This document shows, in pieces, positions 1 through 42,642 of a stretch of 42,642 nt of DNA. The notes below the pieces were generated by a model. The model was not told the origin of the DNA. It saw only the letters and a list, made by a program, of their open reading frames with translations, and made no database searches. Position numbers and translations under genes: made by a program. Numbering within the stretch: the stretch's first letter is position 1; each line of letters begins with the position of its first letter. This DNA comes from Promethearchaeota archaeon (GTDB taxonomy: Archaea > Asgardarchaeota > Lokiarchaeia > Sigynarchaeales > SOKP01), in contig JAUXAJ010000008.1 of assembly GCA_030620005.1 (NCBI GenBank), forward strand, positions 1-42,642, written 5' to 3'.

Positions 1-165
1 ATCATTAGAAATAATGGTAACACTACCGTCGGGGCGACGGGAAGTCACGCCTTTGGAGATAATGTAAGACCAAAAGACCTTCTTCGGAAGATCTTTCGGC
101 AGTTGTCGATGAACAAGGAAACATCTTTCTCAGGGAAGGAATCTCCTTCCTTTAGGAAGGAGTAG
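1..165 (+). CDS. tnpB: C-terminal end of an IS200/IS605-type TnpB protein (partial, 5' end outside window)
   Basis: Frame 1 is open from the window edge to TAG at 163-165 and encodes 54 residues. The start of this stretch (N-T-T-V-G-A-T-G-S-H-A-F-G-D near residues 7-20) and the last residues (E-S-P-S-F-R-K-E) resemble the variable tail of archaeal TnpB/OrfB proteins, which often end in an E-A/S-P-S-F-type motif. TnpB is an RNA-guided nuclease encoded by IS200/IS605 elements. The RuvC-like core and zinc ribbon would lie to the left of the window, so activity cannot be judged. The stop sits inside the 3' arm of the element's end hairpin (143-162), the usual arrangement for these elements, which supports the call. 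The element ends directly against a truncated transglutaminase-like gene. Confidence 0.6.
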   Translation: MIRNNGNTTVGATGSHAFGDNVRPKDLLRKIFRQLSMNKETSFSGKESPSFRKE

Positions 166-170
166 TTCAA
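143..170 (+). mobile_element. Right-end hairpin and probable cleavage site of an IS200/IS605-type element
   Basis: CTCCTTCC (143-150) and GGAAGGAG (155-162) form a perfect 8-bp stem around a TTTA loop, followed by TAG and TTCAA (166-170). A subterminal hairpin next to the tnpB stop and a TTCAA-like tetranucleotide/pentanucleotide at the end is typical of IS200/IS605 right ends. In TnpB systems the bases just beyond this end become the guide part of the omega RNA. Here those bases belong to the neighbouring gene remnant. The left end lies outside the window. Confidence 0.55.
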
Positions 171-522
171 AATCAACAGAATTCTTTGATTTTGATAATA
201 TAAAAAATTAAAAAATAAAGCTTTAGAAATTACCAAAGGTTTAAAAACGGAGAAAGAAAAGGCAATAGCTCTATTTTATTTTGTTAAAGATGGATTAAAG
301 TATAACATGCGTTTGTTTATTCCTAAAGTTAAACAAAACTTTATCGCTAGTAAAATTTTGCGTAAGCGCGAGGGTTTTTGCGTGTCAAAATCAATTTTAT
401 TATCTTCCTTAGCTAGAGCGGTAGGAATACCCGCAAGAATTCATTTAGTAGATTTAATCAACCATAAAGTCTCACAAAAAGTAGTAGATTTAATGGGTAC
501 TAGTATTACCAGAAGCTGTTGA
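171..522 (+). pseudogene. Truncated second copy of the transglutaminase-like gene
   Basis: Bases from about 208 to 500 are nearly identical to 1029-1320 of the intact paralogue (only scattered substitutions). Weaker similarity runs upstream to about 171 (S-T-E-F-F-D-F-D against P-S-V-F-Y-D-F-D). The 5' part is missing at exactly the point where the IS right end stops. Near 195-210 a 2-nt length difference shifts the frame and creates TAA codons. From ATG 307 a 71-residue frame remains open and still carries the G-F-C-V-S-K nucleophile motif, but similarity stops near 505 and the frame ends at 520-522, before the catalytic His and Asp. The product cannot be an active enzyme. The high identity implies a recent duplication or gene conversion. 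Confidence 0.8.
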
Positions 523-971
523 GTGAGAAATGCCGCTTGTTTAAATTAATTCGATTTCATGAATTGTACTTAATCCGTCATGATAATGAAAAGATAATTA
601 CTCCCGTTAAGACAATTAATAAATATTTGAAATACTTTTTTGATCTTATATTCTTGTCTTCATTTGATTCAGTCATGTGTATCAATTTTGTGTTTTAATT
701 TCATATAATTTATTTTTTAAATTAAATAATTATTTCTTATATTAAGAGAGAGAGGTATTTTACATTAATTTTGGCCTCAATTATAATTTAATTTATTTAC
801 ATTAACTTTTATTACCCTTCATTATTTTAACAATCATTTTTTGATTTAGATTTCACTTTATCAATTTATTTGAATAAGTATTAAGGATCGAGTACTTCAT
901 TTAATCTATAAAACAGAATTCCTTAATAAAAACATGAAAAAGTTCTAAAAAGACATAATATTTTTAAAAAT
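523..971. other. AT-rich gap between truncated copy and intact transglutaminase-like gene
   Basis: No convincing gene. In the frame starting TAT at 504, codons stay open to TAA near 698 (about 64 residues, with text such as H-E-L-Y-L-I-R-H-D-N-E-K). It has no start codon of its own and no recognised relative, so it may be a fragment brought in with the rearrangement. The remainder is very AT-rich and probably contains the promoter of the gene at 972. Confidence 0.4.
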
Positions 972-1637
972 ATGGAATTAGATCAATATCTTCAACCTTC
1001 AGTTTTTTATGATTTTGATAAGAAAAAAGTAAAAAATAAAGCTTTAGAAATTACCGAAGGTTTAAAAACGGATGAAGAAAAGGCAATAGCTCTGTTTTAT
1101 TTTGTTAGAGATGGATTAAAGTATAACATGCGTTTGTTTATTCCTAAAGTTAAACAAAACTTTATCGCTAGTAAGATTTTGCGTAAGCGCGAGGGTTTTT
1201 GCGTGTCAAAATCAATTTTATTATCTTCCTTAGCTAGAGCGGTGGGAATACCCGCAAGAATCCATTTAGTAGATTTAATCAACCATAAAGTCTCACAAAA
1301 AGTAGTAGATTTAATGGGTACTAATATAATGTATTATCACGGATTCAGCGAATTTTACTTGAACGACAAATGGATAAAATTAACACCCTCATTTGACAAA
1401 GAAACTGCAATTAGAGGGGGTTTTATACCAATGTGTGAATTCGACGGTGAACACGACGCGGTTTTTCCAAAATATGATAACGAAGGTAATTTATTTGGAG
1501 AATATGTTGGAGATCATGGAGTTCATGCAGATTTACCGCTAGAAGAGATTGATAAATTATTTGATGAAAAATATAATATATATAGAAGATATACAAACGG
1601 TACTGTAAAAGTTGAAAATTCTCGAGATTTAATTTAA
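972..1637 (+). CDS. Transglutaminase-like cysteine protease-fold protein
   Basis: 221 residues, no signal peptide or membrane segment. The transglutaminase-like core spans about residues 36-145. The likely catalytic triad is visible: Cys77 in G-F-C-V-S-K followed by a helix rich in small residues and G-I-P-A-R, His123 in Y-Y-H-G-F-S-E, and Asp142 in P-S-F-D. This order and spacing is the standard pattern of the transglut_core family, whose archaeal members are probably cysteine peptidases or amidases rather than crosslinkers. Substrate unknown. The ATG at 972 gives a compact N-terminus without extra sequence. A truncated near-identical copy lies upstream next to an IS end, so this locus has been duplicated recently. 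The gene stands alone, with a minus-strand gene facing it. Confidence 0.8.
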   Translation: MELDQYLQPSVFYDFDKKKVKNKALEITEGLKTDEEKAIALFYFVRDGLKYNMRLFIPKVKQNFIASKILRKREGFCVSKSILLSSLARAVGIPARIHLVDLINHKVSQKVVDLMGTNIMYYHGFSEFYLNDKWIKLTPSFDKETAIRGGFIPMCEFDGEHDAVFPKYDNEGNLFGEYVGDHGVHADLPLEEIDKLFDEKYNIYRRYTNGTVKVENSRDLI

Positions 1638-1732
1638 ATGAGTAGTTTAACTTAATCGCGAAAAAATTAACTTCTTCCTGATTATTTTATGCAATAAAAT
1701 AGTAGACAATTAAAGAAAAAAACAAGACTTTT

Positions 1733-2662
1733 CTAGGTAAAATAACTCTCTTTTAATCCCAATTCTTTTAAATATATTTTAAATTTTCCTAATTTGCCTC
1801 CATAGTTTCCAGATGAAATTTTAACTAGACCATCCATGTCTACAATGCCTTGTATGACTTTGAGCATTGCATTTTTTACCGTATCAATATCAATTCCGTT
1901 AAACACGAGTTCGGGTATCGATTTAACGCCTTCTGGAACTTCAAATTCCTCTGCCGATAATTTATTTTTTAAGGTTGGACAAAATGGATGATTTGTTGGA
2001 GGGCCGATTTCGGGATATTTTGCGTCAGGAGGTACCAGTTTTGATCCCGCAGAACACACGTCAAACGTCGTGCAAATATTATCTAATTCGGCAATAATCT
2101 TTACGCCTTCTCTTCCCACTTTTATCCCTGATTCTACAGAATCGCAGAACAACCACAAATTACCGCCCATGACTCCTTTTGCATGTGATAACTGTTCGTC
2201 AATCAAGAAATCATGTCCCATCATTATTGGAACTGAAATCATTTCTCTATTGTATTTTTTAACGATTTCTTCGTAACCATCTCCACAATGACCTACATTA
2301 TCCATCATGTTGAATTTCAAATCCGTTTCCTTTGGATAATGATCAAAAACTGCGGTTGTTGGAACTACAAGAATACCCTGACGCATTCTTCTACCCAATT
2401 GTTCGTAGAACTTAGCTGTAGCTTTTTTACCGCTCCCAGTCACCCATAATTGAACTATTGCTCCAATTCTCCCATCTATCGTCTCTTTTTCAGATAACCA
2501 TCTTACAATACCACCTTCAGCGTCTCCAAACACGGTTGATGGAAGCGCTGTAAAAGCGTTTGCAGCCCTGTTTAGAAACTCTGCATCTTGGGCTGTGACC
2601 ATTAATTGGACACAGAGGCCCTCGAAGGCTTCACAATAAGTATCATCAATTTTGCATGCCAT
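1733..2662 (-). CDS. ftr: Formylmethanofuran:tetrahydromethanopterin N-formyltransferase
   Basis: 309 residues, close to the usual 295-305 of Ftr. It catalyses transfer of the formyl group from formylmethanofuran to tetrahydromethanopterin in the cytosol, the second step of the archaeal C1 branch (or the reverse in oxidation). Family hallmarks are clear: the opening D-D-T-Y-C-E-A-F-E, D-G-R-I-G near residue 63, G-D-G-Y near 127, G-V-M-G-G-N-L near 163-169, and the C-terminal block V-K-I-S-S-G-N-Y-G-G-K-L-G-K. The start M-A-C-K-I-D-D-T lines up with the family N-terminus. It follows rhaA on the same strand after 132 bp and probably has its own promoter. No other C1-pathway gene is adjacent, so it is a dispersed pathway member. 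The family assignment is firm; the direction of flux is not visible. Confidence 0.93.
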   Translation of the reverse strand: MACKIDDTYCEAFEGLCVQLMVTAQDAEFLNRAANAFTALPSTVFGDAEGGIVRWLSEKETIDGRIGAIVQLWVTGSGKKATAKFYEQLGRRMRQGILVVPTTAVFDHYPKETDLKFNMMDNVGHCGDGYEEIVKKYNREMISVPIMMGHDFLIDEQLSHAKGVMGGNLWLFCDSVESGIKVGREGVKIIAELDNICTTFDVCSAGSKLVPPDAKYPEIGPPTNHPFCPTLKNKLSAEEFEVPEGVKSIPELVFNGIDIDTVKNAMLKVIQGIVDMDGLVKISSGNYGGKLGKFKIYLKELGLKESYFT

Positions 2663-2794
2663 TAATAATCAATAAAATTTATTTTTTTTACTTTAAAATC
2701 TAAGAATTACATTAATGTTTTTAAAAGTTTTTAATGAGCAATTAATATGTCCAATAAAAACATGATAAACTTTAAAAAATCCATTAAGCGTTGA

Positions 2795-4078
2795 TTAAAT
2801 TCTTTCTTTCAAGACATTTTGTTCGTATTGCTCGATCTCTTCCATCCATTCATTTCGAACCGGAACATCGTTTTGTAAACAGAAATAATCCCAAATTGCA
2901 CCATGAGGATACGATTTTAAATCTTCCAAAAGACCAAGTCGTTTAAAATATTCTCCATTGTTTTCATATTCCATCAATCTGTCTATTGGTTGAAGCAAAG
3001 CATATAATAAGCTTTTCTGCATTGCCCTTGTTCCGATTACCCAAGCGGCTATACGATTAATGGAAGCGTCAAAAAAATCCAAACCAATGTTAATTTTATC
3101 CATGTTCCGACATCTTACCACTTCTTCTGCTAATTGAATTAAATCGTCGTTTAAAATGACTACATGATCGCTATCCCACCTAAGACCTCGACTTACGTGG
3201 AGCATGAGCCCTTTTAAAAAAGGCAGTACTGCCGAAATTTTATCCGCTGCAGATTCAGTAGGATGATAATGTCCGGTGTCAATTGTAAGTAATGTATTAT
3301 TAGCGATTGCATAACTCAAATAAAACTCGTGGCTTCCCACTACAAACGATTCGCTTCCGATACCAAAGAGCTTGCCTTCAAGGGAATCTTCCACTTGTGA
3401 TTGTGGATATTTTTTATTAAGAATATCGTCTAATGATTCTCTTAAGAGTTTTCTATGGCCTATTCGATCAACTGGGATATCTTTCATACCATCCGGTATC
3501 CAAATATTGTGAATGCATCTATCGTTTAGTTGCTTTCCTATTTCAGCGCTAATCTCTCGACATTTCTTCACGTGTTCTATCCAGAATTCCCGCGTTTCTT
3601 TTGATTTACAACTGAGGGTAAAACCATCGTCAGCTTTTGGGTGTGAAAAAAGAGTACAGTTAAAGTCTAACTTTAAATTCTTATCTCTTGCCCATTCAAT
3701 CCACCCTTGAAAGTGTTCCGGAGTAAATTCGTTTCTTTCTACGATTTTTCCTCCAAAATCTCCATAACTCGATTGTAAATTCATGCGATGATTACCAGGT
3801 ATTAGTGAGATTGCTTTTTCGAAATCCATTTGGAGCTCTTTAATGGTGCGCGCTTTTCCAAGATAATTTCCAGTTGCCTGTATACCCCCTCCACTTAATT
3901 TGGTATCGGGCCTTTCAAATCCACCTACATCGTCCCCTTGCCAATAATGAATTGAAATTGAAATCTCTTTTAATTGTTCAATAACTTTATCAGTATCAAT
4001 TCCAAATTCGGAATATTGTTGTGTTGCAGACTCATAAGCAGTAAGAATTGAATTACTAGTGGATCTTTTACTATTCAT
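2795..4078 (-). CDS. rhaA: L-rhamnose isomerase
   Basis: 427 residues, matching the roughly 420-residue RhaA family. It interconverts L-rhamnose and L-rhamnulose with divalent metal ions in the cytosol. Diagnostic blocks run along the whole length: H-Y-W-Q-G-D-D-V-G-G-F-E near residue 45, G-I-Q-A-T-G-N-Y near 66-73, N-I-W-I-P-D-G-M-K-D-I near 191, G-S-H-E-F-Y, the metal-site motif D-T-G-H-Y-H-P-T-E, H-V-S-R-G-L-R-W-D-S-D-H, and I-G-L-D-F-F-D-A-S-I-N-R-I-A-A-W. All expected metal and substrate residues appear to be retained. No rhamnulokinase or rhamnulose-phosphate aldolase is adjacent, so the next steps must be encoded elsewhere, or by a different route. The bacterial-like gene suggests ancient acquisition by transfer, but base use does not stand out. 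Confidence 0.95.
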   Translation of the reverse strand: MNSKRSTSNSILTAYESATQQYSEFGIDTDKVIEQLKEISISIHYWQGDDVGGFERPDTKLSGGGIQATGNYLGKARTIKELQMDFEKAISLIPGNHRMNLQSSYGDFGGKIVERNEFTPEHFQGWIEWARDKNLKLDFNCTLFSHPKADDGFTLSCKSKETREFWIEHVKKCREISAEIGKQLNDRCIHNIWIPDGMKDIPVDRIGHRKLLRESLDDILNKKYPQSQVEDSLEGKLFGIGSESFVVGSHEFYLSYAIANNTLLTIDTGHYHPTESAADKISAVLPFLKGLMLHVSRGLRWDSDHVVILNDDLIQLAEEVVRCRNMDKINIGLDFFDASINRIAAWVIGTRAMQKSLLYALLQPIDRLMEYENNGEYFKRLGLLEDLKSYPHGAIWDYFCLQNDVPVRNEWMEEIEQYEQNVLKERI

Positions 4079-4279
4079 TGTTCTATTAAAAATTTAATTT
4101 TTATAAAGAAATTAGGTTACTAAAGTTCTACAACTTAATTTATTTTGTAAGATTTTAAAATACTTGCATTTTTTAAAAGTATTTCGTGGAGTGTATTTGA
4201 ACCATGAAATATAATATTTATAGTTCATAAAAAACTATTAAATCATAATATTAAAAAAATTTGAAAGAGAATCAAAAAG

Positions 4280-5236
4280 ATGCCTGTAGGAATCTTTCTA
4301 TACGAAATAGAAAAATCGTTTGGCCCTCAAATTATTGCAGATTATTATATAACTCAAGAAAAAGCAACTCCAGAAATTTTAAAAAAATTCAACGAAAAAC
4401 ACGTCAAGAAGGCTTTAACTGATGCGACTCATCAAAAAGGCGAGTCTTTGTATTATTCTAGCGTTATAGAAGCAAACACGGGAGAGAAAAAGCTCTATCT
4501 TGGATTCATACTTAAAGAAGCTGAAGATATTATTTCTTTAAAAAGTCTATTTGAAAGTATTGAAGATAAAGTAATTCAGAATTTTACCAAAGATAAAAAG
4601 AAAATGAAGTTACTTTTAAAAGACATATTAAATTCAATGATAAGTTTATTCGAAAAGTTAAAAGAACCTAAAATAATTTCTGAAATCATAAATGAAAAGA
4701 CTAAAAAGATGCTTGACGAAGGTAAACTTCAAGAAGCTAGAGTCTTAATTGATTTAGGAGAAAAGATTCCTAATAAATTAGCCGCTGAAGTGAAACTTGC
4801 TGAACAATGTTTTCACGATAAATTGTATAGGAAAGCTAAGAAGTCTTATCTTAAAGCAGCCGACTTAGCAAACTTAATTAAAGAACCTGAAATTGTTGAT
4901 TTTTTAAAGAAAAAGGCTGAACACGTGGGAAATTTACCAGATCTCCTGAAAACCCGAGACGCGATAAATAAAGGCATGAAAAAATCTTTGGAAAATTTGG
5001 ATGATTTTCAAGTTGAAATTGATATATATGAAAACCTCATCCCTCTAATTGAAAAAAACATTCAACTTTCTAACTCTCTCGAAGATAACGTTCAGATTGA
5101 AATCTTAGAATATTTAAAAAAGTTTGCCATTCAAGCCTCAAAAAAGGCGAAAGAATTAAAAAATTTGGATGATCAGGTCGTTAATTTGTTAAAAAAGCTT
5201 TATAAACGAAAGCAACTTGGTTCACGCTCAAATTAA
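4280..5236 (+). CDS. Helical protein with possible longin-like N-terminal domain, function unknown
   Basis: 318 residues, soluble. The first 100 or so residues (V-G-I-F-L-Y-E-I-E-K-S-F-G-P-Q, then a strand-rich section ending Y-L-G-F-I-L-K) have the look of a longin/roadblock-type domain. Asgard archaea carry many such domains and they often partner small GTPases; that link is an inference from sequence texture only. Residues about 100-318 are almost entirely helical and charged, with TPR-like pairs (K-L-Q-E-A-R-V-L-I-D-L-G-E-K and L-Y-R-K-A-K-K-S-Y-L-K-A-A-D-L-A), so this is probably a scaffold or adaptor. A purine-rich stretch precedes the ATG. The neighbours are unrelated and the gene looks monocistronic. 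Confidence 0.6.
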   Translation: MPVGIFLYEIEKSFGPQIIADYYITQEKATPEILKKFNEKHVKKALTDATHQKGESLYYSSVIEANTGEKKLYLGFILKEAEDIISLKSLFESIEDKVIQNFTKDKKKMKLLLKDILNSMISLFEKLKEPKIISEIINEKTKKMLDEGKLQEARVLIDLGEKIPNKLAAEVKLAEQCFHDKLYRKAKKSYLKAADLANLIKEPEIVDFLKKKAEHVGNLPDLLKTRDAINKGMKKSLENLDDFQVEIDIYENLIPLIEKNIQLSNSLEDNVQIEILEYLKKFAIQASKKAKELKNLDDQVVNLLKKLYKRKQLGSRSN

Positions 5237-5375
5237 TCAAGTTCGTCGGAGTTATTCTTCAATGTAAAAAGATTTTTCACTTTAGACTTTAGTGTAAAAA
5301 CAATAGAGTGATAAATTTTAAATTGATTTGAAATAAATTGAATAAATATGGGTCCGAATAGTGGTCAGGGTAAAT

Positions 5376-7199
5376 TTAGATTTGTTCAGACCGAATATCT
5401 TCTTCTACAGGCGCTGGAGGTATATACTCGCCAATGTCTGAAAAAATAATTTTAGCAATTTCCCAGCCTTCCTTAGTAGGATATTTTAACGCGTTTGCTA
5501 TGAGTCGTTCTCCAATTTCGCTATCAATTTCAACTTCATGGATTTCTGTGTTATTATGCAGGATCATATCGTCTTTTGCCCCCCCACTCCCTCTTGGAAC
5601 AATTAATATACCCGCCTCCAGAGCTTTTTCGCTTATTGCGTCCTTTAATCGTTTAGCGGCATAATATCCCGCAACCCCCGCTTTTCTTTCAAAAGTTTTA
5701 ATTGAAGGTATTTCAAAGCCCCATTTCTTCCCTCCAGTTTCGATGAGAGCTGCTAAAGTTTGTAGCCTTTTCCCAAGCATGAATTTAAACTCCATTTGAG
5801 TCTTGAACTCCTTTCCCTTTTGTTCGCCAACGTTTTTAATGCATTTTAAAGCGGCACCCGCCACTGACTGTGGATTAACATTAATGGTGTATTCTTCTTC
5901 AGCTAAAATATCTTCAATTGTCTTTGTAATCACTTCTCTTGGTTTTGAGAAATCAACGATTTGTTCTTCAAGTTCAGATGGAGGTCTTACTGTTGCTACG
6001 AAATCTGCACCTGCTTCTAAAAGTTGTTCAACGGTCATTTCTTCCATGATTACTTTATCAATGAATCGACGACATAACTTTATACTGTTGCGAGGATTCC
6101 CTTTAGTCTTTTCGAAAATTAATTCGATTAATTTTTCATTTAAAGGAAATAAAGGGTATAATGGCGGGTTCAAGTTGTTTTCGTCCCAAAATACTTCCAT
6201 TGAACGGCTGAAAAATATTTTTAAATCGTTTAAGCTAAATGGTTTTAATTCTTGTTCAGGTTCCATTCTTGAACGCAATGGTTGATCGGCAATTTCTAAA
6301 ATTCTGGGCCAAATCTCCTTTAACACGGCAATTATAATGACTAAGCCCTTTACTTCGTTATATTGGCGTTTTAATATTTCAAGAAGCTTGCGCTCAGCTA
6401 CTTCACCGTGCATGCGATAAGGAGATTCTAATTCGTCGAAATAGAGTATGATCACTCTGTCTAAATTCTCCGTGATTATTTTAATTAATGCTAAACACAC
6501 ATCATCGTCTTCTACTACTGAATTAATTCCTAACGCGCTTAACTCTTCTGGTTCTAAATCTTCTCCGAGAAGCCATCTTTCCGCTAAGGCTTTTTTATTT
6601 TTATCTAATTGATATGTAACTAGTGCTTTTACGCAATCTGCGAAAACTCCAGGGAATTCGCGAATTCCCATTAGAATAACCTCTTCTATTTTTTTTGGTC
6701 TCTGGAATAATCCTTCTTTTTCCCCCCCCCATTTCTTTATGAGTCTTTTTGAAACGGTATCAAGAATTTCTGGGCCACAATCTTCTATAAGGCAAGTATA
6801 TATATGAAGTAACACTCTAATACTTGCTGGCGGGCTTGAAACATAAACAATGCTCCAATCTATTGGTTCTAATTGATTAACTTCAAGTTCTTGAATATCT
6901 TCTGATGTTTCTAACTTTTTTCTATTTTCAAGTTCTTTATCTTTAAAAGAATGATAAGCATGCGTCTTGCCCGTTCCGGCAGATCCGAGGATAGGAAGCA
7001 ATCTTGAAGACCGATCCCTATATGTTTGACGAACAAGCCGGAAAACTTCTCTATCTATATAATTTCTAGGTCTTGAAACATCAACTTTGTCTCGAATATC
7101 CCCTCGAGATACAAAATTGCTGAAAGGGGGCATTGGTGCTTCTCGAAGCACATCTAAGTACATCTCCTTGTCTTCTGGAGAAAGGTTGTCAAATTGCAT
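5376..7199 (-). CDS. Large AAA/ORC-like P-loop ATPase
   Basis: 607 residues, soluble. Walker A G-S-A-G-T-G-K-T is at residues 72-79 and a Walker B strand V-I-I-L-Y-F-D-E-L-E-S at about 249-259, giving one large ATPase domain to about residue 390. R-G-N-P-R-N-S style sensor-2 text (K-G-N-P-R-N-S-I-K-L) is present near the end of that domain, as in ORC/STAND-like AAA proteins. The C-terminal 200 residues are unrecognised; they include a strand-rich block with P-R-G-S-G-G-A-K-D-D that could bind a partner or nucleic acid. The tract of nine C on the plus strand at 6722-6730 encodes W-G-G and is a slippage-prone site, but the frame is intact. The role (DNA-associated switch, defence or replication accessory) cannot be chosen from sequence. 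Confidence 0.75.
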   Translation of the reverse strand: MQFDNLSPEDKEMYLDVLREAPMPPFSNFVSRGDIRDKVDVSRPRNYIDREVFRLVRQTYRDRSSRLLPILGSAGTGKTHAYHSFKDKELENRKKLETSEDIQELEVNQLEPIDWSIVYVSSPPASIRVLLHIYTCLIEDCGPEILDTVSKRLIKKWGGEKEGLFQRPKKIEEVILMGIREFPGVFADCVKALVTYQLDKNKKALAERWLLGEDLEPEELSALGINSVVEDDDVCLALIKIITENLDRVIILYFDELESPYRMHGEVAERKLLEILKRQYNEVKGLVIIIAVLKEIWPRILEIADQPLRSRMEPEQELKPFSLNDLKIFFSRSMEVFWDENNLNPPLYPLFPLNEKLIELIFEKTKGNPRNSIKLCRRFIDKVIMEEMTVEQLLEAGADFVATVRPPSELEEQIVDFSKPREVITKTIEDILAEEEYTINVNPQSVAGAALKCIKNVGEQKGKEFKTQMEFKFMLGKRLQTLAALIETGGKKWGFEIPSIKTFERKAGVAGYYAAKRLKDAISEKALEAGILIVPRGSGGAKDDMILHNNTEIHEVEIDSEIGERLIANALKYPTKEGWEIAKIIFSDIGEYIPPAPVEEDIRSEQI

Positions 7200-7378
7200 G
7201 AATTCATTACCTTTTTTTTTTATAAGAAATAGAATCTATTTAAAATAATCTAGCTTATTAAATTTAATTATGAATTTAATTTAAATACAAGCTATTAAAT
7301 TTAATTAATGTTTTGACAATTTATTTTTTCGACATAAATTTATTAATATGAACAGTCTTTTATAGAATAGGAGCTACT

Positions 7379-7414
7379 ATGATATTAATTCCTACTAATA
7401 AATCTTTGTCATGA
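7379..7414 (+). CDS. Possible 11-codon leader peptide upstream of hsp20
   Basis: ATG 7379 is preceded by a good Shine-Dalgarno-like AGGAG and encodes M-I-L-I-P-T-N-K-S-L-S before TGA. It lies 59 nt upstream of the Hsp20 start. A chance occurrence is entirely possible; there is no second copy to compare. Confidence 0.15.
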   Translation: MILIPTNKSLS

Positions 7415-7434
7415 TCGTTTAAACAAATTAAAAG

Positions 7435-7446
7435 TGATAATTATCA
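7435..7446. promoter_or_regulatory. Palindrome upstream of hsp20, possible operator
   Basis: TGATAATTATCA is a perfect 12-bp palindrome 27 bp before the Hsp20 start codon. The position, between promoter and start, would suit a repressor site. There is no independent support. Confidence 0.25.
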
Positions 7447-7473
7447 TGATAAAACCGTGAGGATGATTGTAAA

Positions 7474-8106
7474 TTGCCGAAAAAAAGACTTGATAAGGAT
7501 GAGGACGATGAGGACGACGACCCTAAAAATCCCTTTGATTTTTTTAAAATATTCTCGGATCCAAATCAATGGTTTAAGTCAAAAAAGTTCAAACATCTAT
7601 TCAACCAAATTTTTGACCAAATAGCCAAGAATTTACCGCCCGAATTTAGGTCCCTCTCTCCAGAAGATATCATGAAAGAATTCATGAAGAATCAGTCTAA
7701 ATTTGGGTTTCAAGCACCATTCATGGCGGGATTTAACATTAATTTTGGTCCAGACGGAAAACCAATTATCGACTCGTTTGGAAACATTAAACCAACACTA
7801 GATTCGGGTGAACCTGTTGTCGATGGAGCCCGAGATCCTTTGATAGAAGTAAACGAACTAGATGATAAAATAATAATCATAGCAGAAATGCCCGGTGTAA
7901 CCAAGGAAGATATTGAATTAAAGGCTACAAGTAATAGCATAACGATTTCCACCAAATCCAGTACTTATGGAAGAAAATACTATAAAGAAATTGATCTTCC
8001 CGCTGCGATTAACTCAGATTACGCCAAGGCAAGATATATTAACGGTATCCTTGAAGTAGAGTTGAAAAAACTTGAAGAAGAACGCAAAAATATTAAGATA
8101 GATTAA
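7474..8106 (+). CDS. hsp20: Small heat shock protein (Hsp20/alpha-crystallin family)
   Basis: 210 residues. An ATP-independent holdase that binds unfolding proteins in the cytosol. The alpha-crystallin domain covers about residues 118-205: P-L-I-E-V-N-E-L-D-D-K-I, the loop E-M-P-G-V-T-K-E-D-I-E-L, Y-Y-K-E-I-D-L-P, and the family signature Y-I-N-G-I-L-E-V-E-L-K-K. The terminal I-K-I matches the I-x-I motif used for oligomer assembly. The N-terminal arm is long (about 115 residues) and starts with an acidic tract (D-E-D-D-E-D-D-D). The start is TTG at 7474, chosen because GAGGATG lies at ribosome-binding distance and the protein begins M-P-K-K-R. A 12-bp palindrome TGATAATTATCA (7435-7446) sits just upstream and could be an operator. 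Confidence 0.93.
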   Translation: MPKKRLDKDEDDEDDDPKNPFDFFKIFSDPNQWFKSKKFKHLFNQIFDQIAKNLPPEFRSLSPEDIMKEFMKNQSKFGFQAPFMAGFNINFGPDGKPIIDSFGNIKPTLDSGEPVVDGARDPLIEVNELDDKIIIIAEMPGVTKEDIELKATSNSITISTKSSTYGRKYYKEIDLPAAINSDYAKARYINGILEVELKKLEEERKNIKID

Positions 8107-8203
8107 AATCTTAATTTTTAATTTTTTATCTAATTTAAACGAAAACCTTTATTAATTTGTTTATCGAATACTTTTATAATTAACTTAATTTAGGTAAAAA
8201 AAC

Positions 8204-9217
8204 ATGTCTGAAAAAGAAGAAATTCTATCTAAAAAAGCTTTAATCGTAATAGGTATAACATTTCTATTGATTTTTGTCATCAGCATGATCTTGCTTGGTT
8301 TAGGTCTCAATGAAGCGTTCTATAGCACATCTTCAGGAGTTCGAGCGTTTTTTACAGTGATAACGAATCTTGGAGAACCATTGGTGTTCATAATAATTTC
8401 CGCACTGATATATATTGCGTACGATAAACGGCTAGCTAAAAATTTGGTTTTTAGCTTGATTACTTCGTCCTACATTAATGAAGTTTTGAAAAATATATTT
8501 CAAGATCCAAGGCCACCTGCCAATATAGACGCAAGCGAAATGCATGGTTTTGTTGAAACATCCTACGGATTTCCATCGGGACATTCTCAAACTGCTGTCT
8601 CCTATTGGGGATATTTAGCTTATGGACTTAAGGATAAAGGGAAAAAATACGTCATTCCAGTTATTCTTTCAGTGCTAATTTTCTTAGTCGCAATTTCGAG
8701 AATAATCATCGGAGTTCATGACCTGCAGGATATTTGGGGGGGGCTCTTAATTGGAATTGGATATCTACTCGTCTTCATCTACTTAGAACCAGTTTTCTCC
8801 GAAAAATTCAGCGCTCTTAGTTTGAACGTAAAAATAATATTTGCAATTCTCGTTTCTCTCGTTTTATTTACCATGGGCACCTTATTGTTCCCAGCTACAG
8901 GGTTTGGTTTAGTTTCCAATCCTCCTTTATACACCGATGGTGGTGGTTTTGCCCAGGGAGGAGGTGTGGTTTTAGGATTTGGTGTTGGATACATATTAGA
9001 AAATGAAAAAGTGAATTATGAACCTTCCAGATTGGACACCAAGCAAAAGCTCATCAATATAGTAATAGGAATGCTCATCATTTTTATCGCGTATTTCGGT
9101 CTTGAAGCATTGAAACCAGTGTTTAATTCAGTTATATATAGGTATATAAGGTATGCTCTAATATCATTTATCTTGGCTTACTTATTACCACTATTATTTA
9201 CGAAAATTAATAAATAA
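8204..9217 (+). CDS. PAP2-family membrane lipid phosphatase
   Basis: 337 residues with about eight hydrophobic membrane segments. All three phosphatase motifs of the PAP2/vanadium-haloperoxidase superfamily are intact: K-N-I-F-Q-D-P-R-P (K-x6-R-P), P-S-G-H-S, and S-R-I-I-I-G-V-H-D-L-Q-D (S-R-x5-H-x3-D). It likely dephosphorylates a polyprenyl or archaeal ether-lipid phosphate at the membrane surface. The catalytic region sits in the first 190 residues; the C-terminal half adds more membrane segments and a Gly-rich loop, which makes it longer than the simplest members. It follows hsp20 after 97 bp but probably has its own promoter. A T9 tract just after the stop marks the end of the transcript. 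Confidence 0.9.
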   Translation: MSEKEEILSKKALIVIGITFLLIFVISMILLGLGLNEAFYSTSSGVRAFFTVITNLGEPLVFIIISALIYIAYDKRLAKNLVFSLITSSYINEVLKNIFQDPRPPANIDASEMHGFVETSYGFPSGHSQTAVSYWGYLAYGLKDKGKKYVIPVILSVLIFLVAISRIIIGVHDLQDIWGGLLIGIGYLLVFIYLEPVFSEKFSALSLNVKIIFAILVSLVLFTMGTLLFPATGFGLVSNPPLYTDGGGFAQGGGVVLGFGVGYILENEKVNYEPSRLDTKQKLINIVIGMLIIFIAYFGLEALKPVFNSVIYRYIRYALISFILAYLLPLLFTKINK

Positions 9218-9233
9218 TAAAAAATCAAATCTC

Positions 9234-9242
9234 TTTTTTTTT
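9234..9242 (+). terminator. Oligo-T terminator after the PAP2 gene
   Basis: Nine T in a row begin 17 bp after the PAP2 stop, followed by further T-rich sequence; archaeal RNA polymerase terminates at such tracts without needing a hairpin. Confidence 0.5.
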
Positions 9243-9540
9243 CTTATTATTAGTTTATTTGAATTTTAACCACATGAATTATATTCTTAACAACTCATTC
9301 AGAAGTTTTTATTATTTCTATTCCGTGTAAGATTCCTTTAAATGAAATGCAATATATTTAACTAGAATTTTGTCGGCTCTTTTGACCTTTTCATGAGGAG
9401 TAATAATTCATCTATATAAATATCTTCTCTTATTGAATGCTTTTCAAAACATATAAATAGATGGTAATGCAATTATACTTTAGAATAAAATAAAATAGAA
9501 TTATATGATTAAGGAAGATATTTAAGAAATGATACTAGAG

Positions 9541-9669
9541 ATGGTTGAAAGCGGTCATAACGAAGGTGTTTATATCAATGATATCAACATGCCATCTTAT
9601 CAAATAAAAAAAAGCACGAGAACAAGGATTAAGCGGATTCTAATACAAGAGTTTTCTTTAAATTGGTAG
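9541..9669 (+). CDS. Microprotein A (42 aa), homologous to microprotein B
   Basis: ATG 9541 to TAG 9667-9669; an ATG at 9529 would add four residues. The C-terminal half reads R-I-K-R-I-L-I-Q-E-F-S-L-N-W. A second frame on the opposite strand (9868-9999) ends R-I-L-I-Q-E-F-S-I-N-W-N-E and has nearly the same length. Within R-I-L-I-Q-E-F-S-x-N-W the codons differ at several third positions (CTA/TTA, ATA/ATT, TTT/TTC, TCT/TCC, AAT/AAC) while the residues stay the same, which is the signature of selection on a translated product. The two genes are convergent and 198 bp apart. No family is recognised. The protein is small, basic in the C-terminal half and without a membrane segment. Confidence 0.55.
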   Translation: MVESGHNEGVYINDINMPSYQIKKSTRTRIKRILIQEFSLNW

Positions 9670-10354
9670 GAAAAAAAACAAAACGAAATATCTTGCTAAA
9701 TTAGTAATTTTTTGGTCTCAAGTTTAATAATTAAACAGAATCCTTCATTTAAAGGATTTTATTTTGACTTTTCTATATGAATTAATTTGACCAATTTATT
9801 GAGAGATAATTAAAAAAAGTTATACTTGTATATTTTAAAAAATTTTAATCTCAAACTAAGATGTATATTACTCATTCCAGTTTATGGAGAACTCTTGAAT
9901 TAAAATCCGTTTTATTTTTATCCTTGAGCTATCTTTTATACGAACTCCCTCAATGATGTCAGAATAAACTTCTGGTCGATATAAATCCGATGTAACCATT
10001 TCTAATAACATTATTAATATTATTATTACATTCTTGTTATTTAATATTTATCAATTTTTTCAAACGACAAAAATGAAAATATAATTTCCAACTAAAACAA
10101 CCAATATTATCTAATTTTTTTAACTAAAATATCGAATTAAAGGAAAATATTATTCAATTTTAAGGTCAGAAGAAAAACTTTCAACTAATATGATTGCGTG
10201 AATATAAATTCTTTATTTAATGTCTACTCAAAAATGAGTTATTATCTAAAACGATTGCCAATAGTTTTAGATTCAGATTTAGTCCCCATGATAATTAAAA
10301 ATCTGGTATTAATTTAAAAAAATAAGCGAGACATGACTAAAATTTTCAAAATTA
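9670..10354. other. Remaining gene-poor sequence around the microprotein genes
   Basis: Apart from microprotein B this stretch is AT-rich with no recognisable gene. A 27-codon frame at 10234-10317 (plus) starts M-S-Y-Y-L-K-R-L-P but has no homologue here. The 310 bp before 9541 are likewise empty apart from promoter-like AT-rich sequence. Confidence 0.4.
9868..9999 (-). CDS. Microprotein B (43 aa), homologous to microprotein A
   Basis: Minus-strand ATG at 9999-9997 to TAA at 9870-9868. Begins M-V-T-S-D-L-Y-R-P-E-V-Y and ends R-I-K-I-K-R-I-L-I-Q-E-F-S-I-N-W-N-E. It matches microprotein A over the C-terminal 16 residues, and loosely before that (M-V-x-S, V-Y), with mostly synonymous codon changes. 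This makes both more credible than single short frames would be. Start choice: the M-V-x-S start gives both proteins the same length. Function unknown; a nucleic-acid or protein-binding helix is possible. Confidence 0.55.
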   Translation of the reverse strand: MVTSDLYRPEVYSDIIEGVRIKDSSRIKIKRILIQEFSINWNE

Positions 10355-10840
10355 TTAAAATAACTCCAAATAGGGAGCAATTTTCTCTTTCGCTTCAGGA
10401 TCCTTAATGCTCTCTAAAATGATTTTGGATAATTCCTTTTTCTTTTGAAAGTAGAATTTCATGAACTCTTTTTTCGTCATGTTAGGATATCGTATTTCTA
10501 AAGCAAGGTCTCTATGAGGACACCCGCCTGTTCTCATGCAATAGTAAGAAATTGAGCCAAAACATACTATATCAGAATCCCATCCATTTTCTTTTGAGAA
10601 TTGTTCCTTAATTTTAACAAATTCCTCGGGACTAATTTTCAATTCTTTTAAAATTTCATCTCGTCTGCATTTATACATGAAAGTTAACGAATATCCGGGC
10701 TTGCAACAAAAAGTTAAGGCTCGGTAATCTCCTCTCATGCATATTGGAATGGGAGCATCTTTTTCCCAGCCGGGTATGTCTCGCAGTTTCTTTGGGTCTA
10801 TATCAACCATGTTAAAGGTATAACAATGTCTTTTTGTCAT
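10355..10840 (-). CDS. Cys-rich protein, possibly related to methanogenesis marker protein 9
   Basis: 161 residues, soluble, with eight cysteines at 6, 34, 45, 46, 58, 93, 101 and 107. The blocks I-C-M-R-G-D-Y-R-A-L-T-F-C-C-K-P-G and C-F-G-S-I-S-Y-Y-C-M-R-T-G-G-C-P-H-R-D look like two metal-binding halves and suggest an iron-sulfur or zinc site. The pattern recalls the small Cys-rich domain known as methanogenesis marker 9; this comes from memory of the family and should be treated as tentative. No methyl-coenzyme M reductase gene is in the window. The gene stands alone, upstream in transcription orientation of nothing obvious, and downstream of the tRNA-His gene on the same strand. Confidence 0.5.
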   Translation of the reverse strand: MTKRHCYTFNMVDIDPKKLRDIPGWEKDAPIPICMRGDYRALTFCCKPGYSLTFMYKCRRDEILKELKISPEEFVKIKEQFSKENGWDSDIVCFGSISYYCMRTGGCPHRDLALEIRYPNMTKKEFMKFYFQKKKELSKIILESIKDPEAKEKIAPYLELF

Positions 10841-10994
10841 GCAATTTTTTATTGTTAATAAAAATGATACGTCTGATATTAAGTTACCACTTTAAGAACG
10901 TGGTATCTCATCGTAAAATATTAAATTATAAGAAAATACCTGAATTCTTCTATAGATCATTATAATGAGGGCTCGGAGGGGGTATTGATCCCCC

Positions 10995-11025
10995 TTCTAT
11001 GATGGACACTTCTATTGATCCTCAG
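10995..11025 (-). other. Probable second tRNA-His intron in the variable region (ends approximate)
   Basis: Between base 43 and the T-stem there are 34 nt where a His tRNA needs about 3-5. The segment folds as TGAGGAT...GTCCATCA (one bulged A), with CTA/TAG pairing outside it and bulges G-A-C and A-A-G, a relaxed BHB. The exact cut sites are uncertain by 1-2 nt. A 9-nt direct repeat GGATCAATA (once in the insert, once in the T-arm) makes other registers possible, but those would spoil the T-stem. Confidence 0.6.
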
Positions 11026-11034
11026 TCTAGGGAT

Positions 11035-11068
11035 TTCTACTGCTTAAAATACGAAGCTATTCAAGCAA
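11035..11068 (-). other. Canonical tRNA-His intron (37/38), BHB type
   Basis: 34 nt. The core is a 4-bp helix CTGT (bases 32-35) with GTAG (11037-11040; two G-T pairs), flanked by bulges G-A-T and A-A-A. Cutting after the second base of each bulge leaves A37 joined to A38 and TCCCT, restoring a 7-nt anticodon loop. The inner helix TGCTT/AAGCA is a perfect 5 bp directly beyond the bulges. Confidence 0.85.
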
Positions 11069-11191
11069 TCACAGTCCCCAATTCTACCATTAAACTACCC
11101 GAGCCATATGATAAAAAATATTAAAATCAGGGCTAATAATCATAATTTTTGTTTCTAAAAAAGTTTTATTCATATTTTTTAGACACATCAA

Positions 11192-13222
11192 TTAGTTTTG
11201 AAGGAGAAAATCTTTTCCGAAATGATCAATCATTCTATTGAAAGCCTCTGACGCGGAACCATTTCCCCAGTCGTAGATTGTAAAACTTCCAATTTCCTTG
11301 CCACTAGGTTGAGTTCTTCCAAGATGACCGTAGTTTTCCGTCATGAAGCCAAAATCACTTTCGTTGAAGAAATCCCATGCATTTTCCCATAGTACTTTTG
11401 TTTTAGGATTTTGTGGACAATACATCATGACAAATGAAGCTCGTAAGGCAGCCAATCCTCGTTGAATGTACTCCTTACAATTTAATTCTTCACCATATTG
11501 AACGATCAATTCGGCAAATAAGCTTTGACGCGCGTCGTTCCATTCACCATCAGCGTTCATCACGCCAAAGCCTCCGAGACACTTAACATATATATAAGGA
11601 GGTTGCCACGACGCTTGGGTCATGAGTAGCTCGTCCAAGACTCGTTGACCGAGTATTAAGTATTCTTTTTTTTTGGTAAGATGATAGCATTCTAAGAGCG
11701 CTTCAGCAGTCCAAAACATTGAAAAGTTGCATTGTTTAAAGATATTATTCCGTTTAAACTTTTTTCCCACGTGATCCAAGCCAAACCGGCAACAAGACCA
11801 GTATGTTTCGAAATCTTCCCATCGTCCTTTCGGAATGATCTTTGTAATTATTGAATCCATGGCTTTCAGGGCCGTTTTTTTAAAATTTACTTCTTTAGTT
11901 AATTCGAATAATTTCAAAAGGAACGTTATTGACAAGGATGTTTCTGGTGATTGGTCTAAAACACCCATCGGTTTAAAAGTCTCAAGATCTAGCCACGCGG
12001 GGAAGAATCCATCCGTGTCCTGCAATTGTAATAGCGATTCCGCATATTGTCGTGCGTATTCAAGTAATCGCTCGTCCCTTTCGAGTTCTTCGTGCCATCG
12101 TAGCATGTTTAATGCCGTCCAACTCATGTCTAAAACATGGTATGGTGAAGCTCGAGCGTCTCGAGTAAATGGATTCCTATTCGAATTTCCCCAAAAATAA
12201 TTGTTCCAACTTTTTGACCTGTATACTTTTTTTCCGTTTACATTCGTCAGTCCTAATTCTGTTCCTATTACTGATGGAAAAAATCCATTCTTTTGAGGGA
12301 AACTAAGAGCTAATTCTTTCGTGAGCTTTGCTTTTTCAAGTAAGTCATTATTATTCGTGCGTTTAGCAAGTCTATACAATCCAGATGCGGACCTAAGCGA
12401 ACAAAACCAAGCTTGATTCCAAATAGAACGAAACTCTCTTTCCCAATAAGGTTTAGGATAATTTGGACTTTGACTCGCGTTAACGATAAATACAGGAGCT
12501 CCAACTTTTTTTCCATTAATAACAAATTCTTGCCACACGTGGTCTTTCCATAGATTAAACGCCCAATTATAGGCCATTTCAACATGTTTTGATAAATCTG
12601 GTGAGAGTGGATTGCCATTTTCATATTCTTTTTGACCCCATTTAGACCATAAGAACTCTAATATTCTACGCCATGGATTGTTAGCAATTTCCGTATCTTC
12701 ATGATAAATGATATAAAATCCGAATTGGTTCTTTCCAGCGGGATGTACTGCCCCTTTCCGTTGGGAATGTAACACGTGTTCTTTTACGCGCGTGCAACAC
12801 ATGCCAACTATTAAACGGTTATTTGGTGCGTCTAAATCAAGATACCATCGCGGCTTTTTTTTGTTATAGTGTGATTCTGGATTACTATAAGACATTGTTA
12901 GAAGATCTAAATCGGGAATAACGATCAAAACTTTGTCATTTTTTGATGCTATTAGTGCGGGTGAACGAAACACGTGTTGGTCTACTACATGTCTATCAGT
13001 AGGTGTCAAATGAGGTAACCAATGAAAGTTCGGTTTAAAATCTGGTTTTAACACTATTCGCCAATTATCGTGGTTCATGGGATGCTTTAATTCGTAAGTA
13101 AATATAAAATGCTTAACATTTTCTCCGAATTCATTTATGGTTAAAGAAGGAGTAATTCCTGCTATAGAATCAAATTGCATGTTTACACTTGAATTTTTAA
13201 ATAAAATCCGTTGTTCAATCAT
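11192..13222 (-). CDS. Six-hairpin-glycosidase-like protein, family not identified
   Basis: 676 residues, no signal peptide, so probably cytosolic. Residues about 1-200 look strand-rich (a beta-sandwich type domain). Residues about 210-650 contain regularly spaced helix pairs with blocks such as R-A-S-P-Y-H-V-L-D-M-S-W-T-A-L, Q-D-T-D-G-F-F-P-A-W-L-D, L-D-Q-S-P-E-T-S-L-S, and D-G-E-W-N-D-A-R-Q-S-L-F-A-E, as expected of an (alpha/alpha)6 barrel. Several acidic residues in these blocks could be catalytic. Enzymes of this fold include rhamnosidases, unsaturated uronyl hydrolases and epimerases. With rhaA and an oligogalacturonate lyase nearby, a role on pectin fragments is an attractive inference. 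The start ATG 13222 is followed by a normal soluble N-terminus; the next gene upstream is 150 bp away. Confidence 0.6.
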   Translation of the reverse strand: MIEQRILFKNSSVNMQFDSIAGITPSLTINEFGENVKHFIFTYELKHPMNHDNWRIVLKPDFKPNFHWLPHLTPTDRHVVDQHVFRSPALIASKNDKVLIVIPDLDLLTMSYSNPESHYNKKKPRWYLDLDAPNNRLIVGMCCTRVKEHVLHSQRKGAVHPAGKNQFGFYIIYHEDTEIANNPWRRILEFLWSKWGQKEYENGNPLSPDLSKHVEMAYNWAFNLWKDHVWQEFVINGKKVGAPVFIVNASQSPNYPKPYWEREFRSIWNQAWFCSLRSASGLYRLAKRTNNNDLLEKAKLTKELALSFPQKNGFFPSVIGTELGLTNVNGKKVYRSKSWNNYFWGNSNRNPFTRDARASPYHVLDMSWTALNMLRWHEELERDERLLEYARQYAESLLQLQDTDGFFPAWLDLETFKPMGVLDQSPETSLSITFLLKLFELTKEVNFKKTALKAMDSIITKIIPKGRWEDFETYWSCCRFGLDHVGKKFKRNNIFKQCNFSMFWTAEALLECYHLTKKKEYLILGQRVLDELLMTQASWQPPYIYVKCLGGFGVMNADGEWNDARQSLFAELIVQYGEELNCKEYIQRGLAALRASFVMMYCPQNPKTKVLWENAWDFFNESDFGFMTENYGHLGRTQPSGKEIGSFTIYDWGNGSASEAFNRMIDHFGKDFLLQN

Positions 13223-13371
13223 GTTGCTCTCTGGTTTTTTTTTTTATCTCTATTAATTATCTAACTTATCAAGATCTTAAGCCTAAAAAAGTGATTTAAT
13301 CGATAAAGGATACTATTTGAGAAAAAAACAATAATAATATTAAAAAAAAAATAATTTAAAAATTATTAAGT

Positions 13372-15264
13372 TTAAATTTTGCGTTTCTTATAAATGACCA
13401 ATCCTATAATGCCAATAGCCATGAATATCAGGAAGAAATACCCAAATGGAATCTCAGAAGGCGGCTGTGGTGGCGGTGGTTGTGACAGGTCTAAATCAAA
13501 ATTCCAGTTCCAGTTCCAGTTCCAGTTCCATATTCTCTCTCCGGTAAGTGAATAAAGCGACAGGTGATCTAAAGTAATAGTAATTGTATCTCCGTTAATT
13601 CCAATTGGTACTTGTTGCCATTCCCCTTGTCCCTCGTTAGCTGATTCGTTGAACCACCATAATTCAATGTTTCCAAATACAACACTATCGTAAGTGATTG
13701 TAATGTTTACAAAACCCGAGATGCTACTGATATTGAGCCATAGATCTAGATAGAATATGGTAAAAGGCATTGCGCTTTGAAAAGCTTGTTGAATAAAGGC
13801 CGAAAAAATGAATGTTGTATCTGAAGAAACCGTGATATTTACCGTAATTTCAAAACCGCTCATTCCTACAGGTGTTAAACTCAATTCATGACTAACTCCG
13901 CTAAGTAAAGTCACCATCTGAATAGGAGAATCTTTTAAAAACCAAAAATTAGTAACCCCCGATTCATCATGTTGCCACATGGATCTATCTGTCGTGTAAT
14001 ATAATTGAACTAGTCCGTTTTCATAGTATTTTAACAAGGAATAGTGTTCAGTCGTGCTATTATATAATTTCACCCAGTTCACGCCATTGGTAACATTATC
14101 ATATTGAAAATAATCTTTCACATTATCATACAATCTTGCCATATAATATCCCGAAGGTCCACCGTCAAAACTTTTAGGAATAATGAAGGGAGCGTATGTT
14201 TGTATACCATCACCTAATACAAAAGGATTTTGCTCGTTAGCGGCACCAATATACATATCTGGTTGCTCAACTTCCCATTCTGTTCCTGTCCATCTTGAAT
14301 AATTTGCTTTCACGACCTGTACTGCGAGCATTCCATCCATGCTATCAATATTCTTGTATTCAAATTTTGTTATAGTAAGCTTTTTGTCTTCTGTATAATT
14401 TTTAAGAAATATTTCATCTCCTACTGCCACAACTGGCCACTCTAACTCATTAAGTGGGTTGTAATCGTAAATCCGTGTGTAATCTATATTCTTAGGGGTT
14501 TTTAAATCGTCTGGAGGACCAAAATACGCACGCATCTCTCCATTTGTCAAGATTCCGTGCTCATCATAGACCATGCGAGCATATGTCCCCCAAGTATTGT
14601 TCCAATAATAAATCGAATTGGAAGTAACCGCCATTTTCGCGCCCCACGACCCAATTTGAGAGGAACAAGTCCCATTAGTAAGAAAATAACCGTAAAACCA
14701 GCGAGAGGCATCAGCACACCAGTGAATATCCAAGACATCGGAGCTATTTTTAGGAATAAAAGGAAGTAAAAAGATACCTTGGCCACCGATGGAATCATCA
14801 TTAATATCATATGGCAACATCTTCTCACTAGGGTTAGAGGTAGTATAATTTATTAAGGAGGCGTTAATTATTGGAAAATCGTTCAAATTATCATGTTCTT
14901 TTAATTCATCATCGGTTGTATTCCAATACATTTGTTTTAACATTACTCCATAATAATCTTGATAACCATGTTCTTCGTCTCCAGAGGCATTTATTAAATA
15001 TTTCATGCTTGAAATGTTAAATATTTTAAGTCGTTCTCCTATTTTATTTTCTTCATATTCTTTTTCGATCCAGCCAACAATCGTACCATTATCAAAATCC
15101 CAATAATTCCCCGACTTATCACTTGGTGGTGGTCTTTCCCAATCCATGAAGGGTGGTCCACCTCCTTCGTCTGCGACAACATTTATAACATTCATTGACA
15201 TTAACGAGATTATTGTAATTGAGAATAACATTAATAGGATAAGCGTCATGCTTTTTTTTTTCAT
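13372..15264 (-). CDS. Large membrane-anchored surface protein
   Basis: 630 residues. An N-terminal signal sequence (M-K-K-K followed by about 25 hydrophobic residues, then A-D-E-G-G) and a C-terminal membrane helix (about 602-624) ending Y-K-K-R-K-I show that it is exported and anchored by its C-terminus. The ectodomain is rich in Asn, Tyr, Trp and Thr with many N-x-S/T sites, as expected of a glycosylated archaeal cell-surface protein; no enzyme motif is seen. Just before the anchor lies W-N repeated five times, encoded by a hexanucleotide repeat, then a Pro-rich linker. The signal sequence starts directly at the first ATG. The function could be S-layer-associated, adhesive or substrate-binding. 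Confidence 0.7.
   Translation of the reverse strand: MKKKSMTLILLMLFSITIISLMSMNVINVVADEGGGPPFMDWERPPPSDKSGNYWDFDNGTIVGWIEKEYEENKIGERLKIFNISSMKYLINASGDEEHGYQDYYGVMLKQMYWNTTDDELKEHDNLNDFPIINASLINYTTSNPSEKMLPYDINDDSIGGQGIFLLPFIPKNSSDVLDIHWCADASRWFYGYFLTNGTCSSQIGSWGAKMAVTSNSIYYWNNTWGTYARMVYDEHGILTNGEMRAYFGPPDDLKTPKNIDYTRIYDYNPLNELEWPVVAVGDEIFLKNYTEDKKLTITKFEYKNIDSMDGMLAVQVVKANYSRWTGTEWEVEQPDMYIGAANEQNPFVLGDGIQTYAPFIIPKSFDGGPSGYYMARLYDNVKDYFQYDNVTNGVNWVKLYNSTTEHYSLLKYYENGLVQLYYTTDRSMWQHDESGVTNFWFLKDSPIQMVTLLSGVSHELSLTPVGMSGFEITVNITVSSDTTFIFSAFIQQAFQSAMPFTIFYLDLWLNISSISGFVNITITYDSVVFGNIELWWFNESANEGQGEWQQVPIGINGDTITITLDHLSLYSLTGERIWNWNWNWNWNFDLDLSQPPPPQPPSEIPFGYFFLIFMAIGIIGLVIYKKRKI
13502..13530. repeat. 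Hexanucleotide tandem repeat (TTCCAG, 4.8 copies) inside the surface-protein gene
   Basis: Perfect 6-bp repeat read as alternating Trp-Asn codons on the minus strand, next to the Pro-rich stalk. Unit changes would keep the frame and vary the stalk by two residues per unit. Confidence 0.9.
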
Positions 15265-15563
15265 TATTTATTGCCTCGTATTTTTTTTTTTAACTTAGAT
15301 TTTTAAATGAATATAAGATAAAATTTTTATAAAGTTTTGCCAATAAGTTTGTTACAGATTTGTCTAATATGAAGAATCAAGTACTTTTTGAGTATAATTT
15401 AACAACTTTAATATAATGGTTATATTATTTAAAACTTAGATTATAACACCTTTTTCTTTTAGAAAAATACATCTTAATCCCGGAAAAATCGTGTAGATTA
15501 CATCTTCGCAATTACTTCTTGTTTGACAATATTTCTTCGTATTTTTTCCTATTCAATAGAATT

Positions 15564-16136
15564 TTAATTTAATTTGTTTTCTACTACTTTAATTAAGTAA
15601 TTTAAAAATTGATTTATTGCGTCTTCTAATTTTCCCGAATTATCAACTACAAAATCCGCACCTGGAAGTTTTTGATGAGATCGTGCCCTTTCAATTCTCT
15701 CCTTTAATAGATTTTCTGCTTCTCTTCCCCTATCTTTTATTCTCTGCATTGTTATTTCAAAAGGGACTTCAATAAATACGACTTTTAGGTTTTCATATAA
15801 AGACCTAGCCTCGTCAATAATCATTCTACTCACGTTAACTATAACTGGATGTCCTCCTTTGAGCCACTCGTCTATTTCTATAGGAACACCGTAATCTAAT
15901 CCATAAATATGCCAATGTAAAGCAAATTGTCCAGAATTCTTCATTTCGTTAAATTTTTCTGTAGATATGGAATAATTATCTTCAAATTCCGAAGCGGGTC
16001 TCGTAATGTATCTCGTGGTTAAAAAAACTTGCTTGAAACTTGGTGGATATTTACTTACAGTTCCCGAAATAATTGAATCCTTACCTGATCCTGAGTTTCC
16101 GCAAACCAGAATTAAAATACCAGGAAATTCCTTCAT
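15564..16136 (-). CDS. phnN: PhnN-like ribose 1,5-bisphosphate phosphokinase (guanylate-kinase fold)
   Basis: 190 residues, typical PhnN length. Family role: ATP-dependent conversion of ribose 1,5-bisphosphate to PRPP. Walker A G-N-S-G-S-G-K-D-S is at residues 13-21 with the K-D-S seen in PhnN rather than K-S/T of guanylate kinases. Further matches: R-Y-I-T-R-P-A-S near 42-49, A-L-H-W-H-I-Y-G-L-D-Y-G-V-P-I-E-I, V-N-V-S-R near 101, and D-R-G-R-E near 134. In archaea ribose 1,5-bisphosphate is an intermediate of the AMP phosphorylase/R15P isomerase/type III RuBisCO nucleoside pathway, so this enzyme could link that pathway to PRPP. No phosphonate genes are near. A guanylate kinase role is less likely because the GMP-specific pattern is absent. 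Confidence 0.82.
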   Translation of the reverse strand: MKEFPGILILVCGNSGSGKDSIISGTVSKYPPSFKQVFLTTRYITRPASEFEDNYSISTEKFNEMKNSGQFALHWHIYGLDYGVPIEIDEWLKGGHPVIVNVSRMIIDEARSLYENLKVVFIEVPFEITMQRIKDRGREAENLLKERIERARSHQKLPGADFVVDNSGKLEDAINQFLNYLIKVVENKLN

Positions 16137-16364
16137 CTTTTCACTTTTTTACAAATTCATATTTGAATTCAATCATTTTTAGACAACAATAATGAATTGT
16201 TTACTAAAGATAGTGCTTCTAAGCATTTCATGCGTGTATTTATATAGGAGTTAAATATCTTTAATATTAATATTGATAGATAAATAAATGAATTTCACAT
16301 TAATTTATTTAGGTCTTAAAAAAAGTTTATTCATTTGAAGACTAATAATTCTGGTTAAATTAAC

Positions 16365-17480
16365 GTGGCAAAAGGCGATATAGAAGGTAATGATTTTACA
16401 GCATTCAACGATCCTTTTACTGGCAGGAAAGTTATTCAGTTAACTTCAAGCGAGCAATTTTGCCACCATCCCTATTTTTACAATAAATCCATTACAAACG
16501 ACAACAAATATCTTATACATGGCAAGAAATCAAACGGAACTCGAAATATTTTTAAAATGGATTTAACTAATGGTCTCTCCATGCAACTAACTGATGCCGA
16601 AGGAATCAATGAATTTAACACAATCCTCAACAGTAGCGATAAATACATTATTTTTACAAAAGGGAACCAATTAATTAAGCTTGATTTAAACAATCTCGAA
16701 GAAGATGTAATTTATTCCATTCCAGAAGGGTGGTCAACAAATGCAGAGAGCACTCCTTCTTTAAGTTCTGACGATAAATACATTGTACTTCCAGAAATTA
16801 AGAGTGAAGATATCATTCAACTTGAAGGCGATTGGACAATGTTTATAAAACAATGGAGAAAAATGCCGAAATGTCGAATAGTAATTATAGATATCGAAAA
16901 AAAGAAGTCTGAAATAGTTTTTGAAGAAAATTATTGGATAGGAGAAGTTCAATTTCGACCTCACGATAACGATACCCTCTCATTTTGTCACGAGGGACCA
17001 TGGCATAAAATTGATGCGAGGATATGGTTAATGAATCGAAATGCATCAAATATGAGGTGTGTTAAACAGAGAGAAGGAAAAGAACAATTCGGTCACGAGT
17101 ACTGGTTAAAAGATGGGTCAAAAATCGGCTTCATGCATTTTCCAAAATTTTATGGAAAAGATGCCTCGATTAGGTTCATTGATCCAATAACTTTAGACGA
17201 AGAAATCTTAATGAATTGCTCGGGATATTCTCATTGCATGTCAAATTTTAACAATTCAAAAATCGTAGGAGATGCACGTGGTAGAAAGAATTCACATATT
17301 TACCTTGTTGATGTCAAAAAGAAAACTGAGGAGATATTATGCTCCCATAAGACATCGTGGAGCACATATGGACATACTCAAGATTCTCACCCCCATCCTA
17401 TATTTTCTTCGGATGGTTCTTTTATAATATTCACATCTGATAGAACGGGATTACCAGTAATTTATAGGGTAAATCTGTGA
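16365..17480 (+). CDS. ogl: Oligogalacturonate lyase (PL22-type seven-bladed propeller)
   Basis: 371 residues, close to the 386-residue bacterial enzyme. It cleaves pectin-derived oligogalacturonides by beta-elimination in the cytosol. No signal peptide, as expected of this intracellular enzyme. Key blocks match: F-T-G-R-K-V-I-Q-L-T near 18-27, C-H-H-P-Y-F-Y-N-K near 33-41, the block F-C-H-E-G-P-W-H-K-I-D-A-R-I-W-L (about 208-223), F-G-H-E-Y-W, C-S-G-Y-S-H-C-M-S-N-F, and S-H-P-H-P-I-F-S-S-D-G near the end. These include the His cluster used for Mn binding in the family. The start is GTG at 16365 giving M-A-K-G, the family N-terminus. No other pectinase is adjacent; the divergent upstream gene is phnN. 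Confidence 0.9.
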   Translation: MAKGDIEGNDFTAFNDPFTGRKVIQLTSSEQFCHHPYFYNKSITNDNKYLIHGKKSNGTRNIFKMDLTNGLSMQLTDAEGINEFNTILNSSDKYIIFTKGNQLIKLDLNNLEEDVIYSIPEGWSTNAESTPSLSSDDKYIVLPEIKSEDIIQLEGDWTMFIKQWRKMPKCRIVIIDIEKKKSEIVFEENYWIGEVQFRPHDNDTLSFCHEGPWHKIDARIWLMNRNASNMRCVKQREGKEQFGHEYWLKDGSKIGFMHFPKFYGKDASIRFIDPITLDEEILMNCSGYSHCMSNFNNSKIVGDARGRKNSHIYLVDVKKKTEEILCSHKTSWSTYGHTQDSHPHPIFSSDGSFIIFTSDRTGLPVIYRVNL

Positions 17481-17803
17481 GAATTTAAATTTAAGATCAT
17501 GAGCCATCTTAAAAAATAAAAACCATTCTACGGTGACCGCTCACTTGGAATACTTCAATAAGATAGATTTAGTGTAGGAAAAAAGGGTCAGAAGAGTTCA
17601 TCTCAGACATTTATCATTGAGTTTAGCATTTGATTTTTTTTCTGAATTTCTTGAGCATAAAACGAACAATCAAAAAAGAAATAATTTTTTTAAACTATAA
17701 AATTAAGTTTTTTAAAATTTTGTGAAGATGTATGGTTAAAACTATGTATAGCAATCAATGTCTTCTCATGTTGGAAGAAAATAAGAATAGAAAAAAAAAG
17801 CTG
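17481..17803. other. Gap between convergent genes
   Basis: 323 bp between the lyase and the minus-strand 7-TM gene. AT-rich, with oligo-T and oligo-A tracts that can serve as terminators for both. No tRNA, repeat or credible small gene is seen. Confidence 0.4.
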
Positions 17804-18538
17804 TTATTTTTCCGAAATTAATAATCTTGCTATTCTCTCCGGTAATAAAAATCCTAAGAAGTATAGTATTGAACTAGTTATTAGTATGAGTCTTACTATT
17901 ACTAATGTTATCGGGTCTAAAGTAATAACAGCATCCATAAAAGCGCCGATCGTGAACAATATAAACCCCATTAACAAGAATCTTGCTTTCCATTTTACTT
18001 CAGGCTCGTCAGACTTCAGAGATTTACTTGAAAAGAGAATTCCTGTTATGATAGTAACCATTAGAGCAAAAATTTGAAAGACCATTGGAAAGAGTTCAGG
18101 TTGATAATAGAATTTTTCTCTAATGTTACCTACTAAAGCAGGGTCAACAATTAAAAAAGCAATAAGAATTATCTCATATGGAATACATATAGCTGCAAAT
18201 ATTGAGACAATTTTTTTTCTGGATTTTGGATAAAGAAACTTGCCAATTGCATGTAACCAACTCAAAATCGCCAACGGAATGAACAAATTACTAATTGAAA
18301 GATATAGAAAAGGTTCGAACCTATAATCGAATAGAATTATGGATAAAAACGAGAATGAACTCCCCCACCACGCCGAAGAAAGAAAAATCCACGCAAGTCC
18401 AACAAAAATTAGTTCTTTTCTTCTTAATGAAAAGAATTTCAATAAAATAATTAATCCTAAGATAATAGAAATTAATACAAACGTTAATGTTAAACTTCCT
18501 TGAAGTATTTCTAGTTGCGTTAATTCTGCAATTCCCAT
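17804..18538 (-). CDS. Seven-TM membrane protein (paralogue of the gene at 27057)
   Basis: 244 residues with about seven hydrophobic helices and very short loops. It is related along its whole length to the 251-residue protein at 27057-27812: both have a V-G-L-A/S-W block in helix 3, charged K-x-K-x-x-F-L before the sixth helix, F-I-L-x-x-I-G, an acidic D-A in that helix, and Y-F/H-G-F-F/L-L-P near the C-terminus. No transporter or rhodopsin motif is seen (no retinal-binding Lys in the last helix). Such compact 7-TM proteins without other domains could be sensors, but that is a guess. It is transcribed alone. Confidence 0.7.
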   Translation of the reverse strand: MGIAELTQLEILQGSLTLTFVLISIILGLIILLKFFSLRRKELIFVGLAWIFLSSAWWGSSFSFLSIILFDYRFEPFLYLSISNLFIPLAILSWLHAIGKFLYPKSRKKIVSIFAAICIPYEIILIAFLIVDPALVGNIREKFYYQPELFPMVFQIFALMVTIITGILFSSKSLKSDEPEVKWKARFLLMGFILFTIGAFMDAVITLDPITLVIVRLILITSSILYFLGFLLPERIARLLISEK

Positions 18539-18745
18539 AAAATCACTAATTTATTTTGTTTTAATATTTATTTAATATAAAAATATATGATTTGAACTAA
18601 TATTTAAAATGTTTGTCATTTTTCTCTAAGAACAATTACTATTTCGATTTTCTCATTCTATTTTCAATACTTCATGAGATAGAATTAAATAGAATAAATG
18701 GTAATATTTATTCACAATATTCAATAATTTTTTTTGAATAAGTCC

Positions 18746-19174
18746 ATGATTAAAAATACAGACAATGAAGGTTTAATTTCAGATATACCCGAAAGCTATC
18801 AAAGGTATTTAGACCAAATATTTATAATTTCGCGTAAAAAGAAGGGAGGTTGGGTTTCAAATAAAGAACTCGCAGAAAGTTTAAATGTGAAACCAGCAAG
18901 CGTAAGTGGAATGTTAGAAAAATTAAAAGAGAAAAAATTAATAAAATGGGAACCAAGAAAAGCAATAAGGTTAACCGACAAGGGTAAAGAAATTGCCAAG
19001 CAATTAAATGAAATTCATTCGTTATTATGCGATTTTTTTGAGAAAGTTTTAAAGATTGATGATAAAGAGATAGTAGAAGATCTTTGTTGTCAAATTGAGC
19101 ACCATATTGATTTGGCAGTTAAATTCAAATTTCAAAATTTTTTATCAAAATATCTTGCCGATAAAAGCAATTAG
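18746..19174 (+). CDS. DtxR/MntR-type metal-dependent transcriptional regulator
   Basis: 142 residues from ATG 18746; a TTG at 18734 would add four residues (M-N-K-S) and is less likely. An N-terminal winged helix (about residues 15-75) shows V-S-N-K-E-L-A-E-S-L-N-V-K-P-A-S-V-S and L-I-K-W-E-P-R-K-A-I-R-L-T-D-K-G-K, the DtxR/MntR pattern. The dimerisation domain contains C-C-Q-I-E-H-H-I-D, whose E-H-H residues are metal ligands in MntR. No SH3-like FeoA domain follows, as in MntR. It would bind Mn or Fe and repress uptake genes. The nearest downstream gene (19243) starts 69 bp away on the same strand, so the two may be co-transcribed. No metal transporter is in the immediate vicinity. Confidence 0.85.
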   Translation: MIKNTDNEGLISDIPESYQRYLDQIFIISRKKKGGWVSNKELAESLNVKPASVSGMLEKLKEKKLIKWEPRKAIRLTDKGKEIAKQLNEIHSLLCDFFEKVLKIDDKEIVEDLCCQIEHHIDLAVKFKFQNFLSKYLADKSN

Positions 19175-19242
19175 CTATCATAATTATTTTAATATTTTAA
19201 TCATTTATATATCCAAATAATAATTTTATAAAAGGAAAAAAA

Positions 19243-20004
19243 ATGTCTGCTGAACTTAATGAAAAGATAAATAAAATCAACGCCTCCTTTAAAGAGTTTA
19301 CAAATTTTTTAGAACTGGAAGATTTTAGAACATATCTTTTATTTACCCTTACAAGTCAAGTATCTAGCTCAGTTTTAGCCCAGTTAGGTTTAGGTGGAAC
19401 GAAAGATACTTTCAATTTGCCCTATAATCCTGCATTCAAAATGTATTATCAAAAAATAAATTTAATCTCGGGAGCAATAATCATTTACATTAAAAGCGAT
19501 CCTATTACAAACGAGTTTTTATTAAAGAAAGATGATGAATTCTTTGATAGATATTTAAGTCAAGAAGAAAAAAGCCTTGCTTTCCGAGGTAAAGAAAAAT
19601 TTTTGTTTCCGTTGGTCTCGGACTGTAGCGCCCTTGAAAACAAAGAAGACGATCCTAAATTAACCGTGAAACTTGACGATGTTTTCTACTCATTAGAGAG
19701 TTTTATTGCTACCACAGAACCTAATGTCTTGTTCGTTATAGATGCTGATAACGATTCTGAGCCGGACATATTATTTGCTTTTAACATGATACCGGAAATG
19801 CCAGGCAAACGTAATAAGAAAGTATTGAAAATCGACGCTTATTTGGACAAGGACCACAACGCTAAAGATATGGCTTACTTAAAAAGGGAAGAAGATTACG
19901 TGATTAAATTTCTGAAAGAAATTAAGGAAATAAGCCATGGCGAATTGTATAAATCTTCATTCTCGTTGATTGTTCACGTTAAATCTTTTAATAAGCCTTA
20001 TTAG
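19243..20004 (+). CDS. Uncharacterised soluble protein
   Basis: 253 residues, mixed helix and strand, no signal peptide, no membrane helix. One Asp-rich stretch D-A-D-N-D-S-E-P-D-I-L-F-A-F-N (about 162-176) could be a calcium-like loop or just a charged turn. The N-terminal 35 residues look like a helical hairpin. No family recognised. It follows the MntR-type regulator on the same strand after 68 bp. A ribosome-binding A/G-rich stretch AAAAGGAAAAA precedes the ATG. The gap to the following RHH gene is 184 bp, so it is probably the end of the transcript, with T-rich sequence after the stop. Confidence 0.6.
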   Translation: MSAELNEKINKINASFKEFTNFLELEDFRTYLLFTLTSQVSSSVLAQLGLGGTKDTFNLPYNPAFKMYYQKINLISGAIIIYIKSDPITNEFLLKKDDEFFDRYLSQEEKSLAFRGKEKFLFPLVSDCSALENKEDDPKLTVKLDDVFYSLESFIATTEPNVLFVIDADNDSEPDILFAFNMIPEMPGKRNKKVLKIDAYLDKDHNAKDMAYLKREEDYVIKFLKEIKEISHGELYKSSFSLIVHVKSFNKPY

Positions 20005-20188
20005 TTATTTTTTTCGTTTTTTCTTTTTTGTCAATTACTATTATCTATATTATTGCCTTGATATTATTTATTCATCAATGATTAAACCCTTAATATCATT
20101 AAACCCTTAATATCTTCAATTTAAAAAGCATCCGACAAATTTAATATTATTAAGAAATTTGTAAATCGACATTATTAAGCGGTTAAGA

Positions 20189-20392
20189 ATGAAAATCATT
20201 ACGATAAATCTTCCAGAATTATATTTGGATGGAATTAAAACTTTAAACGATTTAGGGGTCTATGCATCGAGAAGTGAAGCTATAAGAAAAGCATTGCTAG
20301 ATTTTTTAGCAAACGAGTTGAAATTTTATGAGGAACTCGGCCATGAAAACTTTAAAATGCTTGTAAGAGACACACCTAAAACCCGAAATTGA
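20189..20392 (+). CDS. Ribbon-helix-helix DNA-binding protein
   Basis: 67 residues. The strand K-I-I-T-I-N-L-P-E followed by two helices and S-R-S-E-A-I-R-K-A-L-L-D-F-L is the classic ribbon-helix-helix (CopG/MetJ-type) fold. It should act as a dimer on a short palindromic operator. The tail of about 22 residues is charged and has no NikR-type metal-binding domain. No toxin gene overlaps or adjoins it, so a stand-alone regulator or chromatin-associated factor is more likely than an antitoxin. A very strong T13 tract follows the stop. Confidence 0.88.
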   Translation: MKIITINLPELYLDGIKTLNDLGVYASRSEAIRKALLDFLANELKFYEELGHENFKMLVRDTPKTRN

Positions 20393-20396
20393 ACAA

Positions 20397-20409
20397 TTTT
20401 TTTTTTTTT
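20397..20409 (+). terminator. T13 terminator after the RHH gene
   Basis: Thirteen T start 5 bp after the stop codon and are followed by another T7 tract, a typical strong archaeal terminator. Confidence 0.6.
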
Positions 20410-20634
20410 AATTTTTTTATATTTTTCTTTCTTGATTTTGGTTATCAGTTATTAAACAAACTAATTCTTAGTTTTAAAGAATGAAACAAATATGGGAAAT
20501 TCCACATCAACAAAATTATAACAAAATAATAAAAAGTTATATATTTAAATAATCAATTAATCTAAATTAAATCAAATTAATTATCATGATTCTAGTCTAA
20601 ATTAAATTATAATTAAAAAATCACACGACAAAAA

Positions 20635-21915
20635 ATGGCAAAACAGACTTCTACTTCGATATTAGTAGTACTAACTTTATTCTCATCTACACTTTTTAGC
20701 ATTATAACCCCAATGGCTAAAGAACTTACCATGGCTTTGAACTTTGAAGCTGAAGCGCAGGTGGCTCTTATAAGTTCGATATTCTTAACGGTGAGCGCAA
20801 TATGTTCCTTAATTTGGGCTATTTTAGGGGATAGGTTTTCAAGGAAAAAACTTTTAGTGATAGCAACTTTAGAATGGTCTATCTTAACCTTCCTTACGAT
20901 ATTCGCAACGGATTTTTATTCGTTGTTATTTTTCCAAATATTTACCGCAATTGGCTTTGCCGCGGCATTACCTCTCACCTTCTCATTATTAGTTGATATG
21001 GTCGAGCCAAAAATCAGGGGAAAAAAATTTGGGGAGTTGAGTGCTGTATATGTCTTGGGGAATGGACTTGGCCAGATGCTTTCGGGGTTTCTCATTGATT
21101 TTTACACTTGGCACGTACCCATTTTAATAGTTTCAATATTTGGATTTGTTTGCACGGGATTATTATTCAGGCTTAAGGAACCAATGAGGGGGGCAATGGA
21201 TGGTTTGCGTGAAGCTAAAGATGGTAATGCAATAGAATTTAGTTACAAAATAAGATTAAAAGATTTTAAAGAAATTTGGAAAGTAAAATCAACTGTTTTA
21301 ATATTATTTCTGAATTTTGCAATGTTTATTTCGATTGGGGCTATTAGTTCATTTTTTATCTCCATGCTAAAAAATGATTATCAGCTTCCTTCTGCAATTG
21401 CGACTATTTTCTTGATCGTAGTCTTTGGTGGGCAAGTTCCAAGTGGCCCTTATTTCGGAAAAATGGGAGATCGAAAGTATGAAACTGATAAAAATGGAAG
21501 AATTAAAGTAGTTTTACTTTGTCTTTTAAGCGGTTCAATATTTTACATCATAGGGTATTCGTTAGCATTCATTTCTAAGGATATAATAACAGCAATCATC
21601 TTTTTAACATTAGCATTCATTGGAGCGTTCCTTTTCGGCGGAATTGACCCTTTAACTCAATCTATCCTGGGAGAAATTAATCCTCCCCAAATACGCTCAA
21701 CAATTTATTCAATAAATTATCTAACTTATACTCTTGGAAGAAGCATTAGCTTATTACTTTTAGGACAATTCTTTATTGCGTTCAATAATCAATATAGTCC
21801 GGGGTATTTAATATTATCCGTCATGGCATTATGTTGCACGCTAATAGTAATTCCTATTTTGAAATACCTCCCACGAGATATTGAAAATATCCGAGAAAGT
21901 CCACCAAAAAAATAA
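20635..21915 (+). CDS. Major facilitator superfamily transporter
   Basis: 426 residues with about 12 membrane helices in two halves separated by a charged loop (about 180-215). The loop after helix 2 contains G-D-R-F-S-R-K-K, the MFS signature G-x-x-x-D-R-x-G-R-R/K in variant form, and a second copy of the motif (G-K-M-G-D-R-K) lies in the second half. The substrate is not predictable. The stop is 13 bp before the next gene, which encodes an iron-sulfur protein, so the three genes 20635-23232 probably form an operon. The start M-A-K-Q-T places the first helix directly behind. Confidence 0.88.
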   Translation: MAKQTSTSILVVLTLFSSTLFSIITPMAKELTMALNFEAEAQVALISSIFLTVSAICSLIWAILGDRFSRKKLLVIATLEWSILTFLTIFATDFYSLLFFQIFTAIGFAAALPLTFSLLVDMVEPKIRGKKFGELSAVYVLGNGLGQMLSGFLIDFYTWHVPILIVSIFGFVCTGLLFRLKEPMRGAMDGLREAKDGNAIEFSYKIRLKDFKEIWKVKSTVLILFLNFAMFISIGAISSFFISMLKNDYQLPSAIATIFLIVVFGGQVPSGPYFGKMGDRKYETDKNGRIKVVLLCLLSGSIFYIIGYSLAFISKDIITAIIFLTLAFIGAFLFGGIDPLTQSILGEINPPQIRSTIYSINYLTYTLGRSISLLLLGQFFIAFNNQYSPGYLILSVMALCCTLIVIPILKYLPRDIENIRESPPKK

Positions 21916-21928
21916 AAAAAATTGAACC

Positions 21929-22636
21929 ATGCGAATAAAGAAAGAACTTTGCAATGGATGCGGCAACTGTGTCGTATTATGTCCCGTCCAGGCAATTGAA
22001 TTAGTTGATAATAAAGCAGTTATCGACGACGATCAATGCGTAGAATGTTCAGTATGTTATCGAGATGCAAATTGCCCTACCAAAGCAATTAAGATGTCGC
22101 GATTGAAATGGCCTCGAATCATCCGGAGTCCTTTTAGCAACGTTATAGCAACTCATAAATTAACTGGAATTCCTGGAAGGGGCACGGAAGAAATGAAAAC
22201 TAACGATGTTTCTAACCGTTTTTTAATGGGTGAAATTGGTTTTTCTATTGAACTCGGGCGTCCTGGAATAGGAACTCGCCTCAGAAACATCGAAATATTC
22301 ACATCAGAGTTATCAAAAATAGGTGTTATTTACGAAGAACTAAGTCCCGTGACTGCTCTTCTAGAAGATGATCAAGTACATGTAAAGGAAGATGTAAAAA
22401 ACGAAAAAGTTCTATCAGCTATCATCGAATTTAAAGTTCCAGAAAGTAAAGCGGCTCAAGTATTGCAGGCAATCAGAGAAGTTGAAAATAAAGTCGATAC
22501 GGTCTTTACTGTCGGTGTCGTTTCTCGAGTGATGGAAGACGGTTCTATTCCTATCCTCGCATTGTTGAAAGAAAAAGATTTTCCTGTAAGGCCAAATGCT
22601 AAGGTCAATATTGGATTAGGTAAAACTAAAATTTAG
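21929..22636 (+). CDS. Ferredoxin-domain protein with unknown C-terminal domain
   Basis: 235 residues. Residues 1-55 are a two-cluster [4Fe-4S] ferredoxin: C-N-G-C-G-N-C-V-V-L-C-P (Cys8, 11, 14, 18) and a second set C-V-E-C-S-V-C-Y-R-D-A-N-C-P with CX2CX2CX5CP, two residues longer than usual in the last gap. Residues 80-235 are an unrecognised alpha/beta region beginning R-S-P-F-S-N-V-I-A-T-H and containing G-R-P-G-I-G-T-R-L. Next gene starts 14 bp on and has a cysteine-rich end, so the pair probably forms a redox or sensory complex. This could support the MFS carrier upstream, but the shared operon is the only evidence. ATG 21929 places the first cluster at residue 8. Confidence 0.75.
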   Translation: MRIKKELCNGCGNCVVLCPVQAIELVDNKAVIDDDQCVECSVCYRDANCPTKAIKMSRLKWPRIIRSPFSNVIATHKLTGIPGRGTEEMKTNDVSNRFLMGEIGFSIELGRPGIGTRLRNIEIFTSELSKIGVIYEELSPVTALLEDDQVHVKEDVKNEKVLSAIIEFKVPESKAAQVLQAIREVENKVDTVFTVGVVSRVMEDGSIPILALLKEKDFPVRPNAKVNIGLGKTKI

Positions 22637-22650
22637 GAGGATAATTAGTC

Positions 22651-23232
22651 GTGACACATTCTTTACATCGGATTGGAAAAATTGGAGAGTTAAAAAAAGA
22701 TTACGTGATTTTGGCAATGTTAGCTGCGGGTATTAACGATCATTATCCAAGTTCGAGGAAAAATTTAATAAGAATCGGAGCGATATTTCAGCAAAATAAA
22801 CCCACGAATATCATGCCGGAATTTGCTTGGAAAGTATCGTCAGTCATTACAGCATCTTTTGATACTATTGAAGCCGTAAAAGAAGTGATAAAGACAATAA
22901 AAGGAGAAGATTTGGGCGTTTCGATCGTAATTAGCGGTTTAATTTCAGAAATTGAAACCATTGTTAAGGAAATAAATCTATATCCACATACCGTTCACTT
23001 ATCTCTGGGAGTTTTTGGAAAAAAAGAGAAATTACCCCCTGATGACATTTTAGAAATCACGACAATGTGCGGACATCATTGCATTTCTCCACAATCTGTA
23101 GAATATTACGTTAAAATGGTTAAAGATGGAAAAATCACAACGGAAAAAGCAGCAGAAAAGTTGGCTAAGCCTTGCATTTGCGGAATAGTTAATCCTACAA
23201 GAGTTATTTCCATACTCAGGGAGTTAATTTAA
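22651..23232 (+). CDS. Partner of the ferredoxin-domain protein, C-terminal Cys/His motif
   Basis: 193 residues from GTG 22651, supported by the ribosome-binding GGAGG about 10 nt upstream. The C-terminal 60 residues carry T-M-C-G-H-H-C-I-S and P-C-I-C-G-I-V-N-P, which may bind a metal or an iron-sulfur cluster. The Cys-Gly-His and C-x-C-G-x-x-N-P pattern recurs, as far as I remember, in hypothetical proteins of anaerobes; no function was assigned there. The N-terminal part is alpha/beta with an S-V-I-T-A-S type strand. It is translationally linked to the ferredoxin-domain gene (14-bp gap) and the operon ends with a T9 tract. Confidence 0.65.
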   Translation: MTHSLHRIGKIGELKKDYVILAMLAAGINDHYPSSRKNLIRIGAIFQQNKPTNIMPEFAWKVSSVITASFDTIEAVKEVIKTIKGEDLGVSIVISGLISEIETIVKEINLYPHTVHLSLGVFGKKEKLPPDDILEITTMCGHHCISPQSVEYYVKMVKDGKITTEKAAEKLAKPCICGIVNPTRVISILRELI

Positions 23233-23253
23233 ATAAAACTTAAGTTTTCTATA

Positions 23254-23262
23254 TTTTTTTTT
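23254..23262 (+). terminator. T9 terminator after the MFS/iron-sulfur operon
   Basis: Nine T, 22 bp after the stop at 23232, followed by more T-rich sequence. Confidence 0.5.
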
Positions 23263-23541
23263 GATTTAATCCCTCTTTATCAATCCTCTTTTTTAACAAC
23301 TTTTATAATTTAATTGATGGCTTAAAACAAAATTTCCAAAATCGAATGAAAAAATAAAATTTAAGGACAATAAATAAAAAATTACTATTATGGTGGACTC
23401 TAGATAAATTTAATTTATATATTATTATATTAATATAAGATATAATCAAAGAAAGATTCCATAATTCAGAATTCTTCAAAACAAAATATATGGAAAACTT
23501 GTAATGCAGTTTTAGTCGGAGGATATCACGTTTTGAAATCA
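23263..23541. other. Intergenic region before the YwgA-like/HD pair
   Basis: AT-rich, no gene seen on either strand. A weak 90-codon minus-strand frame overlaps it but has no coding features. Confidence 0.4.
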
Positions 23542-23572
23542 ACTGAATCGGTTCAGTCAAAATATTTAAATA
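23542..23572 (+). promoter_or_regulatory. Palindromic operator next to a TATA box
   Basis: ACTGAA (23542-23547) and TTCAGT (23552-23557) form a perfect inverted repeat around TCGG, directly followed by the TATA-like AATATTTAAATA (23561-23572), 23-34 bp before the start codon at 23595. The repeat covers the place of the BRE element, so a bound protein would block TBP/TFB. It is a good candidate for autoregulation of the following two genes. Confidence 0.45.
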
Positions 23573-23594
23573 CATTAAGGAGAAATGATCATAT

Positions 23595-24128
23595 ATGTTA
23601 GATCGGCGTTTATATAAAATTATTGAATATGCATTAGGTGAAACATATGCAAATGAATATTCTAATAAATTCTCTACTCGAATAATTGTACAAAAAATAC
23701 TATATTTATTAACTCATGGAACTTCAAATCCAAAAATTTCTCTTCCATATCGATGGACATTTTATTTGCATGGACCTTATTCTTCTGAAATTGCACATAT
23801 GCTATATCATATTAACCAATTTCAGAGTGAATTAAATAATCAACCTATTAAATTAGAAGAAAATGATAAACTAAGGATTGAACATTTTCTTAAGTTTAAA
23901 CAAGAATTAGACGAAAAAAAAACCGAAAATCGGGATTTTCAAAAATTAACTGAAGAAGAACTTTATGAAATCTTGACAACATTAACATATGCAGCAGGAC
24001 AAATTGGTAATAACAAAAAAGAATTAATCAATATGTTTACAAAATTTAAACCAGACTTGAGAAAAAGGATTTCTGAATCTGTATTAAACACTATATATAC
24101 TCTTCTTGTCAATTTTTCCTATATTTAA
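23595..24128 (+). CDS. YwgA/SocA (DUF4065)-like small protein
   Basis: 177 residues. The block I-I-V-Q-K-I-L-Y-L-L-T-H-G (about 30-42) followed by W-T-F-Y-L-H-G-P-Y-S-S-E-I (about 54-66) is the pattern shared by the SocA-like/DUF4065 and YwgA groups (K-L-x-Y-L, then Y-x-x-G-P-Y-S). Such proteins act as antitoxins or regulators (Panacea domain) in some systems. The remaining sequence is helical. In Bacillus a ywgA gene is next to the HD-domain gene ywfO, as far as I recall; here too an HD gene follows after 85 bp on the same strand. That conserved pairing supports the assignment. Function here unknown; regulation of the HD enzyme is an inference. Confidence 0.6.
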   Translation: MLDRRLYKIIEYALGETYANEYSNKFSTRIIVQKILYLLTHGTSNPKISLPYRWTFYLHGPYSSEIAHMLYHINQFQSELNNQPIKLEENDKLRIEHFLKFKQELDEKKTENRDFQKLTEEELYEILTTLTYAAGQIGNNKKELINMFTKFKPDLRKRISESVLNTIYTLLVNFSYI

Positions 24129-24181
24129 ATATTTACTTATCTTTTTTCCAATATTTATTACTATATTTAATGATTAAATTA

Positions 24182-24192
24182 TATTTATAAAT
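24182..24192 (+). promoter_or_regulatory. TATA-like element for the HD-domain gene
   Basis: TATTTATAAAT lies about 22-32 bp before the ATG at 24214, so the gene may have its own nearly leaderless transcript besides read-through from 23595. Confidence 0.35.
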
Positions 24193-24213
24193 AGAATGGA
24201 TAAAATTTGAAAT

Positions 24214-25611
24214 ATGAAGACTTTAACAGGACTTATAGCAGAGAAATATTTTTTGGACCCAATACACGGGCCTATTCCAATAACTCCAGTTGAGCTTGAA
24301 GTTATTTCAACCCCAATTTTCCAACGATTACGGTCCATAACTCAATTAAGTTTAGCATCTTTGGTATACCATGGAGCAACCCATAATCGCTTTCAACATT
24401 CAATAGGCACTCTACATATCATGGACAAATTACTCTATACATTGAAGTTAGATGGTAAATTACCATTAGAAGAAAGTCAATGCTTTAGAATTATTCAATT
24501 AATGAGGCTGGCAGCATTATTACATGATTGTGGTCATTTGCCTTTTTCCCATACATTTGAAAATTTATATGAAAAACACCATGCCCATGAATTCTTCGGG
24601 AAATTTATTGTTGAAAAAAGTGAAATTGGAACAATTTTGGAAAAAAAAAAGATCGATTCTAAGAGCATCGGAGCGTTAATTACAGGAAATGCTCTAATTG
24701 AAGATCCAAATTTTAATGAACTTATTGAATTATTACCATTATTGGGTTCAGATGCAGATGCAGATAGAATGGATTATTTATTAAGAGATGCTTATTTCAC
24801 AGGTGTTACATATGGAAAATTTGATTTAAATCGAATATGTAATTTTATTTCCCTTAAAGATGGTCAAATTTGTTTTCTTGAAAAAGCTCAGGATGCTTTA
24901 GAAGATTTTTTAATTTCTAGATATCAAATGTATAAGGTTGTGTATGTACATAAAACAGTAGTATGTTATGATCTTTTGTTGCATAAAATGTATAAATATA
25001 TAACAATGTATTCCGAGAAAATAAAAAATCTCTTTTTACTGCCAAAACTTATAGAATTTGAAAATGCTTCTGAGAAGTGGTTTAATGAATTCTTATATAA
25101 TTTAAATGAATCTAGCTTTTTTAAGAGCATATATAAAATTCTTAATTCTAGCGAAATAGAAATACAAGATAAAAAAAAATTAAATAATCTCTATACAACA
25201 TTCACAAAAAGAATTCCTATAAAAAATTGTTATCGTAAGGATGATTTATCAGAAATTTCTGAAAGAGAATATTGTGATAAGGAATCTGCATTATTCCAAC
25301 GATTTGAAGAAATTCCAGAGATTATTGAACACTGGTCTTTTTTACGACATGATCCTAGTAATCCATTACAAATCGCAAGTCCAATTAAAAGAGATGTTAG
25401 AGATCAACAGGATTCTAGTCAAATCAGAATTTTAATCACTAAATCTGATTCTAGCCAGGAATTAATTCTTTTACAAGATAGACCAAATTCGTTTATTCAA
25501 AATCTCGCCAGACATCATCGAGTGCTTATATGTTATTACCATCAAGACGAAAATTCGCAAAAGAAAATTCAAGATTTAGCCAACGAATTTATCTGTAAGA
25601 CATCCGTTTAA
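24214..25611 (+). CDS. SAMHD1/YwfO-like HD-domain phosphohydrolase
   Basis: 465 residues, soluble. The opening I-A-E-K-Y-F-L-D-P-I-H-G-P-I, I-F-Q-R-L-R-S-I-T-Q-L and H-N-R-F-Q-H-S-I-G lead to the metal site: His62, the H-D pair at 104-105 in L-L-H-D-C-G-H-L-P-F-S-H, and the Asp-rich D-A-D-A-D-R-M-D-Y-L-L-R-D-A-Y near 180-194. This is the dGTPase/SAMHD1 branch of HD hydrolases, which removes triphosphate from dNTPs. The C-terminal 180 residues are less conserved and could be regulatory. It is paired with the YwgA/SocA-like gene upstream. dNTP depletion is a known antiviral strategy, so a housekeeping or a defence role are both open. Confidence 0.82.
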   Translation: MKTLTGLIAEKYFLDPIHGPIPITPVELEVISTPIFQRLRSITQLSLASLVYHGATHNRFQHSIGTLHIMDKLLYTLKLDGKLPLEESQCFRIIQLMRLAALLHDCGHLPFSHTFENLYEKHHAHEFFGKFIVEKSEIGTILEKKKIDSKSIGALITGNALIEDPNFNELIELLPLLGSDADADRMDYLLRDAYFTGVTYGKFDLNRICNFISLKDGQICFLEKAQDALEDFLISRYQMYKVVYVHKTVVCYDLLLHKMYKYITMYSEKIKNLFLLPKLIEFENASEKWFNEFLYNLNESSFFKSIYKILNSSEIEIQDKKKLNNLYTTFTKRIPIKNCYRKDDLSEISEREYCDKESALFQRFEEIPEIIEHWSFLRHDPSNPLQIASPIKRDVRDQQDSSQIRILITKSDSSQELILLQDRPNSFIQNLARHHRVLICYYHQDENSQKKIQDLANEFICKTSV

Positions 25612-25893
25612 AAAATGGCCAAATTTTTCCTCAATTAATAATATTGGATTAGAGAAGGAAAAATTACAATGCTAAAAGCAGCATAACAATTGGCAAAACT
25701 ATCAGCAAGCTTCGTGAGTTAGTTCAGAAAAACTCTTAATTTTTTATTGAGCAATGCAAAAAAGCGAGATTTTAAAATTAGTAAAATTTAAATTATTATA
25801 TCAACAGTCTTTTTAAGTTTTTTTAAAATAAATTTATATATCAAATGAACATTTATTTTTACTTAAAAATTGAAAAAAAATTTATGAAGTAAA

Positions 25894-27027
25894 ATGGATA
25901 TAGACAATATAAAAATTGGTATAGATGCAACAATTTATCCGCCAATTACAATGGGTTTTAATTTTGTTAAACAATATGAACAAATGGGTTATGAATCTTT
26001 ATGGTTTGAAGATCATTGGATGGGTTTGATTCCTGAAACAATTTGGAAAAAAGATATTATAAATGTAGCCTCTTTATACGATAATCCTAATCTTTATTAT
26101 GATCCCCTAGTAGTAATGGGCGCTGTTGCGAATATTACTAAAAAGACACGATTAGGCGTATGTGTTACAGATACTTTTCGAAATCATCCTGCAACTCTTG
26201 CTAGGTCTTTTATTACTTTAGATCATATATCTAAAGGTAGAACTATTCTTGGATTAGGAGCAGGTGAGAAGGAAAATATTATACCTTATGGTATTAAATG
26301 GGAAAGGGCAATTACTCGATTAAAAGAATCCATTGAAATTATCAGATTATTCTGGGATAAAAATAAAAAAGTAAACTATAAAGGGGAGATTTGGAATTTA
26401 AAAGATGCTATCATTGGTTTAAAACCTAAAAAAGAATGTCCCCCTATTTGGATAGCATCTCACGGACCAAAAATGTTGAAATTAACTGGAGAATTAGGTG
26501 ATGGTTGGCTTCCCTTCCTTCCTTCTTGTTCTGGTACTGAGTTATACAAAGAAAGACTAAAAATTATTATAAATTCAGCAAAAAAAGCAAGTCGAGAACT
26601 CGAAAAATTCACTCCTTCATTATATGCTACATTAATAGTTGATGAAGAACATGAAGAATGTCATGAGATGATGAACAATCTTTTTATAAAAATTAATGTC
26701 TTACTTCAACCTAATGAAACTTTTAAAAAATATGGTCTTACTCACCCTTTCGGGGAAAATTTCAATGGACTTGTAGATTTCATTCCTACAAAATATTCTA
26801 AAGAAGAAATAATGAAGGCTCTAGATAAAATTACACCAAAAATGTGTGAAGATACTATCATACACGGAACTCCTGACGATATCATTCTAAAAATAGAACA
26901 ATATGCTAAAGTTGGTTTAAAACATATAGTTTTGCTCAATCTTACCCCATTTTGTGACTTAAAAAAAATGAAAATAGCCAATGAACACCTTGGAGAAATA
27001 ATAAAGTTTTTTAAACAAAAAAAATAA
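25894..27027 (+). CDS. LLM-class (luciferase-like) oxidoreductase, probably F420-dependent
   Basis: 377 residues, a TIM-barrel of the bacterial-luciferase superfamily. Seen: E-S-L-W-F-E-D-H-W near 33-41, T-R-L-G-V-C-V-T-D near 84-92, R-N-H-P-A-T-L-A-R near 95-103, the glycine-rich G-L-G-A-G-E-K-E-N near 120-128, and P-I-W-I-A-S-H-G-P-K near 183-192. In archaea this subgroup contains methylene-H4MPT reductase (Mer) and F420-dependent alcohol dehydrogenases. The sequence is longer than Mer (about 320) and differs in the N-terminal region, so Mer identity is not claimed. It is 29 bp upstream of the 7-TM gene and likely co-transcribed with it. F420 is inferred from the family and the archaeal setting. 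Confidence 0.8.
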   Translation: MDIDNIKIGIDATIYPPITMGFNFVKQYEQMGYESLWFEDHWMGLIPETIWKKDIINVASLYDNPNLYYDPLVVMGAVANITKKTRLGVCVTDTFRNHPATLARSFITLDHISKGRTILGLGAGEKENIIPYGIKWERAITRLKESIEIIRLFWDKNKKVNYKGEIWNLKDAIIGLKPKKECPPIWIASHGPKMLKLTGELGDGWLPFLPSCSGTELYKERLKIIINSAKKASRELEKFTPSLYATLIVDEEHEECHEMMNNLFIKINVLLQPNETFKKYGLTHPFGENFNGLVDFIPTKYSKEEIMKALDKITPKMCEDTIIHGTPDDIILKIEQYAKVGLKHIVLLNLTPFCDLKKMKIANEHLGEIIKFFKQKK

Positions 27028-27056
27028 AAGAAATTTGTTAAATGGTGTAAAAATTA

Positions 27057-27812
27057 ATGGATGAATTAGATACTATTGTTTTACTTACTGAATTGTTTCG
27101 ACTAGGTTTGGTAATAACAGGGTATATTTTGAGCATAAAATTCTTTTTGAAATATTTTTCGATTAAAAAAGAAAATCAAAAGATAACAAGAGAGCTCATA
27201 TGGGTAGGTCTTTCTTGGTTATTTTTTACGACAGGGTACATTCCAGGGGTTATTGTTTTTCTTTCTTTAATACTATTTAGTAATCCTGTTGATCTATTGT
27301 TTTTGTTCTTGATATGCAATGTATATTTTGCCCCTTTTGTAGCGTTGTGTTGGTTCTATGCAGTAGCGTGTATTAAATATAAAAAATATAAGAATAAAAT
27401 AAAATGGATAAGTATATTTGTGTGCATTTTTTTTGAAACATTTGCTTTAATCGTTACTTTTTTTCTTCCAGATCTCATTGGAGCAATGCAATCTCAATTT
27501 GAATTTCAATATGGTTTACCAATAATGATTTTTATTTCAGTTCTTTTTTTAATAACTTTGATTACAGGTATAGATTTATCTATAACTGGAATAAGGAGTT
27601 CTAAATACGAAGTAAAATTAAAGGGAAAATTTTTGTTTTTGGCATTTATATTGTTATTTATTGGTGGAATTTCAGATGCTATGCTAGAAGTCTTCAATCC
27701 TATTTTTGCTATAATCTCTAAGCTGTTTCTAATAATTAGCGCTATTACTTATTATCATGGATTTTTCCTACCAAAATGGGTAAAGAAATTATTTCCAAAG
27801 TTAAACCTTTAA
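27057..27812 (+). CDS. Seven-TM membrane protein (paralogue of the gene at 17804)
   Basis: 251 residues with about seven membrane helices. Related to the protein at 17804-18538: same length, same helix layout, and similar blocks such as L-I-W-V-G-L-S-W-L-F (against L-I-F-V-G-L-A-W-I-F), K-G-K-F-L-F-L-A-F-I-L-L-F-I-G, S-D-A-M, and Y-H-G-F-F-L-P. Here the gene sits directly after an LLM oxidoreductase (29 bp), whereas the paralogue stands alone. No known domain is recognised. A membrane sensor or a component of a lipid-related pathway are possibilities without support. A T11 tract follows the stop. Confidence 0.7.
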   Translation: MDELDTIVLLTELFRLGLVITGYILSIKFFLKYFSIKKENQKITRELIWVGLSWLFFTTGYIPGVIVFLSLILFSNPVDLLFLFLICNVYFAPFVALCWFYAVACIKYKKYKNKIKWISIFVCIFFETFALIVTFFLPDLIGAMQSQFEFQYGLPIMIFISVLFLITLITGIDLSITGIRSSKYEVKLKGKFLFLAFILLFIGGISDAMLEVFNPIFAIISKLFLIISAITYYHGFFLPKWVKKLFPKLNL

Positions 27813-27818
27813 TCATTA

Positions 27819-27829
27819 TTTTTTTTTTT
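27819..27829 (+). terminator. T11 terminator after the LLM/7-TM genes
   Basis: Eleven T start 7 bp after the stop codon at 27812. Confidence 0.55.
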
Positions 27830-27928
27830 CAATAGGTCTTTTCAAAACACTATTAACTATTTAAAAATTAAAGTCTAATATTAATCATAATTGAATAAAA
27901 TAATAACTGATTCTTTCTATAGTAAATC

Positions 27929-28972
27929 ATGAAAATTGCACGATATTATAATAACAATGATGTTAGGCTTGATGAGTTGCCAAAACCTGAAATTGGCCCC
28001 GGCGAATTCTTAGTAAAAGTGAAGTTATCCGGAATATGTGGCTCTGATATACTTGAATATTATAGACTTGCGAAAATGAAAAAGTTAGGCGTAGATTCTT
28101 TGGTTTTGGGTCATGAAATTGTTGGCGACATTGTTGAAGTTGGTAAAGATGTAAAAGACCTCAAAATTGGCGATCGAGTATTTGTATCCCATCACGTTCC
28201 TTGCTTTGAATGCCACCATTGCTTATTAGGACATCATACCGCTTGTCATCTCCTTCACAATACTAACTATGATCCTGGAGGTTTTGCTGAATATCTCAGG
28301 GTTCCACAAATCAATATAGAAAAAAAAGGAGTATATGTTTTGGACGACGATATTTCCTACGACGAAGGCGTGTTAATTGAGCCTTTAGGATGCGTTTGCA
28401 GGGCTCAAAGGTTAGCTGATATTCGAAAAGGACAAACGCTTTTGATATTAGGTAGCGGTGTATCTGGCTTGTTACATCTTAAATTAGCTAAAGCGAAGGG
28501 AATAGAAAGGGTAATAATGACAGACATTAGAGAATACCGATTAAAAAAGGCCAAAGAATTCGGGGCACACGGTATTATTACCGCTAATAACGACGTTCTT
28601 GCTGAAGTTAGAAAAGTTAACGATGAAAGAACACCTGATTGCATCATTGTATGTACTGGTGCCTTATCTGCCGCAAGACAAGCTATAGAATGTGCTGGTC
28701 CCGGGTGCAAGATAATTTTTTTTGCCGTGCCTAAACCGGGCATAAACCTTGAAATTCCTATAAATGATTATTGGAGAAATGAAATTAAGATAATGACCTC
28801 ATACGGCGCAGCTCCAGAGGATTTAGATGAGTCTTATAATTGGATAAAATCTAAAAAAATCAGAATTACAGATATAATCTCTCATAGATTCCCGCTCAGT
28901 AAAGTTAGGGAAGCATTTGAGGTGGTCTGCGAAGCAGATGAATCCATGAAAGTTCTTATAGAGATGGAATGA
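27929..28972 (+). CDS. Zinc-dependent medium-chain alcohol/polyol dehydrogenase
   Basis: 347 residues, standard MDR length. Catalytic zinc site residues are visible: Cys in G-I-C-G-S-D (about 37-42), G-H-E-I-V-G-D near 64-70, and an acidic residue in I-E-P-L-G-C. Structural zinc is held by four Cys in the block V-P-C-F-E-C-H-H-C-L-L-G-H-H-T-A-C. The nucleotide-binding motif G-S-G-V-S-G-L near 179-185 is followed by a strand ending in T-D, favouring NAD. The overall pattern fits the sorbitol/threonine dehydrogenase group, so a sugar or polyol substrate is likely; which one is not visible. It faces the SDR gene at 28990 with only 17 bp between stops. Confidence 0.88.
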   Translation: MKIARYYNNNDVRLDELPKPEIGPGEFLVKVKLSGICGSDILEYYRLAKMKKLGVDSLVLGHEIVGDIVEVGKDVKDLKIGDRVFVSHHVPCFECHHCLLGHHTACHLLHNTNYDPGGFAEYLRVPQINIEKKGVYVLDDDISYDEGVLIEPLGCVCRAQRLADIRKGQTLLILGSGVSGLLHLKLAKAKGIERVIMTDIREYRLKKAKEFGAHGIITANNDVLAEVRKVNDERTPDCIIVCTGALSAARQAIECAGPGCKIIFFAVPKPGINLEIPINDYWRNEIKIMTSYGAAPEDLDESYNWIKSKKIRITDIISHRFPLSKVREAFEVVCEADESMKVLIEME

Positions 28973-28989
28973 TATAATTGTAGTAAAAT

Positions 28990-29976
28990 CTATGCCAGGC
29001 ATCTTTTTATAGTTTCAATGACCGAATTTTTAAGACCTCCTCTAGAAACACCTAATTCTACACAAGTGGGTGTTGGATCATAACACAGTTCTCTGGCTTG
29101 GATATCCTTAAAAAGTTTCTTGTGGTTTAATCCCCCTTCTTTACCTTTTTTCTTTTCTTTTCGTTTTAGATACATGCCAAATAAAGTACCAAAGAAAGTT
29201 GGTATTGTGATAACTCTTCTTTTAACACCCATTGCTTCTGTAATCCAACTAAGCCATTCTTTCCAAGACACACATTCATCGCCACATGGATATCTTTTGC
29301 CTCCTTTTCCTTTTTCAATAGCACCCACAATTGATTCTGCCGCTCTTTCTATAGACATCATGACAGTTCCACCCTTAAAAAAGAAGATAAAATACTTCAT
29401 TTTTTCGATCCTTTTTACAAAAATATCTTTCCAAAGCGGCTCTCTTTCTGGCATTGTCCCGAAAATATAAGGTAATTCTAAAATCATTACATCCATTTTA
29501 TCACCGCCTATTTTAATGCATTGTTCTGCTTGTTCAACACGGCATTTAATATATGGATGGTTTTCGGCAAGATTTAATTCAGGCATTTTCCTATCAAAAT
29601 AAGCAAAATAAGAATTGCATATTACGGCTCTTTTCACACCAGCATCTCTCGCTCCTTTAACAACTCTACCACAAGCTTCAACAAGTCTTTCATGGAAAAA
29701 ATCATATGCAGGTGCATCGGGAATGATTCTATCATCAGGACCTACAGCATATACCATGGCGTCGTAACCTTTAAACATGTCGACAAGTTCATCGTGGCTC
29801 TTTTCAAATACATTTCCATAGCTTACACCAACTTGATCCTTCGGAAACCATTCTCCAAGTGGAATATCCGGAAGAGATATAGTATCTACCTCGTGACCTC
29901 GTCTAAGAAATTCTAAGGTTGCATAATAACCTAAAAAGCCAGTACCTCCTACAATAAAAACTCTAATAATTTTCAC
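28990..29976 (-). CDS. NAD-dependent epimerase/dehydratase-like (extended SDR) protein
   Basis: 328 residues from a GTG at 29976-29974, the only start that keeps the Rossmann strand (V-F-I-V-G-G-T-G-F-L-G, about 7-17) at the usual distance. It belongs to the extended short-chain dehydrogenase superfamily. The usual catalytic Y-x3-K is not clear: the corresponding helix reads Y-I-K-C-R, so it may be a binding protein or an atypical reductase. Residues 255-300 are very basic (K-R-K-E-K-K-K-G-K-E). It lies 39 bp downstream of the second SDR gene (30016) on the same strand and is likely in one transcript with it. They are not close paralogues. Confidence 0.75.
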   Translation of the reverse strand: MKIIRVFIVGGTGFLGYYATLEFLRRGHEVDTISLPDIPLGEWFPKDQVGVSYGNVFEKSHDELVDMFKGYDAMVYAVGPDDRIIPDAPAYDFFHERLVEACGRVVKGARDAGVKRAVICNSYFAYFDRKMPELNLAENHPYIKCRVEQAEQCIKIGGDKMDVMILELPYIFGTMPEREPLWKDIFVKRIEKMKYFIFFFKGGTVMMSIERAAESIVGAIEKGKGGKRYPCGDECVSWKEWLSWITEAMGVKRRVITIPTFFGTLFGMYLKRKEKKKGKEGGLNHKKLFKDIQARELCYDPTPTCVELGVSRGGLKNSVIETIKRCLA

Positions 29977-30015
29977 CTTTTATTATTCATTAGTTTTTGT
30001 TAAAATAATATAAAA

Positions 30016-31566
30016 TTAGTCCACGATATCTTTATAGCAATCCTCAGGATAGTAGTTGCTTTCGTCTTTATCATGGTTTGGATACCATACCTGAGCAAAA
30101 AAAGGATTTTTTTTAGCAATTTCATCATAATTCCATGGTGGAGCTAAGCATTCAGGACACCAATGACCTGCTTTAAGTACAGAATATGGTTTCGCATCAA
30201 ATTCGTGATCAAAGGCACATTTCCACTTAAGAGTTGCATACATGTCACCATCCCATTCAGTCGAAAGACACTCTCCTCCTCTAAATTTTGCTCCTCCCTG
30301 TAGATCCGCGAACTCGAGTTTTTCCTTGGATTCATCATATCCGTGATCAAGTCGATACCATTCAAGTTCAGAGTTCATTTGAGGCATATCTACACCCCAA
30401 TCGGGTATTGATTCATAAGTTTCGTAATCCTTGTAAAAAGCAGAAATTCTCATGTCCATTTTGTTTTCATACCAGTAAAGCGTTCCGGTCTTGTCAAGCG
30501 CTAGCTTTTTAAGTTTTTTATACGTTATTTTTTGAATTTTTCTTTGTATCGCGGGTAACTTTTTACATGACCAAGCGACCATCTTTAAATACAGTGGCCT
30601 ATTTTTAGCCATGATCTTAAAAAAGTCTTCCATGGAATCTCCCCAATTATGGATATACTCATTGAGGATAAGGCTGTCTTCAAAATATTGCATGTGAAAA
30701 TTTCTTAAGGCAAACCATTTACGTTCTGTCACCGATTCAATATTCCCTACACCGTTTATATCCATTGATTTGTTTATAAAATCATAAAAATTAATTCTGC
30801 AAGAAGGTCCACCAGCCATATTATATACTCTTCTCCAAAAGTCTGAATCATCAGGTATATCTAAGCAATTTATTAATGCTCGTCCAGCATCTCGATTTGT
30901 ATTATTTTCCATGAATGAATCAATAGGTTGATGAAACATGATAGGGTCCATGAGCGACATAACGTCAGGAATCATGATAAATGTCTGTCGTAACGAAGCC
31001 CAATGTTTTATATTTGACTCTAATACGGCTCTTTCTCCTCCAATCTTAGTTACTGCGTAGAAGTCAAAAATAGATGGTTTAAGTGGATCTCCAACTCTGC
31101 CAACATGAATGTTTTGAAGGCGGTCACCGGTCTCTGCTACGGACCCTGTATAAACGAATTTAATATGTTTTGCACCATTTGGTTGAGCTTCAATCGCTCT
31201 AACAATATATTGGATGGCTATAGTATTAACTGCCCTTGCCATTTCGGGATTGCGATCGGCTGCTGGAGATATAAAAGCCATGGGACAAAGACACCAGTCA
31301 ATTCCTTTACACGCTTCTAAAACATCGTCATACCTAGTTGCATCTCCCCACACGATCTTAAATCCATTACATTCCACAATACCTTTTCCGGGGATAGATT
31401 TGATTCCACACTTCTTTTCGTATGGTTTAAAGAGCTTTTTATTCTTCTTTGAAGGGCGTTGTAAAAGAACAATATCGTATTTATCTCTTCTTGTCCACAA
31501 ATTTTTAAAAGCCTCATGTCCCATGCTTCCGCTAGCTCCCGCTAAAAATACAATTTCCTTTTTCAT
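30016..31566 (-). CDS. Epimerase-like SDR protein with C-terminal zinc-finger-like domain
   Basis: 516 residues. Residues 1-300 are an extended SDR: nucleotide motif L-A-G-A-S-G-S-M-G-H near 8-17, a Y-A-V-T-K (Y-x3-K) catalytic pair in F-D-F-Y-A-V-T-K-I-G-G. Residues 300-400 are helical. The C-terminal 85 residues contain W-K-C-A-F-D-H-E-F followed after 15 residues by W-C-P-E-C (Cys450, His454, Cys470, Cys473), a treble-clef zinc-ribbon pattern. That combination is unusual for an epimerase; the ribbon may bind a partner or nucleic acid. The product opens the two-gene unit 31566-28990. ATG start is followed by K-K-E-I-V-F-L, the first Rossmann strand. Substrate unknown. Confidence 0.75.
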   Translation of the reverse strand: MKKEIVFLAGASGSMGHEAFKNLWTRRDKYDIVLLQRPSKKNKKLFKPYEKKCGIKSIPGKGIVECNGFKIVWGDATRYDDVLEACKGIDWCLCPMAFISPAADRNPEMARAVNTIAIQYIVRAIEAQPNGAKHIKFVYTGSVAETGDRLQNIHVGRVGDPLKPSIFDFYAVTKIGGERAVLESNIKHWASLRQTFIMIPDVMSLMDPIMFHQPIDSFMENNTNRDAGRALINCLDIPDDSDFWRRVYNMAGGPSCRINFYDFINKSMDINGVGNIESVTERKWFALRNFHMQYFEDSLILNEYIHNWGDSMEDFFKIMAKNRPLYLKMVAWSCKKLPAIQRKIQKITYKKLKKLALDKTGTLYWYENKMDMRISAFYKDYETYESIPDWGVDMPQMNSELEWYRLDHGYDESKEKLEFADLQGGAKFRGGECLSTEWDGDMYATLKWKCAFDHEFDAKPYSVLKAGHWCPECLAPPWNYDEIAKKNPFFAQVWYPNHDKDESNYYPEDCYKDIVD

Positions 31567-31902
31567 ATCATGTTACCCCCATTATTATACTTTTTATCAT
31601 TTAATTAAACATTTAATTTCTTAAAACAATTCTCAAATTTTATCTGATAAAAAATGATGGAAGACGATGAAAAACCATGATAAATGTTAATAGTTAAATT
31701 TTAATCTCTCACTATCTCTAACTCGTGGTTTTAACATGTTGGATAAGATCAAATTTTATATTTCAGAATTTAATTATTGTCATTAATAAGAAGTTGTAGT
31801 GTTGGATTAACCAAAAAGCGACTATAAAATAGTTACTTTATAAAACAAAAAAAACATTAATGAAAAAAAAGTAAATTAATTTATAAAAAAATTGAATATA
31901 AA
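31567..31902. other. Intergenic region downstream of the interrupted aldolase gene
   Basis: 336 bp, AT-rich, no credible gene. It should contain the promoter of the SDR gene pair (near 31600-31660) and, just below the aldolase stop, A-rich sequence that reads as T-rich on the minus strand and could terminate it. Confidence 0.4.
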
Positions 31903-32770
31903 TTAAAGCCCTTTGGGTCCAGACTCGTAAATTTTGTACGCTTCGTCTACTGATGCATTTTCATGAACGATAGCCCTTACAGCTTTAATCATTCCGATGG
32001 GACTGTCCGACTGGAAGATATTTCTCCCCATGTATGCGCCTTTAACTAATTCAAATAGGTAAAGTCAACGCCAACAGCCCCTTTATCAACAGCATCTTTT
32101 GACATTTGCAATGCATCCCTTTCAGGAATTTTTTTAGGCTCTTGTAAGAGTTTATTCTCTAAACAAGAATTACCCCCAGCTATCACAATCGGTGCTGAGC
32201 AAATGCCTGTAACCTGTTCGAAGTTTTCGCAATAATATGTCTTTACAAAGGTTGCGCCCATTTCTGCTGCCATTCTGCTGGCCATTCCGAGATATCGGGC
32301 GTCTCTTACCATTTCCCTGCCAACAGCCGTAACAGCTAAAGTCGGGATGCCATATTCTTGTCCCCAATTTACAAGCTTGGACAAATTCAGCAAGCTTTGT
32401 TTTTCGTATTCACCGCCAACGAATATTGAACAAGTAATTGCGGCAACATTTAATCTGATGGCTTCGTCAATCGTTACGTTAATTTCTTCGTTTGATAATT
32501 CTTTAAGCATGCTTGCTCCAGCTGACACCCTTAAAACTATTGGTTTATCAAGAGAAGCAGGAACGCTATTCCTTAGCATCCCTCGCGTTAACATTAAAGC
32601 GTCAGCGTATTCGAACAGTGGTTGTAAACTATCGAAACTCTTTAATTGTCCGGGGACATTGCCAAAATAACCGTGATCTATTTAGCCAAAAAAGTAAAAT
32701 CTTAATCGTTTGCTAGCATCACGCATCGACCGGATTTAGGCTTCACGATTCTCGAGAATCTGTTCAACAT
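31903..32770 (-). CDS. Class I aldolase (LsrF/FbaB-type) gene interrupted by two candidate BHB introns
   Basis: Exons (minus strand): 32770-32710, 32680-32066 and 32033-31903. Joined they give 268 residues without a stop and align with LsrF-type aldolases from N-R-F-S-R-I to E-A-Y-K-I-Y-E-S. Active-site text is present: A-I-D-H-G-Y-F (first junction), F-V-K-T-Y-Y with the Schiff-base Lys, I-V-I-A-G-G, and G-V-D-M-G-R-N-I-F-Q (second junction, phosphate site). Unspliced, stops TAA/TAG and frameshifts appear at both sites, leaving only 182 codons. No other lesion is seen in 807 nt, which argues against a decayed gene. The start is uncertain: the first ATG (32770) is preceded in frame by V-G-G-W-G, which still resembles the family (W-G-M), so the true N-terminus may be further upstream. 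Substrate (fructose bisphosphate, an LsrF-type ketone, or other) is not visible. Confidence 0.7.
32034..32065 (-). other. Candidate mRNA intron 2 (32 nt, BHB)
   Basis: Minus-strand core: helix GCGT (32071-32068) with GCGC (32039-32036), bulges T-G-A and A-T-A, and an inner stem CTTTA/TAAAG of 5 perfect bp directly beyond the bulges, continued by CTA/TAG. Cutting after the second base of each bulge removes 32065-32034 and joins GTTG to ACATGGGG, read V-D-M-G. The outer helix is short (2 bp, then mismatches). Confidence 0.7.
32681..32709 (-). other. Candidate mRNA intron 1 (29 nt, BHB)
   Basis: Minus-strand core: helix TAGC (32715-32712) with GCTA (32686-32683), bulge A-A-A on the 5' side and A-A-T on the 3' side, inner stem CGA-TT-AAG closed by CTT-TT-TTG with an ATTTTA loop. 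Cutting after the second base of each bulge removes 32709-32681 and joins GCAA to TAGATCAC, read A-I-D-H. Outside, CGTGAT and ATCACG give 6 bp, separated from the core by a 2x2 mismatch. Confidence 0.65.
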
Positions 32771-33075
32771 CCCCCACCCACCAACTGGTAAAGGTCTATG
32801 AATGTTTGTTATTCTAAATCACCATTTTTTTTAATTGATTATTAATATCTATTTTGTTTTTACTGTTTTATTGTTTTATTAGGTTAAAAATAATATTTAA
32901 AGTTACTTAAGTTCCCCGTGTAGCATTGTTATATTTGTTTTTGAATGAATTGATAGTAGAAATTCCAAATCCTCTTTAGAAAATCTAAACCTACTATAAC
33001 TTTTAGAAATTAAAAAAACAAACAAAAAGAAAATTAGAGAAAACTTAATATTTCACTAATGCTCTCAACTATTTC
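32771..33075. other. Upstream region of the aldolase gene
   Basis: 305 bp. The part next to the gene reads in frame ...I-H-R-P-L-P-V-G-G-W-G before the ATG at 32770, limited by a TGA about 60 bp upstream. Beyond that it is AT-rich promoter sequence. A minus-strand ATG GTG ATT TAG lies about 55 bp upstream of 32770, out of frame. Confidence 0.4.
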
Positions 33076-33996
33076 TCAAAGCAGGTTCAAGAAATCTTCT
33101 ACTTTATTCTTGATTTTGGCCGTTAACTTGCTCGAAACTCTCTGTTTTATGAAGTCTTTTATGATTGACAATCGATAGTGATTTATTTTTGGGTTGTTTA
33201 AATATTTCGAGAGTATGTCTATTAAATCATCTTCGTAAATTTCTTTAGCGTTTTCAAGATTGGAAACAACCTGCTCAGTTTCTTTAATAAATTTATTGAT
33301 ATCTTGTGAAATCAATATTACTTGTTCTCGTGGATCTATGATTTCTAAAGCTTTCTTAAAAATCGCTTCCTCGAATTTTAACTTTTCTGACCAAGGTGTT
33401 TGTAGAATAGTTTTGTAAGCGTCAATAAAGAGCGCATTCTTCTCTTTTATTTTGATTTTGCCGTAGTCAATAAGAGAACCTCCATATGAAAACGTGCCAA
33501 TGTTCCTTGGCGCCTGAACAGTTCGAGATTTACTAAAGTAATCTTCTTCATTAACAGATTTTATTAAACTAGTACCTCTATACTTTTCTGGAATATATTT
33601 ATCAAAAAATTCATTTAACTTATCGGTAATATCTTCAGTGTTTTCAGGATTCATTATATAACTTGGATAATTAAACAATTTCGCGTGAAGTAAACTAAAA
33701 ACGCCGTGTAGACCGAACATTTGGAAAAGCAAATTAAGCGACAACTCTTCCATTTTTTCATATTGTTCTTTTATTTCTCCTGCTGGTGCGGTCATGTGGA
33801 TATCTATTTTTTCGTATCCCCTCACGATTCCTTTAGTATCCACGAAAGCAATGAATTGATGTTCTGAACAAACCCCTTCCGCGGGCACTTGGAGTTTTAA
33901 TGTCCCAAATTTCTTTTGAGTGAAGATCGCTTCGGGAATATTGATTATTTTAACAGCTTTACAAACCGGACAGGTTAATTCAACTTCTTTCGACAT
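33076..33996 (-). CDS. Uncharacterised protein with N-terminal zinc-binding motif
   Basis: 306 residues. The N-terminal 60 residues hold C-P-V-C (9-12) and G-V-C-S-E-H (Cys43, His46), a likely zinc site in a small strand-rich domain with F-G-T-L-K-L-Q-V-P. It continues F-V-D-T-K-G-I-V-R-G-Y-E-K-I-D. The rest is mainly helical, with coiled-coil-like segments near 210-290. Proteins with this type of opening appear, as far as I remember, in multiple copies in Lokiarchaeia genomes, without known function. A good ribosome-binding sequence (AAGGAGAT) precedes the ATG by about 11 nt. The gene stands alone. Confidence 0.6.
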   Translation of the reverse strand: MSKEVELTCPVCKAVKIINIPEAIFTQKKFGTLKLQVPAEGVCSEHQFIAFVDTKGIVRGYEKIDIHMTAPAGEIKEQYEKMEELSLNLLFQMFGLHGVFSLLHAKLFNYPSYIMNPENTEDITDKLNEFFDKYIPEKYRGTSLIKSVNEEDYFSKSRTVQAPRNIGTFSYGGSLIDYGKIKIKEKNALFIDAYKTILQTPWSEKLKFEEAIFKKALEIIDPREQVILISQDINKFIKETEQVVSNLENAKEIYEDDLIDILSKYLNNPKINHYRLSIIKDFIKQRVSSKLTAKIKNKVEDFLNLL

Positions 33997-34174
33997 TTTC
34001 TAAATTATCTCCTTTTAAATGAAAAACAAATTTTGAAATTAAACCTATTAATAAATAAATAATATAAATACAGTAATTCAATAATTAAATTTTAACTTAT
34101 TCATAAACAAAAAAATCATTACTAAAAAAATTATTCATTAAATTCTTTTATATAATAATATTTAATTTAATAAT

Positions 34175-35065
34175 ATGTTGCGTTTTGGGATTACTCCTTT
34201 AAAAGTAGAAAAAATAATTGCTGTTTTGAAACAACAAATCGATGTAGGAAAAACTTTGGATTTTAGTTTTTCTGATATGGTTTTAGAAGCTGCTGAAAGA
34301 GGTTATTGTCACTGCGAACTAACGTTAGACCTATTCCAGATTTTACCAATACCATTAAATATCAAGGAATTAGAAAAACTTAAGAAAATAAAAATGGAAC
34401 ATGACCTTACTTATTCTGCTCATTTTCCTATATCGAGCATTGAACTCGCAAGTCCTAACAAATTCGTGCGGACTGCTAGCGTTAAAAGCTTGGTACATGC
34501 GTATAAATCCTTAAAATTTTTAGCGTCCGATATCGAAATATTTGTCCTACATCCTACAGGTGGTTTTGTAGCTAATCTATTGAAGCTTGATGTTGATCCA
34601 ATGCTTAAAAAATTCGTTTGCAACTTATTCGTAAGGAATGCCGTTCAAAGCGTTAAAGAAGTAATAAAAGAAACGAAAATCGATAAAAATAAAATCGCCA
34701 TAGAAAACATCGAATTTCCGTTTGAAGGAACATTAGAAATCATTAAACAATTGAAGGGCCCAAAATTATGCATTGATACAGCTCATTTTTTAGGTGGATA
34801 CTCTGGAGAAGTAAATCTTGTTGAAATAATGGAGAAATATTTGGATATAACCTGTGAGATTCATTTACAAGATTACTCCGAGGAAGGATTTGCCGATCAT
34901 AACGCATTAGGTAGGGGAGAATTTCCCAAAGAGGTTTTAAAAATAATTCATGAACAAAATTTCGAAGGACCTATTGTTTTTGAATTAACACACGAACAAG
35001 CTGTTGAATCTCTTGAATATATAAAAAAGCACGCTCCTGAAATTGAAGTACCAACAATTAAATAA
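34175..35065 (+). CDS. Sugar phosphate isomerase/epimerase-like TIM barrel (AP endonuclease 2 superfamily)
   Basis: 296 residues, soluble. Strand-end motifs of the xylose-isomerase-like/AP-endonuclease-2 barrel are in order: C-E-L-T-L-D near 49-54, Y-S-A-H-F-P near 86-91, F-V-L-H-P-T near 125-130, I-E-N-I near 175-178, L-C-I-D-T-A-H near 198-204, E-I-H-L-Q-D-Y near 229-235, H-N-A-L-G-R-G-E-F near 243-251, and F-E-L-T near 271. The metal-binding Glu, Asp and His residues are therefore present. Sugar epimerase/isomerase and DNA-repair endonuclease IV share this pattern; the length and the lack of the Nfo signatures favour a sugar enzyme. It faces the alpha/beta hydrolase gene, 13 bp between stops. 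Confidence 0.8.
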   Translation: MLRFGITPLKVEKIIAVLKQQIDVGKTLDFSFSDMVLEAAERGYCHCELTLDLFQILPIPLNIKELEKLKKIKMEHDLTYSAHFPISSIELASPNKFVRTASVKSLVHAYKSLKFLASDIEIFVLHPTGGFVANLLKLDVDPMLKKFVCNLFVRNAVQSVKEVIKETKIDKNKIAIENIEFPFEGTLEIIKQLKGPKLCIDTAHFLGGYSGEVNLVEIMEKYLDITCEIHLQDYSEEGFADHNALGRGEFPKEVLKIIHEQNFEGPIVFELTHEQAVESLEYIKKHAPEIEVPTIK

Positions 35066-35078
35066 TTTGACGAGGAAT

Positions 35079-36002
35079 TCACAAAACCTTTTTTAACCAA
35101 GGAACGATTCGATCAAGGCTTTCATCAATATTTTCTTGAAAAATTAAATGAGAGGCGTGTTCTAATATTTCCAATCTTTTTTGTTCGCACTTTAATCTAT
35201 TATAAATTTCAGTCATATAATCGACTGAAAATAAGACGTCTTCACTACCATTAATTATCATGATGGGGGTTTTAATTGATTCTAGCGGCTTTGCTAATGG
35301 CGCTTTCATTTGAGTTTTAATTGCTGTCATTGTATATTTATCAGACAACAATTTATCGTTTAGGAGTAATTCTATCTTGCTTAAAAGCTCTTTTGTTTTT
35401 GCCAACGCATTGACTTCTAAATATAACCAAACGCTAATTTTAAATTTAGGCATGAATCTCGCAAACAATGGGACGAAGGGCTGTAAGACCTTTAGAATGC
35501 CCTTAATCTTGATGATTTTTTTATACGCTTTCTCGTTAAAAATCGCAGCGTTATGGCATATTGCTCCTTTTAATCGTTCGTCGTAAGCGGCACAATATAG
35601 CGCCGTTATTCCTCCTAAACTGGACCCCATTACGACAATTTTATCTCCATATAACTCAATGACGAAATCCGTTATGTCGTGAATGGTTTTAGTGAATTTT
35701 TCCATTGTAAAATGTCCCCTTTTCCCTTCACTTAATCCGTGGCCAATCATATCGGGGATGACGACGCGATACCCGTTTTTAAACAAGTTATAGCAAAATT
35801 CAGCGTAAAATCTACTATACATTGCCGTGCCTGGAATGAATAATATTGTCTTGTCTAAAGACGTGTCGTTATCGAACACATCTAAATGGATTTTCAACCC
35901 TTGAGATGTAATGTACTTCTCTTTTATTTGTTTTTTAATCTCTAACGGATCTGTGTTCAGAACGTAATTAAACCAGTAATCGTTATATTCTAACTTTAGC
36001 AT
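35079..36002 (-). CDS. Alpha/beta hydrolase (monoglyceride-lipase/lysophospholipase-like)
   Basis: 307 residues. Oxyanion block F-I-P-G-T-A near 51-56, D-M-I-G-H-G-L-S near 80-87, nucleophile elbow M-G-S-S-L-G-G (Ser near 127), acidic residue in N-G-S-E-D-V-L, and catalytic His in L-E-H-A-S-H-L-I-F. This is a complete serine-hydrolase triad. A cap region (residues about 165-225) is present between the elbow and the Asp. No signal peptide. Substrates are probably lipid or ester fragments, not resolved. It converges with the isomerase-like gene. Confidence 0.85.
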   Translation of the reverse strand: MLKLEYNDYWFNYVLNTDPLEIKKQIKEKYITSQGLKIHLDVFDNDTSLDKTILFIPGTAMYSRFYAEFCYNLFKNGYRVVIPDMIGHGLSEGKRGHFTMEKFTKTIHDITDFVIELYGDKIVVMGSSLGGITALYCAAYDERLKGAICHNAAIFNEKAYKKIIKIKGILKVLQPFVPLFARFMPKFKISVWLYLEVNALAKTKELLSKIELLLNDKLLSDKYTMTAIKTQMKAPLAKPLESIKTPIMIINGSEDVLFSVDYMTEIYNRLKCEQKRLEILEHASHLIFQENIDESLDRIVPWLKKVL

Positions 36003-36138
36003 TTTTTTGGCAATTTCGTTTTATAACTATTTACAATTGATGTAATAAATGTTATTATTTATTTCAAATTAAATATTTAGATGCATTAATATTGAGATCA
36101 TTTCAAGGAAAATTAAAACGTAAAAAAGTTAAAACATC

Positions 36139-37431
36139 ATGAAAATTGACATTTCAAAAGAAGATTCTGAATACATGTACGATATCATTCAAAAAATCAT
36201 TGACGATTGCGGTCCAAGAATGCCTTGTAGCCCGCAAGAAGCTAAATCAGCTGAAATAATAAAAAAAGAGCTTGAGCAAACTTGCAACGAGGTTGAGATT
36301 GAGCCCTTTTCCTGCCATCCTCGGGCTTTTCTTGGATATATTCGAATTATGATTTTTTTATTATTATCATCATTTTTCCTATTTTTCCTACTCCCACTTG
36401 ATTTATTCTTGTATTGGCAGCTTTTAATCGTTTCTCTAATTTTTATTATAACGCTATTAGCGTTCATGATACTTTGGAACGAATTTTTTAACTATCGAGA
36501 GTTCATTGACCCCTTGTTCAAAAAGCGCAACTCCCAAAATGTTGTAGGAAAAATAAAACCTAAGGGAGAACTTAAACGCATCGTAATCTTTTCCGGCCAC
36601 CACGATAGCGCACTTCAGTTCAATCTCTTGAAATATTTAAGAGTTCTATATCCAATAATTATATTCGTTGGGATTTTCGTATTATTGATTTGGTTGATAC
36701 TTTCCGGATTATTCTTGATACTAGCTTTTTTTAACATCCCAATTTTCGTATTGTTTAGAAACGTGACTGTATGGTTAATTATTATTGGAATTTTTCCCTT
36801 AGTTGCATTGTTCTTTTTTGTTACTCCTGGTGAAGCGGCAAATAAAGTGCCTGGTGCTGTCGACAATTTAAGTGCAGTTGCTATAGTTCTAGGAATGGGA
36901 AGATATCTAAAGAAACACGAGGATATTATCCCAAACAACACGGAAATTAGATTGATATCTTTCGGATGCGAAGAAGCAGGATTACGAGGGGCGTATCGTT
37001 ATGTAGAAGCACATCTTGACGAGTTAAAGAAGTACGATGCTCAGTGCGTCAACATGGATGCCATACAGAGTGTAAAAAACATAGCGTTTTGTGAAAACGA
37101 ACCGACTACTCGAACAAAACATTCAAAGATAGTAGTTCAAAAACTCATAAAAGCAGCTGAATTAGTCGAAGTTAAAGTAAGTGCATCCGGATTAGGCGGT
37201 TCAAGCAAATTAGAAAAGATTTTTGGACAAATAACGGGTGGTACGGATGCTGCAACCTTTTCTAAAGTTAAAATTAAAGCTAGTTCAATAATGGCTATTG
37301 ATTTATTGAAAATGGCAAAATTTTATCACCAACCAAGCGATACACCAGATAAGATTGAAAAAGGAGTATTGGAAAAAGTTCTGAAAATTTTAATTGGATT
37401 CTTAATTGGGGAAAAAAACGTGAAAATTTAA
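36139..37431 (+). CDS. M28-family zinc aminopeptidase with inserted membrane segments
   Basis: 430 residues. M28 metal motifs: F-S-G-H-H-D-S (about 152-158), G-A-V-D-N-L-S (about 236-242), G-C-E-E-A-G (about 276-281), N-M-D-A (about 301) and F-Y-H-Q-P-S-D-T (about 396). All five ligand positions and the Glu-Glu pair are present. Two blocks of hydrophobic helices, at about 68-115 (before the first ligand) and 170-230 (between first and second ligand), anchor it in the membrane. The N-terminal portion (I-I-D-D-C-G-P-R) is the usual M28 propeptide-like start. Membrane M28 enzymes usually have helices after the catalytic domain; inside is unusual. Substrate unknown. Confidence 0.85.
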   Translation: MKIDISKEDSEYMYDIIQKIIDDCGPRMPCSPQEAKSAEIIKKELEQTCNEVEIEPFSCHPRAFLGYIRIMIFLLLSSFFLFFLLPLDLFLYWQLLIVSLIFIITLLAFMILWNEFFNYREFIDPLFKKRNSQNVVGKIKPKGELKRIVIFSGHHDSALQFNLLKYLRVLYPIIIFVGIFVLLIWLILSGLFLILAFFNIPIFVLFRNVTVWLIIIGIFPLVALFFFVTPGEAANKVPGAVDNLSAVAIVLGMGRYLKKHEDIIPNNTEIRLISFGCEEAGLRGAYRYVEAHLDELKKYDAQCVNMDAIQSVKNIAFCENEPTTRTKHSKIVVQKLIKAAELVEVKVSASGLGGSSKLEKIFGQITGGTDAATFSKVKIKASSIMAIDLLKMAKFYHQPSDTPDKIEKGVLEKVLKILIGFLIGEKNVKI

Positions 37432-37495
37432 AAAAAGTAATTTGCTCACTTTTTTGATTGATCGTGCTAAAAAATTATTTAATCGTTTTCTTGAC

Positions 37496-40138
37496 CTAAT
37501 TCCCTATTTTTTTTCTATTTTCTTTCTGCATTATGGCTCGCACAAGCAAAATTATCGGAGCCACGGGAAGAATGCCGATAAATCCAATTAAAAAAATCCC
37601 TGCGAGGATGATATCTTCAATATATACATATAAAAGAATTAGGCCAACAGAATCTATTAAATAATGCAGGATTATTCCGGGAAGTAGACTCTCGGTCTTG
37701 AGGTACATGTATGCAAATGAGATTCCTAAAAACGCAGCATAAATTACTTGAAATAAAACGCCTATAGGATTAGCGCCAATAAGTAATAAAGTTATTATAT
37801 TAAACCCATGTACCAAGCCAAAAACTACGCTTGATACGATGATTGTTTTCTTTTGAGAATATTTTTTTGATAGCATCGGGATCATTACGCCTCGAAATGC
37901 AATCTCCTCCCAGATTCCTGGTATTAGCATGTATATAAATAGAAACCATCCCAAACCGAAAATTCCAGGTACAGTTGGATCAGGGCTTCCAAATAAGATG
38001 TTTGGCTCAAAAATATACTCCCCAAGAATATTCGCACCGATAAAGACTATAATCGCAAAAATAAGAAATGAGCCGATACCAATAGAGACATTTCTTTTCA
38101 AGGGCTTAACCGTGCTGAAATGAATAACCTCTAGGTATTCCTTGAAAGAAATAGTTTTCTTGGGAAGCTTTAAACCATGAGGAACTATAACAAGCCATAA
38201 TAGTCCTAAAAAGCCGAAAATTAAAAAAAATTCGATGAATAACAAGACGATAAAAGAGAGATTTAATATCGAAGGAAATGTCATGAAAAGAAATATTTCT
38301 AAAAAGGCGGGCAGAAACATGAATCCCATGTAAAATAACGTGAGGACAAGAATTCCTAATAATGGGTTTTCTCTTAAGGCTCCGCCAGTCTCATATCCAT
38401 GCATGTTTTTAACCTTAGGAAACATTTTAGTGAATATGAAAATCAAACTTAAAAATCCTAAAATACTAAATGCTAACAAGATAATCATCATGCCTACAAT
38501 TCCTACAACGCCAAGTAAAGCAAAACTTATAATTATGGTAGAAAAATACAAGCCGAATTCGACGACGAACATTAAAATCCACTTTTTTATTTTATGTCCC
38601 TTGTATAACTCGTCAATGGTGTATTTGTATTTCATTTTGCCAAACAACCTGATTTTCATCTCAAACATGAGGAACAAAAATGACCAAGCAATTGGGAGAG
38701 ATACTAAAAATAACGCCAGAACTTGCATGTTCGCCGTAATAACTGTTAGTAATATTGCCATTATGATAAAAGAAATAGATTGAATTATAGACATCAGAAT
38801 TAATTTAGCTTTCGCTTGATCGCGAGGAACAATCGGTAGTGAAGCGATCGTGGTTGCTCCTGATTCCTCCAAATTTAAAAACCCTACAACTAACATGCTT
38901 GGGATGAACATGCAAAATACAAGCACGATAGACCACATTATCATCATGCTCTCTATTGAAGACACATCTCGTTGAATTGGAACATTCATTGAAAGAATCA
39001 TTACAATGGGCATTATAATAGGCATCACGAAAAACATGAGCGTTTGAAAATCTCGACTCGCTAATGTCAAATCTTTACGAATATACGATTTAATAGGTGA
39101 AATAGTTTTAATTTCAACTTGAATTTCTTCAACAGGAATCACAGTTGTTGTTTGAGCTTTACGTCCATTAAGATCCCCTGCAATCATGGAGCGAAGATTG
39201 CGTAAAGCAACTTTGTATACCCCCCAAGTTAATAAAATAAACAATCCAAATCCAATAAAACTCGTAATAATCAATTCTGGATGCACTTTACCTAAAAACA
39301 AAGATGCGGAAAGTAAATAACCTGACCCAAATGGGTAAGGAATGAGGCTTAAGATAAGATTTAGCAGTAATATATGCTCGTAATTAGCGAACACGTTAAG
39401 TAAATCTTGGATGGTGCTAAGTGCAAATTGAACGACAAAACCCGTCCCAAATGCCAGTAAAAAATATCCTGCCATTGTTATTATTTGAGCAATTCTCGCT
39501 TTCTTCGATTTTACATCCATGTTATTGAATACTCGGCTTACTCGTTCTCCCAAAATAATAAGAACGCTGAAACTAAAAATCATGTTGAGAAAAGAGGAAA
39601 CGATGCAAATTAAGAAGAACAAAGGGTTTTGCGTTATTATGAACATTACAATAGGAAAAGTAATAACAGCCATGATCATGGGCAAGTCAAAACTGCGAAA
39701 AATGGTTGTGAATCCTAATTTTTTTATATCTTTCTTGCTTAACGGCAAGGTTCTTAACCATTCAAAAACTTTACCTGACATGAAGGAGCTGGTTGAAATT
39801 AGTCCCAAGAGCATCGTGTATAACAGTAACATTACAAAATAAATTCCGAAAAGAACACTAGAACCAAGAATAAGTGTTTCTGTAGAAATTTGAGCATTGT
39901 CAGGCGTTACAATGATTTCAAGATACGCAAAAATGGGTATTATTGTTATAAAACCAAAAAGGAACGCATACACGAGCTTTATAGCAATGGTTTGATGCTT
40001 TATCGTTTTATGTTTTTTCTCGTATTTTTCTAAAAGGCGACTCTGATTCGCTCCCGCAGACTGAAGCTGGGAATCTAGAAATACTTCGCGGTTAATATAT
40101 TTGGCTAACGAGTAAAATTTCATTTTTGACTCTTCCAC
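37496..40138 (-). CDS. ABC-2-type permease fused to a CPBP intramembrane protease
   Basis: 880 residues with about 18 membrane helices. Residues about 1-640 resemble an ABC-2 permease of the long type (two 6-TM blocks). The C-terminal 200 residues form a CPBP (Abi/CAAX-protease-like) domain: E-E-I-A-F-R (motif 1, E-E-x3-R), F-G-L-V-H (motif 2) and H-Y-L-I-D (motif 3), i.e. the complete Glu/His active site. It follows the ATPase gene with a 5-bp gap, so both form one transporter. The stop is near 37496, and the start at 40138 follows ribosome-binding-like sequence. The fusion suggests that transport and proteolysis of a membrane peptide or prenylated substrate are linked, e.g. a peptide export or resistance system. 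Substrate unknown. Confidence 0.82.
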   Translation of the reverse strand: MEESKMKFYSLAKYINREVFLDSQLQSAGANQSRLLEKYEKKHKTIKHQTIAIKLVYAFLFGFITIIPIFAYLEIIVTPDNAQISTETLILGSSVLFGIYFVMLLLYTMLLGLISTSSFMSGKVFEWLRTLPLSKKDIKKLGFTTIFRSFDLPMIMAVITFPIVMFIITQNPLFFLICIVSSFLNMIFSFSVLIILGERVSRVFNNMDVKSKKARIAQIITMAGYFLLAFGTGFVVQFALSTIQDLLNVFANYEHILLLNLILSLIPYPFGSGYLLSASLFLGKVHPELIITSFIGFGLFILLTWGVYKVALRNLRSMIAGDLNGRKAQTTTVIPVEEIQVEIKTISPIKSYIRKDLTLASRDFQTLMFFVMPIIMPIVMILSMNVPIQRDVSSIESMMIMWSIVLVFCMFIPSMLVVGFLNLEESGATTIASLPIVPRDQAKAKLILMSIIQSISFIIMAILLTVITANMQVLALFLVSLPIAWSFLFLMFEMKIRLFGKMKYKYTIDELYKGHKIKKWILMFVVEFGLYFSTIIISFALLGVVGIVGMMIILLAFSILGFLSLIFIFTKMFPKVKNMHGYETGGALRENPLLGILVLTLFYMGFMFLPAFLEIFLFMTFPSILNLSFIVLLFIEFFLIFGFLGLLWLVIVPHGLKLPKKTISFKEYLEVIHFSTVKPLKRNVSIGIGSFLIFAIIVFIGANILGEYIFEPNILFGSPDPTVPGIFGLGWFLFIYMLIPGIWEEIAFRGVMIPMLSKKYSQKKTIIVSSVVFGLVHGFNIITLLLIGANPIGVLFQVIYAAFLGISFAYMYLKTESLLPGIILHYLIDSVGLILLYVYIEDIILAGIFLIGFIGILPVAPIILLVRAIMQKENRKKIGN

Positions 40139-40143
40139 GCTTA

Positions 40144-40950
40144 TTAATTCTCCCCCGAAATTTTCTTTTTAAAAGAGTGGCGTAATTTTTTTATGATCTC
40201 ATCAACAGAGGTATCTTGTTCTGTAAGTCGCAAAAAGACAGTTTCAAGATTTGCTCCTAATTTATTTGCTTGTTGTCGCAATTCTTCAATCGTTTCCATG
40301 CCGACCATCTTTCCTTTATTGATTATTCCGATTCGGTCGCATAAATCCTGAGCAATTTCCATGATGTGAGTTGAAAAGAGGACGGAACCGCCATTTTGAG
40401 TGTGAAGATCTAAGATTTCCTTTACAACTTTAACAGATCTTGCGTCAAGACCTGAAAGTGGTTCGTCCAGAATGAGCAATTCTGGCTCGTGTAAAATGGC
40501 GGCAATTATTTGAATTTTTTGCTTATTTCCATGCGACAAGGTCGCAACTAGTTGCTCGTAATATTGCAACGCTTCTAAACTTTCTAAATAATCCCTCGCT
40601 CGTTTAGCAGTTTCTCGTTCGTCCAATTTACGTATTGAAGCAATGAAACTAAACAAATCTTTTGGCGTTAAAGATTTGAAAATGAGCGGTTCTTCGGCCA
40701 CATAACCGATACGCTCCTTGATCTGAACATCGTCTCTTTCAGGGTTTAACCCGAACACGGACATTTCCCCACCATCGGGTTCGAGAAGCCCCAACAATAA
40801 TTTTATTGTTGTTGTTTTTCCCGCTCCGTTTGGACCTAACAAGCCAAAAATCTCTCCAGCCCGCACTTCAAAAGATATGGAATTAACAGCCTTTACTTCC
40901 CCGAAGTATTTCTTTAACTCTCGGACTACGACGACATTATTATTTGACAT
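40144..40950 (-). CDS. ABC transporter ATP-binding protein
   Basis: 268 residues. Walker A G-P-N-G-A-G-K-T (about 36-43), Q-loop region V-A-E-E-P near 90, signature L-S-H-G-N-K-Q-K (a variant of L-S-G-G-Q), Walker B L-L-I-L-D-E-P, D-loop S-G-L-D and switch His in S-T-H-I. The C-terminal tail after E-T-V-F-L-R-L-T is typical of ABC-2 export ATPases. The gene precedes the permease/protease fusion by 5 bp and they must be co-translated partners. It is the first gene of the operon. Confidence 0.95.
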   Translation of the reverse strand: MSNNNVVVVRELKKYFGEVKAVNSISFEVRAGEIFGLLGPNGAGKTTTIKLLLGLLEPDGGEMSVFGLNPERDDVQIKERIGYVAEEPLIFKSLTPKDLFSFIASIRKLDERETAKRARDYLESLEALQYYEQLVATLSHGNKQKIQIIAAILHEPELLILDEPLSGLDARSVKVVKEILDLHTQNGGSVLFSTHIMEIAQDLCDRIGIINKGKMVGMETIEELRQQANKLGANLETVFLRLTEQDTSVDEIIKKLRHSFKKKISGEN

Positions 40951-41181
40951 TTTTTACTCTAATCAAGTATATAATTGAAATTTTATAATTTTTATTTAAA
41001 ATAAATTTTTTACTCCATGTTAAATTTATTTAACATTAATATTTAAACCTTTTCTTTTTGTGAGAAATAGGAAAAAAGCATGATTTGATCAACTAAAGTT
41101 TTACATTCATTCACAATGCGTTAAAAGAACTTTACAAAAAGAAAAATGTTAAATTAGCATTGAAACCTTGAAATGTCATTA

Positions 41182-41277
41182 GCTTAAGATTTAAGCGAGT
41201 ACTCTTTCTTTTCGGTGCAACTGTCTCTTTCAAATAACCGCACCAGCGTGTAATATAATGGTAATTGGTTTTTTTTT
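41182..41277 (+). ncRNA. Possible small structured RNA
   Basis: Hairpin GCTTAA-GAT-TTAAGC (41182-41196), then GGTGC (41214-41218) pairing with GCACC (41240-41244), then T9 (41269-41277) as a plus-strand terminator. Local GC is higher than in the flanks. Pairings are short, so this is only a candidate. Confidence 0.2.
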
Positions 41278-41423
41278 ATAGCTTGAACTCTTGTCTTTGG
41301 TCTTAAACCTTATTATCCTTTTGTTTTTCAACCTTCTGAGTTTAATTAATTATCAAAAAAAGAGTACAAACCTTACATGAGTCCATTTCCAGAAGGTCAT
41401 CAACCTCCATTTCATGGATTATA

Positions 41424-41465
41424 AAATTTTAAAAAACTTTTAAAATTTCGAATTTATCCAATTCG
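41424..41465 (-). terminator. Two tandem hairpins downstream of the beta-helix gene
   Basis: AAATTTTAAAA (41424-41434) and TTTTAAAATTT (41438-41448) form an 11-bp perfect stem; CGAATT (41449-41454) and AATTCG (41460-41465) a second of 6 bp. They lie 37-78 bp after the stop of the minus-strand gene, behind an A11 tract that reads as T11 on its transcript. A 3'-end or terminator role is plausible. Confidence 0.4.
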
Positions 41466-41501
41466 AAATAGAACTTAATGAAAAAAAAAAATAATTTTTA
41501 T

Positions 41502-42642
41502 TTATGATTTCCTTCTCCACCTTCTAGCGAAAAATGCCGTTAATGATGCTATAATGGCGATAGCGGAAACAAAAACTATTGTTTCTACGATTGGGAATCC
41601 TCCAGCAGGAGATGGGGGTTTAGGAGGAAAAGAAAAGCCCAAATTCAAGTTCAAACCACCAATTCTAGGTCTGAGCAAGACAACTTCAGGGCCATCGTCC
41701 CAAATAGGATAATTATCTTTGGAACCTGCAGTGCCAGGAATATCATAGGGTGTATCTCCAATTCCATCGTCATTTTTATTTTCTCCAGGATAATCTTTCC
41801 AATAATTACCAAGCGTTCCTTTGTTCCATTGATTATTCGTTCCGTTATCCATGGCGTTCAGACCATTGTCTTTGAATCTATTATTGTATATGATGCTATT
41901 ATTGGAACTAACGTTAATAAATAACCCTATACCGTCGTTTTTTAAAATTTCATTCTCTGAAACGGTGGTAAGATTAGAACTGTGATCTAAGCATATCCCA
42001 TAAAGTTTATTATCGTTGATGTGATTTCTTAAAATTGTGTTGTTGACGCTATATTCTAAGTATATCCCAAAATAGGTATTATTGCCCGCGGCATTTTCCA
42101 AAATCGTGTTATTTCGACCAGTATTAATAATAATCCCGAAATAGGAGTTTTTATTTGCTTCATTATTCGATACAACGGTTTTATTGCTATATGCTAATCC
42201 TATTCCGTGTTGTGAGTTGTTATTTGCAATGTTTCCTGAGATAGTGTTGAATTTACTTGAAAGCGTTATAATGCCATTCTGATTAAGCGAACAGTTGTTA
42301 TTAATTAGTTGTCCATTAGTAGTATTTTGCAATTGAATTCCGCTATTAAAAATTTCACTCGTCCCTGCACCGTATACCGTACAATTTTTTATCTTGAAGT
42401 AAGCGTTTGAATTATTGACGTGGATACCAAAATGGTGACTACTGGCATCAATGGTTAAATCCTTAATGATATAAGGATCGTCTTTAGTTCCTAACCCGTA
42501 GCACCATAATTTCATCAGAACTGTCCAAGCCCAATCGTGGGCATGAACGCCGGTATCGTCAATGTGAATTGTTTCTCCGCCATGAACAGGGCTATTAAAA
42601 ATGGGTAGATAATCTATACTATTCGCAGAGCCTTGAATATAA
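41502..42642 (-). CDS. NosD-like right-handed beta-helix surface protein (5' part outside window)
   Basis: The frame is open from the window edge, so the ATG at 42515 is internal, and at least 380 residues are encoded. Repeats of about 22 residues of the form N-x-I-x-x-N-x-x-x-x-x-x-G-I-x-L give a right-handed parallel beta-helix, then N-Y-W-K-D-Y-P-G and D-D-G-I-G-D-T-P-Y, the usual end block of archaeal NosD/PbH1 proteins. A Pro-rich linker, a C-terminal membrane helix and R-R-W-R-R-K-S anchor it on the outside of the cell. The beta-helix is a carbohydrate-binding or lyase scaffold. With the pectin-related genes here, polysaccharide binding is a reasonable guess, but no catalytic residues can be named. 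Confidence 0.85.
   Translation of the reverse strand, partial: YIQGSANSIDYLPIFNSPVHGGETIHIDDTGVHAHDWAWTVLMKLWCYGLGTKDDPYIIKDLTIDASSHHFGIHVNNSNAYFKIKNCTVYGAGTSEIFNSGIQLQNTTNGQLINNNCSLNQNGIITLSSKFNTISGNIANNNSQHGIGLAYSNKTVVSNNEANKNSYFGIIINTGRNNTILENAAGNNTYFGIYLEYSVNNTILRNHINDNKLYGICLDHSSNLTTVSENEILKNDGIGLFINVSSNNSIIYNNRFKDNGLNAMDNGTNNQWNKGTLGNYWKDYPGENKNDDGIGDTPYDIPGTAGSKDNYPIWDDGPEVVLLRPRIGGLNLNLGFSFPPKPPSPAGGFPIVETIVFVSAIAIIASLTAFFARRWRRKS

Follow-up and report, generated by a model that had tools for sequence, protein, structure and literature searches.

How is an aldolase gene expressed whose reading frame is broken by short inserts? The question arises from a sequence-only reading of 42,642 nucleotides of archaeal DNA (the window; GC 0.326), which had seen BHB introns in two such inserts of 29 and 32 nt and had predicted an otherwise undamaged coding sequence for a protein of 268 aa. 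As judged by comparison with homologous loci, this is very likely a functional Lokiarchaeal LsrF-type aldolase gene with at least three mini BHB introns (29, 36, and 32 nt), which would be cut by EndA and joined by RtcB. The parts of the gene are listed in the table.

Table. Anatomy of the aldolase gene in the window (positions of the whole stretch; all features on the minus strand)
Feature	Position	Strand	Description
LsrF-type (DeoC/LacD family) aldolase gene with introns A, C, and D	31903..32770	(-)	from the ATG of the sequence-only reading to the TAA stop
Putative intron F	32786..32816	(-)	31 nt; tentative, outside the 15 counted inserts
Exon 1	32710..32770	(-)	ends in (I), aligned with relatives; may reach 32785 behind putative intron F
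Intron A	32681..32709	(-)	29 nt; helix TAGC (32715-32712) with GCTA (32686-32683)
Exon 2	32170..32680	(-)	DHGYFGN ... VIAGG
Intron C	32134..32169	(-)	36 nt, in frame; helix GGGT (32175-32172) with GCCT (32139-32136)
Exon 3	32066..32133	(-)	KKIPERDAL ... GV
Intron D	32034..32065	(-)	32 nt; helix GCGT (32071-32068) with GCGC (32039-32036)
Exon 4	31903..32033	(-)	DMGRNIFQ ... GPKGL; stop 31905-31903

The assignment to the LsrF type, made earlier from the bare sequence, is in line with profile and structure comparisons. The open middle part of the window gene matches Pfam PF01791 (E 1.5e-10) and reaches 261.7 bits on the NCBIfam model of the LsrF thiolase (NF006081, cut-off 297), the query being a fragment that includes a 12-residue insert. 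The protein of an intact Lokiarchaeal relative, L002, scores 395.9 bits on the same model and matches the structures of LsrF, the 3-hydroxy-5-phosphonooxypentane-2,4-dione thiolase of this protein family (PDB 3glc, 3gkf), with an E value of 1e-91. The nearest relatives of the window aldolase are Lokiarchaeal, and 144 of the 227 genomes of the phylum that were searched hold some relative of it. Upstream of the gene lies a minus-strand neighbor (33076-33996) with a sub-threshold Pfam match only (DUF7722). Homologs of this neighbor are found directly upstream of the aldolase in other Lokiarchaeal loci (for example, L005 2887-3732 and L025 2930-3799); thus, the gene pair seems to be conserved.

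Inserts A and D lie where the sequence-only reading had placed them. Each forms a 4-bp helix between two 3-nt bulges, and cutting after the second bulge base yields AIDHGYF at A and GVDMGRN at D, as had been claimed. The remainder of the coding sequence, described as free of lesions, contains a third insert, C, which was overlooked because it keeps the frame and is free of stops. Left unspliced, C adds 12 residues between VIAGG and KKIPE, which adjoin in most relatives, and it is absent from most homologs (a gap against 57 ORFs and against 54 genomes). In L021, a 36-nt insert occupies the same site, there with in-frame stops. The claim of two introns therefore holds insofar as both fit the BHB rule, but falls short of the actual number, which is at least three and perhaps four. 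Consequently, removal of A, C, and D gives a protein of 256 aa counted from the ATG at 32770, not the 268 aa predicted, while the unspliced reading from this ATG runs into a stop within intron A.

The three inserts differ in detail. Intron A has the bulges AA^A and AA^T (cut marked by ^) and an inner stem of 3 bp; two offsets fit the rule and give an identical spliced mRNA. Intron C contains two G-U pairs in its central helix, with the bulges AA^T and AA^A and an inner stem of 6 bp, and intron D has the bulges TG^A and AT^A and an inner stem of 5 bp. A fourth, N-terminal insert F is possible. Its removal would join ATGGTGATT (32825-32817) to GTTGGTGGGTGGGGGATG, giving an N-terminus like that of the MVVVGDWGF relatives and, with the start at the ATG at 32825, an alternative length of 264 aa. 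The BHB fold of F lies 13.5 kcal/mol above the minimum free energy (MFE) structure, and shuffling does not set it clearly apart from chance (p = 0.03 if an inner stem of 2 bp is required, 0.21 otherwise).

Aligning homologous genes for presence or absence of the inserts, a check proposed with the original claim, shows that the window is not a singular case. From a scan of genome contigs, 80 of 94 confirmed aldolase loci formed the locus set, and inserts were scored by anchors, tblastn gaps, and N-termini. Among the 56 Lokiarchaeal copies compared (the window and 55 loci labelled Lokiarchaeota or Lokiarchaeia, L001-L054 and L056), ten carry inserts and 46 have none at the scored positions. The 15 inserts measure 29-36 nt and occupy five positions, A (one, 29 nt), B (three, 30 nt), C (two, 36 nt), D (eight, 32 nt in 8/8), and E (one, 30 nt). 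The window holds A, C, and D, L021 holds B, C, and D, L050 holds B and D, L044 holds B, and L035 holds E, while L001, L004, L010, L028, and L040 have D only. Site A is thus occupied in the window only, whereas intron D recurs with the same site and length in seven other copies (L001, L004, L010, L021, L028, L040, and L050). Recurrent inserts sit at the identical nucleotide in different species. Close relatives nevertheless differ: L001 has D and L009 lacks it, L028 and L040 have D and L034 lacks it, and C is found in L021 but not in its close relative L050.

Unlike the window, the 25 loci without a Lokiarchaeal label (L055 and L057-L080) show no insert at the anchored sites, with site C unscored in six of them (L058, L059, L069, L076, L077, and L079). 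A value of 46 in L080 was taken for an anchor mismatch. L055 (4001-4585) lies on a contig labelled Methanomassiliicoccales, and its aldolase is 73% identical to the query, which points to a transfer or a mislabelled bin. At G145:C11:32028-32450, a fragment of a further aldolase copy (residues 120-260, one TGA) precedes the full copy by about 1.2 kb, on the same strand of the contig.

Database proteins bear the mark of site D. Among 120 proteins listed, nine besides the window's own end 2-6 residues after GVD (P0002, P0005, P0007, P0011, P0012, P0020, P0045, P0076, and P0084); public gene calls thus seem to truncate the gene at intron D. At site C, P0002, P0005, and P0007 additionally carry an insert of 10 aa. 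P0020 is the product of the gene in L010, P0011 and P0012 are one sequence, and the remaining six have no match to the insert-bearing loci over an 80-aa stretch. At site D, two of the 120 proteins (P0047 and P0048) belong to neither class; at site C, 11 are unscorable.

All 15 inserts show the same arrangement, namely a 4-bp central helix and two 3-nt bulges on opposite strands, with a cut after the second bulge base that keeps the protein motif. None of them (0/15) fits the mirror geometry once an inner stem of at least 3 bp is required. As a null, the intron letters were shuffled with dinucleotides preserved, and an inner stem of at least 3 bp was required (relaxed to 1 bp in L050 and L021 for the inserts at B and D, whose inner stems start with 1-6 bp). 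The rule was then obeyed by 0.3-7% of shuffles, corresponding to p = 0.003-0.07 per instance (A 0.003; B 0.014 in L044; C 0.035 in the window, 0.0097 in L021; D 0.0053 in the window; E 0.009). In 12 of the 15 inserts (sites A, C, D, and E), no more than 0-2 bp of outer helix adjoin the bulge, compared to 3-4 bp at B; the canonical motif has an outer helix beyond the bulge. Because of this short outer helix, the inserts represent a relaxed rather than a canonical BHB form.

Folding, likewise suggested as a check, gives a divided picture. The central helix appears in the unconstrained RNAfold MFE structure of nine of the 15 inserts, whereas other pairing is preferred in the rest, including A, where it is favored by 0.8 kcal/mol; the forced BHB lies 0-4.1 kcal/mol above the MFE. 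Insert E of L035 is the weakest instance. It is AT-rich and repetitive, has two G-U among its four pairs, and, with the inner-stem condition dropped, agrees with the 4 bp of the mirror geometry at three offsets as well. Further, when 465 kb of Lokiarchaeal DNA were scanned loosely for the BHB motif, there was no real excess over the mirror geometry, with 791 versus 739 hits for stems of at least 6 bp, 396 versus 389 for 7, and 184 versus 193 for 8, and counts below the mirror for 9 (73 versus 94) and 10 (28 versus 50). The motif alone therefore proves little, and motif scanning alone misses such introns.

The lengths and hairpins of the inserts bear on a rival explanation, programmed ribosome bypassing, in which the inserts would stay in the mRNA and ribosomes would hop over the hairpins, as known from T4 gene 60 and the yeast mitochondrial byp elements. 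Hairpins and lengths of 29-36 nt are typical of byp-like elements too, and site E of L035 offers matching TTA/TTA and AGA/AGA triplets. Bypassing predicts such matching take-off and landing triplets, however, and in 14 of the 15 inserts no such match exists at protein-preserving positions. To our knowledge, the geometry of a 4-bp helix with 3-nt bulges has no role in bypassing. We regard bypassing as quite improbable.

Covariation supports the BHB fold at site D, where it was tested with eight sequences; the other sites have too few. Here, 94.2% of cells are paired, compared to 23-49% in slid controls. Changes on both sides are seen in five of the 15 pairs (mean of shuffles 2.1; 0/500 reach 5). 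Four of these pairs belong to the inner stem and one to the central helix; the outer helix is poor. The covariation score is 0.343 versus 0.212 (0/500 shuffles), whereas further standard pair types do not exceed the shuffles (9 versus a mean of 9.8; 483/500 as high). Compensatory change lies above the shuffles in all but one of five measures. Moreover, the D introns are on average 71% identical, while the fourfold sites of their host genes reach 35% (26/28 pairs, the two closest pairs left out; base composition uncontrolled), which indicates that the intron is either constrained or has spread recently.

The enzymes that splicing would require are encoded by the relatives of the window. Two EndA genes occur in 8/8 Lokiarchaeal genomes, and RtcB was found in 7/8, the exception among these genomes being G002. 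One EndA product of G002 keeps Tyr, His, and Lys, which we take to be the catalytic residues, while the other lacks Tyr and His, which suggests the heteromeric type. An intended control with tRNA introns, in which ARAGORN was run on 60 of 80 G007 pieces, found a single tRNA-Cys and carries no weight here. PMC2738675 reports that EndA of the heteromeric type tolerates relaxed motifs and non-tRNA contexts, and PMC12397907 describes a broader specificity of the Aeropyrum EndA.

From the anatomy and its conservation, covariation at site D, exon selection (see below), and the enzyme genes of the relatives, which together argue for the BHB reading, we infer that the transcript is cut and ligated and the spliced mRNA translated, as follows. 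In the transcript, each intron would fold into a short hairpin. Four bases near its 3′ end would base-pair with four in the exon upstream, so that three nucleotides bulge out on either strand. A heteromeric EndA would cut each bulge after the second base, RtcB would join the exons, and the spliced mRNA would be translated to an aldolase of 256-264 aa. Alternatively, EndA might cut without productive ligation, so that cleavage would serve down-regulation or truncated proteins would be made on purpose. The early stop of the unspliced reading is compatible with this, as is a case in Haloferax, where, according to a passage of PMC7714728, removal of a BHB intron from the 5′ UTR seems to matter for HVO_1309 expression. 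Against it, the exons flanking the inserts are intact and constrained as one gene, exon 4 being assessed together with the others, and cleavage without ligation is in our view quite unlikely to account for the inserts.

Splicing to a functional mRNA also agrees with the state of the exons, which are under purifying selection. We compared 13 gene pairs. In the six measurable pairs with an insert-bearing member, dN/dS is 0.043-0.078, and it is 0.033 in the one insert-free pair; in six further pairs, among them the three that involve the window, synonymous sites are saturated. Because of this saturation, the window gene itself has no dN/dS figure, and its pairs are described by pN of 0.074-0.096 against pS of 0.82-0.88. 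A pseudogene or degenerate copy with chance insertions would have the broken frame of the raw sequence and could hide behind the saturated dS of the window pairs. Degeneracy of the relatives, named beforehand as one of the outcomes that would speak against introns, is not what we found: all ten insert-bearing copies are otherwise intact and have one spliced length (258 aa from the WG motif in 10/10). Together with these dN/dS, pN, and pS values and the recurrence of inserts at the same nucleotide across species, this makes a pseudogene very unlikely. An assembly or sequencing artefact is extremely unlikely, since same-site inserts with compensatory changes occur in assemblies of several projects and truncated database proteins come from other records, even though the relatives are mostly metagenome-assembled and one near relative without insert, L006 (3850-4800), looked broken in an error-like manner, with two in-frame TAA where its relatives have Glu (GG*Y*KQS), probably by assembly error or fresh mutation.

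Inserts of this kind appear to be concentrated in the aldolase gene within the DNA sampled. An all-against-all tblastn of 2.82 Mb (Lokiarchaeal loci, parts of G001, G002, and G007, and the window) covered 1051 open frames of at least 90 aa with a homolog in another genome, counted from stop to stop with spurious and antisense frames included. These frames correspond to about 322 families, and 60 of them are aldolase-like; the sample is partial, with only 105 frames from G001, 174 from G002, and 28 from the window. Of 643 insert events, 118 involve a stop or frameshift and 525 are in frame and stop-free. All stop or frameshift events backed by at least ten genomes lie in the aldolase gene and all others rest on at most six genomes, so that this partial sample of 2.82 Mb and about 322 families contains no well-supported stop- or frame-breaking insert outside the aldolase. 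Only four of the 525 stop-free events are backed by at least five genomes. One is the window's insert C, with a fitting BHB, and the other three, of 27-30 nt, do not fit it; among all 525, the BHB geometry is found in 12 and the mirror in nine. For cbf5 (PF01509), 214 of 227 Asgard genomes gave a match, with no internal stop among the matches listed, the domain covering part of the gene.

The history of the inserts is patchy. On a tree of 60 rows (rows L006 and L062 short; 26 of 57 inner branches open), insert presence needs eight changes, at least six of them forced by well-supported branches, and is not clearly clustered (58/500 shuffles as low). The scattered occurrence of D is compatible with loss as well as with repeated gain or transfer. 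It is possible, though we put this forward tentatively, that the aldolase gene is a hotspot of repeated gain (and loss) of mini BHB introns, with five or six positions, up to four introns per gene, and expression dependent on the tRNA-splicing machinery. If so, the conservation of D and the lack of such inserts in other sampled genes would point to targeted, mobile-like insertion or to a regulatory role of splicing.

BHB introns of archaeal tRNAs and rRNAs have the same helix-bulge geometry, cut rule, and presumed enzymes as the aldolase inserts, whose host RNA, unlike theirs, is an mRNA with little outer helix. In mRNAs, BHB introns are known but very rare. PMC7714728 (2020) states that, its own 5′-UTR case aside, a BHB intron had been reported for one archaeal mRNA only, that of cbf5. 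The 5′-UTR case, HVO_1309 of Haloferax volcanii, is an mRNA cut by EndA at a BHB, as is predicted for the aldolase; in contrast to the 5′-UTR intron, the aldolase inserts lie in the coding sequence, and the reading frame depends on their splicing. The closest parallel is crenarchaeal cbf5 (Yokobori 2009, PMC2738675). Passages of that article describe short BHB introns in its coding sequence, frequently with a relaxed motif, of 36 bp in Staphylothermus and lost in some lineages, and link them to hetero-oligomeric EndA. The aldolase differs from cbf5 in that it encodes a metabolic enzyme of Asgard archaea, with at least three inserts per gene, five alternative positions among relatives, and insert lengths of 29-36 nt throughout. 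The same article mentions predicted, unconfirmed introns in other archaeal protein genes and, for an archaeal virus, putative introns of 12 bp, similar to the aldolase inserts as small putative introns in coding sequences; these passages name neither this gene nor Asgard archaea, and an overlap is possible. Among the matches listed in the open literature, preprints apart, we found no report of mRNA introns in Asgard archaea. New here are several probable mini BHB introns in one Asgard metabolic gene, at varying positions.

Such introns carry a warning for annotation, as archaeal gene calls can split the genes that contain them; the nine database proteins that end right after the position of intron D are examples. 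Asgard archaea are the phylum nearest to eukaryotes. If the proposed reading is true, the Lokiarchaeal aldolase, with several EndA-type introns in one coding sequence and presence or absence differing between close relatives, would allow gain, loss, and cost of non-spliceosomal introns to be studied in a natural system.
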